From Aminobacter carboxidus (lineage in GTDB: Bacteria; Pseudomonadota; Alphaproteobacteria; Rhizobiales; Rhizobiaceae), in contig NZ_JACZEP010000005.1 in the NCBI RefSeq assembly GCF_014863355.1, forward strand, positions 1-64,000: DNA of 64,000 bases, in the 5' to 3' direction. Within the stretch, counting starts at the first letter, position 1, and every line of letters starts with the position of its first letter. Under the pieces are notes generated by a model. It worked only from the letters and a program-made list of their open reading frames with translations. It was not told the DNA's origin and did no database searches. The position numbers were made by a program, and so were the translations under genes. Below are positions 1 to 64,000 of this stretch, piece by piece.

Positions 1-2
1 CG

Positions 3-146
3 GGCTACCTCACCGAGGCGGCGCGCCGCGGCATCCCGCTGCTCGATGCCATGCAGCAATCGCAGCACCGCTCCGTCAGCCAGGCTTCGCACTACTACAA
101 CGACGCCGAACGCAAGCTCGGGCGTGCCGCGAGGCTCATCGTCTGA
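3..146 (+). CDS. Tyrosine recombinase/integrase, C-terminal end (partial)
   Basis: Frame 3 is open from the window edge to a TGA and gives 47 residues. The reading (TEAARRGIPLLDAMQQSQHR, then a Tyr-Tyr-Asn-Asp stretch) fits the C-terminal catalytic patch of phage-type integrases: the His-x-x-Arg-like helix followed by the nucleophilic tyrosine. The rest of the gene lies left of the window, so class and specificity cannot be judged. Its place beside a plasmid replication cassette and a truncated ATPase gene suggests a past insertion boundary. Confidence 0.7.
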   Translation, partial: GYLTEAARRGIPLLDAMQQSQHRSVSQASHYYNDAERKLGRAARLIV

Positions 147-185
147 CACAGCAGCCACGCCCAACGAACCTTTTTCCTTTCATTT

Positions 186-560
186 ATGGATCACTACTCC
201 ATGAATGCGAGGATGATCCCCCGCAGAATTGCCCCTGAAGTCATCGAACTGCTCGATACTTCGCCCGCCGTGACCCTCGCAGCCGCAGCCCCTACAGGCA
301 CCCGGTTGAATTTCTACCGGACGTCTGCCGGCGCCGAAATCGACGTTCTGCTGACCCTGCCCGGCTCTACTGTTTGGGCCATTGAGATCAAGCGCAGCCT
401 GGCACCCAAGGTCGAGAAGGGTTTCCACCTTGCAGCCGAAGACATCAAGCCCGACAGGCACATCGTCATCTACCCTGGGACCGAGACGTATCCTCTGCCA
501 CACGACGTCGAAGCCATGCCGCTGGCGGCAGTCGGCGCAGAGCTCGCAAAACTCGCCTGA
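186..560 (+). pseudogene. DUF4143/AAA ATPase C-terminal fragment
   Basis: The 124-residue reading carries the C-terminal signature of DUF4143-type ATPases: FYRTSAGAEIDVLL, then WAIEIKRSLAPKVEKGFH, a PD-(D/E)xK-like fold fragment. Full proteins are about 380-450 residues with an N-terminal P-loop domain, which is absent. The ATG at 186 lies downstream of a T-rich stretch and has no good ribosome binding site. I read it as a 5'-truncated remnant that probably lost its front half when the neighbouring integrase region was rearranged. A functional short protein is possible but unlikely. Confidence 0.6.
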
Positions 561-563
561 TAC

Positions 564-1775
564 TCACCCTGCCCTCGCCCGCACGTCACCTCCCCGACCA
601 CGCAGCAGCGCCATTAGCACCGGACCGATCGAGAATTCGCCGGCACAGGCTTTGGCTGTCAGGCTGCGCAGATAGCCACCCGGGCTGGAAATCGCTTCGC
701 CCTTCTGCAGCATCGCCGCCACCATGATCGCGGCATCCACCGCCCCCATCGCTTCACAGGCCTGGTTCCAGGCATCTGGACTGACACCGAGCGCGCCGCG
801 CACCAGATTTGCCGTTTCAACCAGATCCGCCCAGCCCGAAATACCGTTTCGTGCATAATCGGCAATGTCAGGGCAAGCGCGCAGCACCATGCCAAGCGGA
901 TAACCCGTTGGTGGCTGGCTCTTCGCCTCCAGTTTCACCGCAGCGGCCGTCCCTTGGCCTTTTTCGAGGCCGGGTTCAAATTCATGAAGGTGTGTATTTG
1001 AATTCTGTATGTGACGCTCGAAATGAGACTCATTGGCGCTTGTTTCTTCAGTTTTAACGTGACTTTCCAGCGTCTTGCGCACCTCCTGGGCAAGCAGGGC
1101 GAGATCTTCGGCAATCGGCTCAAGCTCAAGGCGGCTCGCCGTGCGTGGAATCGTGGCCGTGATCTCGCGATATTCGAGATGCAGGCGCTGCCAGTCGGCT
1201 GCTATGCCCTCTTCAAGGCCGAAGGCGATCATCTTGGCAATGTCACGGCGCAGGATGGTAATGCGCTCGCGTACCAGCAACAGTGCCCGCCGTTCAGACC
1301 TGACTGCCTCTGCCAGCCGCTCAAACTCTTTTGCCCGGGCCAGAAGCGGCGTCAGATCGAAGCCAAAGGCCTGCTCGATCGCCCCGTCATAGCCTTTGCG
1401 GGCGTAGCGCTTGCCATTGGGGCTGTCGCGGCGCACCACGAGGCCACAGTCGACAAGCACAGCGAGATGACGCCTGAGCGTCGCCGGCGCCATGCCATGC
1501 GCCCTGAGCGCCAGCTGGGTATTGGAAGGAAACACCACAAGCCCCTCCCCTTCCACGAGATCCGTGTCGGGATGAAAGCTCAGCAAAGCGTTGAGTACGG
1601 CAAGCGCGCGATCGCTGGCGCCAAGCAATCCCTTGGCCTCGCAGACGGCACGAAACACCTGCCATTTATTGGTACTGGCGCCAGGCGCGCAGCTGTCGGC
1701 CGCCATCTGACCTGCCACCATGGCAAGCGACAGCGATCGCCGCCCAAAGGGCGTCGTCGAAATATGCGGGTCCAT
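564..1775 (-). CDS. repC: RepC replication initiator
   Basis: Replication initiator of repABC replicons; in this family RepC acts in cis on an origin inside its own coding sequence. The N-terminus (MDPHISTTPFGRR) is the classic RepC opening. The ATG at 1775 is preferred over an upstream in-frame TTG at 1793 because AGAGGA sits six bases upstream of it. This gives 403 residues, normal for the family (about 400). The N-terminal half holds the winged-helix DNA-binding part (RAHGMAPATLRRHLAVLVDC) and the C-terminal half is helical. It is the last gene of the minus-strand operon repA-repB-repC, separated from repB by the counter-transcribed RNA. Confidence 0.95.
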   Translation of the reverse strand: MDPHISTTPFGRRSLSLAMVAGQMAADSCAPGASTNKWQVFRAVCEAKGLLGASDRALAVLNALLSFHPDTDLVEGEGLVVFPSNTQLALRAHGMAPATLRRHLAVLVDCGLVVRRDSPNGKRYARKGYDGAIEQAFGFDLTPLLARAKEFERLAEAVRSERRALLLVRERITILRRDIAKMIAFGLEEGIAADWQRLHLEYREITATIPRTASRLELEPIAEDLALLAQEVRKTLESHVKTEETSANESHFERHIQNSNTHLHEFEPGLEKGQGTAAAVKLEAKSQPPTGYPLGMVLRACPDIADYARNGISGWADLVETANLVRGALGVSPDAWNQACEAMGAVDAAIMVAAMLQKGEAISSPGGYLRSLTAKACAGEFSIGPVLMALLRGRGGDVRARAG

Positions 1776-1835
1776 AATTCCTCTGCCTTTCAATGAGGCA
1801 AAAGAAATCTGCTCACCTGTTAGGTGCCGTGACTC

Positions 1836-1864
1836 TTGACAGTGATTCGGGGAAATGCGATTCT
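1836..1864 (+). promoter_or_regulatory. Promoter of the counter-transcribed RNA
   Basis: TTGACA (1836-1841) is followed after 17 bases by GATTCT (1859-1864), on the strand opposite the rep genes and in the repB-repC gap, where repABC ctRNA promoters always lie. The -35 is perfect and the -10 is weak. Confidence 0.6.
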
Positions 1865-1865
1865 C

Positions 1866-1922
1866 TAGTTGTTCAGGCTATGAGAAGGGCTTCCACGACG
1901 GCAACGTTTGGGGGCCTTTTTC
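1866..1922 (+). ncRNA. Counter-transcribed antisense RNA (ctRNA) of repABC
   Basis: A short antisense RNA in the repB-repC interval represses RepC synthesis in repABC plasmids and is an incompatibility determinant. Here a perfect -35 box opens a stretch that ends in a hairpin, AAGGGCTTCC (1885-1894) pairing with GGGGGCCTTT (1910-1919) through G-U pairs, followed by a T-rich run. That is the expected single-stem intrinsic terminator. The size of about 55 bases fits known ctRNAs. Ends are inferred. Confidence 0.65.
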
Positions 1923-1930
1923 TTTTGCGT

Positions 1931-2956
1931 TCAGTCTCCTGTTTTCGCCTTTTCAGACCTGTACGTCTCGTACAGGCGCTCGAGATTGCCTGCGATCCAG
2001 CCGCCGAAGCCGGCTGCACCCTTGTTCCTTAGCGCGAGCGTGTAGGTGGTGCCGCTCGCCTTTGTAGTAGCGCTCACCAACCTGTCCGCGGCCTCCCATC
2101 GGCCAGTTTGTCCGGAGGGCGGTGCTTTGGTCTCTTTCTTCGTCAACTCCCGGAACACGAACTGGAAGCGCGCATCGCTGCTCTCGCTCTTGAGATCTGC
2201 TTGAGCGAGATGTGACAAAAGCGATGGTATCGCCGACGGCTTGATCGCTTCCACGAGATCCATCCAACGGCGGCGTCCAACTTCAGGTGCCGGCCCTATG
2301 GCTTCGATCAACTCAAATGGAATTGCACGCACGACGCCGATCAGCTTGGACAACGCACTCTTGTCGACGCCAAGAGCAGACATGATGACCTCTCGTGAAA
2401 ACGAGCGGTCCTCGAGACGGGCCGCAAACAGCGCCCGCTCGATGAAAGACAGATTGGTCCGCGCATTGTTTTCCTGGCCCTGGCTGACGACCAATTCATC
2501 ATCGGAAAGTTTCCGGACAACGGCACGAACTTTGAGCCCAAGCTGCGAAACCGCGGCCAACCTGCGATGGCCATACGCCACCTGATAGCGCTCTTTAGCA
2601 TCAGGGTGCGGGCGAACAAGGATCGGCACCTGTTGACCGTGGTCCCTGATCTGCTCCACCAATTGAGCGAGTTCTACGGCATCCATCTCCAGCCGGTCAC
2701 GCACAATCGATGCATCGATCAGCGACGTGTCCAGCTCGATGACCGTATGCCCCTCGGCCATTTGACGCTCAAGATCGTTTGCGCGTTCCACCTTCTGAGT
2801 GATGTTTCCCAATGTCTTTGCGATGCCACCCACCGGGGACGCATGGCGCGTGTTTGAGGGAACCAGCCCTGCGATCGGCCGGGACGCCGACAGCGTCTCG
2901 GCCGGCCTCAGTGGCGCGGTGCTTTCGGACACTTCGATGAGATTCTTTCGAGCCAT
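1931..2956 (-). CDS. repB: RepB, ParB-family centromere-binding protein
   Basis: Plasmid partition protein that binds parS palindromes and works with the RepA ATPase. The 341-residue reading has the ParB N-terminal nuclease-like domain (VPILVRPHPDAKERYQVAYG, then HRRLAA), the QENNARTNLSFIERA stretch, a central helix-turn-helix (EVIMSALGVDKSALSKLIG) and a C-terminal dimerisation part. The ATG at 2956 overlaps the repA stop as TAATG, implying translational coupling; the in-frame GTG at 2971 is less likely. Its expected targets are the GTTGTCCGCGGACAAC copies upstream of repA. Confidence 0.93.
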   Translation of the reverse strand: MARKNLIEVSESTAPLRPAETLSASRPIAGLVPSNTRHASPVGGIAKTLGNITQKVERANDLERQMAEGHTVIELDTSLIDASIVRDRLEMDAVELAQLVEQIRDHGQQVPILVRPHPDAKERYQVAYGHRRLAAVSQLGLKVRAVVRKLSDDELVVSQGQENNARTNLSFIERALFAARLEDRSFSREVIMSALGVDKSALSKLIGVVRAIPFELIEAIGPAPEVGRRRWMDLVEAIKPSAIPSLLSHLAQADLKSESSDARFQFVFRELTKKETKAPPSGQTGRWEAADRLVSATTKASGTTYTLALRNKGAAGFGGWIAGNLERLYETYRSEKAKTGD

Positions 2957-4146
2957 TATTTCCGGCCCCACGTGCTCTTGAGGAGACTTTCTATTTCGGA
3001 ATTGACCTGGTTGAGCGACTCCATGGCACGGTCGTAGGTACCACGCGTAAACTGCGCCCTGTCGACTTCATAAAGCGTTTGCTTGGTAACCCCCGCATCA
3101 GAGATGGCAGTGGACTTGAGCATCGGGTGCTGGAGCATGCGCGTTCCGAAGATACCCCGCATGAACCCCGTCATCTGGCTTTGCGGCCCATCGTTGGGTT
3201 CAAAACGTGTAACGAGGTAGCGCATCCAGTCGTAGCTTGTGCGACCACCCGCTTTTTCGACGACTTCCATCAGTTCGCTGGTCATGGCGAGGAACTGGCT
3301 CATCGACATGACGTCAAGCATTTGCGGATGCACAGTGATCAACACCGACGTGGCCGCACAGAGAGCCGACATCGTCAAAAAGCCCAGCTGCGGCGGGCAG
3401 TCGATTACGACGACATCGTAAAGCGACTCGATGGGGGCGAGGGCCTCGCCGATTCGGGCAAAGAACATCGATTCCGCCGTTCCCCTGGCAATCGCCGTCG
3501 GCGTTTCGTGCTCGAACTCCATGAGTTCAAGATTGCCTGGAACAATATGCAGATTGGGGGTGTAGGTTGCCCGGACGATGTCGGAGATCGGCCGCGGATT
3601 GTCGTATCGGATCGCACCGTAAAGGGTCTCTCCTTCGCCGACATCCAGTTCAGGCTGATGCCCAAACAGCGCCGAAAGGGACGCCTGCGGGTCAAGGTCG
3701 ATCGCGAGAACCCGATAGCCACGTATGGCAAGAAACTGAGCAAGGTGCGCCGACGTCGTGGTCTTTGCCGAGCCGCCCTTGAAATTCATGACGGCTACAA
3801 CCTGGAGCTTCTCACCAGGGCGCCGTACCGGCACATATTTTTGCGAGCCATTCTTTTCGTCGAGAGTCACGCGAATACGGTTCATATCATCGGGAGTGTA
3901 CAGGCGCCGGCCGTTGGCCATTGGCTCGGGCCCATACCCCTCGCCTGCTACCTGACGGAGATAACCCTCCGCAATACCGATGTAATGAGCAGCCTCGGCT
4001 GGAGCAAACTGCCGGATCGTCTTCTGGGAAGTTGGCGGGAATATCTTCTGTTGGTGCAGCTGCAGCTGCCGTGACAGTTCCCGCGAATCCGCAGACAACG
4101 TCGACGGAAGGTGCTCCTGCTCGTGGCCAATCTTGCTATGCATCAT
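2956..4146 (-). CDS. repA: RepA, ParA-family partition ATPase
   Basis: Partition ATPase and, with RepB, autorepressor of the repABC operon. It has 396 residues: an N-terminal DNA-binding region with a MerR-like helix (APAEAAHYIGIAEGYLRQVA) and a ParA core with the deviant Walker A motif MNFKGGSAKTTT, DLDPQASLSALFG, and the Walker B-like VVIDCPPQLG. It is the first gene of the operon. The start ATG at 4146 is followed by a second ATG at 4143. A sigma70-like promoter and an inverted repeat lie just upstream. Confidence 0.95.
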   Translation of the reverse strand: MMHSKIGHEQEHLPSTLSADSRELSRQLQLHQQKIFPPTSQKTIRQFAPAEAAHYIGIAEGYLRQVAGEGYGPEPMANGRRLYTPDDMNRIRVTLDEKNGSQKYVPVRRPGEKLQVVAVMNFKGGSAKTTTSAHLAQFLAIRGYRVLAIDLDPQASLSALFGHQPELDVGEGETLYGAIRYDNPRPISDIVRATYTPNLHIVPGNLELMEFEHETPTAIARGTAESMFFARIGEALAPIESLYDVVVIDCPPQLGFLTMSALCAATSVLITVHPQMLDVMSMSQFLAMTSELMEVVEKAGGRTSYDWMRYLVTRFEPNDGPQSQMTGFMRGIFGTRMLQHPMLKSTAISDAGVTKQTLYEVDRAQFTRGTYDRAMESLNQVNSEIESLLKSTWGRK

Positions 4147-4157
4147 CCCGTGAACCC

Positions 4158-4199
4158 TGAACTGCGCATTTCGCGAAAAAATAAAACAAACTGCGCAGT
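4158..4199. promoter_or_regulatory. Candidate RepA/RepB operator in front of repA
   Basis: AACTGCGCA occurs twice, 30 bases apart (4160-4168 and 4189-4197). The second copy extends to the perfect palindrome ACTGCGCAGT (4190-4199), just downstream of the predicted -10 box. A site here would suit the known autorepression of repABC operons; the binding protein is inferred. Confidence 0.45.
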
Positions 4200-4202
4200 C
4201 AG

Positions 4203-4232
4203 AGTATGGCCCGATTCGTGAAGATTTGACAA
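4203..4232 (-). promoter_or_regulatory. repABC promoter
   Basis: Read on the minus strand, TTGTCA (4232-4227) is followed after 18 bases by CATACT (4208-4203), about 55 bases upstream of the repA start. It matches five and four of six consensus positions. Confidence 0.5.
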
Positions 4233-4374
4233 ACGCTTAACCATAAACGCTCAAGTACCAGGCGGACGGCCATCGCACTGCTGAAGGAGATGGTCGACGC
4301 TGCTCAACTGGCGCCTCCTTCAAGCCCCCTGCTTGAAAGTGGCTTTGCCACGCAAGATTGCCCTCCCCCAAGAA

Positions 4375-4390
4375 GTCGTCCGCGGACAAC
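4375..4390. promoter_or_regulatory. parS site 1 (one mismatch)
   Basis: GTCGTCCGCGGACAAC; the left arm has C for T at position 3. It is the site nearest repA. Confidence 0.75.
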
Positions 4391-4494
4391 ACGGCTCTTT
4401 TCGGGCGACGAAACTGCTCCGGCAAACCGGCGGACGCATCAGAAATCCGGCATTTCACTGCTCAGCCCAAGCCGGTCGGCTCGCGCCTCGAAAA

Positions 4495-4510
4495 GTTGTC
4501 CGCGGACAAC
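4495..4510. promoter_or_regulatory. parS site 2 (perfect)
   Basis: GTTGTCCGCGGACAAC, a perfect 16-bp palindrome fitting the repABC parS consensus, 120 bases from site 1. Confidence 0.85.
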
Positions 4511-4614
4511 CCGGCACTGTCCCGGCAACGACACAGCTCCGGCTACCGTCGGCCGCGCTCAAGTTCCGGCATTTCACTTTCAGCCAAAAGCGCCGGTCGG
4601 TTCGCGCTTCCCAA

Positions 4615-4630
4615 GCTACACTCGTTCAAC
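4615..4630. repeat. Decayed parS position
   Basis: GCTACACTCGTTCAAC keeps 9 of 16 positions and lies exactly where the A/B unit periodicity predicts a site (120 after site 2, 101 before the next), flanked by unit sequence. Read as a relic; binding is unlikely. Confidence 0.4.
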
Positions 4631-4715
4631 GCGATCACGAGATCGCACTCTCTTGGAGTGTCAACCGTTCACATTGTGAGCGCTTCCGCACAGGACTAGC
4701 GGGTGCGTCTGAAAA

Positions 4716-4731
4716 GTCGTCCGCTGACAGC
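4716..4731. promoter_or_regulatory. parS site 3 (degenerate)
   Basis: GTCGTCCGCTGACAGC, three mismatches to the perfect palindrome, preceded by the usual GTGCGTCTGAAAA flank. Confidence 0.5.
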
Positions 4732-4814
4732 GCCATCACAACGACGGCACTCCGTTCGGGAATGCAAAATCGCTCACATTGGGAGGCATTGAACAAGCGG
4801 CCGCCATCTGAAAA

Positions 4815-4830
4815 GTTGTCCGCGGACAAC
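4815..4830. promoter_or_regulatory. parS site 4 (perfect)
   Basis: Perfect GTTGTCCGCGGACAAC, flanked by the B-unit end CATCTGAAAA and the A-unit start TCGGCTCTTTGCCAGCGATG. Confidence 0.85.
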
Positions 4831-4937
4831 TCGGCTCTTTGCCAGCGATGAGGGTGGTCCCGCCCGTCGGCGGCAGCGCTTCGAGAAGCGGCGTTTCGGC
4901 GCTCGGCCAAAGGCGCCGGGCAGCGCGCGCTTCACAA

Positions 4938-4953
4938 GTTGTCCGCGGACAAC
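4938..4953. promoter_or_regulatory. parS site 5 (perfect)
   Basis: Perfect GTTGTCCGCGGACAAC after the A-unit end GCGCGCTTCACAA. Confidence 0.85.
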
Positions 4954-5034
4954 TCCATCACAAGATCGCGCTCTGTTGGTATGCACCCGTCCACATTGGA
5001 GCTTCCACACAGGGCGAGGGGGTGCGTCTGAAAA

Positions 5035-5050
5035 GTTGTCCGCGGACAAC
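5035..5050. promoter_or_regulatory. parS site 6 (perfect)
   Basis: Perfect GTTGTCCGCGGACAAC, 97 bases after site 5, at a B-to-A unit junction. Confidence 0.85.
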
Positions 5051-5151
5051 TCGACTCATTGCCAGCGATGAGGCGGCCCGCCCTACCGGCAGCAGCGGTC
5101 GAGATCCGGCGTTTCGGCAGCCAAAGACGCCGGGCGGCGCGCGCTTCACAA

Positions 5152-5167
5152 GTAGTCCGCGGACAAC
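5152..5167. promoter_or_regulatory. parS site 7 (one mismatch)
   Basis: GTAGTCCGCGGACAAC; A replaces T at position 3. It follows an A unit 117 bases after site 6. Confidence 0.75.
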
Positions 5168-5321
5168 TGCAAACCGATGGGCCCGCCTGGAACTCGCACT
5201 GCATCACTCAAGTTCGAGGCTGCCGCTCACGGGAGGCAGCCGCGATGGACGTTGGCACCGTCAAAGGCCTCCACACGGCACCTCGGGCGCGGGCCAGCTC
5301 CCTACTGCACATTCTTCTATA

Positions 5322-5337
5322 GCTAGCCGCGGACAAC
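5322..5337. promoter_or_regulatory. parS site 8 (half-site)
   Basis: GCTAGCCGCGGACAAC keeps the right arm intact and has three changes in the left arm. Confidence 0.5.
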
Positions 5338-5555
5338 CACCACCGGTTTAGCAATCGTCATGCGCGCGCAACGATCAGATTGGCGCAGCAAGGACTGGCG
5401 ATTGTGCCGCAGTCAACTGGCAACCACATTCCAGGAAGTGGCGTAGCAGCGGCCGGCATTTCGACACTCAGCCAGAGCGCCAGAGGCGACGGCCCTCAAG
5501 GAATTCGGATCGATCAAGTTCGAGGTCGCCACTGGTAGGAGGAGCCACGCAGAAA

Positions 5556-5571
5556 GTTGTCCGCGGACAAC
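5556..5571. promoter_or_regulatory. parS site 9 (perfect)
   Basis: Perfect GTTGTCCGCGGACAAC in the less regular outer part of the array. Confidence 0.85.
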
Positions 5572-5689
5572 TTTGCACGCCCCCGCCTTACGCAGACCTC
5601 ATTCGGAACTCGGACCAACATAGGACTCCTCTTCAGGAGTTGTGCGTCGATCGGTAGGGGTGGGTGTCGGGAAGTTCTGCGATTGAAAA

Positions 5690-5705
5690 GTTGTCCGCGG
5701 ACAAC
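5690..5705. promoter_or_regulatory. parS site 10 (perfect)
   Basis: Perfect GTTGTCCGCGGACAAC, the outermost site, preceded by GATTGAAAA. Confidence 0.85.
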
Positions 5706-5892
5706 TTCTCCGTCAAATGCCCGCAGGCATCATATTTGGAGCCCACACCATCGCCTAGCCATCTTGACGAGCAGCGGGGCAAAGCACTGGACCCAAAGCG
5801 AAACATCTCGGTCTGCCGAAGCGATCGAATGAGAATGTTTGGAGCTCAACCAGCCCCCACTACGTGCAGGGAAGGGCAGGCCAACACCGGGC

Positions 5893-5967
5893 CTATCGAA
5901 GGCCAAAAAACGATAAGATTGCCAAAACAATCACGACCAAACCGACCAGATAAATGATGTTGTTCAT
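5893..5967 (-). CDS. 24-residue membrane peptide
   Basis: The ATG at 5967 has a strong ribosome site (GGGAGGAACCAAG) and opens a 24-codon reading that is almost one membrane helix: MNNIIYLVGLVVIV, then FFGLR and TAG. Tiny one-helix peptides of this type are common in Rhizobiales; their role is unknown to me. A perfect EcfG-type promoter ends 41 bases upstream, so stress induction is likely. The hydrophobic run and the fitting promoter argue that it is real despite its size. Confidence 0.7.
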   Translation of the reverse strand: MNNIIYLVGLVVIVLAILSFFGLR

Positions 5968-6553
5968 CTTGGTTCCTCCCGGTGTCCTTGACGGACGACG
6001 TGGCCACAACGCGACGCGGTGCTCGAAGTTCCAGACACACGAGCGTCGGCGTCGTAGAATGCAAAGGGACACGCAAGACGGCGCCGCTCAGCGCCAGACC
6101 ACTGATCCTCGGAACTCCAAAAAGGGCGGCGCCGCGAGATGTGCCGTCGACATCACGATCCGCTCAGTTCCACGGTCCGACGTGGATGGTGAGAGCGCCT
6201 TTTGGCGACATCTCTGCTCGGGCAGCGGTTCACCTGATGTCGAGCTGACCGACCTGCTGCCCCACGAGGTGGCATGTGAGCCTCCCGCATAGAACAAAGC
6301 GCCCCAGGCGCTACGGGTCCGCACGGAAGTTTCGATCCGGGCCTATTGAAGGATCTCCCATTGCTGAATACCGCGGCCAAGCCAGGTGCTTGCCTACCAT
6401 TTTCACTCAGCAGGGGGCTTGCACCGCGTCCGATGGCGCCCTGGCGGTAGTCCAGTTGCGCGCTTCCAAATCCGTCGCGACATCGGCGCGCCAACTGCGA
6501 CAAACCCACCTTGCGCCCAATGCCGACATTGCCTTCCCTCCCTATCGGAGAGC
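5968..6553. other. Intergenic stretch without a convincing gene
   Basis: Apart from the EcfG-type promoter at 6008-6032, I see no supported gene. CCTTCAATAGGCCCGG (minus strand, near 6349) repeats 15 of 16 bases of the end of the 24-residue peptide gene, which hints at a decayed duplicate. Confidence 0.5.
6008..6032 (-). promoter_or_regulatory. EcfG-type promoter (24-residue peptide)
   Basis: On the minus strand, GGAAC (6032-6028), 16 bases, CGTT (6011-6008), a perfect match to the alphaproteobacterial general-stress sigma EcfG/RpoE2 consensus. Confidence 0.7.
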
Positions 6554-6841
6554 CTAATGCGTGAGTTGCTCCGTTTCAGCTTTCTCAAGCACAATTACGT
6601 TTCCTGTCGCCTGAGCCATATCGAGCGCTACGCTCAGGATATCTTCCAAGGCGACATTTTCATTCGGATTGTCATTCTGAACACGATCGGCGATTTGCAC
6701 GATGTTGATCTGCCCGTCAGACCTTGCAGCGTCGATGGCGAGCGAAATTTGCTTCATTAGCGATGGAGACAGAGCGCGCATTTGGACTATTCCTTTTGTC
6801 GCGCCAGTGTCCCTCATTTCCGGGGCGTCGACAAGGCGCAT
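6554..6841 (-). CDS. Hypothetical helical protein, 95 residues
   Basis: No family recognised. The start is set at the ATG at 6841 rather than the upstream TTG at 6865. The reading is soluble and helical, with an acidic centre (IVQIADRVQNDNPNENVALE) resembling small ribbon- or helix-rich regulators. No cysteine pairs, signal peptide or membrane segment. It stands alone, divergent from the ribbon-helix-helix-like gene at 7032. Confidence 0.5.
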   Translation of the reverse strand: MRLVDAPEMRDTGATKGIVQMRALSPSLMKQISLAIDAARSDGQINIVQIADRVQNDNPNENVALEDILSVALDMAQATGNVIVLEKAETEQLTH

Positions 6842-7031
6842 ACGCGAAATCTTTCGTAAAATCAAAGAGTTAGCCAGTAGCTAGATTGGCGTGCAAAAAT
6901 CATTTTGGTGCTTGCTAGCCGATGGGCTCGTCGGCACGCAGTTAGCCTATAGCGGTCTTGACCTGATTACCGCAACTTACGATATTAACGCCACTTACTC
7001 ATTTGGTGTCTTAAACGGGGTAGAGGGCACA

Positions 7032-7265
7032 ATGGCTGAGCTTGAGCGTGGCGAGCGTCTTCAGGTAATGCTCAATTCCGAGGAGTTGTCGGCGGTAGAG
7101 GATTTTCGCTTCCATAAGCGAATGCCAAGCCGCGCTGCCGCAGTTCGTGAACTACTGCGTCGAGGCCTCTTGTCGGAAGGTTTTATGTCAGCCGACGCCG
7201 GAGCCAAGTCTCAGGATTTCGGGGTTCTGTCATCGAACGGCGAGGGCAACGAGTCCGCAGGATAG
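7032..7265 (+). CDS. Ribbon-helix-helix-like small protein
   Basis: The ATG at 7032 (AGAGGG upstream) gives 77 residues. The N-terminus, ERLQVMLNSEELSAVEDFRF then KRMPSRAAAVRELLRRGL, has the beta-strand plus two-helix pattern of ribbon-helix-helix/CopG-like DNA-binding proteins, and near-identical small proteins are widespread in Rhizobiales. A longer reading from 6891 lacks a ribosome site. There is no toxin gene next to it, so an antitoxin role is not supported. Target unknown. Confidence 0.65.
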   Translation: MAELERGERLQVMLNSEELSAVEDFRFHKRMPSRAAAVRELLRRGLLSEGFMSADAGAKSQDFGVLSSNGEGNESAG

Positions 7266-7447
7266 CGTCAGCAGCTCTCTTCTTAGACACAGCGGCCGAG
7301 CGGCTGCGGATGAGCGACATCGCGAGAGCGGACTGAGCCGGCGCATCTGTTAACCGAAAACAAACCATGCCGGGGGCAAGATCAGGTTCCGCGGATATGT
7401 GTTGAGTACCGCGGGCTCTTTGACCTTAGAGGGCCTTGGTCTAGTTT

Positions 7448-7753
7448 TTAGGCCAAGATTCCGCCGCGTCCATTTCGAGGGACGATCATCCACGGCTCAA
7501 TTGACACCGGCGCCTGCTCCAGAATGCCCGCCGACCGTGCAAAACAATGCAGGGCATTGCGGGCGCCGTCCAAGTGAAGTCGCTCTTCACGAACCGCCTG
7601 GCAAGCGCGAAAAGCCGATTGGTAGATTGGGCCGCGCCTACTTTCTGGCCATGCGGCCAAGAAAGCCAACGCGTCATCGATGCTTTCAAGCTCGTGGATC
7701 AACTTCTTGTCGTCGCGCACGAAAATGGACCGATCAAAGGCATGGACTTTCAC
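7448..7753 (-). CDS. DUF982 protein (copy 1)
   Basis: 101 residues from a GTG at 7753 placed by GGGAG six bases upstream. It shows the DUF982 pattern: DDALAFLAAWPESRRGPIYQ, then ACQAVREERLHLDGARNALH. DUF982 proteins are about 80 residues, frequent in multiple copies in Mesorhizobium and Rhizobium, and of unknown function. This one has a C-terminal extension of about 15 residues. A second DUF982 gene (7848-8084) lies just upstream on the same strand. Confidence 0.75.
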   Translation of the reverse strand: MKVHAFDRSIFVRDDKKLIHELESIDDALAFLAAWPESRRGPIYQSAFRACQAVREERLHLDGARNALHCFARSAGILEQAPVSIEPWMIVPRNGRGGILA

Positions 7754-7847
7754 GACATTCTCCCTTGATTGCCCGCTTATCGCTGACGAGCTTGAAGGCA
7801 TTCCGTTACGTCATTTTGGCGAAAAAGTGGCGGATTGGCACCCTCGA

Positions 7848-8084
7848 TCAATAAGTCTGGTCGACCAGTATGCCGGCTTCGCGGCAGAAGTTTTCGAATG
7901 CCAGTCGTGCCCCCGCGCTTGACCCTTCGACCAGCCCCTCTAATGCCTGGTTCGCAAGGTAATAGAACGTGCCTCGTCGATCGAAAGGCCAATCAGTCAG
8001 TAGGGCGGCAGCCTCTTCGATAGAGCTGATCCGACGGAGCGACAACGCACCGCCCCTAACCCAGATTGCCGGTACCAAATCCAT
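7848..8084 (-). CDS. DUF982 protein (copy 2)
   Basis: 78 residues starting MDLVPAIWVRGG. The family marks SSIEEAAALLTDWPFDRRG and ARLAFENFCREAGIL are clear. The start ATG at 8084 has only a weak ribosome site; a longer in-frame reading to 8294 exists but its extra residues are unlike the family. It shares strand with copy 1, 94 bases away. Function unknown. Confidence 0.7.
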   Translation of the reverse strand: MDLVPAIWVRGGALSLRRISSIEEAAALLTDWPFDRRGTFYYLANQALEGLVEGSSAGARLAFENFCREAGILVDQTY

Positions 8085-8282
8085 CCTGGCAGTCCGTACT
8101 GACGATCCCAAATCGCATAAGAGCGACGATCGAGGCGGAAGTAAGCCGTTCTCGAAAACGGGCCACAGATCCAAATGCAACGGCAAAGTTGCCATAGGCA
8201 GGGTTGTCGGAGTCAACACGGCGGTCTGACCGACGATATGCACAAGTGAGAGCAGATGGGGGAGGCCGGCCTGACTGTCCCG

Positions 8283-8307
8283 GGAACATGACACGGCAAG
8301 CGACGTT
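8283..8307 (+). promoter_or_regulatory. EcfG-type promoter of ku
   Basis: GGAAC (8283-8287), 16 bases, CGTT (8304-8307), ending 27 bases before the Ku start. Perfect match to the EcfG/RpoE2 consensus. Confidence 0.75.
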
Positions 8308-8333
8308 AATCTTCATCAATGAGGGCGCGTGAC

Positions 8334-9143
8334 ATGGCACCAAAATCATTCTGGAAGGGTTATCTCAAGCTGTCGCTGGTGACCTGTCCAGTCGCCATGT
8401 CACCCGCAACCAGCGAGTCGGAAAAAGTTCGGTTTCACACACTCAACAACAAGACCAATAACCGGGTCGTCAGCCAGTATGTTGATGCAGAAAGTGGCAA
8501 GCCGGTGGCCGAAGACGACGAAGTCAAGGGCTATCAGCGCGGTGAGAATGACTACGTGCTACTGGAGGATGACGAGTTGGAGGCCGTGGGGCTCGAAAGT
8601 ACACGTACGATTGATATCGACATGTTTGTAGATGCCGATTCAATCGGCTGGATTTGGTACGACAAACCACACTACCTGCTACCGGACGATCCTGTCGGTG
8701 AGGAAGCATTTTCGGTCATCCGTGACGCAATGGAAGCGACCGGCAAGGTAGGCATTTCGCGATTGGTGCTTTACCGGCGCGAACGCGCTGTCATGCTCGA
8801 GCCCAAGGGCAAAGGTATCGTGTTGTGGACACTTCGATATGGCGATGAGGTGCGTGACACAGGCGATTATTTCGAAAAGATCGGCGATGCCAAGGCCGAC
8901 CCCCAATTGACCAAACTTGTCGGCGAGCTCATCGAAGAACGGACGAAGCCTTGGAATCCCAAGATGGCAGGCGATCCGGTGCAGGAGCGTCTGCTCGACA
9001 TAATCGCGTCAAAGAAGAAGGGCCGAAAAAAAGCCGCGAAGACGAAGGCTAAGCCACAAGACAGCGGCGGCAACGTCATCAATATCATGGACGCCCTGCG
9101 CAAGAGCATCGGCTCAAGCAATGGCAAACGCGGCCGCGCTTGA
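8334..9143 (+). CDS. ku: Ku end-binding protein (NHEJ), copy 1
   Basis: Bacterial Ku forms a ring on DNA ends and recruits LigD in non-homologous end joining. 269 residues starting MAPKSFWKGYLKLSLV, with the Ku core (VRFHTLNNKTNNRVVSQYVD; PHYLLPDDPVGEEAF) and a Lys-rich C-terminal tail (SKKKGRKKAAKTKAK) typical of Ku proteins that bind LigD and DNA. The ATG at 8334 matches the family start; MRARD from 8319 is an extension. It converges on ligD. In Sinorhizobium, ku/ligD genes are multiple and partly under the general stress sigma, which fits the EcfG box here. Confidence 0.93.
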   Translation: MAPKSFWKGYLKLSLVTCPVAMSPATSESEKVRFHTLNNKTNNRVVSQYVDAESGKPVAEDDEVKGYQRGENDYVLLEDDELEAVGLESTRTIDIDMFVDADSIGWIWYDKPHYLLPDDPVGEEAFSVIRDAMEATGKVGISRLVLYRRERAVMLEPKGKGIVLWTLRYGDEVRDTGDYFEKIGDAKADPQLTKLVGELIEERTKPWNPKMAGDPVQERLLDIIASKKKGRKKAAKTKAKPQDSGGNVINIMDALRKSIGSSNGKRGRA

Positions 9144-9183
9144 TCTCAGGTGGTTTCCACAAGGACGCGCGTCGCAGACAAAT

Positions 9184-11721
9184 TCAGCTTGCGGCCTTGC
9201 CACGAGCCGAAGCCTTCAGTGGCACCGCTGCCGCGCGAAAATCAGCCCAAGGGTCGGCGGCAAGTGAAGCGAGACGGATTGGTGTGTTGTCGACGGTGAA
9301 ATACGCCGGGCCGATCGTCGAATCCAATTCGGTCCAGCCAAGTGGCATGGACACCGCGGCGCCCGGACGGGCGCGGGTGGAAAATGCCGCCACAGCGGTT
9401 GCCCCGCGTTGATTGCGAAGGTAGTCGATCAGAATCTTGCCCTTTCGTTTGTCCTTGGAAATCGTCGCCACATAGCGATCGGGGCTATCTGCGGCCATCG
9501 CGTCGGCAATGCCCTTGGTGAAGGCCTTGACTGCAGGCCAACCAGCCTTGGGCTTCAGCGGGGCGACGACGTGCAGGCCTTTGCCGCCCGATGTCTTGAC
9601 GAAGGAGGTAAGGCCAGCCGCTTCAAGGCGGCTCTTTGTCTCCTCAGCAGCCGCGACGATCGTGCTCCAAGCCACATCGTCGCCAGGGTCCAGATCCATG
9701 ATGATCATATCGGGCCGTTCCCAGTCGGCGACCGTCGATCCCCACGGGTGGATTTCCAAAACGGCCGATTGCACCAGTCCCATCAATCCATCGAGGTCGC
9801 GGATGCTGATCAGTTGTTCACCCGGCGGGCCTTTGGGGTCGTGGACGAGGACAATGTTTGGATTGATGCCCTTCCAAGCGTGCTTTTGGAAGAATTTCTC
9901 ACCAGTGATGCCCGTGGGACAGCGCAGCAAAGCCAGTGGCCTGCCGACGACAAACGGCGCGATGTGGCGCCAAATTTCAGCGTAGTAGTCCGCCAGGCCT
10001 TCCTTGGTTACACCTTGGTCCGGCCAATACAGCCTGTCGGGATGGGTCAGTTTGACGGTACGCTGCGGCGACTTCGGTTCTGACACTGCCTTGGGCCTCT
10101 CGAGCACGATATCAGCGGCCGGCTTGTCCTCACGCAAGCCTCGAAAAGAGGCGTGCCGCAGGATGCCGTCGGCCGTCCAAGCTCTGAACTCCACCTCCGC
10201 CACGAGATCGGGGCGAACGAAACGCACTTGCCTGGCTTCGTCCGCGGACAGCCGTTGCGCGAAGGGACTTGACGGTATCCTGATCCGTTCGAGCTGCTTG
10301 AACAAAGAACTCGCCATGGCGGCCGTATATCCAGTGCCCACCCTTCCGACGTGCTTCAATTCTCCGCCTCTATAGGCGCCCAACACCAATGAGCCTATTG
10401 CCTTGCTCGACGTTGTCGAGGGGACGTAGCCGGCGACGACGAATTCCTGCCTGGCGGAGCATTTCGACTTGATCCAATTCCTTGTGCGGCCGCCACGGTA
10501 GGGGGCGTCTTTCAGCTTTGATACGACGCCCTCCAGGCTGAGCCTGCAGGCGTGGCGCAAGACAAGATCGCCGTCCTCCTCAAAATGGCTGCTGTAACGG
10601 ACCATATCGGTCTGTCCGTCGATGAGTTTTTCGAGCAGACCTTTACGCGAAAGCAGTGAAGCACCGCGCAGATCGTAGCCGTCGAGATGAAGCAGGTCGA
10701 AGGCATAATAGACAAAGCGCTCCGTACGACCGGCGCTGAGATCAGCTTGCAGTGCCGAGAAATCGGACGCGCCGTTGCCGGCCTCCACGACAAGTTCGCC
10801 GTCGATGAGCGCAGTATGTGCAGGAAGCGTCGAGAAGGTGGAGATCAGCTTGTTACCGAACTTTTGTGTCCAGTCGAGGCCGCTGCGCGTCAAGAGGCGC
10901 ACTTTCCCGGCTTCGACGCGAGCCTGCAGCCTGTAACCGTCAAACTTGATTTCATGCAGCCACTTGTTGCCGCTCGGAGCTGACGCCATCAGCGTGGCAA
11001 GAGAGGGAGGCGCAAAGTCGAGAAGCGATGCCTTTTTCGCACCGTCTAATGCCGCGAGCTTTGGAGAGGCCTTGTCTGGTGCCGTGCCACCGGTTGGCGT
11101 TCGGCCGCTCGCTCGCTTCTTTTCGATCTTGCCCGTCTTGGAGGACCAGCCCAGTGCTTCCGTGGCAATATCAGCGATGTCGCGTCCGGTGGCCACGGAT
11201 TCGGGCCGCTCATCAAGGATGTCGGGATCCGCTTCTGATCGGGCGACTTCGTCATCGCCCTTTATAAGAAGCCAGTTTTCTCTTTTTTCTCTCGGCTTGC
11301 CTGACATTCGTACCAGGTGCCATCGGCCACTGAGCTTTTGTCCGTGAAGTTCAAAATCCAGACGCCCTTTGACCAACCCACGGCGTGCGTCGCCCGCGGG
11401 CGCCCATGTTCCTCGATCCCACAGCAGCACCGTGCCGCCACCGTATTCGCCTTTCGGGATAGTACCTTCGAACCCGCCATACTCAAGCGGATGATCCTCA
11501 ACATGAACTGCAAGACGCCTTTCGCCCGGCACCAAGCTGGGGCCCTTGGTTACAGCCCAGCTGAGCAGGACACCATCCAACTCGAGGCGGAAGTCATAGT
11601 GCAGGCGTGACGCATCGTGCTTTTGCACGACAAAACTATGCCCTGAGTTACGGGCCTTCCGCCCCCTTGGCTCCGGGGTCGCTTTGAAGTTCCGCTTCTT
11701 GCGGTAGGTATCGAGGGCCAT
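9184..11721 (-). CDS. ligD: Multifunctional DNA ligase D (NHEJ)
   Basis: ATP-dependent ligase D, 845 residues, domain order phosphoesterase - ligase - polymerase. The 3'-phosphoesterase has HDASRLHYDFRLE (about residue 35). The ligase has the adenylation lysine in EIKFDGYR (about 260). The polymerase/primase domain (from about 560) has DLDPGDDVAW and SGGKGLHVVAPL. The ATG at 11721 lies two bases after the stop of the upstream ku copy, so the two are cotranscribed from the EcfG-type promoter at 12.6 kb. Full length with all three active sites visible, so likely functional. Confidence 0.95.
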   Translation of the reverse strand: MALDTYRKKRNFKATPEPRGRKARNSGHSFVVQKHDASRLHYDFRLELDGVLLSWAVTKGPSLVPGERRLAVHVEDHPLEYGGFEGTIPKGEYGGGTVLLWDRGTWAPAGDARRGLVKGRLDFELHGQKLSGRWHLVRMSGKPREKRENWLLIKGDDEVARSEADPDILDERPESVATGRDIADIATEALGWSSKTGKIEKKRASGRTPTGGTAPDKASPKLAALDGAKKASLLDFAPPSLATLMASAPSGNKWLHEIKFDGYRLQARVEAGKVRLLTRSGLDWTQKFGNKLISTFSTLPAHTALIDGELVVEAGNGASDFSALQADLSAGRTERFVYYAFDLLHLDGYDLRGASLLSRKGLLEKLIDGQTDMVRYSSHFEEDGDLVLRHACRLSLEGVVSKLKDAPYRGGRTRNWIKSKCSARQEFVVAGYVPSTTSSKAIGSLVLGAYRGGELKHVGRVGTGYTAAMASSLFKQLERIRIPSSPFAQRLSADEARQVRFVRPDLVAEVEFRAWTADGILRHASFRGLREDKPAADIVLERPKAVSEPKSPQRTVKLTHPDRLYWPDQGVTKEGLADYYAEIWRHIAPFVVGRPLALLRCPTGITGEKFFQKHAWKGINPNIVLVHDPKGPPGEQLISIRDLDGLMGLVQSAVLEIHPWGSTVADWERPDMIIMDLDPGDDVAWSTIVAAAEETKSRLEAAGLTSFVKTSGGKGLHVVAPLKPKAGWPAVKAFTKGIADAMAADSPDRYVATISKDKRKGKILIDYLRNQRGATAVAAFSTRARPGAAVSMPLGWTELDSTIGPAYFTVDNTPIRLASLAADPWADFRAAAVPLKASARGKAAS

Positions 11722-11723
11722 CG

Positions 11724-12590
11724 TCAACTGGCCTTTCGGCGCGAAGCTGCGTCGCCAGATTTGGCCCTCTTGCCAGCTTTCGTGCCGCGGGCTGCGGTTT
11801 TGCGTTTCTTTCCGTCCGGCGAGCCGGCACTTTGTCGCAGCGCTTCCATCAGGTCGATGACCTTGCCACGCTCCGCTGGCTTGCGGACTTCGATCTTCTT
11901 GCCGTCGATTTTGGCCTTCACCAAACTGGCCAGGGCAGCCTCATAGCGGTCGTCGAACTTACCTGGGTCGAATGTTCCGTTCTTGGTCCTGATGATGTGT
12001 TCGGCGAGTTCCAGCATCTCGCCCTTGATCTTGATGTCGGAAATTTTGTCGAAGGCTTCCTTTGCCGGGCGGACTTCATAGTCAAAGACGAGGGTGGTGG
12101 CGATCAATCCCTCGCCGTAGGGTCGGATCAACAAAGTGCGCACCCGCCTGAACAGGACGGTCTGCGCCAGCGCTGCGACTTTCTTCTTTCGCATGCCCTC
12201 TCGAATAAGGGCGAACGCCTCTTCGGCATGCTTGTCTGAGGGTGCGAGGTAATAGGGTTTGTCGAAATAGACGTCGTCAATTTCGGCACAGCGCAAGAAC
12301 GCCGACACCGCCAAGGTCTTGTCGCTGTCGGGGACCGCTGCCGACACTTCGTCGGGATCCAGGACAACGAATTCTCCCGAACCAATCTCGTAACCCTTGA
12401 CCTGGTCATCGTGTTCGACAGGTTTGCCGGTCTCACTGTCAACAAACTCGCGGCGAACACGATTGCCGGTGGCGCGATTGATCGTGTGAAATGCAATACG
12501 CTCAGACGTCGATGCGGCCGTGAAAAGCGCCACCGGGCACGTCAACTCACCAACCTTGAGGAAACCCTTCCAATTCGCTCTGGGTGCCAC
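11724..12590 (-). CDS. ku: Ku end-binding protein (NHEJ), copy 2
   Basis: 288 residues from a GTG at 12590, chosen because GAGGAG lies nine bases upstream and VAPRANWKGFLKVGELTCPV is the normal family opening; the longer reading to 12677 would run across the promoter. It has the Ku core (IAFHTINRATGNRVRREFVD; PYYLAPSDKHAEEAF) and a long basic tail (KKRKTAARGTKAGKRAK). It is only moderately similar to copy 1, so an old duplication or separate acquisition. First gene of the ku-ligD operon. Confidence 0.93.
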   Translation of the reverse strand: MAPRANWKGFLKVGELTCPVALFTAASTSERIAFHTINRATGNRVRREFVDSETGKPVEHDDQVKGYEIGSGEFVVLDPDEVSAAVPDSDKTLAVSAFLRCAEIDDVYFDKPYYLAPSDKHAEEAFALIREGMRKKKVAALAQTVLFRRVRTLLIRPYGEGLIATTLVFDYEVRPAKEAFDKISDIKIKGEMLELAEHIIRTKNGTFDPGKFDDRYEAALASLVKAKIDGKKIEVRKPAERGKVIDLMEALRQSAGSPDGKKRKTAARGTKAGKRAKSGDAASRRKAS

Positions 12591-12619
12591 GTTTCGACGC
12601 TCCTCGTTATGAGAATGGC

Positions 12620-12644
12620 AACGTGCTTTGTGAACGTTGGTTCC
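12620..12644 (-). promoter_or_regulatory. EcfG-type promoter of ku-ligD
   Basis: On the minus strand, GGAAC (12644-12640), 16 bases, CGTT (12623-12620), ending 30 bases before the GTG of Ku copy 2. Perfect consensus. Confidence 0.75.
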
Positions 12645-12840
12645 GGGGGCTTCCTTGTCTCGTTCGCGCGCTCGCATCGCCCGGCGAGATTTTGGACTGG
12701 CTTGAGCACAATGCCTGCCGCGCTGAGCTGCTAAGGGGGCGGCTCACTGCGCGAGAATGATCAGACACTTGCCTTTCTTGTGCAATCATCGCCCGCGGTT
12801 TGACAAAGCATGGCGTGTGTTCCTCTTTTGTTTCATGCTT

Positions 12841-13071
12841 ATGCAGTCTGAATGGCCTTCCCACAAGATCGTGGTCTCATGCGAGAAATGCGGGTTGCGA
12901 AGGCAATACGACCGCATAGACATGCTAAGGGCAGGGGGCGACCTCACCCTGGCACATCTCCTGGACTACATCGTCGAGCGGGCAGGTTGCACCAAGACCA
13001 AAAACCTCAGCACCTATGACCGATGTGGCGCAACATACGAGGAGTTGGTGCGCCTGCAGGGGCGTAAATAG
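12841..13071 (+). CDS. Small zinc-ribbon-like protein, 76 residues
   Basis: Starts MQSEWPSHKIVVSCEKCGL; a CxxC pair near residue 15 and two more cysteines (GCTKTKN, RCGATYEEL) could make a zinc-binding knuckle. The LRRQYDR stretch is shared by many small rhizobial and phage-borne proteins of unknown function. No clear ribosome site at this ATG or at the one six bases upstream. It precedes no obvious operon partner. Confidence 0.6.
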   Translation: MQSEWPSHKIVVSCEKCGLRRQYDRIDMLRAGGDLTLAHLLDYIVERAGCTKTKNLSTYDRCGATYEELVRLQGRK

Positions 13072-13173
13072 ATTGGGGGCGCGAACGATGCGACGTCGCA
13101 ACTGCCTTGGGAAGCGGCGCCCCAAACGAAGGGCGCTGCCAATTGCCTCCCGCCATTGCTGGTCACGTGCAGC

Positions 13174-13524
13174 TCAATACCAGTGACGCTGGGAGTCGGA
13201 GTTCGTTTGGCTCACTAGGCAACCGATCAGGAAGCCAATCATACCGCCGAAAAGCATTGCCGATGACATGGTGCCAGGATTGGTTCTGACAGTTTCGGAG
13301 ACAGACTGGGCTTGGTTGCGGAGAGCTTGGGTTGCCCGCGATGCGCGGTCGCTGGCTCCGATCAGCCATCCCTCAGCTTCCTCCGCAGCGTCTTCCGCAC
13401 GTTCGGCGAGCAATCGGTTAATCTTGCCGATCTCCCGCTTCATCTGCGCTACCTGCTTTTCCAACGCTTCCTAGGCTTCGCGTCCTGAAGGTTTTGGGGC
13501 AATCTTGTCATCTTCATTAGCCAT
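13174..13524 (-). pseudogene. DUF883/YqjD-like membrane protein with internal amber codon
   Basis: The ATG at 13524 (AAGGAT ribosome site) opens MANEDDKIAPKPSGREA, then TAG (13473-13471), then the same frame continues EALEKQVAQMKREIGKINRL through a coiled coil to one C-terminal membrane helix (MLFGGMIGFLIGCLVSQ). The layout matches DUF883/ElaB/YqjD ribosome- or membrane-associated stress proteins of about 100-116 residues. A single C-to-T change from CAG would explain the stop. Restart at the TTG (13464) is possible but would lose little. An EcfG-type promoter lies 141 bases upstream. Confidence 0.65.
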
Positions 13525-14003
13525 TGGTCGATCCTTTTTCATCGCGCCATCGTGTTCGCCCTGAAAAATCACGAGGTATCGAAGCAGGGGCAGGGCGCCG
13601 ATGATCTGAGCAATGCTCGTGCTGGCAATGCCACTGACCCTTGTGCCAACGAAAGCCAGTCCTCAACGAAGCGACAGGGCGAACGGTTCCAACTGTGCCG
13701 GATCCAGGATGGATCGGGCCCGGAGCTCGACCCCGCGGATCTTTTCCTGGGGTACCGAGCAGCTGATGCCTGAAGTACTCAAGCGACGTCGCGCACTGCC
13801 TTGGCAATGCGGACTTGGCGCTGAGCCCGTGTAAGCACCGGCATGGGCGCAGCGAAAGTTCGTCCAGCTTTGGCCAGGGTGGGCTTTGCCTAGCCGTGGT
13901 ACAAGGAAGAGGAGTTCGATTGCAGTGATCGCGCCGACCAAAATAGTCGGGGTAATGGGCACGCGATACCATAACAATTACCTAGTTGGTGATGTTGGAA
14001 GTT
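13525..14003. other. Stretch without a clear gene
   Basis: Besides the EcfG-type box at 13665-13690, the minus strand stays open in the frame of the DUF883-like gene for about 40 codons before its ATG (reading GIASTSIAQIIGALPLLRYL) but has no usable start codon. I see only a possibly decayed membrane peptide. Confidence 0.4.
13665..13690 (-). promoter_or_regulatory. EcfG-type promoter (DUF883-like gene)
   Basis: On the minus strand, GGAAC (13690-13686), 17 bases, CGTT (13668-13665). It is 141 bases upstream of the ATG, farther than the other boxes. Confidence 0.55.
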
Positions 14004-14180
14004 TCACCTGCTTGGTCGAACCGTGCCCGTGAGAACAGGATCCACATCCCGTTCACTACCGGCAGTCACCATAACCAGAAGGCCAAGCGCGATGGCTATT
14101 GGCGCGAAAAGGAGCGCCACATTCGCCAAACATTTGAGCGGAGCCCACCGCTCAGACTTTATTTTCGGTACATCGTCCAT
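14004..14180 (-). CDS. Small single-helix membrane protein, 58 residues
   Basis: Starts MDDVPKIKSERWAPLK at the ATG at 14180 (GGAATG upstream) and has one strong membrane helix (CLANVALLFAPIAIALGLLV) followed by a short polar tail. A longer, very Arg/Asn-rich in-frame extension to 14252 is less likely. No family recognised. Confidence 0.55.
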   Translation of the reverse strand: MDDVPKIKSERWAPLKCLANVALLFAPIAIALGLLVMVTAGSERDVDPVLTGTVRPSR

Positions 14181-14335
14181 TGCGCATTCCAAGCGGTTTA
14201 GTGCCTCCCGATTCCTTCGGTACCTGTTCCTCTTGTTGCGATTAAGCCGCATCCACAGGGGCTTTAAGGTTGGGTAAATTTTGAGTTAAATTGCGTCTGC
14301 CGTATCCTGGGGTCTGATCCTTGCGGGAAGCGTGT

Positions 14336-14587
14336 TTACGTGTCTTCCAATAAGATTCGAGCCTCCTTGCAGGCTGCGACGAAGTATCTTCTGGAGTAGC
14401 TGGGAGGCTTGTGCCTTCGGATGACTAACAGGCAGGCTTCCATCGCTTTTGTCCGAGATGGTGAGTTTTCCAGCGGCCACTCTCTCAGAAGGATTTCTGC
14501 CGCATCCTTGGGGCCCATGACGAACCTGTCTCGGTCGATCCGCCCCAGCTGGATTCGCACCGGTTTCTTGAATTGGCCTTTAGTCAT
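14336..14587 (-). CDS. DUF982 protein (copy 3, divergent)
   Basis: 83 residues starting MTKGQFKKPVRIQLGRIDRD. The DUF982 pattern is present (DAAEILLREWPLENS; AMEACLLVIRRHKPPSYSRR; FVAACKEARILLE), with a more basic middle than the other copies. No good ribosome site before the ATG; a longer in-frame reading runs to 14797 without family-like sequence. Function unknown. Confidence 0.65.
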   Translation of the reverse strand: MTKGQFKKPVRIQLGRIDRDRFVMGPKDAAEILLREWPLENSPSRTKAMEACLLVIRRHKPPSYSRRYFVAACKEARILLEDT

Positions 14588-14804
14588 GGATGCGTTTTGC
14601 GGTGGAGGCGAACAGTCGTCAATGGGATTATTCCCTGCACCCATCCGACCCTGGCTGCTATCGTCAAGGGTGCCTCCGGCTATCAAAAGAAACGGGATTG
14701 AGGCCATCATCAGCCCATTCGATCCAAAGCTGAGCAACGCAGGGAACCGGCGCCCGCCCTCAAACGAGCGCGGACTATTGTCCACACCCAGCTTCAAGCG
14801 GCAC

Positions 14805-14939
14805 TTAATGATCGAGCGTGTGTTGGGTGGTTTCTGCCACAGGATCGCGCGCGCGGTCCATGAACCCGATAACGAACATGGCTAAGACAGCTAACGCAAC
14901 GGCCACCAGCATCGCTTGCATGCCTGTATTCTTGCCCAT
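14805..14939 (-). CDS. 44-residue single-helix membrane peptide
   Basis: The ATG at 14939 follows AGGAGATGGTCAG. The product is MGKNTGMQAMLVAVALAVLA, a few more hydrophobic residues and a polar C-terminus, a typical one-helix stress peptide. It lies 30 bases downstream of a GGAAC-N17-GTTG promoter. It resembles the 56-residue peptide at 37148-37318 in layout (short basic head, one helix, polar tail). Function unknown. Confidence 0.7.
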   Translation of the reverse strand: MGKNTGMQAMLVAVALAVLAMFVIGFMDRARDPVAETTQHTLDH

Positions 14940-15282
14940 CTGACCATCTCCTGTGAGACGCCTGCATCAACTGCTGGCGCTCCAAACGGTTCCGACAACG
15001 CCGATTGCCCGAGCTCCTGCGAAAGGACTTGAGTGAGCCAATTCGGCAGGTCTTGGAAAAGGGCTTGCCCATGGGTAGCTGCCCGACTGGCCATCTCAGC
15101 CGACTGTAGAATTCCACACTCTCACCAAGACCTGTTCTGTGATGACTTCGCGTGTATCCGGCAATTAGGGCTTGAAGGGGTGATGGCACGGGCAATTCAT
15201 GAAACCGCGGGAGGGCCAGCAGGCCAGTCGCATCGCAGCGAGGTCTCCGCCACCTTTCATCGAGCAGCATGAGGTAGCCGAC
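14940..15282. other. Intergenic stretch before trbB
   Basis: Contains the EcfG-like box at 14969-14993 on the minus strand. I found no tra-box-like palindrome before trbB and no supported gene; Agrobacterium-type plasmids carry the luxI-type traI at this place, which is absent here. Confidence 0.5.
14969..14993 (-). promoter_or_regulatory. EcfG-like promoter, relaxed -10 (44-residue peptide)
   Basis: On the minus strand, GGAAC (14993-14989), 17 bases, GTTG. The -10 lacks the leading C of CGTT. It ends 30 bases before the ATG. Confidence 0.5.
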
Positions 15283-16254
15283 ATGACGCAACTTCGCTCT
15301 CATCCCCGCCTCATACGCAAGTTGCGGGATGCATTTGGCCACGATCTCTGCGTGGCGCTAGACGACGCATCGGTCGTCGAGATCATGCTGAACCCCGACG
15401 GAAGGCTTTTCATCGAACGGCTAGGGCATGGGGTTTCGCCAGCCGGCGAGATGAATGCCGCAGCGGCCGAAATCGTCATCGGCAGCGTCGCACACGCACT
15501 CCACTGCGAAGCGGGCGAGGATCGCCCGATCATCTCGGGCGAATTGCCAATCGGCGGCCATCGTTTCGAAGGGTTGCTGCCGCCTGTCGTCTCCGCCCCG
15601 ACCTTCACCATCCGGCGGCGCGCCTCGCGACTGATCCCACTTGCCGACTATGTCTCCTCGAACGTGATGACGGAGAACCAGGCGTCGGTGATCCGCAATG
15701 CGATCGCGTCGCGACTGAACATAGTGATTTCTGGTGGCACGGGTTCCGGCAAGACCACGCTTGCCAATGCGATAATCGCCGAGATCGTCGAAACGGCGCC
15801 GCACGACAGGGTGCTCATTCTTGAAGACACAGCCGAGATCCAGTGTGCCGCGGTAAATGCGGTGTCGCTGCATACCAGCGACGCGGCCGATATGGCCCGC
15901 CTGCTCAAGAGCACGATGAGGCTGAGACCAGATCGTATCATTGTCGGCGAGGTTCGTGATGGTGCGGCACTGACGTTGCTGAAGGCCTGGAACACCGGCC
16001 ATCCCGGCGGCGTAACGACGATCCATTCCAATACGGCAATGTCAGCACTTCGCCGCCTCGAACAACTGACTGCGGAGGTGAGCCAGCAGCCGATGCAAGA
16101 AGTGATTGGCGAGGCTGTCGATCTGGTCGTGTCGATCGCGCGCACGACGAGAGGCCGAAGGGTAAGCGATGTCGTCCATGTCGAACGCTTCGCCGGCACT
16201 CACTACCAGACCAAGACTTACGCGCAGATCAAGGAGCAGCGCCATGTCGCATGA
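15283..16254 (+). CDS. trbB: TrbB, type IV secretion ATPase (VirB11-like)
   Basis: Hexameric traffic ATPase at the cytoplasmic base of the conjugative type IV secretion system. 323 residues from the ATG at 15283 (GAGGT upstream). It has Walker [10 protein letters not shown] (about residue 155), the Asp box [10 protein letters not shown], Walker B-region [13 protein letters not shown] and the His box [12 protein letters not shown]. First gene of the trb operon; it overlaps trbC by 11 bases. Confidence 0.95.
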
Positions 16255-16621
16255 TCGTCAGACCGTCCTCATTGTCGGCGCCTTTGCCTTTTTGCTTTCA
16301 CTTGCGCTGGCTGATCCGGCGCTTGCCAGTTCCGGTGGCGGCCTGCCTTGGGAAGGCCCGCTGCAACGGATCCAGCAATCGATCACTGGACCGGTGGCGG
16401 GCTTCATTGCGCTGGCGGCTGTTGCCGTAGCCGGGGGTATGCTGATCTTCGGCGGCGAGCTCAACGATTTCGCGCGCCGGCTCATGTATGTGGTGCTGGT
16501 TGCCGGCATTCTGCTCGGCGCCACTCAGATCGTCGCGCTGTTTGGCGCAACCGGCGCCTCGATCGGCGACGTCGAAGCCTTTGTTACCTCCTTTGAAACA
16601 GGGGAGCGGGCGCGTGGTTGA
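16244..16621 (+). CDS. trbC: TrbC, conjugative pilin (VirB2-like)
   Basis: 125 residues. A cleavable signal sequence ([20 protein letters not shown], then ASS) and two hydrophobic helices ([38 protein letters not shown]) match the pilin precursor. AAGGAG precedes the ATG at 16244. It overlaps trbB and trbD. Confidence 0.9.
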
Positions 16622-16913
16622 TACAGGGTCCCATCTCCAGCGCAACCGCATCCATCGCGCCCTGTCACGTCCGAACCTTTTGATGGGCGCAGACCGCGAG
16701 CTGGTGCTCGTCACCGGGCTCGCAGCCATAATCCTCATCTTTGTCGTGCTGACGCTCTATTCCGCACTGTTTGGGATTACCGTCTGGATCGTGGTGGTCG
16801 CGGCACTTCGCATGATGGCCAGGTCTGATCCGATGATGCGGCGCGTCTACCTCAGACATGTCTCCTATCGCGCGCACTACCGGCCAACTTCAACACCCTG
16901 GCGCCGTTACTGA
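16614..16913 (+). CDS. trbD: TrbD, inner-membrane T4SS protein (VirB3-like)
   Basis: 99 residues from a GTG at 16614 with GGGGAG eight bases upstream; the start lies inside the end of trbC. The core [20 protein letters not shown] followed by two membrane helices is typical of TrbD/VirB3, which works with the TrbE ATPase. Confidence 0.9.
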
Positions 16914-16927
16914 GGGGCGAGAAAACC

Positions 16928-19405
16928 ATGGCACCACTGTGTTTGTTTCGGCATCCCGGCCCGTCCTTTGCCGATCTTGTTCCTTACGCTGGACTGGTCG
17001 CCAATGGCGTCATCCTGCTCAAGGATGGCAGCTTGATGGCTGGCTGGTATTTCGCTGGACCGGACTCGGAAAGCTCTACCGAGGTCGAGCGCAACGAGAT
17101 CTCCCGCCAGATCAACGCCATCCTTTCGCGCCTCGGCACTGGCTGGATGATCCAGGTCGAGGCGGTGAGGGTTCCGACCGTCGCTTATCCCGCAACTGCG
17201 GAATGCCACTTTCCCGATCCCGTCACGCGCGCAATCGACGATGAGCGGCGGTGGCATTTCGAGCGAGAGAAAGGTCATTATGAGAGCCGGCATGCACTGA
17301 TCCTGACCTATCGTCCGCCGGTGCGGCAACAATCGGGGCTGACCCGCTACTTGTATTCAGACGCAGGGAGCCGAGCAGCAACCTATGCCGACACGGTGTT
17401 GCAGACGTTTGAAACTGCAATCCGGGAAGTCGAGCAGTATTTTGCCAACGTCTTGTCGATCAGGCGAATGGTAACGCGCTCTGTCGAGGAGCGCGGCGGC
17501 TTTGTGACTGCGCGCTATGATGAGCTTTTTCAGTTCATCCGCTTCTGCATCACAGGCGAGAACCATCCGGTTCGTTTGCCTGACATCCCAATGTACCTCG
17601 ACTGGCTGGTGACGGCCGAGCTTCAGCACGGGCTGACACCGCTCGTCGAAAACCGCTTTCTTGGCGTTGTTGCAATCGACGGTCTGCCGGCCGAAAGCTG
17701 GCCCGGCATTCTCAACTCTCTCGACCTGATGCCTCTGACGTACCGTTGGTCCTCGCGCTTCATGTTCCTCGATGACCAGGAAGCCCGTCAGAAGCTCGAG
17801 CGCACGCGCAAGAAATGGCAGCAGAAGGTGCGGCCCTTTTTCGACCAGCTGTTCCAGACGCAGTCGCGCTCTCTCGACCAGGATGCCATGACGATGGTGG
17901 CGGAGACAGAAGATGCGATAGCGCAAGCCTCCTCGCAACTTGTCGCCTATGGCTACTACACACCGGCGATCGTGCTGTTTGACGAAAGCAGCACGCGCCT
18001 AAGGGAAAACTGCGAGGCCGTACGACGCCTGGTCCAGGCCGAGGGTTTCGGGGCGAGGATCGAAACGCTGAATGCGACCGAGGCTTTCCTCGGCTCATTG
18101 CCTGGCAACTGGTACGCCAATATCCGCGAGCCGCTGATCAACACGCGCAACCTTGCAGATCTCATTCCCCTGAATTCGGTCTGGTCAGGGAGCCCCGTAG
18201 CCCCTTGCCCCTTTTATCCGCCTTCTTCCCCACCGCTGATCCAAGTCGCGTCGGGCTCGACACCATTCCGATTGAACCTGCACGTCGACGATGTCGGCCA
18301 CACATTGATCTTCGGCCCAACCGGATCCGGGAAGTCGACGCTACTGGCGCTGATCGTGGCCCAGTTCCGGCGCTACCCCGAGGCCCAGATCTTCGCCTTC
18401 GACAAGGGCAGATCGATGCTGCCACTGACACTGGCCGCCGGTGGCGATCACTATGAGATCGGGGCGGACAGCGACGTTTCTGCAGGGGAGGGGGCGAACT
18501 TCGGACCGGCACTCGCCTTCTGCCCGCTATCGGATCTCTCCACTGATGCTGACAGGGCTTTCGCGACCGAATGGATCGAGACGCTCGTGGCACTGCAAGG
18601 TGTTGGGATCACACCTGATCATCGCAACGCGATCTCGCGGCAAGTTGCACTGATGGTCGCGGCCCGCGGACGCTCACTCTCCGATTTCGTCTCGGGCGTT
18701 CAGCTGCGCGAGATCAAGGAGGCTCTTCACCACTACACCGTCGACGGTCCGATGGGGCAACTGCTCGACGCCGAGAGCGACAGCCTGTCGCTTGGATCGC
18801 TGCAGACCTTCGAGATCGAGCAGTTGATGAACATGGGCGAGCGCAATCTCGTCCCCGTCTTGACCTACCTCTTCCGCAGGATCGAGAAGCGCTTGACCGG
18901 CGCACCCAGCCTGATCGTCCTGGACGAGGCATGGTTGATGCTAAGTCATCCAACGTTTCGCAACAAGATCAGGGAATGGCTGAAGGTGCTGCGCAAGGCC
19001 AATTGCGCCGTGGTGCTTGCCACCCAGTCGATCTCCGATGCCGAGCGCTCCGGCATCATCGATGTGCTGAAGGAATCCTGCCCGACAAAGATCTGCCTGC
19101 CCAATGGGGCGGCGCGCGAGGCAGGCACGCGTGAGTTCTACCAGCGCATCGGATTCAATGAACGCCAGATCGAGATCGTCGCCACTGCTGTTCCCAAGCG
19201 TGAGTACTACGTCGCTTCGCCGGAGGGCCGGCGGCTGTTTGACATGTCGCTCGGACCGGTTGCCCTGTCCTTCGTCGGCGCTTCTGGCAAGGAGGACCTC
19301 AAACGCATCCTAGCGCTGAAGCGCGAACATGGCCGCGATTGGCCGACCCATTGGCTCGAAATGAGAGGAGTTGGCAGTGCTGCATCGCTCTTTACATCCG
19401 CATAG
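16928..19405 (+). CDS. trbE: TrbE, type IV secretion ATPase (VirB4-like)
   Basis: 825 residues. VirB4-family ATPase that energises pilus assembly and substrate transfer. The N-terminal CagE/TrbE domain is followed by Walker A FGPTGSGKSTLLALI (about residue 460), Walker B LIVLDEAWLM (about 660) and the ATQSISDAERSGI region. Full length. Its end overlaps trbJ by 29 bases. Confidence 0.95.
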   Translation: MAPLCLFRHPGPSFADLVPYAGLVANGVILLKDGSLMAGWYFAGPDSESSTEVERNEISRQINAILSRLGTGWMIQVEAVRVPTVAYPATAECHFPDPVTRAIDDERRWHFEREKGHYESRHALILTYRPPVRQQSGLTRYLYSDAGSRAATYADTVLQTFETAIREVEQYFANVLSIRRMVTRSVEERGGFVTARYDELFQFIRFCITGENHPVRLPDIPMYLDWLVTAELQHGLTPLVENRFLGVVAIDGLPAESWPGILNSLDLMPLTYRWSSRFMFLDDQEARQKLERTRKKWQQKVRPFFDQLFQTQSRSLDQDAMTMVAETEDAIAQASSQLVAYGYYTPAIVLFDESSTRLRENCEAVRRLVQAEGFGARIETLNATEAFLGSLPGNWYANIREPLINTRNLADLIPLNSVWSGSPVAPCPFYPPSSPPLIQVASGSTPFRLNLHVDDVGHTLIFGPTGSGKSTLLALIVAQFRRYPEAQIFAFDKGRSMLPLTLAAGGDHYEIGADSDVSAGEGANFGPALAFCPLSDLSTDADRAFATEWIETLVALQGVGITPDHRNAISRQVALMVAARGRSLSDFVSGVQLREIKEALHHYTVDGPMGQLLDAESDSLSLGSLQTFEIEQLMNMGERNLVPVLTYLFRRIEKRLTGAPSLIVLDEAWLMLSHPTFRNKIREWLKVLRKANCAVVLATQSISDAERSGIIDVLKESCPTKICLPNGAAREAGTREFYQRIGFNERQIEIVATAVPKREYYVASPEGRRLFDMSLGPVALSFVGASGKEDLKRILALKREHGRDWPTHWLEMRGVGSAASLFTSA

Positions 19406-20183
19406 GCTGACTGGTGCCGGTGCGATCATGTTCATGCTTGCCGCAATTACACCCCAAGCCGGTTATGCGGGCGGCGTTACTGGCCAGGCAACAGAATGGA
19501 CACAGCTCCTCAACAATGCCGAGCTGATCGCGCTTGTCGGCAAGTCGGCCGAGCAGGTCAACAACCAGATCAAGCAGATCACCCAGCTGGCCGAGCAAAT
19601 CCAGAACCAGCTCAACATCTACAACAACCTGCTTCAGAACACCGCCCGGCTGCCGAAGCATATGTGGGGTCAGGTCGAGGGCGATCTCAAGAAGCTGCAG
19701 GCCGTGGTCGGGCAAGGGCAGGGCATCGCATTTTCGATGGGCAACATCGATGACGTGCTCAAGCAGCGCTTTCAAAGCTTTGCCGATTTCAAGACGGGCC
19801 TCGCGGATGGCGAGACCTTTTCCGGCAACTACCAGACCTGGTCGGCAACAAACCGCGACACCATTGCCGGCACGCTCAAAGCGGCAGGCCTGACGGCGGA
19901 CCAATTCACCTCTGAGGAGACGACTATGAGCTCACTTCGCTCCATGTCCGAGACTGCCGATGGTCAGATGAAGGCGCTTCAGGTCGGCCATCAGATAGCG
20001 GCCCAGCAGGTGGCGCAATTCCAGAAACTTCGGGGGCTGGTCTCGCAACAGACGACGATGATGGGAACGTGGTTCCAGTCAACACAGGCGGACAAAGATC
20101 TGGCGCAGGCGCGGCGCCAGAACTTCTTCAGTTCGACGTCACCCAGTGTGCGGGGTGGACAAATGATGGAGCCGCGCTGGTGA
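19377..20183 (+). CDS. trbJ: TrbJ, periplasmic T4SS protein (VirB5-like)
   Basis: 268 residues. The GTG at 19377 is chosen because GAGGAG sits six bases upstream; a TTG two codons earlier would leave no spacing. Signal peptide (FMLAAITPQAGYAGG), then a long helical region (QVNNQIKQITQLAEQIQNQL) typical of TrbJ, a pilus-tip/adhesion component. It ends in GTGA overlap with trbK. Confidence 0.9.
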   Translation: MLHRSLHPHRLTGAGAIMFMLAAITPQAGYAGGVTGQATEWTQLLNNAELIALVGKSAEQVNNQIKQITQLAEQIQNQLNIYNNLLQNTARLPKHMWGQVEGDLKKLQAVVGQGQGIAFSMGNIDDVLKQRFQSFADFKTGLADGETFSGNYQTWSATNRDTIAGTLKAAGLTADQFTSEETTMSSLRSMSETADGQMKALQVGHQIAAQQVAQFQKLRGLVSQQTTMMGTWFQSTQADKDLAQARRQNFFSSTSPSVRGGQMMEPRW

Positions 20184-20392
20184 GCTCTCATATGATGATC
20201 GGGTTCGCGATCGGCGCCGTCTTTAGCGCTTGTGTCGGTGGTGCTATCTGGATGGTGGTGCAATGCGCATCGACCGATGAGGCGCCCGCCCGCCTGCCGG
20301 ACACAGCACGTCGGGAGCGTGCGGAAAAGTTCTTCGGCGGTGATCCCAATCGCAACGTGCGCGGCGGCCAGGAGATGCGGCCGCGATGGTAA
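20180..20392 (+). CDS. trbK: TrbK, entry-exclusion lipoprotein-like
   Basis: 70 residues from a GTG overlapping the trbJ stop. One N-terminal helix ending at a cysteine (GGAIWMVVQC) fits the small TrbK exclusion proteins that bar redundant mating. The C-terminal [18 protein letters not shown] recalls TrbK tails and is also like the end of TrbJ (VRGGQMMEPRW). Confidence 0.8.
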   Translation: MSSHMMIGFAIGAVFSACVGGAIWMVVQCASTDEAPARLPDTARRERAEKFFGGDPNRNVRGGQEMRPRW

Positions 20393-21573
20393 CGATCACA
20401 CAAATGGGCCAGCGCCAACTCGCTTTCGCAGTGATCGGCGCAATCCTGCTTGCCAGTACGCCAGCGCTCGCCCAGCAAGGCTCGGTGCTGACAACCCTGG
20501 AGAACCAGGTCGTGACGGCTGCACGTGGCTGGCAGGCAACAGTGATGAACGCGGCCCGCTCATTGTTTTGGATTCTAGCGGGGATCGAGGTTGCGGTCGC
20601 AGCGGTATGGCTTGCGATAAACACCGCCTCGCTCGACAGCTGGTTTGCCGAGCTCGTGCGCCGGATCATGTTCATCGGCCTCTTCGCATTCATCCTCGAT
20701 CAGGGTCCGAGCTTCGCAAAGGCGGTCGTCGATAGCCTGTTCCAGATTGGCGCTGGTGGCGGATCAGCGTCGCCCGCCAACATCTTCGACGCCGGCATCC
20801 GTGTCGCTTCCAAGATGTCTGAACAGGCAAAGTTCGGCCTGTTCGAAGACAACGCGCTGGCGATAGCCGCTGTCTTCGCCATGGTTGTGGTCGTCGTGTG
20901 CTTCAGCCTTGTTGCGGCAATCTTTGTCGCGGTCCTGGTCGAAATGTATGTCGGCCTTCTCGCCGGCATGATCATGCTCGGCCTTGGCGGATCGTCCTTC
21001 ACCAAGGATTTTGCCGTACGTTACCTCATCTACGCCTTCTCTGTCGGGATGAAGCTGATGGCGCTGGTGATGATCGCGCGGATCGGCTCTGAAGTGCTGC
21101 TTGGTCTGGCTGAAGCGCCAACGGCAAAGTCCGAACAATTTGTCACGACACTTGCCATCGCGGGCATAGCCGTCGTGGTGTTCATCATCGCCATGTACGT
21201 GCCGGCCATCCTCCAAGGTGTGGTGCAAGGAGCTTCTGTCGCCGGCGGCATGGAGGCGATCCGCCATGGCGGGCAGGCTGCAACCTTCGCGGCAGGTGGC
21301 GCCTTCCTTGGCGCGAATGCCGCCACCAGCGGCGCTTCGGCGGCCAGTGCTGCCCGCGCGAGCGGCTCCTCCATGGCGGCGGCAGCCCTACGCGGCATGG
21401 CTTCGGGGATCAGCAGCGCCGGATGGGCGGCCGGATCGGCTGCCAAGGATAAGGCGATTGCTTCGCCAGGAGCCCATGCCGGTTCGCTGCTTGGTCTCGC
21501 CAATGCCAAGCTTGACCAAAGCCGGCCGCCCGGCAGGGCTTCGCCAGTTCACCTTGCAAACGAAAACAAATAG
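20386..21573 (+). CDS. trbL: TrbL, polytopic T4SS channel protein (VirB6-like)
   Basis: 395 residues: signal-like N-terminus, about six membrane helices between residues 60 and 300 ([36 protein letters not shown] and others), then an Ala/Gly/Ser-rich C-terminal tail. It overlaps trbK by seven bases. Confidence 0.93.
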
Positions 21574-21590
21574 CCCGGACACAGCTTGTC

Positions 21591-22253
21591 ATGGTCGAGC
21601 GCACCCCGCCCGAAAATCCCTATCTCGCGGCCCGCCAGGAATGGAACGAGCGCTATGGATCCTATGTGAAGGCGGCCGCCGGCTGGCGCATCGTTGGCAT
21701 CACCGGAATGCTCATGGCAGTAATCGGCTTTTGCTATGCCCTGTTCCAGAGCACGCAGGTCAAGCTCGTCCCCTATATCGTGGAAGTCGACAAGCTTGGC
21801 ACCTCGGCTCATGCCGGTTTCCCGCAACAGATCGAATATGCCGACACGCGTGTGGTGCGTGCGACGCTCGGCGGCTTCGTATCCAATTTTCGAAGCGTGA
21901 CCCCCGATGCCGTGGTGCAAAAGCAATATATCGACCGCACCTATGCGCTGTTGAGGACGTCAGATCCGGCGACCGAGAAGGTCAATGCGTGGTTCCGCTC
22001 AAGTTCACCCTTCGACAAGGCCAAGACCGCCACTGTTGCCATCGAGGTCAACAACATCGTGGCGCTCTCGCCGCAATCGTTCCAGATCGACTGGAGCGAG
22101 TTCGAACGCGACCGCAAGGGCAAGGAGACCGCCGTGCGCCGCTTCCGCGGCATCGCCACCGTGACGCTGACCCCGCCACAGGACGAGGGCGTCATCCGGC
22201 TCAACCCTATCGGTCTTTACCTCCGCGACTTCGACTGGACCGCCCAGCTATGA
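21591..22253 (+). CDS. trbF: TrbF, inner-membrane T4SS protein (VirB8-like)
   Basis: 220 residues: N-terminal cytoplasmic segment ([18 protein letters not shown]), one membrane helix ([19 protein letters not shown]) and a periplasmic VirB8-like domain ([12 protein letters not shown]). It ends in an ATGA overlap with trbG. Confidence 0.95.
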
Positions 22254-23116
22254 AAGGCATAGCCCCACTCATGACCATTGCCACCAAGCTCAGGGCAGCG
22301 CTCCCCATCGCAGCCAGCCTTGCCGTTGCATTTACCACCGCTCCAATCTGGCTTGCGGATGCCCGAGCCGAAGGCATGAGTGCCAATGAGCAAAAGGGCG
22401 CCGCGATCTCCGGGCTCTGGCGCGGAAAAAAAGGGCTCGTCACCAAGGGCGCCGACGGCAAGGTGATATTTCTTTATGGTGAGATCCAGCCGTCTGTCGT
22501 GTGCTCGCCTTTGCAGGTCTGCGACATCGAGCTTCAGGCAGGGGAGGCGGTGCGCGACGTATTGGTCGGCGATACAGTGCGCTGGAAGATCGAGCCCGCG
22601 ACCTCAGGCGCAATCGGCGGACAGGCGATCCACCTGATCGTCAAGCCCTCCGAGCCGGGTCTTGTCACCTCGATGGTGGTAACCACCTCGCGGCGCACCT
22701 ACCACATCCAGCTCAAATCCCATGAAAGCCAATACATGGCGCGTGTCGGTTTCGAGTATCCCGAAGATGTCAGCTTGAAGCTGGCTGACATGAATGCACG
22801 GCTTGAGGCGAGCATCGTTCCCGGCGCCGGCGTTCCCGCCGAGCAGCTGAACTTTGGCTATGCCGTCTCCGGCAATGCCCGCTGGCGGCCAACAAGGGTC
22901 TATTCCGACGGGACCAAGACCTACATCCAGTTTCCGCGATCGATCTCCAGCCAGGATGCTCCGGTTCTGTTTGTCGTCTCTGGCGGTGAGAACCGCGTCG
23001 TCAACTATCGGATGAAAGGTGACATGATGGTGGTGGACTATCATGTCGAGCGCGCCGTTCTTGTCTCGGGCGTCGGTTGGAAACAGGAGAAGATCACCAT
23101 CAGGCGAGGGCGCTGA
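22250..23116 (+). CDS. trbG: TrbG, periplasmic T4SS core protein (VirB9-like)
   Basis: 288 residues. The ATG at 22250 overlaps the trbF stop; a second ATG at 22271 is also possible. Signal peptide, then the VirB9/CagX domain with the conserved end [21 protein letters not shown] longer open frame reaching back to 21218 is only a shadow of trbL/trbF. Confidence 0.95.
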
Positions 23117-23117
23117 G

Positions 23118-23552
23118 ATGCTGCGTATGCTCGCCGTTGTGTTTGTATCGTGCGCACTTATCGGCTGCCAGACGTCCACGACTAACGGGCTGGTCGAAAG
23201 CTCGTCGCCGCCTGAGATTTCGGGATCGGCCGCAAGTGCCATTGCCGGCGACATGGTCACCAAGCTCGCCGAGCAGGTTGGACCAGCAAACCACACCATC
23301 ATATTGAAACCCGATAGCTCACCTTTCGGCCAGGCACTCGAGGCCGCGCTGAAGAGCTGGGGTTATGCCGTTGCCACAGATCAGAAGACCGACGGCAAAG
23401 CGGAGGTCCCGCTCGCCTATGTCATCGACATCCATGAGGGGCAGGTCCTGGTGCGAATGTCGACAAGCAGCGTCGAACTCGCACGCGCTTACCAAACGAC
23501 AATGTCAGGCGCGTCTCCTACAAGTCCGCTCTCGGTCATGCGTCGCGGATAG
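23118..23552 (+). CDS. trbH: TrbH, outer-membrane T4SS lipoprotein
   Basis: 144 residues with a lipobox (VSCALIGC) after a short signal sequence. TrbH acts near the outer-membrane core with TrbG and TrbI. Starts one base after the trbG stop. Confidence 0.88.
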
Positions 23553-23564
23553 AGGAGGCAAGGC

Positions 23565-24872
23565 ATGGTTCAATCCTTGAAGCTCGGCGGGGCGCCAAAT
23601 GAGGAGAGCGGCTCCGCTATCCGCCGCCTCAACCGGCTGCCGGTCGTGGTCGCCGTCATTTTGGTCGTGATGTTCGTCGCCGTGATCATCTTAGGGCTGA
23701 CGTCGCGCGGCCTGTTTTTTCGTGGCGATGACGGCTTTGACACTGCCTCGAGCGATCCGGCATCGACATATGCCGACCAGCTCAAACGCGGAGTATCGGA
23801 CGGCATCATCGGTGAGCCGACTGAGGCCGCTCTTCCTCAACCCGCGCCGGCCACTAAGGCCCAGGCGCAGCAGGTGGCCGACAACCCATTTGAAACCCGG
23901 CCGCAGAGCGAAGATCAGTCTGTCGAGCCGGGCGAACCCGATACAGTCTGGAAGGCGCGTCTCGAACGTGAACAGCGCGAGCAATATATTCGCGAGCGCC
24001 ATCGCCAGAAAATGGCGCGGCTGCAGGCCAGTGACGCTGCCTACGACGCGCCTCTCACCGTCAACCTCAACAAACTTGAAGCGCACGACATGAGCGAACT
24101 GCCGAACAGCGGCGGTGCCATGGCAACATCGGCGAGATCTGCTTCCACAGGTGATCTCTATGCCGCCGCACTCCAGGCGGGCATCGGCAACCAGAACCTC
24201 GATCCGAATGGCCAGCGCGCCAAGGGTGATTTCTTCAACGCTGACATGAGAGACCTCGGCTATCTGCCCAACAAGCTCGTGTCGCAGCAATCGCCCTACG
24301 AGCTGAAACGCGGTTCGGTGATTCCGGCCACGCTGATCACCGGGATCAATTCGGACCTGCCCGGCCGCATCACCGCTCAAGTCAGTCAGAGCGTCTATGA
24401 CAGCGCCACCGGCCACCGTCTGCTCATTCCTCAGGGCACCAAGCTCTTTGGCCGTTACGACAGCAAGGTTTCATTCGGCCAGTCGCGCGTGCTCGTCGTG
24501 TGGACCGATATCGTCTTTCCCAATGGCTCGACCTTGCAGATCGGCGGCATGGCCGGCGCTGACGCGCAGGGCAATGGCGGTTTCAAGGACAAGGTCGACA
24601 ACCATCATTTCAAGACATTCGGCTCAGCGATCCTGCTTGCGATCATAGGCACAGGCATCGACATGGCCGTTCCGCAATCGTCGACGCGTGCGAACCAGGA
24701 CAATGCGTCCGATGCGGCGAGGAGGAATTTCGCAGAAACCTTCGGGCGCGTGGCCGAGCGTAGCATTAGCAAGAATCTCGACGTTCAACCGACCCTCGAA
24801 ATCCGGCCCGGCTACATGTTCAACGTGCTCGTCGACCAGGACATTGTCTTTCCAGGTGCCTATCACGGCTGA
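23565..24872 (+). CDS. trbI: TrbI, T4SS core protein (VirB10-like)
   Basis: 435 residues: an N-terminal membrane helix (LPVVVAVILVVMFVAVIILG), a proline/glutamine-rich linker, and the C-terminal VirB10 beta-barrel domain with TGHRLLIPQGTKLFGRYDSK and QSRVLVVWTDIVFPNGSTLQ. Last gene of the complete set trbBCDEJKLFGHI. Confidence 0.95.
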   Translation: MVQSLKLGGAPNEESGSAIRRLNRLPVVVAVILVVMFVAVIILGLTSRGLFFRGDDGFDTASSDPASTYADQLKRGVSDGIIGEPTEAALPQPAPATKAQAQQVADNPFETRPQSEDQSVEPGEPDTVWKARLEREQREQYIRERHRQKMARLQASDAAYDAPLTVNLNKLEAHDMSELPNSGGAMATSARSASTGDLYAAALQAGIGNQNLDPNGQRAKGDFFNADMRDLGYLPNKLVSQQSPYELKRGSVIPATLITGINSDLPGRITAQVSQSVYDSATGHRLLIPQGTKLFGRYDSKVSFGQSRVLVVWTDIVFPNGSTLQIGGMAGADAQGNGGFKDKVDNHHFKTFGSAILLAIIGTGIDMAVPQSSTRANQDNASDAARRNFAETFGRVAERSISKNLDVQPTLEIRPGYMFNVLVDQDIVFPGAYHG

Positions 24873-25175
24873 CACGACGTTGCGGCCCGGCTGGCGCTGG
24901 CTGAGTTGACCGGCGACCGGACACACATGCCACTGACGGTGACAGGACACGTCGCATGCCCACACTATCCGCATTGCACGCCACGCAGGGCTGATGCCGC
25001 CATCGAAACTACATTTCGTCCCCTGATGAGGTGCAAGTGAATTCCAACCGATTAAGGGACGAGGCACGTCAATCGCCAAATCATGCGATTGCACGCCACG
25101 ATCCCTCCGGTACCTCAGGCATTGCTGGGTCGCTATCACGGCGACACACCGATTTCTGAACCCGGAGAAGGACAC
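24873..25175. other. Gap between trbI and the LuxR-type gene
   Basis: No gene. The inverted motif GCATTGCACGCCACG/CATGCGATTGCACGCC recurs around 24970 and 25080, but I see no 18-bp tra-box palindrome. Confidence 0.4.
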
Positions 25176-25883
25176 TTGGACGGACAGATCACGGCACTTA
25201 TCGATGCACTCGACACATCGAACGACCAACGATCGATCCGGAGTGCGCTAAAGTCATTCGCCAATGCCTGCGGTTTTGAACGCTTCGCCTATTTCGAGAT
25301 AAACTCCAAGGAGACTTCGACCATCACCAGCTGTCCTCCTGAATGGCAGCACGCCTATCTGCAGAGCCAATATGTGCGCATCGACCCGGTCGTTACGATG
25401 GCAAAGCGCCTCATGCAAATGTTCACCTGGTCTGCCCGGGACTGGCCAACTCGCTATCTCACTGTTGAGGAGAAACGGTTTCGGGCGATGGCCAAGCAGT
25501 ATGGTCTTTGTTCTGGCCTGTCGATTCCCGTGCAAGGCAGTTATGGCAGTGTCCTGATGCTCTCGCTCATTTCTGCAAGGACAGACAGTTTGCTTCATAG
25601 CCCTGCCAATGCAGTTCGAGCGGAACAAGCCGTTCTTTACATACACCATCGGCTTCGGGCTATTGCTGATATCGAGCTGGCGAGCTGCTCGCTGAACCTG
25701 ACCTCTCAAGAGGCGGTATGTTTGAAATGGGCAGCGAAGGGAAAGTATATGCGAGAAATCTCCGTTATCACCAACCTTCAATATCGAACCGTACAGTTCT
25801 ATCTGGATAATGCCCGCAAGAAGCTTGATGCAACCAATTTGGTTCAGGCGGTTTCGATCGCCAAAGACAAGGGCATTATCTGA
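25176..25883 (+). CDS. TraR/LuxR-family autoinducer-binding regulator
   Basis: Acyl-homoserine-lactone-responsive activator by family. The TTG at 25176 is preferred because GGAGAAGGA precedes it and it gives 235 residues, the TraR size; an ATG-started extension from 25083 looks unrelated. The ligand domain keeps the hallmark Trp, Tyr, Asp and Trp (EWQHAYLQSQYVRIDP, then MFTW). The C-terminal GerE helix-turn-helix is LTSQEAVCLKWAAKGKYMRE. Lying directly after trbI, it is likely the transfer regulator; no luxI-type gene adjoins it. Confidence 0.8.
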   Translation: MDGQITALIDALDTSNDQRSIRSALKSFANACGFERFAYFEINSKETSTITSCPPEWQHAYLQSQYVRIDPVVTMAKRLMQMFTWSARDWPTRYLTVEEKRFRAMAKQYGLCSGLSIPVQGSYGSVLMLSLISARTDSLLHSPANAVRAEQAVLYIHHRLRAIADIELASCSLNLTSQEAVCLKWAAKGKYMREISVITNLQYRTVQFYLDNARKKLDATNLVQAVSIAKDKGII

Positions 25884-26106
25884 CCAAATGCCCGTAGCAT
25901 CCCAAAGCTTTGCCGTAATCTGAGAGCTTATTCGTCAAGGCGAACACGTGGGTTGAAAACTGGTTTTGGAACACGTCAACGGCGCGCCATTTGTACCAAG
26001 CGCGAGGCTACATTTGTATAAACCACTCGGAAGCTGGTTTTGCTGAACGTGTTGACTCTGTTTGCCGCCCGGTCGAGTAATGGCCCGTCAAATGAGGGCA
26101 ACACAA
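25884..26106. other. Gap before the SyrB-like gene
   Basis: No gene seen. Two related stretches, GAAAACTGGTTTTGG (25956) and GAAGCTGGTTTTGC (26030), may be a short direct repeat. Confidence 0.35.
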
Positions 26107-26559
26107 ATGGCTGACAATAATATTGCACCGGCTGCTGCCGGCGAAGCGAGCGAAGGAACTGCGGCTACAAAGCAGAAATCGCCAAGGCGTAAGAAGGCAA
26201 CTGTGGAACCAGTTCGTCCTGCAGCAGCGGCTCCGGCCAAAACGCCCGGCGCAAAGCGCAAGACGCATAGCGATCGTGAGAAAGCCGAAAAGCTCGATCT
26301 GATTAGCAAGAGGCTTGCGCAAGGCAAGACCACCTTGCAGGAGGCGACGAAGAGCGCGGGCATCTCGGTACAAAGCTACTATCAGTGGAAGCGCAATGAA
26401 CAATCTTCAGAAAAGAAGGCTGCGAAAGCCGTTTCTGGCGGTAACGACTTGGCCGAGCTGGTTCAGCTCGAAGCGGAAAACAACCGACTTCGCGGCCTGC
26501 TGGCGGAAAAATTGAAGGCAGAAAACGTCGAGCTGCGCAAAAGGTTGGGGTTGGATTAG
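26107..26559 (+). CDS. SyrB-like regulatory protein
   Basis: 150 residues starting MADNNIAPAAAGEASEG. A Lys/Ala/Pro-rich N-terminal half is followed by a helix-turn-helix-like stretch (LISKRLAQGKTTLQEATKSA) and a C-terminal leucine-rich coil (LVQLEAENNRLRGLLAEKLK). The coil and the basic linker are typical of SyrB, a rhizobial inhibitor of SyrM, and its many plasmid paralogues. The next gene shares the same C-terminal coil. Actual target unknown. Confidence 0.7.
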   Translation: MADNNIAPAAAGEASEGTAATKQKSPRRKKATVEPVRPAAAAPAKTPGAKRKTHSDREKAEKLDLISKRLAQGKTTLQEATKSAGISVQSYYQWKRNEQSSEKKAAKAVSGGNDLAELVQLEAENNRLRGLLAEKLKAENVELRKRLGLD

Positions 26560-26753
26560 CATATTGGCTAGCCAGGCTGATCAAGATCAGTCAGCCTAAA
26601 AGACGAGACAGCTTTGACAGCACGGCCGCGAAAGTGCGGGCAACTTGATTTGTGCAGTCCGTTGCAACGGACGACCGCGCCCTGTATGTCCGCAACCAGC
26701 TCGTACGCTGCCAACTGGCACTGCCGGCTTTCTGGAATCAGCTGGGATTGAGA

Positions 26754-27326
26754 ATGAAGACGCCACAGCGGACGTTCGTTGTTGAGTTCAAATCGTCGCG
26801 GCGACAGCCAAAGACGCTGACCAACTCGATTTGGGGAGACACTGACCTCAAGGCGTTGGCTCGAGAAGTTGAAGATCAGGCGTCCGATCTGGACTATTCA
26901 GGCAAACCAAAAGATTTGGCCAGCTCAGGTACAGTCCCATTGCCTGGTCCGGCCGATATCGCGTCTTCTGAGACAATCATTGCTGTCGACGCTGTTGCAG
27001 GACCGCCGGTCGGAAGTCCGGAGGCAGAGGGGTTACCTGAGTTTAATCCTGATCATACAGTGGCCGGAACTGCTGCGCAGATTAAAGAAGTGCAGCAGCC
27101 TCGATTGAAATCCACGCGCCGAAGAAGCGTTGAGCGCGGAGAGCGGTCGGCGCGGGAAGGTGCGGGGCAAGACGCGCTATCCGAGATAGCCTCGTTACCA
27201 GCCTCCTTGGATGAAATAGCCGCCCTTGATGCAGAGAACAAAAGGCTCAAGCTCCTATTGGCCGAACATCTGCGCAAACAGAACTTGCAGCTCAAGCAGA
27301 TGCTTGGGCGATTTGATCTCAGTTAG
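26754..27326 (+). CDS. SyrB-related protein, 190 residues
   Basis: Starts MKTPQRTFVVEFKSSRRQPK followed by SIWGDTDLKALAREVED, a signature of a large family of rhizobial plasmid proteins, often beside insertion sequences or symbiosis genes. The C-terminus has the same leucine coil (LDEIAALDAENKRLKLLLAE) as the preceding SyrB-like protein. The two are in line, 194 bases apart. Role probably regulatory. Confidence 0.65.
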   Translation: MKTPQRTFVVEFKSSRRQPKTLTNSIWGDTDLKALAREVEDQASDLDYSGKPKDLASSGTVPLPGPADIASSETIIAVDAVAGPPVGSPEAEGLPEFNPDHTVAGTAAQIKEVQQPRLKSTRRRSVERGERSAREGAGQDALSEIASLPASLDEIAALDAENKRLKLLLAEHLRKQNLQLKQMLGRFDLS

Positions 27327-27515
27327 GTACCTGGTAGCGTCGCGCATGCAGGGTCATAGATAATCGCCATGGCGCTCGACGGCGATGTGGCTGAGCACCC
27401 GCGGAGCAAAATCCGAAGGTAGCTGATGCGCCGTAAGGCAAAGGCACGCTCTAATATGAGCCCCGTCACCGACGAGGTGGCGGGGCTCTCGGTCAATATC
27501 GGCAGACCTGACCGG

Positions 27516-28133
27516 TCAGAGTACTGGCGGAATACGCGCGGCATAACGCCTGCGCTCTTCTTCAATCTCCTCTGGCGAAAACGGATCAGCCTTTTCGTCA
27601 AACGCCGTCCATCCGTCGTCAGCATAGGCGGCCCGGCGTTGGTCGATATCCACCCAGTTGGAGTTCTGAAGAATGGACCGCGCCGCATCTTCCTCGGCAC
27701 CTTCGGTCACGCGAGCGGTGACCAGTGTGCCACCGCGTCGGACGCCTTCGGCATATACATGTGCGTCTTCAGAAGGCACACCGGAATCAGTTAACGCCCC
27801 AATAAGACCTCCAGCCGCACCACCAGCCAATGCGCCAGCCGCAGCCCCTGCAGCTGTCGCCGCTAGCCAACCGGCTGCTACCACTGGCCCGACACCTGGA
27901 ATTGCCATCACGCCAAGGCCGGTGAGCAAGCCGCCTGCGCTGCCAACCAATGCGCCGATACCCGCGCCGGTGCCGGCTGCATCGGCAGTGTCCGACGAGC
28001 GGTCATCATATGAACCGTCTGCATTGCTCGCGACGACACTGATGTCATCGTGCGAAATGCCGGCTTGCACGAGGTTGTCCACTGCGACTTGTGCGTCGGA
28101 ATAATTGTCAAACAGTCCTGTCACACTTACCAT
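27516..28133 (-). CDS. General stress protein 17M-like (YflT domain) membrane protein
   Basis: 205 residues. The N-terminal half is a YflT/GsiB-like stress fold (VTGLFDNYSDAQVAVDNLVQ). Next come two Gly/Ala-rich glycine-zipper helices (residues about 55-110, GVMAIPGVGPVVAAGWLAAT), then SEDAHVYAEGVRRGGTLVTA. This is a common layout of Rhizobiales stress proteins. It lies 26 bases after the PepSY-like gene on the same strand and may be cotranscribed from the EcfG-like box at 28.5 kb. Confidence 0.75.
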   Translation of the reverse strand: MVSVTGLFDNYSDAQVAVDNLVQAGISHDDISVVASNADGSYDDRSSDTADAAGTGAGIGALVGSAGGLLTGLGVMAIPGVGPVVAAGWLAATAAGAAAGALAGGAAGGLIGALTDSGVPSEDAHVYAEGVRRGGTLVTARVTEGAEEDAARSILQNSNWVDIDQRRAAYADDGWTAFDEKADPFSPEEIEEERRRYAARIPPVL

Positions 28134-28159
28134 TGAGGTCTTCCTTCTTCGACTGAGAT

Positions 28160-28471
28160 CTACTGAGCTACGACGTTGCCCTGGTAGTCGAGCGAGACAA
28201 CAACTTCCTTGCCGTCTTTTGTGGCCTTGCCTTGCCAGATTCCGCTTTCCGCCTTGACCAAAGCCGATACATTCTGGAATCCGGCCTCTTCGATTTTTGC
28301 CTTGGCTTGGGCTTCAGTGAAGCTGTTCGCACCTGCGACGGGCGCGGTCGGATTTGTAGAATCCGGAGTTGCGATAGCAGGGGTTTGACCATCAGTTGAC
28401 GGCTGGGTCTGCGCTTGAGCACAGAGACCCGTGGCGGCAAGAATTGCCGCGCTAAGTATCAGCTTTTTCAC
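28160..28471 (-). CDS. Small exported PepSY-like protein
   Basis: 103 residues with a clear signal peptide (MKKLILSAAILAATGLCAQA). The mature part has a helix-strand pattern (TEAQAKAKIEEAGFQNVSAL, then GKEVVVSLDYQGNVV) like small PepSY-type periplasmic proteins. Possible first gene of a two-gene unit with the YflT-like gene. Confidence 0.75.
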   Translation of the reverse strand: MKKLILSAAILAATGLCAQAQTQPSTDGQTPAIATPDSTNPTAPVAGANSFTEAQAKAKIEEAGFQNVSALVKAESGIWQGKATKDGKEVVVSLDYQGNVVAQ

Positions 28472-28503
28472 TAGTTTTCTCCTTGGCTATTGCCGGGAAG
28501 GAA

Positions 28504-28528
28504 AACCCCCAGCCGACGTAATAGTTCC
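28504..28528 (-). promoter_or_regulatory. EcfG-like promoter, relaxed -10 (PepSY-like gene)
   Basis: On the minus strand, GGAAC (28528-28524), 17 bases, GTT (28506-28504), 33 bases upstream of the PepSY-like start. Confidence 0.5.
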
Positions 28529-28833
28529 CAAAAAATTCTGACAGTCGTGGAGGCGCATTCGACGCCGCATATGTGATTGCGAAGCGCGGGCACACTTCGC
28601 TATCGCGGCTGTCGAAACGGCCTCGTCGACCCTAACGAGTTGCCATCACGGCGGCCCAAGCGGCCGATATGGATCTTGACGATGGGGCCGAAATCTAGCA
28701 GCCACCGCCGCGGTGACATGACGAGCTTGACTTCACGAAGCATGATTTCACAAGGTCGCCGGACAGCTCTGCAGCGTGATATCACCGGGCCCGCAAAAAG
28801 GGTCGAACTGTTTTGTGGCACGGCCTCCTTCAA

Positions 28834-28860
28834 CTGGGCGTTCGGCGACCGAACGCCCAG
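28834..28860. terminator. Perfect 12-bp hairpin after the Lys-rich gene
   Basis: CTGGGCGTTCGG, loop CGA, CCGAACGCCCAG. It lies about 35 bases past the ancestral stop of the minus-strand Lys-rich gene, but no T-run follows on either strand, so it may be an end-protecting or rho-type hairpin. Confidence 0.45.
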
Positions 28861-28894
28861 GATCTGGCCAACTATGTTCCTTGTGTCCAAATAC

Positions 28895-29039
28895 TCACTT
28901 TGATGACTTGGCTGCCTTTCCAGCAGGCGCCTTTTTGCCATCGCCACTCTTTTTCGGCGTTGAAGTTTGAAGGTGCTTTGAAGCTTCACTACCCTTCTTG
29001 GCGAGGGAGTCTTTTCCACCTGCTTTGGTTGTGGCCATC
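28895..29039 (-). pseudogene. Small Lys/Ser-rich protein, apparently frameshifted
   Basis: The ATG at 29039 reads MATTKAGGKDSLAKKGSEAS and then, in the given sequence, leaves the Lys-rich pattern for an odd Trp/Cys-rich one. Removing a single base around 28980 (TTCCAAAGC to TTCAAAGC) restores KHLQTSTPKKSGDGKKAPAG and a stop at 28895, exactly the composition of the small basic stress proteins common in Rhizobiales (about 48 residues here). A perfect EcfG-type promoter lies 39 bases upstream. Either a recent frameshift or a base-calling error. Confidence 0.55.
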
Positions 29040-29077
29040 GTCATTGTCCCGGTTGATCACACAGTTGCGGAAACGGA

Positions 29078-29102
29078 ACGTGTACGCCCTTCGCAAGTTC
29101 CA
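29078..29102 (-). promoter_or_regulatory. EcfG-type promoter (Lys-rich gene)
   Basis: On the minus strand, GGAAC (29102-29098), 16 bases, CGTT (29081-29078). Perfect consensus. Confidence 0.7.
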
Positions 29103-29309
29103 ACCGATCGTGCACTGTCCACTGGTTCCAGAGCCTTTAGCCTGCATCAAACTCCATCGGACATGGAACCGCATTAATGCGACGGCATTGTTGAGCAAGG
29201 AACCTGAAAGGGCCAAGTCACCAAACCGCCTGTCGTGCAAGCTTGCTGCGATCCACGACCAGAAGCGCGGTGGGGGCGAACTGCATCAACTCGCCGAAGG
29301 TCGCACCCC

Positions 29310-29864
29310 GTGCAATCACATACGTTGGAATTCTCCCAACCTGCCCATCTCGTGGCCAAGAGCCTGATTGGCCGCCGCTTCCTGGTTTCAGGATGCGGCG
29401 GCATTATCGTGGAAACGGAAGCCTACGCCCCCGACGACCCAGCGTCGCATAGTTTTCGGGGTCCCACTGCCCGAAACAAAGCAATGTTTGGAAATCCTGG
29501 AACTGCCTATGTCTATCGGTCCTACGGTATCCATTGGTGCCTCAACTTCGTCTGCACCTGTGGCAGCGCGGTCTTGATCAGGGCTATGGAGCCGCACTGG
29601 GGCCTGGATGTGATGCGGGAGAGGCGTGACGTTTCAGATGACAGAAGCCTGTGCTCTGGACCGGGAAAGCTCACTCAAGCGCTTGGAGTGGACGGCGGCT
29701 TCGACCGATGGGCCCTCGACCAATATCCGTTCGAACTAGGCGCGACCAGGATCGACGATCTCAACATCTTGAGCGGCAGGCGTGTCGGCATCACCCGCGC
29801 GGTTGACATCCCGTGGCGCTTTGGTCTTGGCGGGTCGCCATTTCTCAGTCGGCCTTTCAACTGA
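29310..29864 (+). CDS. mpg: DNA-3-methyladenine glycosylase (AAG/MPG type)
   Basis: Removes alkylated purines in base-excision repair. 184 residues from a GTG at 29310 with GAAGG upstream; the reading from 29235 is unlike the family. The catalytic region is clear: GGIIVETEAYAPDDPASHSF (with the active-site Glu), RNKAMFGNPGTAYVYRSYG and SGPGKLTQALGV. Size is normal for bacterial members. No repair operon; the next gene is 220 bases downstream. Confidence 0.92.
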   Translation: MQSHTLEFSQPAHLVAKSLIGRRFLVSGCGGIIVETEAYAPDDPASHSFRGPTARNKAMFGNPGTAYVYRSYGIHWCLNFVCTCGSAVLIRAMEPHWGLDVMRERRDVSDDRSLCSGPGKLTQALGVDGGFDRWALDQYPFELGATRIDDLNILSGRRVGITRAVDIPWRFGLGGSPFLSRPFN

Positions 29865-30085
29865 GTTTTGAAGCCGAAGACTCTTTCGCTCGTTTCTCCG
29901 TTGGTGGCAGACACAGGATTGGATTCGAGAACTCTTTGAAGAGGCAATCGCAGCCCTTCGCAGACCGCTGTGGCAGGCAACGAGCCTCGGCCGGTCCTGA
30001 AACACCGTCAATCGCCAAATGTGGCGAGTGACAGCTACTCCGTTCTCCATCAGTTTCCAGCCTTAAAGCTAGATGGAGAAGAGCG
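29865..30085. other. Leader of the GHMP-kinase gene
   Basis: No gene seen. An inverted repeat just before the kinase start is listed separately. Confidence 0.4.
30043..30080 (+). promoter_or_regulatory. Hairpin covering the kinase ribosome site
   Basis: TTCTCCATC (30043-30051) and GATGGAGAA (30072-30080) form a 9-bp stem around a 20-base loop. The right arm contains the GGAG that serves the GTG at 30086, so the folded RNA would hide the ribosome site. Confidence 0.5.
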
Positions 30086-31042
30086 GTGAAAGGGTCTGGG
30101 GGTTCTCTGGGCGGTGCAGTTTTTCCGAACGCCCCTTCGCTGGACCGACCTGGAACGGGTCGAGCTGGTGCACATCACGGCGAACTCATCCAGGGCGTCT
30201 TCCAGGATGAAAGAGGACGGCTCCACCGTGGCCTGATAACGCTCCCGCTCAGCCACATGAATTCGCTCGCTCTATTTGAGGTTGCCGACGAACAAGGCGT
30301 CAGCGTGGTGCCGCCGGAAAAGATGAAGGCCGCTAAAGCGGCGCTCCTCACTCTAAGGCACCTCGACAGTCATCATCTGGGCGGCCTTCTTACGGTTGAA
30401 AGCGCAATTCCGGTGGGCCATGGATATGGATCCTCAACCGCCGATGTCGTTGCCTCGATACGCGCCGTTGCAGATGCATTCGAAATGCAGCTTCGACCCT
30501 CGGTCGTCTGTCGCCTCGCGGTAGAAGCTGAGCGAGCAAGTGACGCCATAGCCTTTGAGGACCAAGCCGTCCTGTTTGCACAGCGCGAAGGGGTAGTGAT
30601 CGAGCATTTCGGAGATGCGCTGCCCCCGATCTGGGTGATCGGCTTCAAAGCAAATGACGGCCAGTTGGTGGATACGCTCGCGTTGCCGCCCGCTCGTTAC
30701 TCCAGTGAAGAAATCCAGACATTTGCCATGTTGAGAGGGTTGGCAGCGCGCTCGATAAAGTACCAGGACCCACACCTGTTGGGGCAAGCGGCCACACTCA
30801 GTGCAAAAATCAGCCAACGCCATCTAGCCAAGGCCCAATTCGCAACGGCGCTTGGCATCGCCAACAATTTTGATGCGTGCGGCGTACAGGTCGCCCACAG
30901 CGGATCTCTCATTGGCATCATCCTGGACGCAACGGCTCCCGGTGTTGCCGGTACTGCGCGCAACATTGCTGAGGCAGCGGCAACAGCCGGTTTCAAAGAC
31001 GTCGTTGTGCAACCGATCTATTCAGTGAGGAGGCCCAGTTGA
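30086..31042 (+). CDS. GHMP-family kinase (PduX/L-threonine kinase-like)
   Basis: 318 residues from a GTG at 30086. GELIQG near the N-terminus and IPVGHGYGSSTADVVASIRA are the marks of the PduX/BluE branch, which phosphorylates L-threonine to O-phospho-L-threonine; the ATP loop Gly-x-Gly-Ser-Ser is intact. Known members serve cobamide linker synthesis, but no cobalamin gene is near. It overlaps the next gene (TTGA), so kinase and CysK-like enzyme are coupled; a phosphorylated hydroxy-amino acid passed to the PLP enzymes is the natural inference. Substrate unproven. Confidence 0.75.
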   Translation: MKGSGGSLGGAVFPNAPSLDRPGTGRAGAHHGELIQGVFQDERGRLHRGLITLPLSHMNSLALFEVADEQGVSVVPPEKMKAAKAALLTLRHLDSHHLGGLLTVESAIPVGHGYGSSTADVVASIRAVADAFEMQLRPSVVCRLAVEAERASDAIAFEDQAVLFAQREGVVIEHFGDALPPIWVIGFKANDGQLVDTLALPPARYSSEEIQTFAMLRGLAARSIKYQDPHLLGQAATLSAKISQRHLAKAQFATALGIANNFDACGVQVAHSGSLIGIILDATAPGVAGTARNIAEAAATAGFKDVVVQPIYSVRRPS

Positions 31043-32076
31043 GATTTGATGCCGATTACTTCGAGGCGCTCGAGACCCCCCGCATGGCCCGGTTGGCAGC
31101 GAATGTCGTTGCCGCAGCCTTTCCATTGATGAAGCTGATGCCCGCCCGCTACATCCTCGATCGGGCTGAAGCAGCCGGCGAGCTTAAGGGAAAGGCACAT
31201 ATAGTCGAAACGACGTCAGGCACATTTGGCATGGCGGTAGCGCTCCTGGCGGCCGCGCGCGACTATCGCTTGACGCTCGTCACCGCATCGACGCTGATGG
31301 ATTCCAAGTACCAGGCACGACTTCAGCGTCTGGGCGCCGAGGTCATCGCACTTGACGATCCTCGGGGCGACGGCAACCAAAAGGGCCGGCTCGAAAGTCT
31401 GGACGGCATTCTGCGCCAAGTTCCGGATGCCTTTTGGACGCGCCAGTACGACAGTGACGGCAACTGGCTGGCATATGCTCGTTTGGCCGATCTCTTTGTA
31501 CGTTCAATGGGCCAGATCGACTGCCTGGTTGGATGCGTTGGAACCGGCGGATCGCTCTGCGGCACCGGCACCTTTTTGCGATCGGTGTTCCCCGATCTCA
31601 AGATCATTGGAGTCGACACCCACCGCAGCATCTTGTTTGGACAGCCGCTTGGAAAACGCGTGCTGCGGGGACTGGGAAACAGTGTCTTGCCCAAAAATGT
31701 TCGCCACGAGCTGGTCGACGAAATTCATTGGGTCGGGGCATATCCAGCGTTCCATGCCGCCCACCGCTTGTTCCGGCAACATGGCATGTTCATGGGCCCG
31801 ACCAGTGGCGCGGCCGCGCTGGTCGGGCAGTGGGTAAGCAAGACCAATCCAGAGGCACGGGTAGCAGTGATCATGCCAGACGAAGGGCATCGGCATGCCG
31901 ACACCGTGTACAACGATATCTGGCTTTCCACTTTGCCCGGTTGGAGAACTCCCGCATCTGCTTTCCCGACGAAAATCTCGAGAATTGAGCCCAAACCGGA
32001 GACAGCGTGGACCCGTTTTGACTGGCGCCGACGCAGTCTCGAAGACGTGATGCAGCTCCAAACGACCGATCGATGA
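31039..32076 (+). CDS. CysK/SbnA-like fold-type II PLP enzyme, atypical
   Basis: 345 residues from a TTG at 31039 (GAGGAGG upstream), overlapping the kinase. The cysteine-synthase fold is seen in VETTSGTFGMAVALLAA (substrate loop), GCVGTGGSLCGTGTFLR (phosphate-binding glycine loop) and GPTSGAAALVG. The usual SxKDR lysine motif is replaced by FPLMKLMPARYILDRA, where Lys and the following helix align but Ser and Asp-Arg are changed. So a beta-replacement enzyme with altered substrate handling is likely. Donor and acceptor unknown; O-phospho-threonine or -serine from the coupled kinase is plausible. Confidence 0.75.
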   Translation: MRFDADYFEALETPRMARLAANVVAAAFPLMKLMPARYILDRAEAAGELKGKAHIVETTSGTFGMAVALLAAARDYRLTLVTASTLMDSKYQARLQRLGAEVIALDDPRGDGNQKGRLESLDGILRQVPDAFWTRQYDSDGNWLAYARLADLFVRSMGQIDCLVGCVGTGGSLCGTGTFLRSVFPDLKIIGVDTHRSILFGQPLGKRVLRGLGNSVLPKNVRHELVDEIHWVGAYPAFHAAHRLFRQHGMFMGPTSGAAALVGQWVSKTNPEARVAVIMPDEGHRHADTVYNDIWLSTLPGWRTPASAFPTKISRIEPKPETAWTRFDWRRRSLEDVMQLQTTDR

Positions 32077-32087
32077 GGATATCTACG

Positions 32088-33338
32088 TCAGTTGTTGTGA
32101 TTCAAAAACCAACTCCACGCATCGGCAGTCGTGTCAAACGACTCATAGCTTGTTGCAGGATCGGTCGATCGATCGAGATCCTTGAGGCCACCAGCCGTAA
32201 CAACTGCAATGACTTTTGATCTGGGTTCTATTACACCACGGTCAGACAGTGCTCTTATCGCCATGAGAGGGGCCACTGATGCGAGTTCTGCGAATATCCC
32301 CTCACTGGCGGCGAGGCAGGACTGCATATCGATCAGCCCATCGTTGGATACCGGCACTGCCTGGCCTGACGATTCTCGAATTGCCTTAAGCGCCTGATAG
32401 GTACTGCGCGAAGTGCCAATAGACACAGCGAGGGGATCGAAACGAACCTCCTGTTCCAGCACGTGATCCGTTCCTTGGGCGAGCGAGGCCGACAATGAAC
32501 CGTGAACCTCGGCAGCAACCATCTTAGGCAACCGGTCGATGAGGCCGTCATAAAACAGCTCCTTGAACCCGGCCCACACGCCTGAAAGAGCGTCGCCATA
32601 ACAGACAGGCATGACGCACCAGTCGGGAACATCACCGGATCGTTGTTCGATGATTTCGTATGCGATCGTCTTGTAGCCCTCTATGGCGAGGGGATGACCA
32701 CCCACGACAGGCGCGCTGAACGGAGACGTGATGAACCAGCCAAACCGCGCTTGGGCCTCCGCGAGGAATTTCCATCGGTCCACCTTCTTTGCCAGGGAAA
32801 GGACAGTGGCGCCATGTTTCCTGATCTGGGACAGCATTGGGCTGGCGGTGCCGGCAAATGTTGCCACGACACAGTCCATGTCAGCTCGCGCGGCGTAAGC
32901 CGCTAGTGAAGCACCGGCATTGCCGGACGATGCCGTGGCCACCACCTTTGCACCTTGCGCACGCGCAATCGAGACCGCGACCGTCGAGAACCTGTCTTTG
33001 TATGACCATGTCGGATTACGGCTCTCATCCTTTATGAAAAGGTTGGCCGTGCCCAATGATGCCCCTATCCGCGGACAGGCGACCAGAGGCGTTAGCCCTT
33101 CGCCTAGTGTGACGACGTCCTCGTCTGCGCAAGGCAGCCTTTGGCCATATTTCCATAATGACGAACGACCATGTTCTTCCTTGGCAAAACCGCGAGTGAT
33201 CGCCGGCCGATCGTAGATTGGTGCCAGGTTTGCAGGTGCGACCGGCGCGCAGAGCGGACACCCCCTGGAGTCGATCGTCAATGCTGCGGGATAAATTGCC
33301 TCGCATCTGATGCAGGAATAGCCTGTTGCGATCGTCAC
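32088..33338 (-). CDS. Threonine-synthase-like PLP enzyme
   Basis: 416 residues from a GTG at 33338 with GGAG upstream (a TTG at 33356 is the alternative). N-terminal zinc-ribbon-like cysteines (YSCIRCEAIYP; CPLC), then LGEGLTPLV, the PLP lysine in NPTWSYKDRFSTV, TASSGNAGASLAAYAA, and a C-terminal TAGGLKD, all typical of the ThrC family. Known members release phosphate from O-phosphohomoserine. It converges on the CysK-like gene, 11 bases apart. As a second ThrC-like enzyme beside a PduX-like kinase it is unlikely to be housekeeping. Confidence 0.8.
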   Translation of the reverse strand: MTIATGYSCIRCEAIYPAALTIDSRGCPLCAPVAPANLAPIYDRPAITRGFAKEEHGRSSLWKYGQRLPCADEDVVTLGEGLTPLVACPRIGASLGTANLFIKDESRNPTWSYKDRFSTVAVSIARAQGAKVVATASSGNAGASLAAYAARADMDCVVATFAGTASPMLSQIRKHGATVLSLAKKVDRWKFLAEAQARFGWFITSPFSAPVVGGHPLAIEGYKTIAYEIIEQRSGDVPDWCVMPVCYGDALSGVWAGFKELFYDGLIDRLPKMVAAEVHGSLSASLAQGTDHVLEQEVRFDPLAVSIGTSRSTYQALKAIRESSGQAVPVSNDGLIDMQSCLAASEGIFAELASVAPLMAIRALSDRGVIEPRSKVIAVVTAGGLKDLDRSTDPATSYESFDTTADAWSWFLNHNN

Positions 33339-33556
33339 GCCAGAAACTCCAGGCAAGCTTTGCCGGTGCCGGCGTGTACCACGACCAGATCGTGCGGAAT
33401 GGACCGGAATGCCGTGATGCTCGACTGCTTGCCATGGTCTTCAGATGCAGCCTTTCTAACCTTTTGAAGCTGAAATGCTTGCTCCATCATTCCTCTCAAA
33501 GCTATGGGTCCATTCTCGCTCAACTCAAGCAGGCGCATCAGTTGAAGTCAACAGAA

Positions 33557-33587
33557 ATGACTCCTAAAGTGTGCCATTCTATAATGG
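33557..33587 (+). promoter_or_regulatory. Promoter with overlapping operator of the XRE gene
   Basis: ATGACT (33557-33562), 17 bases, TATAAT (33580-33585). The -10 is embedded in the inverted repeat CCATT-CTAT-AATGG (33574-33587), as expected for an autorepressing regulator. Confidence 0.5.
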
Positions 33588-33606
33588 TCAGGAAAGGCGC
33601 AGCCCC

Positions 33607-33864
33607 ATGAACCTACGTCAACGGCTTGGCTTGAATGTGCGTCGGCTTCGGAAAGAACGAGAATTGTCGCAGGAGCGCCTGTCGCTTTTGTCCGGCCTCT
33701 CTCGTGCGTATGTAAGCAGTGTTGAGACCGGGCGCCGGAACGCGACGCTGGACACGCTGGAAATCCTGGCGAGGACCCTTGGAGTCGAAGGATGGGAACT
33801 CATTCGATCGCCGACGGAGTTTGATGCGAGCGTTCCGCCCGAGCATGACGGCGAAGAAAATTGA
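33607..33864 (+). CDS. XRE-family helix-turn-helix regulator
   Basis: 85 residues starting MNLRQRLGLNVRRLRKEREL. The helix-turn-helix SQERLSLLSGLSRAYVSSVE and the NATLDTLEILARTLGV helix are typical of single-domain XRE repressors. AAGG precedes the ATG. It lies divergent from the ThrC-like gene and ahead of luxR, so it may gate both units. Confidence 0.85.
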   Translation: MNLRQRLGLNVRRLRKERELSQERLSLLSGLSRAYVSSVETGRRNATLDTLEILARTLGVEGWELIRSPTEFDASVPPEHDGEEN

Positions 33865-33987
33865 TACTTTCTGAGATGCTTTCAAAGTTGGTTCTAAGAC
33901 AAAAAATGGCTATTGACCGCTCCCTCCCATACGATCTTTAGTTATCGAAATCATATATTCAATAGTACCTTCGTTTCATTGAACTTC

Positions 33988-34803
33988 ATGCCTCTCATAC
34001 TAGGATTGCGCTCTCCGTGCTGTCCAAACCTTGGGAGACCTACGATACGGATCGAAGACGAAAGACTAATCCTGGAGCTCGGGCAGGCTGCCTCTGAGAT
34101 TTCGCAAATCAAGACGACAGCCGAGGTGCTGAGCACACTCCAGGGCCATCTGGCCCGCTACGGCTTCAGCGACCTTTTGATTACTGGCCTGCCGGTTCCC
34201 CAGGATCGATATTGGCACCGCGAGATCCTCTGTGATGGGTGGCGTCAGGAGTGGTATCGTCGCTATGTCGAAGAGGGACATTTTCAACATGACCCTTGTG
34301 TCGCTCGATGCAGGCATCGAGCCTTTCCCTTTTTATGGAGCGACTTGCAACCCGAGCATATGTCGCCGCGTGCCAAGCTCGTAATGGATGAGGCGCGGGA
34401 TTTTGCAATGAACGAGGGGCTGTGCATACCGATTCACATCCCCTTCAGAGGGCCAGCGGTTGTGAGCGCGGCCGGGGACAGAATAGATTTATCTCCATTT
34501 GCACGGCCTCTGATTGAAGCTCTGTGCTTGAAGGCCTTTCACGCAATCTGCCGGCTTGAAGGCCTCCTTGAGCTCGAATGCGGCCCAATCCTGGGGCAAC
34601 GAGAAGCCGAAGTGCTTCAGTGGAGTGCCGCAGGCAAATCCGCGGAAGTCATCGCGATCATACTGAATGTGTCTAGATACACCGTTGAATCGCACCTCCG
34701 CCATATCCGTGAAAAACTCGGTGCAAATAACGTACAACGAGCGATTACAAAAGCTCTGGTCCTTGGAGAAATCCAGGCCGGCAATGACCAAATTTGGCGA
34801 TAG
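33988..34803 (+). CDS. LuxR-family quorum-sensing regulator
   Basis: About 271 residues if started at the ATG at 33988; a TTG at 33913 is in frame and neither has a good ribosome site, so the start is uncertain. The AHL-binding domain has the expected Trp-Tyr and Asp (EWYRRYVEEGHFQHDPCVAR) and FPFLW. The GerE domain is QREAEVLQWSAAGKSAEVIA. It lies 44 bases before luxI on the same strand, the usual cognate pair. Confidence 0.88.
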   Translation: MPLILGLRSPCCPNLGRPTIRIEDERLILELGQAASEISQIKTTAEVLSTLQGHLARYGFSDLLITGLPVPQDRYWHREILCDGWRQEWYRRYVEEGHFQHDPCVARCRHRAFPFLWSDLQPEHMSPRAKLVMDEARDFAMNEGLCIPIHIPFRGPAVVSAAGDRIDLSPFARPLIEALCLKAFHAICRLEGLLELECGPILGQREAEVLQWSAAGKSAEVIAIILNVSRYTVESHLRHIREKLGANNVQRAITKALVLGEIQAGNDQIWR

Positions 34804-34847
34804 CGACTGATACTGCGGCTGCTTTACAAAACTGGCAGGAGGCCGCC

Positions 34848-35501
34848 ATGGGTCGCATCTTCGTTGTCGATTGGTCACACCGCAAGCTGTGGCAGCAACA
34901 GCTGGAGCAGCATTTCAGGCTACGCCATGAAATCTATGTGGTCGAACGAAAGTGGCAGGCACTTGCGCGTCCCATCGAGATCGAGATGGACGCGTTCGAT
35001 ACGGAGAATGCAATTTACCTGCTTGCTCTGGATAACGCCGGCGACGTTATAGGAGGGTCGCGGTTAGTCCCAACGACGCAACCGCATCTGCTGGGCGATG
35101 TCTTCCCGCAACTTGCCAATGGCGCACCGCCCCGCGCCCCTGACATCTATGAATGGACCCGCTTCTTCATATCAAATCCGCATCGTACCGCTGACCGGTC
35201 CGCGCGCCTGGCAGGGGAGGTACTCTGCGGTTTGCTGGAGGCCAGCCTGCGGCTTGGCGTTCGAAAGATCAGCGTCGTGTGCGAAGCGTTCTGGCCGGAT
35301 CGACTAAGGGCGCTCGGCTGGCAAGTGGAGGTTCTAGGTGAGAGTATGCAGCGCGAAGACGGCGAGATAGTCGGCGCACTCATCGAGGTCTCACAAGTGG
35401 CGCTGGAAGGCACCAGGCGCTTCTATGGAGTGGAAGGAGTGGTACTCCATCCATCTGGCGTTCCACCGTTATTCCCTGCGCGCAACGGGCACGAGGCATA
35501 A
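34848..35501 (+). CDS. LuxI-family acyl-homoserine-lactone synthase
   Basis: 217 residues, AGGAGG before the ATG at 34848. Makes an AHL signal from S-adenosylmethionine and acyl-ACP. Conserved residues are visible: FRLRHEIYVVERKW (Arg, Phe-region and Trp), EMDAFDTENAIYLLALD (the Asp pair), GGSRLVPTT and YEWTRFF (Glu and Arg). Acyl-chain length cannot be told. Its partner is the LuxR just upstream; it could also serve the TraR-like protein at 25.2 kb, which has no synthase of its own. Confidence 0.93.
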   Translation: MGRIFVVDWSHRKLWQQQLEQHFRLRHEIYVVERKWQALARPIEIEMDAFDTENAIYLLALDNAGDVIGGSRLVPTTQPHLLGDVFPQLANGAPPRAPDIYEWTRFFISNPHRTADRSARLAGEVLCGLLEASLRLGVRKISVVCEAFWPDRLRALGWQVEVLGESMQREDGEIVGALIEVSQVALEGTRRFYGVEGVVLHPSGVPPLFPARNGHEA

Positions 35502-35631
35502 GTCTCAATGTTATGCAGCCAGACCTAGAACCCTTGCGAGGCTGCAACCGTCAGTGACTCGACTGCAAACCTCAACGGCGCAAAGATAAATGGTCGGTCA
35601 CGGCGCTTGGAGACATCGGGAGGTACCCTCA

Positions 35632-35853
35632 ATGCCCCTAGGTGAATGTTGCTACAATCCTTACGATCTGGATTTGATGGCTCGAGTACTGGCAAAATGC
35701 CTGCCACCAGCTGCAACGAAGGCAGAGAAGGAGCGCCACGCTGCTGCGCTGATTTGCCTTTATGGCACAGGCATTACCAATGAGGCGCGCCTGTTGGAAT
35801 TGCTCACCGAAGGCAGCCACAAACCGTATCACGAGGTGAAAACTGCTGCGTGA
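35632..35853 (+). CDS. Small conserved hypothetical protein, 73 residues
   Basis: The ATG at 35632 has GGGAGGT upstream. Helical, with CCYNPYDLDLMARVLAKCLP and an Ala/Glu/Lys-rich middle. Similar small proteins (tyrosine-aspartate-leucine start, then an alpha-hairpin) occur in Mesorhizobium; function unknown. It lies 130 bases after luxI with no shared promoter seen. Confidence 0.6.
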   Translation: MPLGECCYNPYDLDLMARVLAKCLPPAATKAEKERHAAALICLYGTGITNEARLLELLTEGSHKPYHEVKTAA

Positions 35854-35909
35854 GCACCCAAGCTTCGGCGATGGGAGTCCGCTGCACCCGCCGTGCAGCG
35901 GATTGGACT

Positions 35910-36281
35910 TCAGGCGGTTTGTTGCACGACCAGGGTCAAAACTCCGTCGGGCGTCACGCCAGCGGCAACCACTTGCGTCGGATTCATTCCAACCGCCGCC
36001 AACGTCATTATCGCTTGCCTGGATTGGGAGATGGTGTTTTGCAGGTCGTGTAAATCATCAGCGTCTGTTTGTTCAATAATGTCTTCCACATCCTGCTTTG
36101 TCGGTCCTGACAAAGTTTCGAATTCAACAATGACAACATCAATGTACGTATGATCGGGGCCAAGTTGGGGCTCCGCAGATTCCAAAGTTTGCTCAGGCTG
36201 TGAACCCGATTGTTCCTGTGCAACGGATGGCGACGCGCTGAGAGCCAGGACGACGGCTATCACGACGTTCGAGTTTGACAT
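35910..36281 (-). CDS. Exported hypothetical protein, 123 residues
   Basis: Signal peptide (VVIAVVLALSASPSVAQEQS), then an acidic mature domain (TKQDVEDIIEQTDADDLHDL; GVTPDGVLTLVV). No family recognised. A GGAAC-N17-CGTT promoter lies 114 bases upstream of the start. Confidence 0.7.
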   Translation of the reverse strand: MSNSNVVIAVVLALSASPSVAQEQSGSQPEQTLESAEPQLGPDHTYIDVVIVEFETLSGPTKQDVEDIIEQTDADDLHDLQNTISQSRQAIMTLAAVGMNPTQVVAAGVTPDGVLTLVVQQTA

Positions 36282-36394
36282 TGTAGCCTCCTCCAGCTTG
36301 GCTTTCGAAGGGCCTGCCGGGAGGGGATCTCGGCAGGCCCCATGCTGGAGCGTTTATGACGTGTGGGGACACGGAGGACACGCTCCAATGATAA

Positions 36395-36420
36395 AACGCC
36401 ACGTCCTCGGTCCTGGTTCC
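36395..36420 (-). promoter_or_regulatory. EcfG-type promoter (exported protein)
   Basis: On the minus strand, GGAAC (36420-36416), 17 bases, CGTT (36398-36395), implying a leader of about 105 bases. Confidence 0.6.
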
Positions 36421-36808
36421 CCCTTCGCCACGGTCACCCTGCCGGGCAAAACGGAAAGCCGCTCGGATAGCTGCAATACACAACTCAGGTACCGCTGCTG
36501 TTTACGCCAGCAAAAACGTGCGTCGGCCACACCACGGGACGGTTGGAAGAAGGGCCGTGCCACGCGCCCGGGTGCAAGACCCGCGCAGGGAAGTTGGCAC
36601 AACCGATGGAACCATTCCCTGACCCTGGAGTTGAATGCGCCGGAGGCGCGGACGGCTCCCAGGAGTCGATCAGCGTCGTCCATCGGAACGCGATTTCAAG
36701 CGACCGTTTCCATCACTTGCGCGACCCCCGACAGGTTCGCATGAACCGGACAGATGTTGGGCATTTCGAGCGCTGCCATGGCTTCGGTCCTACTTAGGGA
36801 GGTTCCCT

Positions 36809-36988
36809 GTGTTTAGGCGACCAATCAAGGTGGGAGACTTCGTCTATTTGCGGTTGGAGGTGCGCCATAAGCTGGAAGACGACCAGCTGATTGTAGTTGT
36901 TCCCAGCCTGGGCCCAGTCACAATCCACGAGAGCGATATTCGCGCGATTGAGGCTGACTCAGATTGCATCCTGCCCAGGGATAGCTGA
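36809..36988 (+). CDS. Small paralogous protein A (GDxVxxRL family), 59 residues
   Basis: The GTG at 36809 follows GGGAGG. The product VGDFVYLRLEVRHKLEDDQL, then IVVVPSLGPVTIHES, lines up with the protein at 45030-45230 (AGDYVLVRLQVTHRLNDGYL, then IVAAPGITPIAVHED). The pair looks like one small beta-barrel-like domain; no known family. Confidence 0.6.
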   Translation: MFRRPIKVGDFVYLRLEVRHKLEDDQLIVVVPSLGPVTIHESDIRAIEADSDCILPRDS

Positions 36989-37147
36989 GATCTCTGGTCC
37001 TCACGGTAAACGGATGCGCCTAAAGCGGTCACGATGACACCATTCTAAAAAACGGAGCAATGCTGAGTTTCGTAACCGGCACAACGCGCACGCACAGCCA
37101 CTACCTGCGGCCGCATCATGAGTGCTGGCGCGCCGCGCATTCCTTGT

Positions 37148-37318
37148 TTAGTCAGCGAGCGTTCCAGTTTGGCTGGTGTTCTGATCTATCATCTCGCCAT
37201 AAAACTCCGCCGCACCCCACGCTACGGCTGCCAGAAGCAGCGCACCAATTAACACCAACAGCATCTGCAAGCCTCTGTTGCCTTGGCGGGCTTTCCAGCC
37301 GGGAATGATCTTGGGCAT
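37148..37318 (-). CDS. 56-residue single-helix membrane peptide
   Basis: The ATG at 37318 follows GGAGGAG. It begins MPKIIPGWKARQGNRGLQ, has one helix (MLLVLIGALLLAAVAWGAAE) and a short polar tail. This layout recurs in small Rhizobiales membrane proteins. It lies between small stress genes and upstream of uspA on the same strand orientation. Function unknown. Confidence 0.7.
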   Translation of the reverse strand: MPKIIPGWKARQGNRGLQMLLVLIGALLLAAVAWGAAEFYGEMIDQNTSQTGTLAD

Positions 37319-37390
37319 CGTCTCCTCCTTGCCTGTAGAGTGGGTCTGCGAGATTGATCGCCATCACTTGTGGACAACTTGACCTGCTGC

Positions 37391-37834
37391 TCAGCGAACA
37401 ACGAGCACCGGAACCTTGGAGTAGTGCACGACTTCCGCCGTTTGGCTTCCAACCAAGAGCCTTCCCACACCGCGGCGACCGTGAGAGGCCATGACGATGA
37501 GGTCGCAAGCGTGTTTTGCCGCGTTCGCCACTATCGCTTCGGCCGGAGAGCCATGGGATGCGTGAACAGCCTCGAAGCTTGGACCGATCCTGGACGCCGA
37601 CGCCTTCGCCAGGTCATCGGCATGGCGTTGTTGGGCTTCAGACCACGAAGCCATTGTGGCGGGACTATTCAATGGATATGGCTCCGTCACGGTAATCACC
37701 GTGACCTTGCTTCCAAGGTTCTTTGCCAGCATCAGCCCATGATCAACGCCCCTTTGGGCGAGTTCCGAGCCATCGGTCGATATCAGAATGTGATTGTACA
37801 ATTCCGCCTCCACTGCTCTGTCTGGTTTGACCAT
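37391..37834 (-). CDS. Universal stress protein, UspA family
   Basis: 147 residues from the ATG at 37834; a TTG at 37804 with GGAGG five bases upstream is a good alternative (137 residues, starting LYNHILISTDGS). The USP fold is clear: ISTDGSELAQRGVDHGLMLA, LIVMASHGRRGVGRLLVGSQ (the ATP-binding Gly-2x-Gly-9x-Gly-Ser pattern) and KVPVLVVR at the end. Confidence 0.92.
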   Translation of the reverse strand: MVKPDRAVEAELYNHILISTDGSELAQRGVDHGLMLAKNLGSKVTVITVTEPYPLNSPATMASWSEAQQRHADDLAKASASRIGPSFEAVHASHGSPAEAIVANAAKHACDLIVMASHGRRGVGRLLVGSQTAEVVHYSKVPVLVVR

Positions 37835-38024
37835 CAGTCAAAATGGCACCTGATGCCATTGGTTACGCACGCCGCATTCAAGGTCGGCCCGCAACGTGTC
37901 TCGGTTGATTGCGCCTGATCGTTGTGGACGCCTGCGCAAGCTTAAACCATCACGACTGCCAGAAGCGTGCCCGCTTCATCCGGTAACCAGGCTGCTCGCT
38001 GCCGCCCTGGCGGACTGGGTACCG

Positions 38025-38192
38025 TTACGCGTTTGCGCCCGGATGACTGCAGGAAGGCCTCATCAACAGCTTGATTGTTTGCGTATTTGTCGGCGGACCG
38101 CCTGCCAATTGCTGCTCTTGCAGAGGCGTTGTCATTGGATCGCGGTAATTTGGCGCCGGCTTGCGAGCTGCGATATCAAATTTGTACGGCAT
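38025..38192 (-). CDS. Hypothetical polar protein, 55 residues
   Basis: The ATG at 38192 has AGGAGGAGCAAGCG upstream. The product is MPYKFDIAARKPAPNYRDPM, then a Gln/Thr/Pro-rich stretch; probably disordered. A GGAAC-N17-GTTG box ends 26 bases upstream, giving a short leader. No family known. Confidence 0.55.
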   Translation of the reverse strand: MPYKFDIAARKPAPNYRDPMTTPLQEQQLAGGPPTNTQTIKLLMRPSCSHPGANA

Positions 38193-38217
38193 CGCTTGCT
38201 CCTCCTGTTCCTGAGAC

Positions 38218-38242
38218 AACATACGGTGCCGCCGAAGGTTCC
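38218..38242 (-). promoter_or_regulatory. EcfG-like promoter, relaxed -10 (55-residue protein)
   Basis: On the minus strand, GGAAC (38242-38238), 17 bases, GTTG; the same -10 variant as before the 44-residue peptide gene. Confidence 0.5.
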
Positions 38243-38600
38243 TTTGATAGTACGGGCCGCTCGCTCTCTCGTGGGTCGAAGCCCAATGCACGTGAGCACC
38301 GGCCGCAAGTCGACGGCCGCATAGCTGGTTGCGTCCCCCTGTCGCGTAAAGCCCAGACAGCGCCGACCAAACCGACACATCCGGAAAGGAAAAATAGTCG
38401 CTTGACAGATCCAAGCCGGCTCTGCCGCCTCCCGCGACATCTGTCGGTGCGCCGGCATGGCTAGCCAATTCCGGTCTTGATTGCGTCAAGCGCGAGCGCG
38501 GCCTCGAGCAAATGGCTTGAAACTGGAGCGGACCGGTAACTCGCCAGCCTCATAGGCAGCGCTTCACATACTCTTGCCTTCAACCCTTCACAGCCAGTAC

Positions 38601-38882
38601 CTATCCGCCGACAGTGACCTCAGGGCCGAACTGTAGCACGGGTCCGTCGCTCACCCCTTTTCCAGCCAGATCGAGGGCCTCTGCAAGTGTGGCTTTGGCA
38701 TAAAGCGGATGTCTTGTGACGTCTTGGCTTGTCTCGAAGACAAAAGCGATCTGACGACTGTTGTTGCCCTCGTCGATGACGAGGGAAACCCGGCCGATGG
38801 TTTCGGGTGCGTAGCCTGTCTTGGTGGAGGCCTCTTTTCGGGCAACCTCTTCGGTGACAGCAATAACGGAAACAAAGTTCAT
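38601..38882 (-). CDS. Hypothetical protein, 93 residues
   Basis: Starts MNFVSVIAVTEEVARKEAST. An alternating strand/helix pattern (IGRVSLVIDEGNNSRQIAFV) suggests a small compact alpha/beta domain. No signal or membrane segment. Isolated on the minus strand upstream of nothing obvious; not recognised. Confidence 0.55.
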   Translation of the reverse strand: MNFVSVIAVTEEVARKEASTKTGYAPETIGRVSLVIDEGNNSRQIAFVFETSQDVTRHPLYAKATLAEALDLAGKGVSDGPVLQFGPEVTVGG

Positions 38883-38966
38883 CGCCCGCTTTCATGTTGA
38901 ATCTTGCGATCTCACCACAATGCTCTGCACGTCGCCGGTTAGCACAAACGAACGGACTAGACCGTG

Positions 38967-39200
38967 CTAGTCGATTGCTGCCAGAATTTCGGCATCCACA
39001 CAGAAGTCGACAAAAGCCTGGCGAGCTTCCGCCACCGTACCAATCCCTGATTCTGCTCGCGTCAAGGCAATGCCGGCGCGGTGAGCCATTTCTGGATACA
39101 TCCCGCCGGGCCATTCCGACAAGAAGGACCACGCATCATCAGTCGAAGAAATTGCGATGGTGCGGCCTTCGAATGCAATCCAGATGATTTCGAATTCCAT
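38967..39200 (-). CDS. DUF982 protein (copy 4)
   Basis: 77 residues starting MEFEIIWIAFEGRTIAISST. The family marks DDAWSFLSEWPGGMYPEMA and AEARQAFVDFCVDAEIL are present. Function unknown. Confidence 0.72.
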   Translation of the reverse strand: MEFEIIWIAFEGRTIAISSTDDAWSFLSEWPGGMYPEMAHRAGIALTRAESGIGTVAEARQAFVDFCVDAEILAAID

Positions 39201-39431
39201 GGCGGCTCGGCTCAGATGCCCAAGCGGGGTGGTAGCTGGCGCGCTTCAATCGAGCCAAAGCCCCCGTTTGCAAGTAGCTAACAATAACACCACAGCCATT
39301 CCTCCACGCAAGCCTGACAGTAGGGGCCGCCGATGAAGCCGTCATGTGACGACCGGTTGAGCAGCTGGCGTCCCGCGAGGCGCCAACGGGAGGCGCCGAT
39401 GCGCTCACCAAGTCGCGCGCGATGATACAGG

Positions 39432-40004
39432 TCAATTCGCGGGCTGTTCCGGTACGTCGCCAGGGCGGATGATACGCGTTGTCCCGGTGTCTGGCGGCGG
39501 CTCTTCGATGTCCTGGTCGCCAGTCTTCGGCGGGGTCAAAACACCCTTGCAGTCCCCCAGTGAGTTTTGAGAAGGTTGAGCCTGTTTGGACGTGTCGGCT
39601 GTCGGGTCTTCGCTATGATCCTCAGGCTTGGCCTGACAAGGATCAGCCGGAAGGGCTTCTTCTCCGCCATTTGAGAACTGCGCCGTTGCCAACCCTACCG
39701 TCCCCAAAATGCACGCCACCACAATGACGGACCATTTCAGCCGTCGACAAGCGCCCATTTCAAAATGCGTCCCTGCACTGCCGGCAGTGGGACCAGGATG
39801 TTTCAGCGGAGCGGGCACTTCCGGTGGAGATGCTGGTGGTACCTGGTTGGGTTCTTCCTCGGGATAGGGCACCGGGCCGGGAGAGGGTGGTGGAACACCA
39901 GGCGGCTCTGGTGGCGGTGTTTCAGGCGCAGGAGGCGGACGCGCCGGCTCGGGATTGGGATTGTCAGGCGTAGGCGTGGGGTTGTTCGGATCAGGACTAG
40001 GCAT
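39432..40004 (-). CDS. Pro-rich N-terminus joined to exported-type domain
   Basis: 190 residues in two unlike halves. Residues 1-75 are nearly all Pro/Glu/Asn (MPSPDPNNPTPTPDNPNPEP), like free-standing proline-rich small proteins of Mesorhizobium. From about residue 83 (MGACRRLKWSVIVVACILGT) a membrane/signal segment starts a second half with LPADPCQAKPEDHSEDPTAD and CKGVLTPPKTGDQ, itself a known type of exported hypothetical protein. Either a true fusion or two ancestral genes joined by loss of a stop codon. Confidence 0.6.
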   Translation of the reverse strand: MPSPDPNNPTPTPDNPNPEPARPPPAPETPPPEPPGVPPPSPGPVPYPEEEPNQVPPASPPEVPAPLKHPGPTAGSAGTHFEMGACRRLKWSVIVVACILGTVGLATAQFSNGGEEALPADPCQAKPEDHSEDPTADTSKQAQPSQNSLGDCKGVLTPPKTGDQDIEEPPPDTGTTRIIRPGDVPEQPAN

Positions 40005-40205
40005 TTTCAGCTCCCATGACCGTTGGGGTTCTGCCTATCCAATCCGCGAGCTTGCTAACTGTTCCCCACTCGAGCTGTCACCATCACGTCGGATCGGAGA
40101 TCTATGCCTTGCTGTTTTCCGCTTTTGCTGCCTCTATCCTGTCCGCCACCACCGGTTTGGCCACGCGGCTGAGCCATATTGAACTCGTTGTGAAGGATTA
40201 CGCGT

Positions 40206-40418
40206 ATGCCGACTGGGACCGTGAAATGGTTCAACAGCGCAAAGGGCTTTGGGTTTATCCAGCCCGACGACGGTGGGCAGGACGTTTTCGTCCACATTTC
40301 CGCTGTCGAACGTGCTGGACTTTCCACCCTCGTGGATGGCCAGAAGATCCAGTATGATATCGAGCAGGACCGACGCACAGGTAAGTCGTCTGCCGGAAAT
40401 CTCAGCAAAGCAGGCTGA
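40206..40418 (+). CDS. Cold-shock protein, CspA family
   Basis: 70 residues: GTVKWFNSAKGFGFIQPDDG and DVFVHISAVERAGL carry RNP1 and RNP2 of the single-strand nucleic-acid-binding cold-shock domain. GAAGG precedes the ATG (16 bases). Plasmid-borne Csp copies are common in rhizobia. Confidence 0.95.
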   Translation: MPTGTVKWFNSAKGFGFIQPDDGGQDVFVHISAVERAGLSTLVDGQKIQYDIEQDRRTGKSSAGNLSKAG

Positions 40419-40604
40419 CTTTTTCTCGCGCCCAGCGCATAGATGCTAGGAAACCGCGGGTCAGGACGGCATTTGCGCGCGTTCGGTGAGCGCGCGCAAC
40501 AATGGAGTATGCAGTTTTCGTCGAATGGCATTTAGCTCACTGTCCCGCCCATTCGACATCGGCATTCGCCAAGCAGAACGCAATCAGTTGCGTCCTGCTA
40601 CGCC

Positions 40605-40629
40605 GGAACAAGCCGACCGGCAAAGCGTT
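40605..40629 (+). promoter_or_regulatory. EcfG-type promoter (28-residue peptide)
   Basis: GGAAC (40605-40609), 16 bases, CGTT (40626-40629), 34 bases before the ATG. Perfect consensus. Confidence 0.7.
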
Positions 40630-40662
40630 GACCTCAGTCGATATGGTAACTGGGAGAGCGCC

Positions 40663-40749
40663 ATGGATGTCACCACACTTCTGCTAATCATCCTCATCAT
40701 TTTGCTAGTCGGAGGAGGCGGTTTGTACGGTCGAGGTCGGTGGTATTAA
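40663..40749 (+). CDS. 28-residue membrane peptide (DUF3309-like)
   Basis: The ATG at 40663 follows GGGAG. One hydrophobic helix (TTLLLIILIILLVGGGG) ends in a short Tyr/Arg/Trp tail. It resembles the DUF3309-like one-helix peptides found in many Rhizobiales. It is directly preceded by an EcfG-type promoter. Confidence 0.7.
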   Translation: MDVTTLLLIILIILLVGGGGLYGRGRWY

Positions 40750-40906
40750 CCGCCGACTAAAATCTGGTCGCTTACTGCGATGCCTTACCCGCCAGCGGGT
40801 AACTGCGGCTGTGCATCCATCGATTGAAAACACGCTTGGCCGCGATTTGTTGCGGGCTAGTGAATTGCTCTGACCGCTCAAGATGCCGTGATTTTCGTTC
40901 TCGATG

Positions 40907-40931
40907 GGAACTGGATCGCAATGCATTCGTT
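40907..40931 (+). promoter_or_regulatory. EcfG-type promoter (52-residue protein)
   Basis: GGAAC (40907-40911), 16 bases, CGTT (40928-40931), 22 bases before the ATG. Perfect consensus. Confidence 0.7.
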
Positions 40932-40952
40932 GGCGGTCAAAGGAATACGAAA

Positions 40953-41111
40953 ATGGCCGATGGCGAGCCCACCAAGATTGAAGACTTCACGGCTCGGCGT
41001 TTGATGAAGGAAGGCAATGTCACCGAGGAGCAAGCTCGGCAACTGATCGCCGTTCTCGGGTACGATTGGTCTTCGCTTATGCGAGAAGCCAGAATATTGG
41101 CGAGGAAATAG
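40953..41111 (+). CDS. Small helical stress-type protein, 52 residues
   Basis: Starts MADGEPTKIEDFTARRLMKE; the rest (EGNVTEEQARQLIAVLGYDW) forms a UBA- or DUF3606-like helix bundle. AAAGGA precedes the ATG and a perfect EcfG-type promoter ends 22 bases upstream. Function unknown. Confidence 0.65.
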   Translation: MADGEPTKIEDFTARRLMKEGNVTEEQARQLIAVLGYDWSSLMREARILARK

Positions 41112-41126
41112 CCCAAGACTTCGAAG

Positions 41127-41348
41127 TTAGCCGATCCTGCGGATACGACCCTTGTCCAAGCGGAACACGCCGTCCGTCCCGCCCTGTTGTTCGAGATCGG
41201 TTAGAAGCTCGTCCCAAACACCAAGATGTTGGCCGCAATCCTCACACGAGATCGGCGTATGCGGCTCGACATTTTCAGGAATACTTAGGCGAATCATCCC
41301 ACAATAGGGACATTCGAGCTTGTGATTGAGGTACTGAGCGTCGCCCAT
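41127..41348 (-). CDS. Small zinc-ribbon protein, 73 residues
   Basis: Two CxxC pairs (LECPYCGMIRL and ISCEDCGQHL) make a classic zinc ribbon, followed by a helical acidic tail. Such proteins occur in transcription or nucleic-acid contexts; no partner is seen here. Confidence 0.65.
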   Translation of the reverse strand: MGDAQYLNHKLECPYCGMIRLSIPENVEPHTPISCEDCGQHLGVWDELLTDLEQQGGTDGVFRLDKGRIRRIG

Positions 41349-41408
41349 GATCAGATCCTCTGGCTGTGCCCCAAGCGTATTCAGGACAGAGCGGATTTCA
41401 AGAGGATT

Positions 41409-41655
41409 TCACAACTGTCGCGTGCCAAAGCTTTCCTCGCCGCGCAGGGCCATCACTTTCAAAATGGGTTTGACCGGTACGGCGCCCTTGTTGCCGGAGC
41501 CTATAAGCGTGGGGAACCCTTCGGCGTCGAGCTTGCTGCGCGATGGGCCGTAGCGCTTGATAATCGCGGCGGCCTCGGCACGGCTGACGTCGTATTTGCG
41601 GGCGAAAGTCATCCACCTCGTATTCCTGCTTCGAGGAAACGAGCTTGCGGTCTTC
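41409..41655 (-). pseudogene. DUF3606-like gene, probably frameshifted
   Basis: MTFARKYDVSRAEAAAIIKR then YGPSRSKLDAEGF is DUF3606-like. In the next frame, immediately upstream, EDRKLVSSKQEYEVDDF reads like the normal start of such proteins. Removing one C near 41610 (GACTTTCGCC to GACTTTGCC) would join them as EVDDFARKYDVS. No start codon is clear for the upstream half, so the case is suggestive only. Confidence 0.4.
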
Positions 41656-41661
41656 GGCCTC

Positions 41662-41931
41662 TCACTCCATGTCAGGCACTTCGCCGGCCCGATAGAGGAT
41701 CGTGGGTTCCCCATACTCGCCGATGGCCGGGTTAGCTTCCCGGCTCCATGCGATGACGCCGGCGTGCTCGCTCTCGATCGTCTTGGCTAATCGCCTGGCT
41801 GCATCTTCGCTCTGCATCTGGCGAGGTTCGAACGCGGGCTTCAGGTCGCCTTCTTCGTCGCGGTTGAACGCGGCCACGACGATCAGCTTCGGCATCTTCT
41901 GCTGTGGGAGGATATTGCCAGTACCCGACAT
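41662..41931 (-). CDS. Conserved hypothetical beside the SRAP gene, 89 residues
   Basis: Starts MSGTGNILPQQKMPKLIVVA and has AFNRDEEGDLKPAFEPRQMQ, SEHAGVIAWSREANP and IGEYGEPTILYRAGEVP. Such proteins usually sit next to SRAP/YedK genes in Rhizobiales, as here: it begins 10 bases after the SRAP gene's end on the same strand. Likely cotranscribed; function unknown. Confidence 0.7.
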   Translation of the reverse strand: MSGTGNILPQQKMPKLIVVAAFNRDEEGDLKPAFEPRQMQSEDAARRLAKTIESEHAGVIAWSREANPAIGEYGEPTILYRAGEVPDME

Positions 41932-41941
41932 CGAGGGCCTC

Positions 41942-42709
41942 CTAGACCAACGACGCCTGGGGTGGTGGAGCTGTAACGAGCTGGCTCGGCGGAAGATCCA
42001 CAATCGTTAGCATGTCGTCAGGCAGCGGACGCTGTAGCTTGCTCGCCTCGGCCCAAGGTGCAGTCAGCCACGTTTCAATCTCGGCCGGCGTCGTCAGAAT
42101 AACCGGCATTGCCTTTTCGTGGATCGGGGCAACGACACCGTTCGGACTGGTGGTCAGGAAGGCATAGACCTCCCAGTCGAGTACGCCGTCGCGAATGGTC
42201 CGGGCGCCGCGCCAAGGCGTCCACAATCCCGCAAAGACAGCAAGCGGCTGGCTTTCGTTGAGCGCGAACCAGAAATTGCGATGTTTGCCGGTGAGGGGGT
42301 CTTTGTCGCCTTCAACAGGGCTCGGCTCGGCGAAACTTGTGAACGGCACCACGCAACGGTTTTCGACGCCGAGAAAAGGTGCCCAGTGCTTGCTGTCGGT
42401 TCGTCTGATGTTGGTGACGCCCTTGTCGGGCTCTTTCTCCAGCAAAGCTTTGAAGTCGACGGCCTGGCCTTTCGCCTCCAGCTTTGCAGCACGAGCCTTG
42501 GTCGCCTGGAATTGAACGTTCGACGCTGTGGGCATACCCCAGTTGAGCATGGCAATCTGGCGGCGGGCTTGGAAGTTGCGCACCACAGGCCCGTTGCGAC
42601 CCGGGTACGCGTCGATCGATGGTTCGAGGTTGCCGGCAATGTCGTCGAGCGCCTTGGTCAGCGCGCGCAATTCGTCTTGGGTCGATGAGAAATTGTAGAC
42701 ATTGCACAT
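41942..42709 (-). CDS. SRAP (HMCES/YedK) abasic-site protein
   Basis: 255 residues. HMCES/YedK proteins cross-link to abasic sites in single-stranded DNA through Cys2. Here MCNVYNFSS supplies Cys2; the conserved Asn/Arg region (LNWGMP), ENRCVVPFTSFAEP with the catalytic-type Glu, and PIHEKAMPVIL with the His are all present. Full-length and probably active. With ku/ligD and mpg it adds to the DNA-damage content of this replicon. Confidence 0.93.
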   Translation of the reverse strand: MCNVYNFSSTQDELRALTKALDDIAGNLEPSIDAYPGRNGPVVRNFQARRQIAMLNWGMPTASNVQFQATKARAAKLEAKGQAVDFKALLEKEPDKGVTNIRRTDSKHWAPFLGVENRCVVPFTSFAEPSPVEGDKDPLTGKHRNFWFALNESQPLAVFAGLWTPWRGARTIRDGVLDWEVYAFLTTSPNGVVAPIHEKAMPVILTTPAEIETWLTAPWAEASKLQRPLPDDMLTIVDLPPSQLVTAPPPQASLV

Positions 42710-42787
42710 GGGTTGCGAAATTGGTTTGAGGCGCGGGCGGCGTCAATTGCGGCTGCACATAGAAGCAGCGGGCAAGTGGCGAGGAGT

Positions 42788-43030
42788 TCAGGACAACTGG
42801 GACCTTGCAGTCGGCATCGGTCGTTTGCCATCGACGATGTCGATGAACGCCTGCGCCGACTGGATGATCATCTCGGCCGCAGCCTTGGAAATCACATACT
42901 CGACCATGTTGTCGTCACCATCGATCATGCCGAACAGTCCATAGATATGGCCGTCGTGGCCGTCAAACGCGTCGACATTGACGGCGACCAGACCAACAGG
43001 ATCCGATTTCTGAACTGGTTTCCTAGGCAT
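42788..43030 (-). CDS. Hypothetical protein, 80 residues
   Basis: The ATG at 43030 follows AGAGG. Starts MPRKPVQKSDPVGLVAVNVD and has HIYGLFGMIDGDDNMVEYVI with a helical tail. Compact alpha/beta look; no family recognised. The longer reading to 43207 is not supported by a ribosome site. Confidence 0.55.
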   Translation of the reverse strand: MPRKPVQKSDPVGLVAVNVDAFDGHDGHIYGLFGMIDGDDNMVEYVISKAAAEMIIQSAQAFIDIVDGKRPMPTARSQLS

Positions 43031-43076
43031 GTCTTGCCTCTTTTCCTGTGAAATCAAATACGAGGGGCGGGCGCCT

Positions 43077-43259
43077 TTACTGCTGTGCGGTGTACTGTTT
43101 TCCCTCGGCTTTGTGCTCATAGCAAAACCAATGGGGTGCTTGCTTGCCGGTGGCGAAGCCCCAGCCGCCGTCTTTCTTGCAGCCGGGGTGTTCGCAAAAA
43201 TGCTCATAAATGCCGCCCGCCTTGCGGGGTGCGGTGTTTTGCTCGTCGCTCATACCCAT
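43077..43259 (-). CDS. Small zinc-finger-like protein, 60 residues
   Basis: Starts MGMSDEQNTAPRKAGGIYEH; FCEHPGCKKDGGWGF and HWFCYEHK hold three Cys and two His that could form a GcrA- or DksA-like zinc knuckle. This sequence type is common in Mesorhizobium genomes as a hypothetical protein. Confidence 0.65.
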   Translation of the reverse strand: MGMSDEQNTAPRKAGGIYEHFCEHPGCKKDGGWGFATGKQAPHWFCYEHKAEGKQYTAQQ

Positions 43260-43313
43260 ATGTTAGCGTGATGTGAATTGACTCCGCAAGGCGTTTGTTC
43301 CTATTTCGTTCTC

Positions 43314-43619
43314 ATGCCCTCGCCTTACAAATCAAAACCTTTCCCGCTGTCCAATTTGAATGATGGCCAGCAGCTCGTGCGCGTCAGGTGCGCTTATTGC
43401 AGGCGCACGCACCACTACTTCCCGAGCGATCTGATCCAGATATTCGGCGACGTTGACGTCGACTCGCTGATGACACGCATGAGATGCGAGGCCAGTGGCG
43501 ACCACGGGTCCTTGAAAGTTGAAGCGATATATCCCTCTGGCAAGGAGGCGGTTGGGCTGAAGATCAGGCGCCTGGTGTCGATCAAGATCCGGCGCGAGCC
43601 TGTCTGGCGAGAGGAATAG
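43314..43619 (+). CDS. Zinc-ribbon-like hypothetical protein, 101 residues
   Basis: Starts MPSPYKSKPFPLSNLNDGQQ; VRVRCAYCRRTHHYFPSDL and MRCEASGDHG carry a CxxC and a further Cys/His set. No ribosome site is visible before the ATG. It is followed after two bases by the next gene, so the two form a unit. Confidence 0.6.
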   Translation: MPSPYKSKPFPLSNLNDGQQLVRVRCAYCRRTHHYFPSDLIQIFGDVDVDSLMTRMRCEASGDHGSLKVEAIYPSGKEAVGLKIRRLVSIKIRREPVWREE

Positions 43620-43621
43620 CT

Positions 43622-43873
43622 ATGTCGCGCCGTCCCAGCCGACGCGAGCATCTCACAGACAGCGAGATCGAGGCTATTGTTCTGGCTGCGGTGCCCCTGC
43701 GCAAGGCCATTCAAAGGTGCTTCATGACCCTGAAGCCGTTCAATGAGACATACTCGCTGTTGGACGAACATGTTTCCAGGCTCGACGCAGTGTTGCAGAA
43801 AATCACCGGCCGATCCATCGATTACCGGGGTCCCGATCTTGGGCTCCTGCCTCCAAAGCCGAACGGGCCTTGA
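43622..43873 (+). CDS. Hypothetical protein, 83 residues
   Basis: GAGAGGAATAGCT precedes the ATG at 43622. Basic N-terminus (MSRRPSRREHLTDSEIEAIV), then helices; not recognised. Cotranscribed with the zinc-ribbon-like gene. Confidence 0.6.
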   Translation: MSRRPSRREHLTDSEIEAIVLAAVPLRKAIQRCFMTLKPFNETYSLLDEHVSRLDAVLQKITGRSIDYRGPDLGLLPPKPNGP

Positions 43874-43972
43874 GACAACCCATCCGTTCAACACAAGCCG
43901 CCTCAGAGACAGGCCATCGTTGGCGGCCTTCCAAATGGTTTACGATGGACGCGGCGCGGAGTGGTGGTGAAA

Positions 43973-44263
43973 CTACGCGGCTACCCAGTCCTTGGCAGCA
44001 CGCGCCACCGTCGCTTGAATTGCCTCAGCGGCGACAATGCCGCGTGCGCCGGCGAAAGCCTCGAATTGCTCGCGAGCCGCCTCAGCCGTCGCTATCCCGT
44101 TGATTGCATCCAGGCAGGAGTTCAGCGCCATCGTGTGCGACCAGTCGCGAGCACCCACCCAGTCGGTGAGCACTCGATAGGCATCCAAGACGCTTTCGAC
44201 GTCAAAGGGAAAGCCGAGGCCTACGAAGATTGTCACGGGTTCGCGGAATTCCATGGCGCTCAT
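43973..44263 (-). CDS. DUF982 protein (copy 5)
   Basis: 96 residues. The family pattern is present (VESVLDAYRVLTDWVGARD; AAREQFEAFAGARGIV), with a C-terminal helical extension of about 15 residues. A GGAAC-N17-GTT box lies 68 bases upstream. Function unknown. Confidence 0.72.
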   Translation of the reverse strand: MSAMEFREPVTIFVGLGFPFDVESVLDAYRVLTDWVGARDWSHTMALNSCLDAINGIATAEAAREQFEAFAGARGIVAAEAIQATVARAAKDWVAA

Positions 44264-44628
44264 TCATTCCTCCAATGTTTGGGCTGGAGCGTAGGGCGAA
44301 AACTCCCATGCGCTCGTCACAGCGCCGGTTAACACGCGACTGCGCCGCGGGTTCCATCACATTCGATCGGCAAGAACGAATTGCGTTGCGAGCTTCCCGA
44401 AACCATCACTTCGGTGAGGCCTTCAAACCCAAGTGAGACGATGGGCACGACGTTCGCCGGGACCAGATCCCGCGTCCACCAGCCGTTGCCGAGTGCGCCG
44501 CCGTCGAAAGACACCCTTGACCTCGCCGTAGCATAAATAGCGCGCCGCGCGTGCCGCTGGGGATCAGGAAGCCACATTCGGCGCTATCATCAAGGGGAGG
44601 CAGGTCAGAGGAGAAGGAGCTTAAGATA
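44264..44628. other. Intergenic stretch
   Basis: No supported gene; contains the EcfG-like box at 44331-44355. Confidence 0.45.
44331..44355 (-). promoter_or_regulatory. EcfG-like promoter, relaxed -10 (DUF982 copy 5)
   Basis: On the minus strand, GGAAC (44355-44351), 17 bases, GTTAA. Confidence 0.4.
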
Positions 44629-44832
44629 ATGAGCGCCTGGTTCCGATACGAGCGTCGCTTCGGGCGGTGGTGCCCAGTTGTCTATCACGAAGGAAAGCCC
44701 GGCGTCCCGAAGGGCGAGGAGGAGATGTTCACCGCTGCGGTACATGTCCCCGCCGATTGCATAAATGCCCGTGGCGAGCCTATGTTCGGCAGACTGCAGG
44801 CGAAGTTCCAGCCACCGAAGAGTGCTGAATGA
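44629..44832 (+). CDS. Hypothetical protein, 67 residues
   Basis: AAGGAG lies nine bases before the ATG at 44629. Starts MSAWFRYERRFGRWCPVVYH; aromatic and basic, with no signal or membrane segment. Not recognised. Confidence 0.55.
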   Translation: MSAWFRYERRFGRWCPVVYHEGKPGVPKGEEEMFTAAVHVPADCINARGEPMFGRLQAKFQPPKSAE

Positions 44833-45029
44833 TGGCAAGTTTGGTGTACGGATTCTTCGTGCGGAAGTCGGCATGCCCGGGGCCAGGGAGACGTACACCG
44901 CTCCAGAAGATCATTGGCCGATCGGAACGCGTCTGGTGGCGAAGAGCGACCTGCATCGCGCAGCCACCGATAGCTGGTAGCGCGGGTGATAGAACTCGAC
45001 GGGCTGTTCATTGCAGCAGAGAAGATCGG

Positions 45030-45230
45030 TTAGGCAACGCCGACTATCCGAGAAGTCTTAGGCCTCACCGGTCTCTCGGGCACTGCCGCAACTGACATAA
45101 CCCCATCCTCATGGACGGCAATCGGCGTAATGCCGGGCGCAGCCACAATCAGATAGCCGTCGTTAAGTCGGTGGGTCACTTGAAGCCGCACAAGGACATA
45201 GTCACCTGCACAAACGGGTCGTTCGCTCAT
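45030..45230 (-). CDS. Small paralogous protein B (GDxVxxRL family), 66 residues
   Basis: The ATG at 45230 follows GGAG. The core lines up with the protein at 36809-36988: Gly-Asp-x-Val, Arg-Leu-x-Val-x-His-x-Leu, and Leu-Ile-Val-x-x-Pro, then a divergent basic tail. Unknown family. Confidence 0.6.
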   Translation of the reverse strand: MSERPVCAGDYVLVRLQVTHRLNDGYLIVAAPGITPIAVHEDGVMSVAAVPERPVRPKTSRIVGVA

Positions 45231-45495
45231 CGAAGCCACTCCGGCTCAACGCCCCCGCGAAAACCGACCTGAGAATAGTTCCCAAAAACTAAGAGAAACT
45301 CAATGGCCACGTTGGTTGCTAGGTCGCCGTCAGCTCAACATCTTCCAAGCGCTCGAAGGCGACCACCCAAGGATCAGGCCAGCACCGAGCAATGTTGCAC
45401 CCCAGGCGACTAGCGTCGAGATAGGCGCAAATTGGGATCACTGAAGGCCGCCCTTATCCTGGATACACCCTGGTTGCGGAACAAATCCCAAGCAG

Positions 45496-45520
45496 GGAAC
45501 CAACTGCGGGGTTTTCCGTT
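45496..45520 (+). promoter_or_regulatory. EcfG-type promoter of the predicted sRNA
   Basis: GGAAC (45496-45500), 16 bases, CGTT (45517-45520). Perfect consensus with no open reading frame following. Confidence 0.7.
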
Positions 45521-45526
45521 ATTTTC

Positions 45527-45604
45527 CAACGAGGACGAGGGGCGTGGTTAGCCCTTTCCCACGCCTACAAAAGCCCCGCCCAGTGGTCTGGCGGGGCTTT
45601 CGTT
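45527..45604 (+). ncRNA. Predicted EcfG-dependent small RNA
   Basis: An orphan EcfG-type promoter is followed, six to eight bases on, by a short structured stretch. Hairpin 1: GGCGTGG (45541-45547), loop TTAGCCCTTTC, CCACGCC (45559-45565). A five-base linker follows, then terminator hairpin 2 at 45570-45600. The RNA would be about 78 bases. A 5' stem with a C-rich loop plus a terminator, under the stress sigma, is the plan of Caulobacter GsrN. No ribosome site or start codon leads to a reasonable peptide. Ends are inferred. Confidence 0.6.
45570..45600 (+). terminator. Rho-independent terminator
   Basis: AAAGCCCCGCC, loop CAGTGGTCT, GGCGGGGCTTT: a perfect 11-bp stem followed by CGTTTGC; the A-rich left side also lets it act on the minus strand. 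It ends the predicted sRNA. Confidence 0.8.
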
Positions 45605-45732
45605 TGCATCGTTGCACGTTCGATGAACGCGCGTGGCAAACAGGCTTCGCCAGCGTCCGGCTTTCGACGGGCAAGCAGCCACCCAAGCGTAATTTGTGCC
45701 TGGCGTCGGGGCCTCAGCGGCAGCGCCGATCG

Positions 45733-46029
45733 TCAGCTTATTTCCGCGACAACCGTACCCGAGATTGGGTCCGTCACGCCGAGGTCGCCGCCGAGGTCCT
45801 CGAGCGTGTCGCGAAAAGTGTCGAGAATGCCTATCATCGATGGCCGCGCTGCAGCGAGACTATCCATATCGTCCCACTCGCCGAGCATGCAAAAGGTGCG
45901 CTCGCCGGTCTTGATCAAGGCGCCCTTGCGAAAGCCCTTGGCGTTCAAAGATATCTTTTCATGCGCTTCGACGAAGGCCTGCTCCTTGCCTGGCTTGGTT
46001 CGGAAGCGGACGATGTTGTAGGCGGTCAT
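45733..46029 (-). CDS. ABM-fold (antibiotic biosynthesis monooxygenase-like) protein
   Basis: 98 residues from the ATG at 46029 with GGAGGAAGG upstream. YNIVRFRTKPGKEQAFVEAH opens a dimeric alpha/beta barrel of the ABM superfamily; FCMLGEWDDMDSLAAARPSM continues it. It lies 32 bases after the methyltransferase on the same strand, so probably one operon. A small oxygenase or a binding protein; substrate unknown. Confidence 0.75.
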   Translation of the reverse strand: MTAYNIVRFRTKPGKEQAFVEAHEKISLNAKGFRKGALIKTGERTFCMLGEWDDMDSLAAARPSMIGILDTFRDTLEDLGGDLGVTDPISGTVVAEIS

Positions 46030-46061
46030 TCCTTCCTCCATTGGTTCGCAGTCCATGTACG

Positions 46062-47120
46062 CTAGGGACGAGCTTCCAGGACCATGTTGAACGGCGTCTC
46101 GGTTGCGCGGTGGAAGCGCTTGAAACCGCCACTGGTCACCACCTTGCGCAGTTTCGCCTCTCCGGCCTGGGCTCCAAGCCCGAGCCCTACTTCCTGTGAC
46201 AGTGACGCAGGCGTGCAGACAAAAGTGGAGGCTGCATAATAGACGCGCCCCACGGGATTGAGGTTGGCGCTCAGGTGATCATGCGCGAATGGTTCAACGA
46301 TCATCCATGTACCGTCCGGTTTGAGGGAGGTATGTACATGTTTGGCCGCACCGGCAGGGTCGCCCATATCGTGAAGGCAGTCGAAGAATGCCACGAGGTC
46401 GTAGGTGCCGGGATAGGTCTTGGCGGCTGCAACTTCGAAGCGCGTATTGGCGCTGACGCCAGCCTCCGCGGCGGCCTTTCTTGCACGCTCGATCGAAGGC
46501 TCGTGATAGTCGAAGCCGGTGAAGCGAGAATTCGGAAAAGCGCGCGCCATCAGCACAGTTGACGCACCATGGCCGCATCCAACATCGGCGACCTCGGCGC
46601 CACGCTCAAGTTTTGCGACGACACCGTCGAGAGCAGGGAGCCAGGAGTCGATCAGATTGGCATTGTAGCCTGGGCGGAAGAACCGCTCAGTGCCGCGAAA
46701 AAGGCAAGCACTGTGTTCATGCCAGGCAACACCCTTGCCCGACTTGAATGCGTTGCGCACCTTCTCCTCGTCGAGCCAGAGAGTCGACATAACCTCGAAT
46801 GCACCCGCCATGAAGGCCGGGCTGTCCTCGTCAGCGAAAACAAGTTCCTGCTCGGCGTTGAGATAGAAGCGGTCGGTGGCCTCATCATAGTCAACATAGC
46901 CGGCAGCCGCCTGTCCAGACAGCCATTCTCTGACCAGGCGCTCTTGGGTACCGGTGCCCTTGGCAAGCTCGGTTGGCGTCATCTTGCCGCCCTCGCGCAA
47001 GGCCTTGAACAGGCCAAGCCTATCGCCAAGCAGTACACCTGCCCCAGTAGCAATCGCGCCAAGATCGCCGACCATCTTTCCCAGGAATGCGTCCAGTTTT
47101 GCCTGACCAGCGTCCGTCAT
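46062..47120 (-). CDS. Class I SAM-dependent methyltransferase with winged-helix N-terminus
   Basis: 352 residues from the ATG at 47120 (GGGAG upstream). An N-terminal winged-helix dimerisation part (GDRLGLFKALREGGKMTPTE) precedes the Rossmann domain with motif I VADVGCGHGASTVL and FTGFDYHEPSIERA. The arrangement matches small-molecule O-/C-methyltransferases rather than RNA enzymes. It is divergent from a LysR gene and followed by the ABM-fold gene. Substrate unknown. Confidence 0.85.
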   Translation of the reverse strand: MTDAGQAKLDAFLGKMVGDLGAIATGAGVLLGDRLGLFKALREGGKMTPTELAKGTGTQERLVREWLSGQAAAGYVDYDEATDRFYLNAEQELVFADEDSPAFMAGAFEVMSTLWLDEEKVRNAFKSGKGVAWHEHSACLFRGTERFFRPGYNANLIDSWLPALDGVVAKLERGAEVADVGCGHGASTVLMARAFPNSRFTGFDYHEPSIERARKAAAEAGVSANTRFEVAAAKTYPGTYDLVAFFDCLHDMGDPAGAAKHVHTSLKPDGTWMIVEPFAHDHLSANLNPVGRVYYAASTFVCTPASLSQEVGLGLGAQAGEAKLRKVVTSGGFKRFHRATETPFNMVLEARP

Positions 47121-47300
47121 CGGAATCTCCCTTCGAGCTCGATCCTGACCGCCACTTGCCGTCATGCCGACCAGGCGACGCGGATCAGCTTGGCGACCCG
47201 CAAATTGCGGTAGCTGGTGAAGTTTACTTGAACGCAAGGGCGGTCGATAATGCCGAATTGTCATCGAAACGATGCAGACGGCACATCGCGGAGGCTCATC

Positions 47301-48194
47301 ATGGAGATGCACGAGATCCGTTATTTCCTCGCCGCCTCCCAGACGCTCAATTTTCATCGCGCGGCCGAGCTCGTTCATGTCGGCCAGCCGGCGCTGACGC
47401 GGGCCATACAAAAGCTGGAAGCCGAACTAGGCGGCTATCTGTTTCACAGGGAAAAGACCCGGGTCCGGCTGACAGATTTCGGCTGCCTGATGCGGACCCA
47501 CCTGGACGAAGTGTTCCAGCGTTCCGAGACAGCGAAAAGAACGGCGAGAAGTTTTCTGTCCCTGGAAGCCGCGTCGCTGACGCTGGGCGTCATGTGCACG
47601 ATCGGCCCGCTACGCTTCGTCAGTTTCCTCAATGATTTTCGCGAGCGCCATCCTGGTATCGAGGTGACAGTTATCGAAGGCGCGGCGAACGATCTGACGG
47701 ACCTCTTGAGAGAGGGGGCGCTGGATATCGCCCTTTTGGCGAGGCCCGAGCCGTTCGACTATGGGCTGAAGGCGGAATCCGTCTACCGCGAGAGCTTCGG
47801 CCTCGCCTTTTCGACCGGCCACCCGTTTGAAATGCGCAACACGCTGCATCTCAGCGACGTCCAGGGCGAGACCTATCTGGAGCGCATCAACTGCGAGTAC
47901 GGCGATCATATAGACGGGCTGTGCAGAAACATCGGCTTCGATATTCAAAGCGCCTTTCGTAGCGAGCGTGAGGACTGGATCTTGGCGATGATTGCAGCTG
48001 GCATGGGCGTCTGCTTCATCGCGGAATATTCCACCGGCCATCCAGGGGTCTGTTATCGGCCCGTTGTAGACCCTGAAATCATACGCGAGGTGTCGTTGGT
48101 GTCCGTGGCCGATCGATCACATTCGCCTGCTGCCTCGGCTTTTGCCGCGGCAGTGCGAGAGCACGACTGGCAACGGCTCAGCACTGATGCCTGA
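47301..48194 (+). CDS. LysR-family regulator
   Basis: 297 residues starting MEMHEIRYFLAASQTLNFHR. The HTH (RAAELVHVGQPALTRAIQKL) and an inducer-binding domain with LREGALDIALLARPEP are typical. Divergent from the methyltransferase-ABM pair and the likely regulator of it through the 180-base gap. Confidence 0.93.
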   Translation: MEMHEIRYFLAASQTLNFHRAAELVHVGQPALTRAIQKLEAELGGYLFHREKTRVRLTDFGCLMRTHLDEVFQRSETAKRTARSFLSLEAASLTLGVMCTIGPLRFVSFLNDFRERHPGIEVTVIEGAANDLTDLLREGALDIALLARPEPFDYGLKAESVYRESFGLAFSTGHPFEMRNTLHLSDVQGETYLERINCEYGDHIDGLCRNIGFDIQSAFRSEREDWILAMIAAGMGVCFIAEYSTGHPGVCYRPVVDPEIIREVSLVSVADRSHSPAASAFAAAVREHDWQRLSTDA

Positions 48195-48697
48195 GGCTCA
48201 AACTCGTTCCGCAAGACGAAGGCGAGCTGCCTTTGTCGCATGCTCGATGACAAAAGCGGCGTGAGATCGCCGAGTTCCTATTTCGCGCCGCAAGGCTGGA
48301 GCCGGTGCCGAACTTCGCCAGCAGGAGGTACGTGAAATGACTTGGCTTGAATGACCGGGGTGATGAGCGGTCGCCCGTTCTGACCAGCATGCACGAGCAT
48401 CTTGTGCCAATTCTGGCCCTTCGTTGCACTCCTCCTTTCCGTGGCTCGTGTTGTGAAGGCTTGCGGGCACCGGCCCGAGGGCACGTCAGATCGCGTATAA
48501 CGCCAGCGTCCGCAAGCCTTCACAATAGCGCTTGGGCAAAAAGCAACGGAGGTCCGGTCTCTAGCTCTAGCGCGAAGTGAGCTTCTCCGCGGCCGTGATA
48601 TTCTCCGCGTCCAAGTCGCTTAGGTAGGATTTCGCTCTCTCCACAAACGACCCTGAGAGGCCGAACGCTTCAGCCGATCGACGGACAAACACCATTG
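48195..48697. other. Intergenic stretch with long inverted repeat
   Basis: No supported gene. A perfect 16-bp inverted repeat is listed separately. Confidence 0.5.
48451..48525. repeat. Perfect 16-bp inverted repeat, 43-bp spacer
   Basis: TTGTGAAGGCTTGCGG (48451-48466) and CCGCAAGCCTTCACAA (48510-48525). No T-run follows and no gene lies between. Could be a small palindromic mobile element or a structured RNA. Confidence 0.75.
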
Positions 48698-50308
48698 TCA
48701 CTTTGTCCGGCTGCGATTTATCAGCGCTGTTTCCGACTGAAGGGTCTTCCAGGTCGCCACCATCATGAGCAATAGCAGGAGGGCGAAGGGAAAGCCGGTC
48801 GCGATGGCGCTCGCCTGAAGCGCGGCAAGTCCGCCGCCGAGCAGTAGTGCAATGGCGACCAGGCCTTCGAAAGTGGCCCAGAAGACGCGTTGCGCTACAG
48901 GCGCGTCGACCTTGCCGCCGGCAGTGATCGTGTCGATGACCAACGAGCCTGAATCCGAGGAAGTGACGAAGAACACGATCACCAGCACGATACCGATCAG
49001 CGATGTCAGTCCGGCCAACGGCAGGGGCTGCAGCAGTCGGAATAGCGACAGTTCAGGCGTGTAGGCCACCACGGTCTCCTGCACTCCCTGATAACCATCG
49101 TTCAGGAACTGCGAAAGCGCGGTGCCGCCAAAGGCTGTCATCCAGAAGATTGATACGACCGTCGGTATGAGCAGCACGCACACGATGAATTCGCGCACCG
49201 TGCGGCCTCTCGATATACGGGCGATAAACATGCCTACAAACGGCGACCAGGAGATCCACCAAGCCCAGTAGAAGGTGGTCCAGCCATGCACGAACTCGTC
49301 ATCGGTGCGCCCGAAGGGATTGGACAGGGCAGGCAGATGGGTCACGTAGGACCAAGTGTTGCTGAAGAAGCCGGCGGCGATTTCCCCGGTCGGTCCGAGA
49401 GCGAAGACGAAAGCCACCAACAGCACGGCGAGGACCATGTTGATCTCGGACAGGCGCTTGACGCCCGCGTCAAGGCCGGCGACGACCGAACCCAGCGCAA
49501 CTGCCGTGATGCCGGCGATAAGCAGAACCTTCATTGTGTCCGTCGCCGGGACGCCGTAAAGGAAGTTGAGGCCGGCCAGCGCCTGTTCTGCCCCAAAGCC
49601 GAGCGATGTCGCCAATCCGAACAGGGTGGCGAAGACTGCCATAATGTCGATGACATGGCCAATCCAACCGCGAACGCGCTCGCCGAAAATCGGATAGAAG
49701 GCGGAGCGCACCGACAGGGGCATGCCCTTGTTATAGGCGGCCAAAGCCAACGACAGCCCTACGACCGCATAGATCGCCCACGGATGCAGGCCCCAATGGT
49801 AGATGGTAGCGGCCATGGCGGCTTCGCGCGCGGCCTCGACAGCGCCGGCACTCAACACGCCGTCAGCAACCGGGCCGGCGATGCCCAGAGGCGGGTTGTT
49901 GAAGTGATACATGGGTTCTAGCACGCCGAAGAACATCAGACCTATGCCCATCCCGGCAGCGAAAAGCATCGAGAACCAGCCGGCATAGCCGAATTCCGGC
50001 ACGGCGTCGGCACCTCCGATGCGCACGCGCCCCATCGGCGATAGGACGACGGCGAGGCAAAACAGGACGAACAGATTGCCGGCTATGATGAACAGCCAGT
50101 CGAAGGTGGAAGTAAGCCATACGCGCAAGTTACCGAGCGCCGGACCGACGGAATCCCTGAAGATCAGGGTGAAGATGACGAAGCCGACGATGATTACCGC
50201 AGAGACGAAGAAGACCGGATTGTGAATGTCCAAGCCCAGAACGCGGATGTTATCCTGGCCGGCTTCCAGGCCATGATCCTCGGTCGCGGTGGTTCTGATA
50301 GACGACAT
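48698..50308 (-). CDS. BCCT-family transporter (betaine/choline/carnitine type)
   Basis: 536 residues, about 12 membrane helices. The family signature is complete: GWTTFYWAWWISWSPFVGMF then IARISRGRTVREF, plus the Gly-rich GMGIGLMFFGVLEP. GGGAGGGAAGC precedes the ATG. Imports compatible solutes or related quaternary amines by Na+ or H+ coupling; substrate not readable. It stands alone; the window ends with an osmoprotectant ABC ATPase. Confidence 0.92.
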   Translation of the reverse strand: MSSIRTTATEDHGLEAGQDNIRVLGLDIHNPVFFVSAVIIVGFVIFTLIFRDSVGPALGNLRVWLTSTFDWLFIIAGNLFVLFCLAVVLSPMGRVRIGGADAVPEFGYAGWFSMLFAAGMGIGLMFFGVLEPMYHFNNPPLGIAGPVADGVLSAGAVEAAREAAMAATIYHWGLHPWAIYAVVGLSLALAAYNKGMPLSVRSAFYPIFGERVRGWIGHVIDIMAVFATLFGLATSLGFGAEQALAGLNFLYGVPATDTMKVLLIAGITAVALGSVVAGLDAGVKRLSEINMVLAVLLVAFVFALGPTGEIAAGFFSNTWSYVTHLPALSNPFGRTDDEFVHGWTTFYWAWWISWSPFVGMFIARISRGRTVREFIVCVLLIPTVVSIFWMTAFGGTALSQFLNDGYQGVQETVVAYTPELSLFRLLQPLPLAGLTSLIGIVLVIVFFVTSSDSGSLVIDTITAGGKVDAPVAQRVFWATFEGLVAIALLLGGGLAALQASAIATGFPFALLLLLMMVATWKTLQSETALINRSRTK

Positions 50309-50429
50309 GCTTCCCTCCCTAAGATTTGGTCATGCGTCGGTTCGGCCATCGGGCCGTGCGCAAGATGACTCGGTTGCCCTGGCGTCATGGTCCTGATTGC
50401 GACATCGTTGCAACAGTTGCGACCTGATG

Positions 50430-51034
50430 TGCTACTACCCCGGCGCGCAGCAAGGCTATGCCCGAGTTGCCGCCACAACTCGCGCAGATAAGGGAATACC
50501 CGAAGAGCTCGACACGCTGTCGGATGGCAAGGTTCTGCTCGTCAAACGCTTCGACCGCGGCGCTGGCGGCGCACGCATTCATATCGAGGACTTCGCCCAA
50601 GTTTTCGGTGTCTATTCTGGGCGCAAATACGAGGGCGCGTCATACCATGACATTGCCTCGGCCTTGAGCGCGGCCGTCTCGCCAGCGGCTGCACTGGAGT
50701 TCGTACGCCGTCTGGCGCTGGCGACCATTACCGGCAATGGCGACGTGCACCTCAAGAACTGGTCTCTCATCTACCGCGGTGTCTGCGATAAGCCGGAGCT
50801 TGCGCCGATCTATGACGTCTTGTCGACCGTGCCCTATATTCCTGCCGACGCGATGGCTCTCTCTATCGGCGGCGAACGCACGTTCAAGGCGCTTGCTGCT
50901 CCGCGGGGAAATCGTTCGCAAATCGAGCACGGCTGCCGGAGCCAGCCGTGTTCGATGCGGTGATTGAGACCGTCGACCTAGTCAACAAGTACTGGTGGGA
51001 CCTTGCCGAACGGCCCTCGTTCCCAAGAAAGTAA
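50430..51034 (+). pseudogene. HipA-type toxin/kinase remnant
   Basis: LSDGKVLLVKRFDRGAGGAR, FGVYSGRKYEGASYHDIASA, ATITGNGDVHLKNWSLIY and PELAPIYDVLSTV are HipA C-terminal-domain motifs, including the Asn-Gly-Asp-x-His-x-Lys-Asn-Trp-Ser catalytic loop. The N-terminal part (about 200 residues) is missing. Near 50900 the frame shifts by one base and continues as EPAVFDAVIETVDLVNKYWW to TAA at 51034. No HipB antitoxin is next to it. Read as a decayed toxin gene. Confidence 0.75.
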
Positions 51035-51206
51035 GCGAACGGATCGACGAACACGTGAAAACGATGACCCCGATATTCATGACATGCGTCGAATAAAGAG
51101 AGGACTGACCAATCCAGTGTACCGTTCAATCGCCAAAATCGGCGCATTGCTGTCCGTCGCATCACGCCGCTGGTGGCGCCTGTAACGACAGCTTACTAGT
51201 CAAGCA

Positions 51207-51241
51207 GAACCCCGCGGCTTGATAATGAGCCCGCGGGGTTC
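51207..51241. terminator. Bidirectional terminator
   Basis: GAACCCCGCGG, 13-base loop, CCGCGGGGTTC, followed by CTTC; it lies between the HipA remnant and the convergent exported-protein gene. Confidence 0.7.
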
Positions 51242-51291
51242 CTTCAAAGGGCGACATGCCATGGCAGGCCTGGGCAGCAGCCAGGACGAGA

Positions 51292-51798
51292 TCATACTCG
51301 ACTTAGGATGATCCGGCTCGTGACTACGTTTTTGCCGGTCTTCGGATCTACATCAACAGTCGTCAACGTCATGCCGTCAGCACCGACTTTTTCCACGGTG
51401 AGCACAGCGTTTCTATCTCCATTAACTTTTTTCGCCCAGCGAATACCGAGGTCTATCGCGTTTCCGCGACGACTACCGCTAAGTGCAGCAGTTCCGGTGC
51501 CTGCCCCCACATAGGAGCCGCTATAACTACCACCCTGTGCGGTCAAGTTGGCCTCGACAGTGCGTGAGACGACGATCAGGCCGCGACAGTTGCCGTCCAG
51601 TGCCAACGAGGCATCTGCCGCTTGCGACGTGAATTTGCAGGCAACTTTGACCGGCGAAGCATCCGTACGCACTTTGACGGTGCCACTGCCCCTCCACGTT
51701 CCTTCCAAGGATTGCAAAAAGTCGGACTCGCTGGCGCCTGCTATGGGAGCCACGAACATGGTCGAGGCAGCAAGTATCATTCTCGCGAGAGATTTCAT
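51292..51798 (-). CDS. Exported hypothetical protein, 168 residues
   Basis: Signal peptide (MILAASTMFVAPIAGASESD), then FLQSLEGTWRGSGTVKVRTD and a Gly/Ser-rich beta pattern, like lipocalin-shaped periplasmic proteins of Rhizobiales. Function unknown. Confidence 0.75.
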   Translation of the reverse strand: MKSLARMILAASTMFVAPIAGASESDFLQSLEGTWRGSGTVKVRTDASPVKVACKFTSQAADASLALDGNCRGLIVVSRTVEANLTAQGGSYSGSYVGAGTGTAALSGSRRGNAIDLGIRWAKKVNGDRNAVLTVEKVGADGMTLTTVDVDPKTGKNVVTSRIILSRV

Positions 51799-52274
51799 TT
51801 GGTCACTCTTTCATGTTTTGAAGGTGGCCGGAGGGGTGCCGGCTCGAAGTCCCCTAAATAGCTGCGGCATCCTGAACATCGGGAAAACCAGGCGTTCAGG
51901 TTGCATTCATCGATTACGAAGCACGCGCTGGGCAAAATTGGGAAGCTGGATCACACCTTGCTTTCCGGCAATCATTGCGATCAGTGCTCGCCGGGAGCGT
52001 CAGAAGGGCGACTGGATTGACAACGCCTTTACTCAAACCCAGGCGAACTCGCGGACGAGCCGGACGGCTGTGTCTCAACAGGTCAAAGACGCCGAGAGCG
52101 GTGACCGGCTCAAGCACTTTCGGTTCCCCGACAGGGGAAAGATGTCCGGGCTTTCAATAGCCGCGAAGCCGAGCGGCCGACGCTCGGCCGGCCGCCTCGA
52201 TCTCGGCTTTGACCATCCCTTCTCGCGGCCGCCTCGAAGGGGGCGCAATGCTCCCCTTTGCCATCCGGGAACCT
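51799..52274. other. Intergenic stretch
   Basis: No supported gene. A hairpin CCGAGCG-GCCGA-CGCTCGG (52169-52187) lies downstream of the HisD-like gene on the minus strand without a T-run. Confidence 0.45.
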
Positions 52275-53564
52275 TTAACCGAGCTGCATGCGCTCCATGC
52301 GCAGAGCGGCGGCGCGACGATGCCCTTCCAGCCCCTCACTGGCGCTCTGGCGGATCGCCGCCGGTGCGACGGCCTCAACGCCGGAGCGCTCCAGCCACTG
52401 ATGGGTGCAGACTTTGACGTAAGAGCCAACCCACAGTCCGCCGGTGTAGCGCCCGGCGCCCATGGTCGGCAAAGTGTGGTTGGTGCCGCAGCATTTGTCG
52501 GAATAGACGACGCTCGCCATCGTTCCTATGAACAGCGAACCGTAATTGCGCAACCGCTTGGCTATCGCATGCGGGTCGATGGTGTGGATCTGCAGGTGCT
52601 CGGCGGCGATGAAATCGGAATAGCCCAACATCGCCGCCTCGTCATCGCACACAACGATCTGGCCGTAGTCTCGCCACGCGGGTGCTGCGACATTGGCGGT
52701 TGATAGACCTGAGAGCTGACGTTCGACCTCCACCAGCGTGTCTTGAGCCAGTTTTGGATCGGTGGTGATCAAGCCGACACGCGTACGCACATCGTGCTCG
52801 GCCTGCGCCAATAGGTCAGTGGCGATCATAGCAGCGTCGCCCGAGGCGTCGGCGACGATGAAGATCTCGCTCGGCCCGGCGAGCTGGTCGATGCCGACCG
52901 GCCCGAAAACCTGGCGCTTGGCTTCGTTGACATAGGCATTGCCGGGCCCAACGATCTTGTCGACGCCGGGAATGGTTTCGGTGCCATAGGCCATGGCGGC
53001 GATCGCCTGGGCACCGCCAACGCGGAATATGCGGTCCGCTCCGGAGAGGTGGCATCCGGCGATCATCGACTGATGCGCGTTGGGCGGCAGGCAAGCGATG
53101 ACCTCGTCGCAGCCAGCCACCTTGGCCGGCACAATGGTCATGACGGGCGCCGACAGCAGCGGATAGCGTCCTCCAGGCACATAGGCACCAATGCGGGCGA
53201 TCGGAATGACACGATGTCCGAGATGCAGGCCCGGCAGGGGTTCGACCTCAAGCGGGAGCATGGTCGCCAGTTGCGCCTCGGCGAAAGCGCGCACACGCTC
53301 GATGGCAAAACGTGTGTCGGCAGCGGTCTGCGGATCAAGTGCTGCCACCGCCGCCTCGCGCTCGGCCATGGAGACCTCGAAGTGCACGACCTCGGCGCGG
53401 TCGAAGGTGCGGCTGTACTCACGCAAAGCCTCGTCGCCGCGCTCGCGCACACCGGCAAGCACGCTTTTCACTGTTTGCTCTATCTCGCCGATATCGGCCA
53501 CGGCGGCGGGGCTAGGAGCCTTGAGATGATGGATGCGGGCGGCGATTTCAGATGAAAGCTGCAT
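52275..53564 (-). CDS. HisD-family dehydrogenase (histidinol or sulfopropanediol type)
   Basis: 429 residues from the ATG at 53564. The HisD fold is plain (VPGGRYPLLSAPVMTIVPAK; VGPGNAYVNEAKRQVFG; DQLAGPSEIFIVAD). The active-site stretch is CGTNHTLPTMGAGRYTGGLW, where biosynthetic HisD has AGPNH, and resembles the HpsN sulfopropanediol dehydrogenases. It is divergent from an XRE-cupin regulator and a PotDABC-type importer, so a catabolic role with an imported substrate fits better than histidine synthesis. NAD-dependent by family. Substrate unproven. Confidence 0.82.
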   Translation of the reverse strand: MQLSSEIAARIHHLKAPSPAAVADIGEIEQTVKSVLAGVRERGDEALREYSRTFDRAEVVHFEVSMAEREAAVAALDPQTAADTRFAIERVRAFAEAQLATMLPLEVEPLPGLHLGHRVIPIARIGAYVPGGRYPLLSAPVMTIVPAKVAGCDEVIACLPPNAHQSMIAGCHLSGADRIFRVGGAQAIAAMAYGTETIPGVDKIVGPGNAYVNEAKRQVFGPVGIDQLAGPSEIFIVADASGDAAMIATDLLAQAEHDVRTRVGLITTDPKLAQDTLVEVERQLSGLSTANVAAPAWRDYGQIVVCDDEAAMLGYSDFIAAEHLQIHTIDPHAIAKRLRNYGSLFIGTMASVVYSDKCCGTNHTLPTMGAGRYTGGLWVGSYVKVCTHQWLERSGVEAVAPAAIRQSASEGLEGHRRAAALRMERMQLG

Positions 53565-53693
53565 GGTTCTGTTCCGGATGACTGCGGTTTCGTGTCGACA
53601 GTGAGGGACGGCGACCCGCGACACAATCAGACGCCAGGCAACTGTCTAGTATTCTAACCGGTGAATGCTACCATCTCGACTGAAGGAGCCGCC

Positions 53694-54242
53694 ATGTCGC
53701 AAATCGGGGAACATCTACGCGAGCTGCGCCGTCGGCGCCATCTCGGCATCAGGGAGCTGGCGGCACGCTCGGGAATCTCGCATTCCACCATCTCGCTGAT
53801 CGAGCGCGACCGCATCAGCCCGTCGGTCGACACGCTGAGCGCCATCCTCGACGCACTCGGCACGACCTTGCCGGGATTCTTCTCCGGCATTACCTCGGTG
53901 GTGCCGTCATCGCCATTCTATTCGTCGCGCGATTGCATCGAGATTGGCAACCACGACTCGATCTCCTACCGCATGTTAGGTGTGAACTTCCCGAACCGCA
54001 CCGTATTGATGCTGCATGAGACCTATGCACCGGGCGCCGATACCGGCGAGGCTTTCAGCCACCAAGCCCAGGAAGCGGGCTTTGTCATGACCGGAGCAGT
54101 GGAGCTTACCGTAGGCAGCGAAAGCCGAGTGCTCATGCCCGGCGACGGCTATTATTTCGACAGCCGTTCGCCGCATCGCTTCCGCAATGTCTCCAACGAG
54201 GCAAGCCAGATCATCAGTGCGGTGACGCCGCCAACCTACTGA
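53694..54242 (+). CDS. XRE-cupin regulator (PuuR-like)
   Basis: 182 residues: N-terminal helix-turn-helix (IRELAARSGISHSTISLIER) and a C-terminal cupin (HQAQEAGFVMTGAVELTVGS; MPGDGYYFDSRSPHRF), like PuuR/SutR-type repressors. AAGGAG precedes the ATG. It lies between the HisD-like gene and the importer and probably controls both. Confidence 0.9.
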   Translation: MSQIGEHLRELRRRRHLGIRELAARSGISHSTISLIERDRISPSVDTLSAILDALGTTLPGFFSGITSVVPSSPFYSSRDCIEIGNHDSISYRMLGVNFPNRTVLMLHETYAPGADTGEAFSHQAQEAGFVMTGAVELTVGSESRVLMPGDGYYFDSRSPHRFRNVSNEASQIISAVTPPTY

Positions 54243-54369
54243 GAGTGCCAGGCGGCTCACGATCCGGTCGATATATCGACCAGAGCCTGACCCAGCGGCA
54301 TCAGGCCTGTTGCCCCCACCTCAGTTGTGCTTTTGTTATCTCCTCCAGAGGTGGAACAAGGATAAGAAC

Positions 54370-55422
54370 ATGACTTTAAAAAGGACAATCAGCACGATCG
54401 GTGCGGCGGGCCTGGCACTTTCGCTTGCGGCCGGAGCAGCGTCGGCCCGCGATCTAACCGTCGTATCCTGGGGCGGCAACTATCAGGATGCACAAAAGAA
54501 GATCTATTTCGAACCCTTCGCCCAGAAGCTGGGCAAGCCGGTGCTAGACGAAAGCTGGGACGGCGGCATCGGTGTTATCGCCGCCAAAGTGAAAGCCGGC
54601 GAGCCCAATTGGGATGTGGTGCAGGTCGAAACCGAAGAACTTGAGCTCGGCTGCACAGACGGGTTCTATGAAAAGATCGATTGGGACAAGCTCGGCGGCA
54701 AGGACAAGTTCCTGGCGGCGGGGGCGCATGACTGCGGGGTCGGCGCCATCGTGTGGTCGACCATGCTGAGCTATGACGGCGACAAGCTGAAGGACAGCGT
54801 GCCGACCTCATGGGTCGATTTCTGGGACACCGGCAAGTTCCCCGGCAAGCGCGGTCTGCGCCGCGGCCCGAAATACTCGCTTGAATTCGCATTGATGGCC
54901 GACGGCGTGAAGCCGGCTGACGTTTACACCGTGCTGCGTACGCCGGAAGGCATCGACCGCGCCTTCAAGAAACTCGACGAGATCAAGAAGGACGTGGTGT
55001 GGTGGGAAGCCGGCGCCCAGCCGCTTCAACTGCTTGCCTCGGGCGAGGTCGTGATGACGACCGCATATAATGGTCGCATCTCGGGCATCAACAAGACCGA
55101 AGGCAAGCACTTCAAGGTGGTCTGGCCGGGCAGCATCTACGCGATCGACAGCTGGGTGGTGCTGCGCAACAGCCCCAACAAGAACGACGCGATGGACTTC
55201 ATCGCTTTTGCCAGTGCCCCTGAAAACCAGTCCAAATTGCCGGAATATATCGCCTATGGCCTCCCGCAGAAGGAGGCGGCAGCGGCGGTACCGGCCAACC
55301 TCGCCGCTGACCTGCCAACGGCCGAAGCCAATCTGGTGGACGCGGTCGCACTCGATGGTGCATTCTGGGTCGACAACGTCGAGGAGCTGACCAGCCGGTT
55401 CAACGCCTGGCTGGCGCAGTAA
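54370..55422 (+). CDS. PotD/polyamine-type ABC substrate-binding protein
   Basis: 350 residues with a signal peptide (AAGLALSLAAGAASA, then RDLTVVSWGGNYQDAQ). Type of spermidine/putrescine-binding proteins; the C-terminal part includes AIDSWVVLRNSPNKNDAMDF. The ATG at 54370 is chosen for the signal peptide. First gene of the four-gene importer. Confidence 0.9.
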   Translation: MTLKRTISTIGAAGLALSLAAGAASARDLTVVSWGGNYQDAQKKIYFEPFAQKLGKPVLDESWDGGIGVIAAKVKAGEPNWDVVQVETEELELGCTDGFYEKIDWDKLGGKDKFLAAGAHDCGVGAIVWSTMLSYDGDKLKDSVPTSWVDFWDTGKFPGKRGLRRGPKYSLEFALMADGVKPADVYTVLRTPEGIDRAFKKLDEIKKDVVWWEAGAQPLQLLASGEVVMTTAYNGRISGINKTEGKHFKVVWPGSIYAIDSWVVLRNSPNKNDAMDFIAFASAPENQSKLPEYIAYGLPQKEAAAAVPANLAADLPTAEANLVDAVALDGAFWVDNVEELTSRFNAWLAQ

Positions 55423-55521
55423 GGACGTCAACACGAAAGGGGCCCGTGCTGGATGCGGGTTCCCTTAGTGCCTCCCCCGGCATCCGCCGTCGGAAGGGTC
55501 AACGCCTGCTGCGAGGGACCT

Positions 55522-56586
55522 TTGTCTGCTTTCATAAATCTCGAACGCATCTCCAAATCCTTCGGCACGTTCAAGGTGGTCGACGACCTCGATCTGGAGA
55601 TCGCAAAGGGCGAATTCCTAAGCCTGCTGGGCCCGTCCGGTTCGGGCAAGACGACGATCCTGATGATGCTCGCCGGTTTCGTCGAACCGAGCAGCGGGGC
55701 GATCACGCTCGAAGGCAAGCGCATCGATCATTTGCCGGCGCACCGCCGCAACATGGGCGTGGTGTTCCAGAACTACGCCCTGTTTCCACACATGACGGTC
55801 GCGGAGAATGTGGCCTTTCCACTGGTCATGCGCGGCGTGTCGAAGACGGAAGCCGCCGAGCGGGTCGCACGCGCCATCGACATGGTGCAACTCACTCACA
55901 TCAAGGATCGCAAACCGGCGCAACTTTCGGGCGGGCAGCAGCAACGTGTGGCCCTGACCCGCGCGCTGGTGTTCGAGCCGAACGTGGTGTTGATGGACGA
56001 GCCGCTGGGCGCACTCGACAAGCAGTTGCGCGAGCATATGCAGCTCGAATTGCGCGAACTGCACCGGCGGCTGGGGCTGACCATCGTCTTCGTCACACAT
56101 GACCAGGGCGAAGCGCTGACGATGTCCAACCGCATAGCCGTGTTCAATGCCGGCCAGATCGAGCAATTGGCATCGCCCGAAGCGATCTACGACCATCCGG
56201 AGACGCGCTTCGTGGCTGAGTTTATCGGCGAGACCAACATGTTTGCCGGCAAGGTGGAGGCACGCGACGGCGCGCGGACGAAGATCAGGCTTGACGCAGG
56301 CCCGATGGTGGAGGCCTACCTGACGACGGAGTTTGCCAGCGGCGCTGCGGCACTTGTAAGCGTGCGCCCCGAACGGGTAGGTCTCTCCGAGACTTCAAAC
56401 GCGGCGAACGCCATGCCGGTCAAGGTGCTCGACACCGTCTACCAAGGCGACCATATGCGCGTGCGTCTCGCCGGCAGCGGCGTCGAGATGGTGGCAAAGG
56501 TTGACCGCAAGACCCGCGCCTGGGCCGTCGGCGCCGAGGCGTTCGCCACCTTCAACCCTGATGAATGCACGGTGATTGCGCCATGA
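55522..56586 (+). CDS. PotA-type ABC ATP-binding protein
   Basis: 354 residues. The start is uncertain: TTG at 55522 with GAGGG upstream, or an ATG at 55453 with a longer unlike N-terminus. Walker A GPSGSGKTTIL, signature LSGGQQQRVALTRAL, Walker B VVLMDEPLGALD, His loop VTHDQGEA, and a C-terminal TOBE domain. ATGA overlap with the next gene. Confidence 0.92.
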   Translation: MSAFINLERISKSFGTFKVVDDLDLEIAKGEFLSLLGPSGSGKTTILMMLAGFVEPSSGAITLEGKRIDHLPAHRRNMGVVFQNYALFPHMTVAENVAFPLVMRGVSKTEAAERVARAIDMVQLTHIKDRKPAQLSGGQQQRVALTRALVFEPNVVLMDEPLGALDKQLREHMQLELRELHRRLGLTIVFVTHDQGEALTMSNRIAVFNAGQIEQLASPEAIYDHPETRFVAEFIGETNMFAGKVEARDGARTKIRLDAGPMVEAYLTTEFASGAAALVSVRPERVGLSETSNAANAMPVKVLDTVYQGDHMRVRLAGSGVEMVAKVDRKTRAWAVGAEAFATFNPDECTVIAP

Positions 56587-57770
56587 TGTCCTCGGCAATG
56601 CGCGCAAGATTGCGGGCGCTGGGGCTGATCATGCCGTTGATGGCGTTCTTGCTGGTATTCTTCGTCTGGCCGCTGGCAACGATGATGGTGGCTTCGGTCA
56701 CTGACGGCACGGTGCGCGGCGTGCTACCGCAAACGGCCACGGTGTTGGCAAAATGGGATGGAGAGGGCCCTCCAACGCCGGAAATGGCGGCGTCATTGGT
56801 CACCGACCTACGCATGCCGGTCGACTCGCTCGCTTTCGGCGATGCAGTGCGGCGGCTGAATAGCGAGCTTTCGGGTTTCCGCTCGCTGATGTCGCGCACC
56901 GCAAGCGCTGCCAAGGGCGCAGGCGAAGGCCAGGCCCTCGACCTCGTTGCCATCGACCCACGCTGGGGCGACGCCAAATACTGGCTGGCGATGAAACGCG
57001 CCATGCCACTCTACACCGACCGCTATCTGCTCGCCGCTGTCGACCTTGAACGCGACGCCAGCGGCAATGTCGCGGGACTTGATGCCAACACGTCGGCCAA
57101 CCGCCAGATCATGCTGCGAACCTTCTTGATCGCCGCGTCAGTGACGCTGTTGTGCGCGGCGATCGGGCTGCCCTATGCGCTGATCGCCGCGGCGAGCAAG
57201 GGGTGGGTGCGCGCGATACTACTGATCGCGGTGCTGTTGCCGCTTTGGACGTCCCTTCTGGTGCGCACGGCAGCCTGGTTCATCCTGTTGCAGAACGAAG
57301 GCCTGATCAACGACGCGCTCAAGACAATCGGCCTGATCAGCGAACCGCTGCCGCTGATCTTTAACCGCACAGGGGTCATCATCGCCATGACGCATGTTCT
57401 TTTGCCGTTCATGGTGCTGCCGATCTACAGTGGCCTGCTGACCATTCCAGCGAATCTGATGCCCGCCGCGGCCTCGCTCGGTGCGTCGCGCATCAAGGCG
57501 TTCCGACACGTACTGTTGCCGCTCGCATTCCCCGGCTTGATGTCCGGCTCGCTGCTCGTGTTCATGGTGGCGCTCGGTTACTATATCACGCCGGCACTTG
57601 TCGGCGGCGCCAACGACCAGATGATCAGCTCGGTCATCGCCTTCTTCGCGACCGGTACGGCAAATTGGGGCATGGCCGGGGCGCTCGGCCTTATCCTGCT
57701 TGTCGTCACAACGGTGCTCTATCTTGTCTATGGCAGACTTTCCCGCTCACCGACGATGGTGGCGACATGA
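56583..57770 (+). CDS. PotB-type ABC permease
   Basis: 395 residues. One N-terminal helix, an unusually long periplasmic insert (about residues 35-175), then five helices with the permease loop AAASLGASRIKAFRHVLLPL. Overlaps both neighbours by ATGA. Confidence 0.9.
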   Translation: MMSSAMRARLRALGLIMPLMAFLLVFFVWPLATMMVASVTDGTVRGVLPQTATVLAKWDGEGPPTPEMAASLVTDLRMPVDSLAFGDAVRRLNSELSGFRSLMSRTASAAKGAGEGQALDLVAIDPRWGDAKYWLAMKRAMPLYTDRYLLAAVDLERDASGNVAGLDANTSANRQIMLRTFLIAASVTLLCAAIGLPYALIAAASKGWVRAILLIAVLLPLWTSLLVRTAAWFILLQNEGLINDALKTIGLISEPLPLIFNRTGVIIAMTHVLLPFMVLPIYSGLLTIPANLMPAAASLGASRIKAFRHVLLPLAFPGLMSGSLLVFMVALGYYITPALVGGANDQMISSVIAFFATGTANWGMAGALGLILLVVTTVLYLVYGRLSRSPTMVAT

Positions 57771-58576
57771 GCGGCCAGACCAGTCCGATCCTGCGCATTG
57801 CCCAGATCGTGTTCGGCGTCGCCGTCGTGTTCTTCCTGCTGGCGCCAATCGTCGCCATCCTGCCGCTCGCCTTCAATTCCAGCGTATTCCTTAACTACCC
57901 CATTGAATCCTTCTCTTCACGCTGGTTCGGCGAGTTGCAAAGCAACGACATGTGGCGGCGCTCGATCGTCAACAGCCTGATCATCGGCTCCGGCGCGACC
58001 ATCGTCGCCACCGTGCTGGGCACACTGGCGGCACTCGGGTTGCGCAGCAGCCAACTGCCCTTCGCCAGCGCCATTCGCACAACCTTCCTGATGCCGATGG
58101 TGGTGCCCGCAGTGGTGCTCGGCGTCGGCATGCAAATGCTTTACGGCCGGCTCGGACTCGCCAATTCCTATCTCGGGGTCGTCGTCGCCCACGCAGTGTT
58201 GTGCATCCCCTTCGTGCTTGTCAGCGTATCGGGATCGCTCAATGCCATGGACCCGTGGCTGGAGCGGGCGGCGAGCAGCCTGGGGGCGTCGCCGACGCGG
58301 GTGTTCCGGCGCATAACTATGCCGATCATCATGCCCGGCATACTGACGGGGGCGGTGTTCGCCTTTGCCACCTCGCTCGATGAGGTGGTGCTGACACTGT
58401 TCGTCGCCGGTCCCAACCAGCGCACGCTGGCGCGGCAGATGTTTGCCAGCATCCGCGAGAACATCAGCCCGGCAGTGGCGGCTGCGGCCTTCCTGATGAT
58501 TGTCGGCACGCTTTGCATTGCCGGCCTTGTCGGCTTCCTGCGCTGGCGCAGCCAGAAGGCGCTGAAGCCTGCATAG
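57767..58576 (+). CDS. PotC-type ABC permease
   Basis: 269 residues, six helices, permease loop AASSLGASPTRVFRRITMPI. Last gene of the importer operon. Confidence 0.92.
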   Translation: MSGQTSPILRIAQIVFGVAVVFFLLAPIVAILPLAFNSSVFLNYPIESFSSRWFGELQSNDMWRRSIVNSLIIGSGATIVATVLGTLAALGLRSSQLPFASAIRTTFLMPMVVPAVVLGVGMQMLYGRLGLANSYLGVVVAHAVLCIPFVLVSVSGSLNAMDPWLERAASSLGASPTRVFRRITMPIIMPGILTGAVFAFATSLDEVVLTLFVAGPNQRTLARQMFASIRENISPAVAAAAFLMIVGTLCIAGLVGFLRWRSQKALKPA

Positions 58577-59075
58577 ACAAAAGGGCCGTCCAAGTCTTCC
58601 CCTTCGGCCGGCACTGGATCAGTCGGTAAGGCAAGTATCACGGCCATCAACCCCACGGTAAGCTCGCGGGAGACGCTCGTTCAAAGCCGATTTGCGAGCG
58701 GGAAAAACAAACGAAACTCAGGCGGTGTGAAGCGGGTCATCTCCTTGGTGCGCGAGGCATTTCACTCCAACGCGTCGAAGCTCGGCACGCCGTCGCGCGC
58801 CCCAGAGGCAAGGCACGACGTGCGCTAAACGCTCAGTAGGTCGTCAATCTTGATCGACAGATATCTGTAAGGCACGAGGTAGAGCCGCCCAAGCGTCGTG
58901 AAAGTCCAACTGATTACGAACTCGAGGGCTGCATTTCACCATGGTACAGCCGCTGCGCGTGTCAGGCTTGTGCGGCCCTACGCCTGACCGGGGCCCTAAC
59001 CGCCTGTTGCTTTGACAATAGCGGTAATAACGTATCGCTGGTACTGATGTCGCCATTCCAGCACGGGCCCCGCAG
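58577..59075. other. Intergenic stretch before the kinase gene
   Basis: No supported gene. TTTGACAATAGCGG near 59011 could be a -35 region for the kinase; no clear -10. Confidence 0.4.
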
Positions 59076-60164
59076 ATGACATCCGATACAGATAAAGCCG
59101 AGGCTGTCGAGCAACTGCTCGATACACCTGACCTTGCAAGTGCGCTGGAAAGCGACCAATTCAAGAAATTCCTCGACCAGGTGCCGATTGCCCTGGCGGT
59201 CTCGGACCTGACGGTGAAGGAGCGCGTTGTCTATGCCAATCCGGAATTTGAAAAACTCTCAGGCCTGACGGCGGCCAGCCTTACCCGACAAAACTGGTCC
59301 GGACTTTCCGGCGTTGGCCTCCACCGGCAAAACGACCGGCCACTGGCGGAGGCCGTGATCGAGGAAACCGAGTTCGTGGGCACCTTCCGGCTGGCGCGAA
59401 ACGAAGATAGGCAGGCGCTTGTCGACGTCTACTCCAATCTTATCGCGGACGACAACGGCAAGACCTGCTTTCGGCTGGTGGCGCTTGTCGACGTATCGGC
59501 TCATGGCGAGACCGAGGATTCGCGCTCGGTCGAGGAGCGCGTGCGCGAAAAGGACATGCTGCTGCGAGAGTTGCAGCACCGTGTGAAGAACAATCTGCAG
59601 ATGATCACCGCGCTGATCCGTCTGGAAACCCGAAATACCACCGAGCCGGACCAGAAGCGCTTCGAGAGGCTCGCCGGCCGCGTCGACGCCCTCGCCATCC
59701 TCTACCAGACACTGTCCGCTGACGAGCAAAAGGATGAGGTCGATCTCGGCGTTTATCTCAGCCAGATCGCGTCAGCGGTGATGACCTCGCATGCGGTCGA
59801 GGGTATTCGCCTTGACATGAAGGTGGATACCTATCCGGTTTCAATAAACGTCGCCATGCCGACAGGGTTGGTGGTAAACGAGCTGCTGACCAATGCGCTC
59901 AAACATGCCTTCCGCGGGCGTGACGGTGGCACAATAACCCTGCACAGCATCGTAAACGGCGATGGTTGCAGGATCATCGTTGCGGACGACGGGATCGGGC
60001 TGCCCGAAGGGGAGACCTGGCCCAAGCATGGGAAGCTGGGGGCGCTGATTGCGCACTCGCTGACCGAGAACGCCAAGGCGGAATTCGACGTCAACTCAAG
60101 TGCCACGGAGGGAACCAGGGTAACCATCGTTTTCAAACGGTCGGCTGCTTCCACAGCGAACTGA
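59076..60164 (+). CDS. PAS-domain histidine kinase, HisKA_2/HWE type
   Basis: 362 residues. PAS domain at about residues 28-130 (YANPEFEKLSGLTAASLTRQ). Kinase phospho-acceptor LLRELQHRVKNNLQMITALI with the HRVKNN signature. ATPase with N box NELLTNALKHAF and VADDGIGLPEG. This class includes PhyK/LovK kinases that feed the PhyR-NepR-EcfG stress cascade. No receiver gene adjoins. No membrane segment, so cytosolic. Confidence 0.9.
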   Translation: MTSDTDKAEAVEQLLDTPDLASALESDQFKKFLDQVPIALAVSDLTVKERVVYANPEFEKLSGLTAASLTRQNWSGLSGVGLHRQNDRPLAEAVIEETEFVGTFRLARNEDRQALVDVYSNLIADDNGKTCFRLVALVDVSAHGETEDSRSVEERVREKDMLLRELQHRVKNNLQMITALIRLETRNTTEPDQKRFERLAGRVDALAILYQTLSADEQKDEVDLGVYLSQIASAVMTSHAVEGIRLDMKVDTYPVSINVAMPTGLVVNELLTNALKHAFRGRDGGTITLHSIVNGDGCRIIVADDGIGLPEGETWPKHGKLGALIAHSLTENAKAEFDVNSSATEGTRVTIVFKRSAASTAN

Positions 60165-60776
60165 CGCCACCGGCAGTGCTGGTGTCGCCAAGTCATGCAA
60201 ACAGCGCTCCGACAACCCAGTACATCCTGATCTGAATTGGACAATCCTACGCTTTACTTCCAAACTGCACGAGGGGGTGCTCCGTCGCGCCATGCGGCGG
60301 AGACGCGAGATGGAACGCATCGGCGTCTGGGTGGCGCTTTGGTTTATTGTCCTGCCGCTTGCGCGTAATCCATCGATCAGAACCGAGTCTCGTATTGATT
60401 TAGTCAGCTTTGACGGTACTTCATCGGAGAGCTTGAACCGACTTTCGCCGTTCACGGCACCCGTGAAACAGCTGATAGATGTCGATCCCCAACAAAGGCA
60501 AGCAATGGTTACAGCGTGTCCTCCTCGTTCCATGGCAGGTTGTCGCGGAATTCCTTCTAGCCCGGGCAAGACTGGTCGCTGATGCCGGCTGGACTCGGCT
60601 AGGCCGTGCGGCCCATCAGGTCCTCAAGTCGCGCCACCTGGCCCGAGCAGATAATGTTGGCATCGCCATACTGCGCCGCTTGTCTGAAATGATGCTGCAG
60701 CCCTTTTGGCTAGTAACATTCGAGTGCCTGGCGCGATCATTTACTGAACGATGTCAGGTTCGGCAGTCATTCGTCC
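60165..60776. other. Intergenic stretch
   Basis: No supported gene on either strand; several open readings lack ribosome sites and family-like composition. Confidence 0.45.
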
Positions 60777-61073
60777 TCAAGTTTCCGTTTCTTGTCGAGC
60801 AGCGCCTTGCACGCCTTCCATGACCTTGACGACTTCCAAAATCATGGCGACATCTTCTCTGGTGGGAACAAATCGATACGCCGCCATTATGGTCAGTTCG
60901 AAGACAATGTCGCCCTGACTCAGATCGTTAATATTTCTCTCCGAATAGGCGATCTGCTCTCGATAATCTCCAATGGTCGCCGCGGCGCGCTGAAACAGTC
61001 GGTCAGTTTCGGAAGGGGACAATTTTGAGATCTCGTTTGCGGCGCGGATCAGTTCGGAGACGTCACAGGTCAC
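60777..61073 (-). CDS. Hypothetical helical protein, 98 residues
   Basis: Starts MTCDVSELIRAANEISKLSP; all-helical look (SETDRLFQRAAATIGDYREQ). The ATG overlaps the stop of the upstream gene by four bases (ATGA), so the two are coupled. Not recognised. Confidence 0.6.
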   Translation of the reverse strand: MTCDVSELIRAANEISKLSPSETDRLFQRAAATIGDYREQIAYSERNINDLSQGDIVFELTIMAAYRFVPTREDVAMILEVVKVMEGVQGAARQETET

Positions 61074-61300
61074 CGCATCTCCATTTCGAGTATCCCTTTC
61101 GCAGCCTCATAGATCGCGCCAAGAGCCGGCTCGGCAGCGTGGTGCTGCTCAAGCAGGTACAGGGCTTGCTCGTAGATCTCGCGAACCTCCGGGTCTGAGA
61201 GAATGCCTTTGGCTCCAAGCATCCCGACCAGGGAGGCAAGCAACGAGGACGACACCAGTTCGCTGGCAGCTAGGGCTTCAACACGGGGATCATCGGACAT
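61070..61300 (-). CDS. Hypothetical helical protein, 76 residues
   Basis: Starts MSDDPRVEALAASELVSSSL; short alpha-hairpins (SDPEVREIYEQALYLLEQHH). Upstream partner of the 98-residue protein. AAAGGCGTGAG precedes the start. Family unknown. Confidence 0.6.
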   Translation of the reverse strand: MSDDPRVEALAASELVSSSLLASLVGMLGAKGILSDPEVREIYEQALYLLEQHHAAEPALGAIYEAAKGILEMEMR

Positions 61301-61441
61301 CTCACGCCTTTCTGAAATCTAACTACCATTGGATGCACACGATCAGCTCCTCGACTAGCGTCGGCAACCATCATCGAGCAGAGATACAGCTGAGCACAGT
61401 CGGCGACAAGGTTCACGGGCTAAGGCGGCGTGCGAGCGCTT

Positions 61442-61663
61442 TCATGTGTCTTGGATGTTGGCATTAGGCCGGTTGGCATCACGCAGCCTCTCCCATCGAT
61501 CGAGCAGGTCTTCTGTCTCAGCGATTAGGAGGTCTCTTTGGGTATCATACACGCGGCGCATCGCATCGCCGCCTATCAGCTTGGGCTGCGCCTCTTCCTT
61601 AGCTATCGCATCCAGTCGGCGATGAATCGCCGCGAGGCGTTTGGTGATCTGATCGTCGTCCAT
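61442..61663 (-). CDS. Hypothetical coiled-coil protein, 73 residues
   Basis: Starts MDDDQITKRLAAIHRRLDAI; highly charged helix through most of its length. GGGAG precedes the ATG. No family recognised. Confidence 0.55.
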   Translation of the reverse strand: MDDDQITKRLAAIHRRLDAIAKEEAQPKLIGGDAMRRVYDTQRDLLIAETEDLLDRWERLRDANRPNANIQDT

Positions 61664-61697
61664 CTGATTTCTCCCATGCTTTCCGCTCAGGACTGTT

Positions 61698-61832
61698 TTA
61701 GAGGTTCGGCCACATCAGCCAGATAGCTGCCGCATTGACGCCGGCCGCAACGGCCAAGCCGATAGAGGAGCGATGCCAGATTGCGAAGGCCCCAATCGCC
61801 ATGGCGGCAATAGAGAACAGCAAGGGGTTCAT
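61698..61832 (-). CDS. 44-residue membrane peptide
   Basis: Starts MNPLLFSIAAMAIGAFAIWH and has a second hydrophobic stretch (IGLAVAAGVNAAAIWLMW). Two short helices; no good ribosome site. Likely real by composition; function unknown. Confidence 0.45.
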   Translation of the reverse strand: MNPLLFSIAAMAIGAFAIWHRSSIGLAVAAGVNAAAIWLMWPNL

Positions 61833-62294
61833 TAGCGGTCGCCGTCTTCCCCGCTCGCACCAGAGGGTTATCTCCAGAGCGGCGTTGGATTTGCCAGTCG
61901 TTAACGCTGCCGCGCAAATATGGTTCAAGCGGCCGTGTACCAGTGCCGCTGACAAACCACCCAATCGCCCTGCTGCCGTAAGGTGGCAGGGCCCTTTTTG
62001 CGTTTAAGCGCCTCCCGTCCCTTCGCCGTCTTCCTCAAGCACCGGCACTTGTTGGTCAGGTCTTTTTTTGAACCTTCGGTTTTGTCTTGAGTGGTTTGAG
62101 CGCTGACTTTGCCGGTTTTGGCGACTTGGTGGTCTTTGTCGGCGGATTCTTCGGACCTGGGGTTCTTCCCACCTTCCAAAAAGCGTCTCGGGCGGATCAT
62201 CGACCTTTTTCGATGCCTTCAGTCGGCAGTACGACGCATAAACGACAACATAACCGCACCGGATACGGCAGTCTCTGGAGTGAGTTACGTTCTA
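61833..62294. other. Intergenic stretch
   Basis: No supported gene. A Lys-rich minus-strand reading (about 62000-62200) may be a decayed small basic protein. Confidence 0.4.
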
Positions 62295-63500
62295 ATGGAC
62301 CGGGCGAAAATGGACACGTCTACTCTGCTGATTGCCCACAATGTGCTTAGACAACGCAGCATTCGCGGAACGGCGAGGCTGCTTGGGAAACCAGTCTCCA
62401 GCATTGCTGCCGCTATTGACCGATTAGAAGCGCAGATATCCGTGCCCTTGGTTCATAAGGCGGGGACAGGAATCGTCCTGACCCTTGAGGCCGAGAGGCT
62501 TTCGCCGTCCATCAGTCAACTTGCCGACCATATCCAAGATGTCATGGCCATTGGAAACCGCACCAGAAGCGATTTGTCATTGAGCCTCAGCGCGCTGTCT
62601 CGCTTTGTGCACGTGTCGGAAGCGGGAAGCATCCGTCGGGCGGCGAAGCAGTTGGGGCTCGGTCAGCCCCAACTTGCTCGTCAGATTGCACATGTAGAGA
62701 CTACGCTCGGCTGCCGCTTGCTCAATCGCCACGTGGACGGAGCAAAAATGACGGAAGCGGGTAAGCGGCTAGTTAGGTCGACCCGAGCAATCGAAGCCAT
62801 TTGGAATGAACTTGCGCACGAAGCTGCTGGGCGGTCGCGCCGAAGTGCTGCAACCATTAGACTTGGTTCGATCATCCCTATGGGGCATGACAGTTTTGTC
62901 GCCACCCTACTTGCCTCGCTTGTTTCAACGTGGGTCGACAACAAACCTCGCCAACCGCTTCTGGTTGCGAGCACGACAACTGAAGGTCTCATTGCAGGTC
63001 TGAAGAGCGGCACGTATGACGCCGTGTTCTTGAATAGCGTTAGTGTCCCAACGGATTTCGATGGCTTCCTCGTAGCCAACTCACCGCTGTCGCTCGTCGG
63101 TCAGTCGAGCGCTATGGGGTTCTTGCATGGCCCGGACGACTTGGCCAAGATCGCCCTGAATTCGCTCGTGGCGCTTCCTAGTCCAAAGAGTGGGCTACGC
63201 CAAATCATCAATCGTCTACTGGCCGAAATCCTCACTGAGGACGAGTTGAGGACGTTGAGGGTGATTGAAGTGGATTCGATGCCCGTCATCCTCAACCTGG
63301 TCCTCCGCCACGGGGCCGTTTCAGTGCTGCCTTCGGAATCCGTTACCAGCATCGGAGGAGATCTTTCTCAAATCTCGCTCCCTTCTGAGTACAACCTGCC
63401 ATACTGGCTGGTTTGTGGGAGAAACGACGGCAGCCGCCAGACCGCTCTGGCGGTGCTGCACGTATTAAAGGGGCTGGGTTACGCACAGCACGCGAAATAG
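62295..63500 (+). CDS. LysR-type regulator with two helix-turn-helix domains
   Basis: 401 residues if started at the ATG at 62295 (a second ATG at 62310). HTH 1 at about residues 10-60 (SIRGTARLLGKPVSSIAAAI), HTH 2 at about 90-150 (SIRRAAKQLGLGQPQLARQI), then a LysR effector domain with GLIAGLKSGTYDAVF. Ordinary LysR proteins are about 300 residues with one HTH. It converges on the osmoprotectant ABC ATPase gene to its right. Confidence 0.85.
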   Translation: MDRAKMDTSTLLIAHNVLRQRSIRGTARLLGKPVSSIAAAIDRLEAQISVPLVHKAGTGIVLTLEAERLSPSISQLADHIQDVMAIGNRTRSDLSLSLSALSRFVHVSEAGSIRRAAKQLGLGQPQLARQIAHVETTLGCRLLNRHVDGAKMTEAGKRLVRSTRAIEAIWNELAHEAAGRSRRSAATIRLGSIIPMGHDSFVATLLASLVSTWVDNKPRQPLLVASTTTEGLIAGLKSGTYDAVFLNSVSVPTDFDGFLVANSPLSLVGQSSAMGFLHGPDDLAKIALNSLVALPSPKSGLRQIINRLLAEILTEDELRTLRVIEVDSMPVILNLVLRHGAVSVLPSESVTSIGGDLSQISLPSEYNLPYWLVCGRNDGSRQTALAVLHVLKGLGYAQHAK

Positions 63501-63619
63501 CATCCGTTAGCCGGAATGGCTGAACCTACCTACCAGGCCGCGCCAATTGGCTGGCAATCGCGCGCCCGGCAAGCCCGGCTCGCGATTGCACACCAAAAAG
63601 AGAATCCTTTGGACGCTCG

Positions 63620-64000
63620 TCAACGCGTGTGGCAGGCGAGGACTGCATCCCTGTCGAGATAGCCGATAGCCGTGCCGTCTGGTGCCATGACGTCCATGCC
63701 TTGAAGATTGTCATCGAGAATGCGTGCAAGCGCGACATGCAGGCTCGCATCCGGCGCGATGGACGTGCCTTTGGCTGCCGCCCGGGGTGCTGTCATAACA
63801 CTGGCGACATTGATGAGGCTGAGCCGCTTTATCGTCCTGTCTGGCCCAAGGAAGTTCTTAACGAACTCGTTGGCGGGATTGGCAAGGATTGCCTCCGGAC
63901 TATCGTACTGCAGCAACTGACCGTCGCGCATTATGGCCACCCGGTCGCCCATCTTGATCGCCTCATCGATGTCGTGGGTGACGATGACGACGGTCTTGCT
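63620..64000 (-). CDS. Osmoprotectant ABC ATPase with C-terminal CBS region (partial)
   Basis: 127 codons open to the window edge: TVVIVTHDIDEAIKMGDRVA is the His loop of ProV/OpuCA-type ATPases, followed by DSPEAILANPANEFVKNFLG and a single CBS-like region (VMAPDGTAIGYLDRDAVLAC). The N-terminal nucleotide-binding part lies beyond the window. Imports glycine betaine, choline or proline by family. Confidence 0.88.
   Translation of the reverse strand, partial: SKTVVIVTHDIDEAIKMGDRVAIMRDGQLLQYDSPEAILANPANEFVKNFLGPDRTIKRLSLINVASVMTAPRAAAKGTSIAPDASLHVALARILDDNLQGMDVMAPDGTAIGYLDRDAVLACHTR

Follow-up and report, generated by a model that had tools for sequence, protein, structure and literature searches.

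Alphaproteobacteria use EcfG as their general stress sigma factor. Tien et al. (PMC5869019) describe GsrN of Caulobacter crescentus as a sigma-T-dependent sRNA that carries six tandem C in a loop and pairs with G-rich tracts, for example in the katG leader. The same paper gives GGAAC and CGTT at a spacing of 15-17 as the strict sigma-T motif, limits the BLASTn homologues of GsrN to Caulobacteraceae and predicts GsrN-like sRNAs in Rhizobiaceae (Fig. 9). The gsrN gene lies typically, not universally, near ecfG, nepR and phyR, with C. crescentus itself as an exception; GsrN is further marked by processing into a stable 5' isoform and by stabilisation through Hfq. Three further papers describe the ar14/NfeR1 RNAs, with three hairpins that each contain CCUCCUCCC and with NfeR1 controlled by LsrB and NtrC (PMC10746234); the alphaR8 siblings SisA-D, with the seed UUUCCUCCCU and promoters that share no motif (PMC12559287); and EcpR1, with the loop UCCGCCGCAUCU, which lies downstream of divK-pleD and belongs to the stringent response regulon (PMC4414408). 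In S. meliloti, according to PMC3616915, RpoE2 promoter motifs are predicted 5' of 23 sRNAs, and arrays support eight regions.

Here we describe a locus on a plasmid of Aminobacter. The window analysed is the first 64 kb of a 438,793-base contig, and the replicon start carries the repABC-type RNAs ctRNA_p42d and S-element (Rfam). We consider it probable that 45526-45604(+) is the gene of an EcfG-controlled trans-acting sRNA, a plasmid sibling of an RNA encoded on the chromosome 20-25 kb from nepR, and that its loop pairs with mRNA leaders. No description of this RNA was found in the titles and abstract openings of the papers that searches of one library retrieved on such sRNAs. It would form a new family within the known class of EcfG/RpoE2-driven sRNAs.

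Results and Discussion

Promoter and structure of the predicted RNA

The first-pass annotation had claimed a perfect GGAAC-N16-CGTT promoter, a 7-bp stem with a C-containing loop and a perfect 11-bp terminator hairpin, and all three were read directly in the sequence, the terminator with zero mismatches (Table 1). The 5' stem begins 20 bases 3' of CGTT, and the terminator hairpin starts 4 bases past the stem. The predicted transcript folded at -37.9 kcal/mol (z -2.75; 2 of 200 shuffles were as stable), with an unpaired probability of 0.56-1.0 for the loop bases. The terminator has a weak U tail, interrupted and partly within the stem (TTTCGTTT).

Table 1. Coordinates of the predicted RNA and of related or similar units (G, genome; C, contig; L, locus; positions without a genome label refer to the 438,793-base contig, C27 of G000).
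Feature	Position	Strand	Description and basis
-35 element GGAAC	45496..45500	+	EcfG (general stress sigma) promoter type; read directly from sequence
-10 element CGTT	45517..45520	+	16 bases 3' of GGAAC; read directly
Predicted small RNA, ~78 nt	45526..45604	+	Identity of copies and fold; start 45526-45528 predicted from promoter spacing
Purine-rich leader CGAGGACGAG	45530..45539	+	Conserved as CGAGGANGAG in three plasmid-type copies (alignment)
5' hairpin GGCGTGG/CCACGCC	45540..45566	+	7 bp (45541-45547 with 45559-45565) and an eighth, G-U pair (45540/45566)
Exposed loop TTAGCCCTTTC	45548..45558	+	11 nt; proposed pairing seed, common core CCTTTC
Intrinsic terminator	45570..45600	+	11-bp stem (AAAGCCCCGCC 45570-45580, GGCGGGGCTTT 45590-45600), then CGTTT; sequence and fold
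Promoter with strong terminator, three contig sites	window unit; 339277(-); 99847(+)		Found in the 438,793-base contig
C6 units	G002:C1:4095552, G002:C1:4107336, G004:C25:55312		GAGCATG stem, loop with CCCCCC, EcfG-type promoter (R3)
Relative	G006:C3:10894		ACGTGG stem, CCCTTTC loop, GGAAC-N17-TGTT (R3)
Relatives	G004:C25:65198, G002:C1:4106880		ACGTGG stem, CCTTTC loop, without matching promoter (R3)
Weak relative L128, same plasmid	G000:C27:385253-385338	-	GGCGTGG/CCATGCC stem, loop with CTCCTTTTC, terminator; without clear EcfG promoter

GGAAC-N16/17-CGTT was found at 17 sites in the whole contig, and since nine of these lie in the window, where 0.85 were expected, the promoter motif by itself is not unusual here. 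The relaxed motif GGAAC-N16/17-[CA]GTT gave 27 contig sites, three of which had a strong terminator 20-190 nt downstream, against one with a close strong terminator among the 53 contig sites of six control motifs. Promoters followed closely by a strong terminator are less frequent than promoters alone, in small numbers. AGTT is plausible as a local -10 element, since GGAAC-N16-AGTT was read between phyR and nepR of the window's own genome (L079). At 99847(+) an ATG-started frame lies 3' of the promoter, and the combination of promoter and terminator at this site looks like chance.

The terminator test was strict, and a second EcfG-type unit of the window, at 36306-36426(-), escaped it. This unit has GGAAC-N17-CGTT, the hairpin GGAGCG...CGCTCC and a GC-rich hairpin with GGCCTGCCG/CGGCAGGCC; next come the site GGAGGAGG and a frame, 35910-36281(-), for which there was no match in Pfam. 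The unit could be an sRNA, or else a leader that carries a premature terminator; model R3 (see below) matched it at E 0.08. At G000:C27:339277(-) an EcfG-type promoter (AGTT) precedes a GATGAAGCG/CGCTTCATC hairpin that has ACCACCCTC in its loop, and a terminator. Two other motifs of the window lie 11 and 29 nt 5' of Ku genes, as measured to the longest frame of each (8319-9143 +, 11724-12590 -), which suggests that end joining on the plasmid may be under stress control.

Copies in Aminobacter anthyllidis

BLAST searches of ten Aminobacter genomes gave matches in two, the window's own and that of A. anthyllidis (G003), which has two copies. With these copies the predicted transcript shares 81.7% and 74.1% identity. 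In the flanks, taken as 100 bases on either side of the unit starting upstream of the promoter, identity was 42-48%, compared with 49% for shuffled sequence under the same aligner. Both A. anthyllidis copies stand beside other genes than the window copy, and this conservation of the unit at other loci argues against chance; by this comparison, the window unit is not a chance arrangement. The L005/L066 copy has retained GGAAC-N16-CGTT, with the offset from the hairpin that is seen in the window (-40), and upstream of the L004/L057 copy no GGAA[CT]-N15-18-NGTT was found. The first-pass annotation had named stem and promoter not being conserved together as a finding that would speak against its reading; they were conserved together in L005/L066 and in the chromosomal relatives described below, and not in L004/L057. 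The plasmid collection contained no match to the window, L057 or L066 copies, and an exact-pattern scan of the genome-contig collection returned 43 stretches, of which, by eye, only the two from A. anthyllidis had the full unit.

An ABM-type gene at 45733-46056(-) points at the terminator palindrome, whose minus strand likewise contains a run of T (AAAGCCCCGCC...GGCGGGGCTTTTGT). The hairpins could thus be the terminator region of this convergent gene together with an accidental stem, with no separate RNA. Such an origin is very unlikely in view of the conservation of the unit, including leader and 5' hairpin, beside other genes in A. anthyllidis, and of the covariation of the 5' hairpin described below.

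It had also been stated that no gene follows the promoter. A GTG frame at 45544-46065 does follow it, preceded by a GAGG stretch and open for 173 codons, which would make the unit a 5' leader (riboregulator or attenuator) or the start of a small protein encoded by this or another downstream frame. This frame had no match in Pfam, is antisense to a Pfam-supported gene and contains the terminator hairpin inside its first 20 codons, and the corresponding frame of the L004 copy stops immediately (GTG GCT TGA). Loop length varies among the three plasmid-type copies (11, 14 and 13 nt). Because of these loop lengths and the broken frame in L004, we expect no protein; the leader or protein reading is extremely improbable, and the window unit is, as far as these comparisons go, non-coding.

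Chromosomal relatives near nepR

Relatives were searched for with two models. R1, built from the window copy and the two A. anthyllidis copies and applied at a loose threshold, gave weak matches in the genus, five of which (in G000, G002, G003, G004 and G008; E 0.0019-0.025) lie about 20 kb from nepR. All five loci, when read out, had GGAAC-N16/17-AGTT, then a [G/A]G[C/T]GTGG stem whose loop contains CTTTTCCTTTC, then a terminator. R3 was built from eight chromosomal and two plasmid-type copies with promoter columns included; its E-values are no independent proof of the promoter, and synteny and the hairpin are. With R3 the locus was found in all ten Aminobacter genomes at E 3.1e-9 or better, in syntenic position 20-25 kb from nepR. 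The chromosomal loci of G006 and G009 were outside the training set of R3, as was a promoter-less copy on G003:C3, which was matched at E 2.9e-6.

GGAAC-N16/17-[A/C]GTT precedes all ten chromosomal relatives, with AGTT in nine and CGTT in G006. The loop core CCTTTCA is identical in the ten copies, spacer and flanks vary, and the purine-rich leader of the plasmid-type copies is absent. Some tens of bases past the terminator, the ten loci share an almost invariant block, CAACCCAG.GTGACTCGACA. The window copy lies on contig C27 and nepR of the same genome on C12, where the chromosomal copy falls within G000:C12:784665-784789(-). Judged by score alone, plasmid-type and chromosomal copies are only weakly linked, and the link would rest on stem, loop, promoter and terminator together. 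Since a related RNA gene occupies one fixed chromosomal place in the Aminobacter genomes examined, the plasmid copy looks like an additional copy of a stress regulator.

In four of the eight chromosomal regions examined, the RNA has an Omp25/31-type gene no more than about 4 kb away, and such a gene is also present near both A. anthyllidis plasmid-type copies. A link between the RNA and Omp25/31 was rejected, since leader complementarity, judged by eye, was unconvincing and no such gene was found on C27 at E 1e-6. Several EcfG-type hairpin units were observed among Omp25/31-type outer membrane protein genes at G002:C1:4085000-4110400 and G004:C25:55000-65500.

Covariation and further relatives in the genus

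At E <= 1, R3 gave 29 matches in the genus, from which 17 hairpins (3 plasmid-type, 10 chromosomal and 4 further relatives) were picked by eye for the pair count. Among the 12 matches left out, three had C6 loops and nine had a different or no such hairpin, including L133 and L137, which are without promoter motif. In the 17 hairpins 97.1% of 136 stem cells were paired, against 34-56% in slid controls. Values as high as those observed occurred in 0 of 500 shuffles for the covariation score, for the percentage paired and for the cells with two-sided changes (11), and in 54 of 500 for the pairs with two-sided changes (3); such counts are inflated by the choice by eye and by the kinship of the sequences. 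The first ten sequences gave a weaker result (covariation 40/500, pairs with a two-sided change 242/500). Both the promoter columns of R3 and the choice of hairpins by eye are biased toward the sRNA reading. On this alignment the 5' stem covaries.

The CCTTTC loop core was present in 15 of the 17 copies, and in those copies that were read out the 5' hairpin was followed by a second, terminator-like one. The promoter, which in an EcfG-dependent sRNA should be conserved with the RNA, was found in 13, namely the window, L066, L124 and the ten chromosomal copies; upstream of L057, L128, L130 and L132, GGAA[CT]-N15-18-NGTT was not found. The earlier proposal of a stress-sigma-driven small RNA thus gains from the joint conservation of unit, stem and promoter in L005 and the chromosomal copies, and is restricted by the four promoter-less copies (L004/L057, L128, L130, L132).

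Separately from these hairpins, a below-threshold match to ar35 with a long identical core was seen at L123:2461-2575(-) and L122:2470-2600(-), about 0.9 kb from a C6-loop unit.

Distribution beyond Aminobacter

BLAST gave matches in 3 of 394 family genomes, and the non-self ones, in G036 and G378, covered query bases 74-119, the terminator part, only. R1 gave two matches in 297 genomes, the window's own and L013, the latter judged false on reading. A hairpin pattern with up to three mismatches found five matches in 297 genomes, all in Aminobacter, one of them (G006:C1:1856363) away from the syntenic locus. R3 gave nine matches in 344 genomes, seven of them in Aminobacter, with 10 of 203-3,688 candidates per listed genome scored, and ten matches in 41 relatives, all in Aminobacter. 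The R3 match in G276 is a different C6-loop unit, and that in G331 was judged false. The covariance search for the fold, which the first-pass annotation had proposed for Mesorhizobium although the window belongs to Aminobacter, thus succeeded in ten of ten Aminobacter genomes and yielded no accepted relative outside the genus in the 344 genomes with 10 candidates scored per listed genome. The family appears confined to one genus at the sensitivity used, in samples of 297-394 family genomes and 41 relatives and with one exact pattern in the genome-contig collection; distant copies may escape.

The G276 unit (L165; G276:C22:161718-161847(-)), outside Aminobacter, consists of GGAAC-N16-GGTT, the hairpin AGGTCTGA-TCCCCCC-TCAGACCT and a terminator. 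Synteny of the ABM gene was followed through 30 loci, six of them in Aminobacter, and an orthologous RNA was not found in the other 24. In genus g63 an EcfG-like motif lies 5' of the ABM gene in four of five loci. Two g63 loci, L207 (plus strand, ~280) and L205 (oriented, ~16), carry an RNA-like unit ACTGGTTCCCCCA[G/A]ACCAGT with a second hairpin and a terminator, preceded by GGAAC-N16-CGTT in L207 and by a partial motif only in L205.

Comparison with GsrN and other known RNAs

The window RNA and GsrN have in common a stress ECF promoter (GGAAC/CGTT), found here in the sequence and in its conservation with the RNA, a short transcript (about 78 nt predicted here, about 100 nt for GsrN; PMC5869019), an exposed pyrimidine- or C-rich 5' loop and a terminator. 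They differ in the loop: GsrN has six tandem C, whereas the window loop (UUAGCCCUUUC in the RNA, with CCCUUUC) has three C in a row. The window RNA lies on a plasmid and its chromosomal sibling 20-25 kb from nepR, unlike the vicinity of ecfG, nepR and phyR that is typical of gsrN. The GsrN-like plan claimed for the unit holds for promoter, 5' hairpin with exposed pyrimidine loop and terminator; the C6 loop is absent and the locus differs.

A pattern of promoter plus C6 loop was found in 77 of 247 genomes and in 48 for the reversed control, a difference too weak alone as a test of the class. In Aminobacter it picked out L180 and L181, and other genera yielded units of similar build, such as L192. 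L180, L181 and L192 have an EcfG promoter, a GGACGGG/CCCGUCC-type stem with a mostly-C loop and a terminator, at loci separate from the window RNA; the loop is 23 nt in the folds of L180 and L192, and the best fold of L181 differs from theirs. The same pattern gave matches with a GACGGGC.GTCCCC-like core in several other genera. These three resemble the GsrN-like RNAs of Rhizobiaceae as Tien et al. describe them in words and are possibly the GsrN-like RNA of the family, which points to a better GsrN candidate in the genus than the window RNA.

The shared plan, with its sigma-T/EcfG promoter and pyrimidine-rich loop, and the GsrN-like sRNAs predicted in Rhizobiaceae would also suit a true distant homologue of GsrN that has lost its C6 loop. 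We regard this as highly improbable on account of the loop, of the EcfG-type units with C6 loops at separate loci in Aminobacter (L180, L181, L123) and of the restriction of BLASTn homologues to Caulobacteraceae (PMC5869019); membership in GsrN was rejected on the first two grounds.

Rfam had no match at the window unit at gathering thresholds, and up to E 10 no rhizobial family, no ar14 and nothing convincing in the window region. The only Rfam family that recurred below threshold at the relatives' own positions was ar14 (RF02344), in 5 of 15 loci (L119 36.4, L116 33.2, L118 27.3, L114 26.3 and L112 23.8 bits; gathering score 58.8 bits); part of the L119 alignment is promoter, outside the transcript. 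At L120, the window's own locus and one of the 15, ar14 gave no match; L123 scored 29.0 bits. Like ar14/NfeR1 (PMC10746234), the window RNA has a hairpin with a pyrimidine loop complementary to ribosome-binding sites, but it has two hairpins instead of three and CCCUUUC in place of CCUCCUCCC, and its relatives score below threshold. With SisA-D it shares multi-copy siblings and a short conserved pyrimidine seed; the SisA-D promoters are without common motif, whereas the EcfG motif is present in 13 of 17 copies here. EcpR1, which is stress-induced, is likewise a rhizobial sRNA with a conserved 5' loop.

Proposed mechanism and significance

Under general stress, EcfG-RNA polymerase would start transcription at GGAAC-N16-CGTT and stop at the terminator hairpin (45570-45604). 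The product would be an RNA of two stem-loops, the 5' one exposing the pyrimidine loop with the core CCUUUC. This core most likely pairs with GAAAGG-type purine stretches of mRNA leaders near ribosome-binding sites, and the pairing would alter translation of the target mRNAs. Where the plasmid is present, the sibling RNA would reinforce the EcfG response that the host already has.

Pairing energies of the loop with 379 plasmid ORF starts had a mean of -8.32 kcal/mol, and 13 of 30 shuffled loops were as low or lower; with no enrichment at these starts, the scan lends no support to a general anti-Shine-Dalgarno role. In Rhizobiales the 16S rRNA 3' tail is CCUCCUUUCU, and the CCUUUC core matches part of it. 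It is conceivable, if somewhat doubtful, that Aminobacter has a multi-copy stress sRNA family with one fixed chromosomal member and plasmid siblings, some of them with the EcfG promoter, that plug into the host's stress network, and that CCUUUC is a copy of the 16S tail serving as an extended anti-Shine-Dalgarno seed. The passage on this subject in PMC6288834 concerns Neisseria.

The scan without signal would also suit a real sRNA that acts on a protein, for example by sequestering a regulator, or as an RNA sponge; a short stem-loop with a conserved loop fits protein binding too, and PMC12559287 reports sponging between the sRNAs CrfA and SisA in Caulobacter. We think this unlikely, as GsrN and NfeR1 use their C- or pyrimidine-rich loops to pair with mRNA (PMC5869019, PMC10746234). 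An EcfG-controlled sRNA that pairs with mRNA leaders is the reading we keep.

Work on GsrN has reportedly shown that the output of the general stress sigma factor can have an RNA among its central components. A family near the stress locus in each Aminobacter genome examined, together with a plasmid copy that has the same promoter, would offer a testable second case outside Caulobacter, and the approach taken here finds such RNAs where protein annotation misses them.
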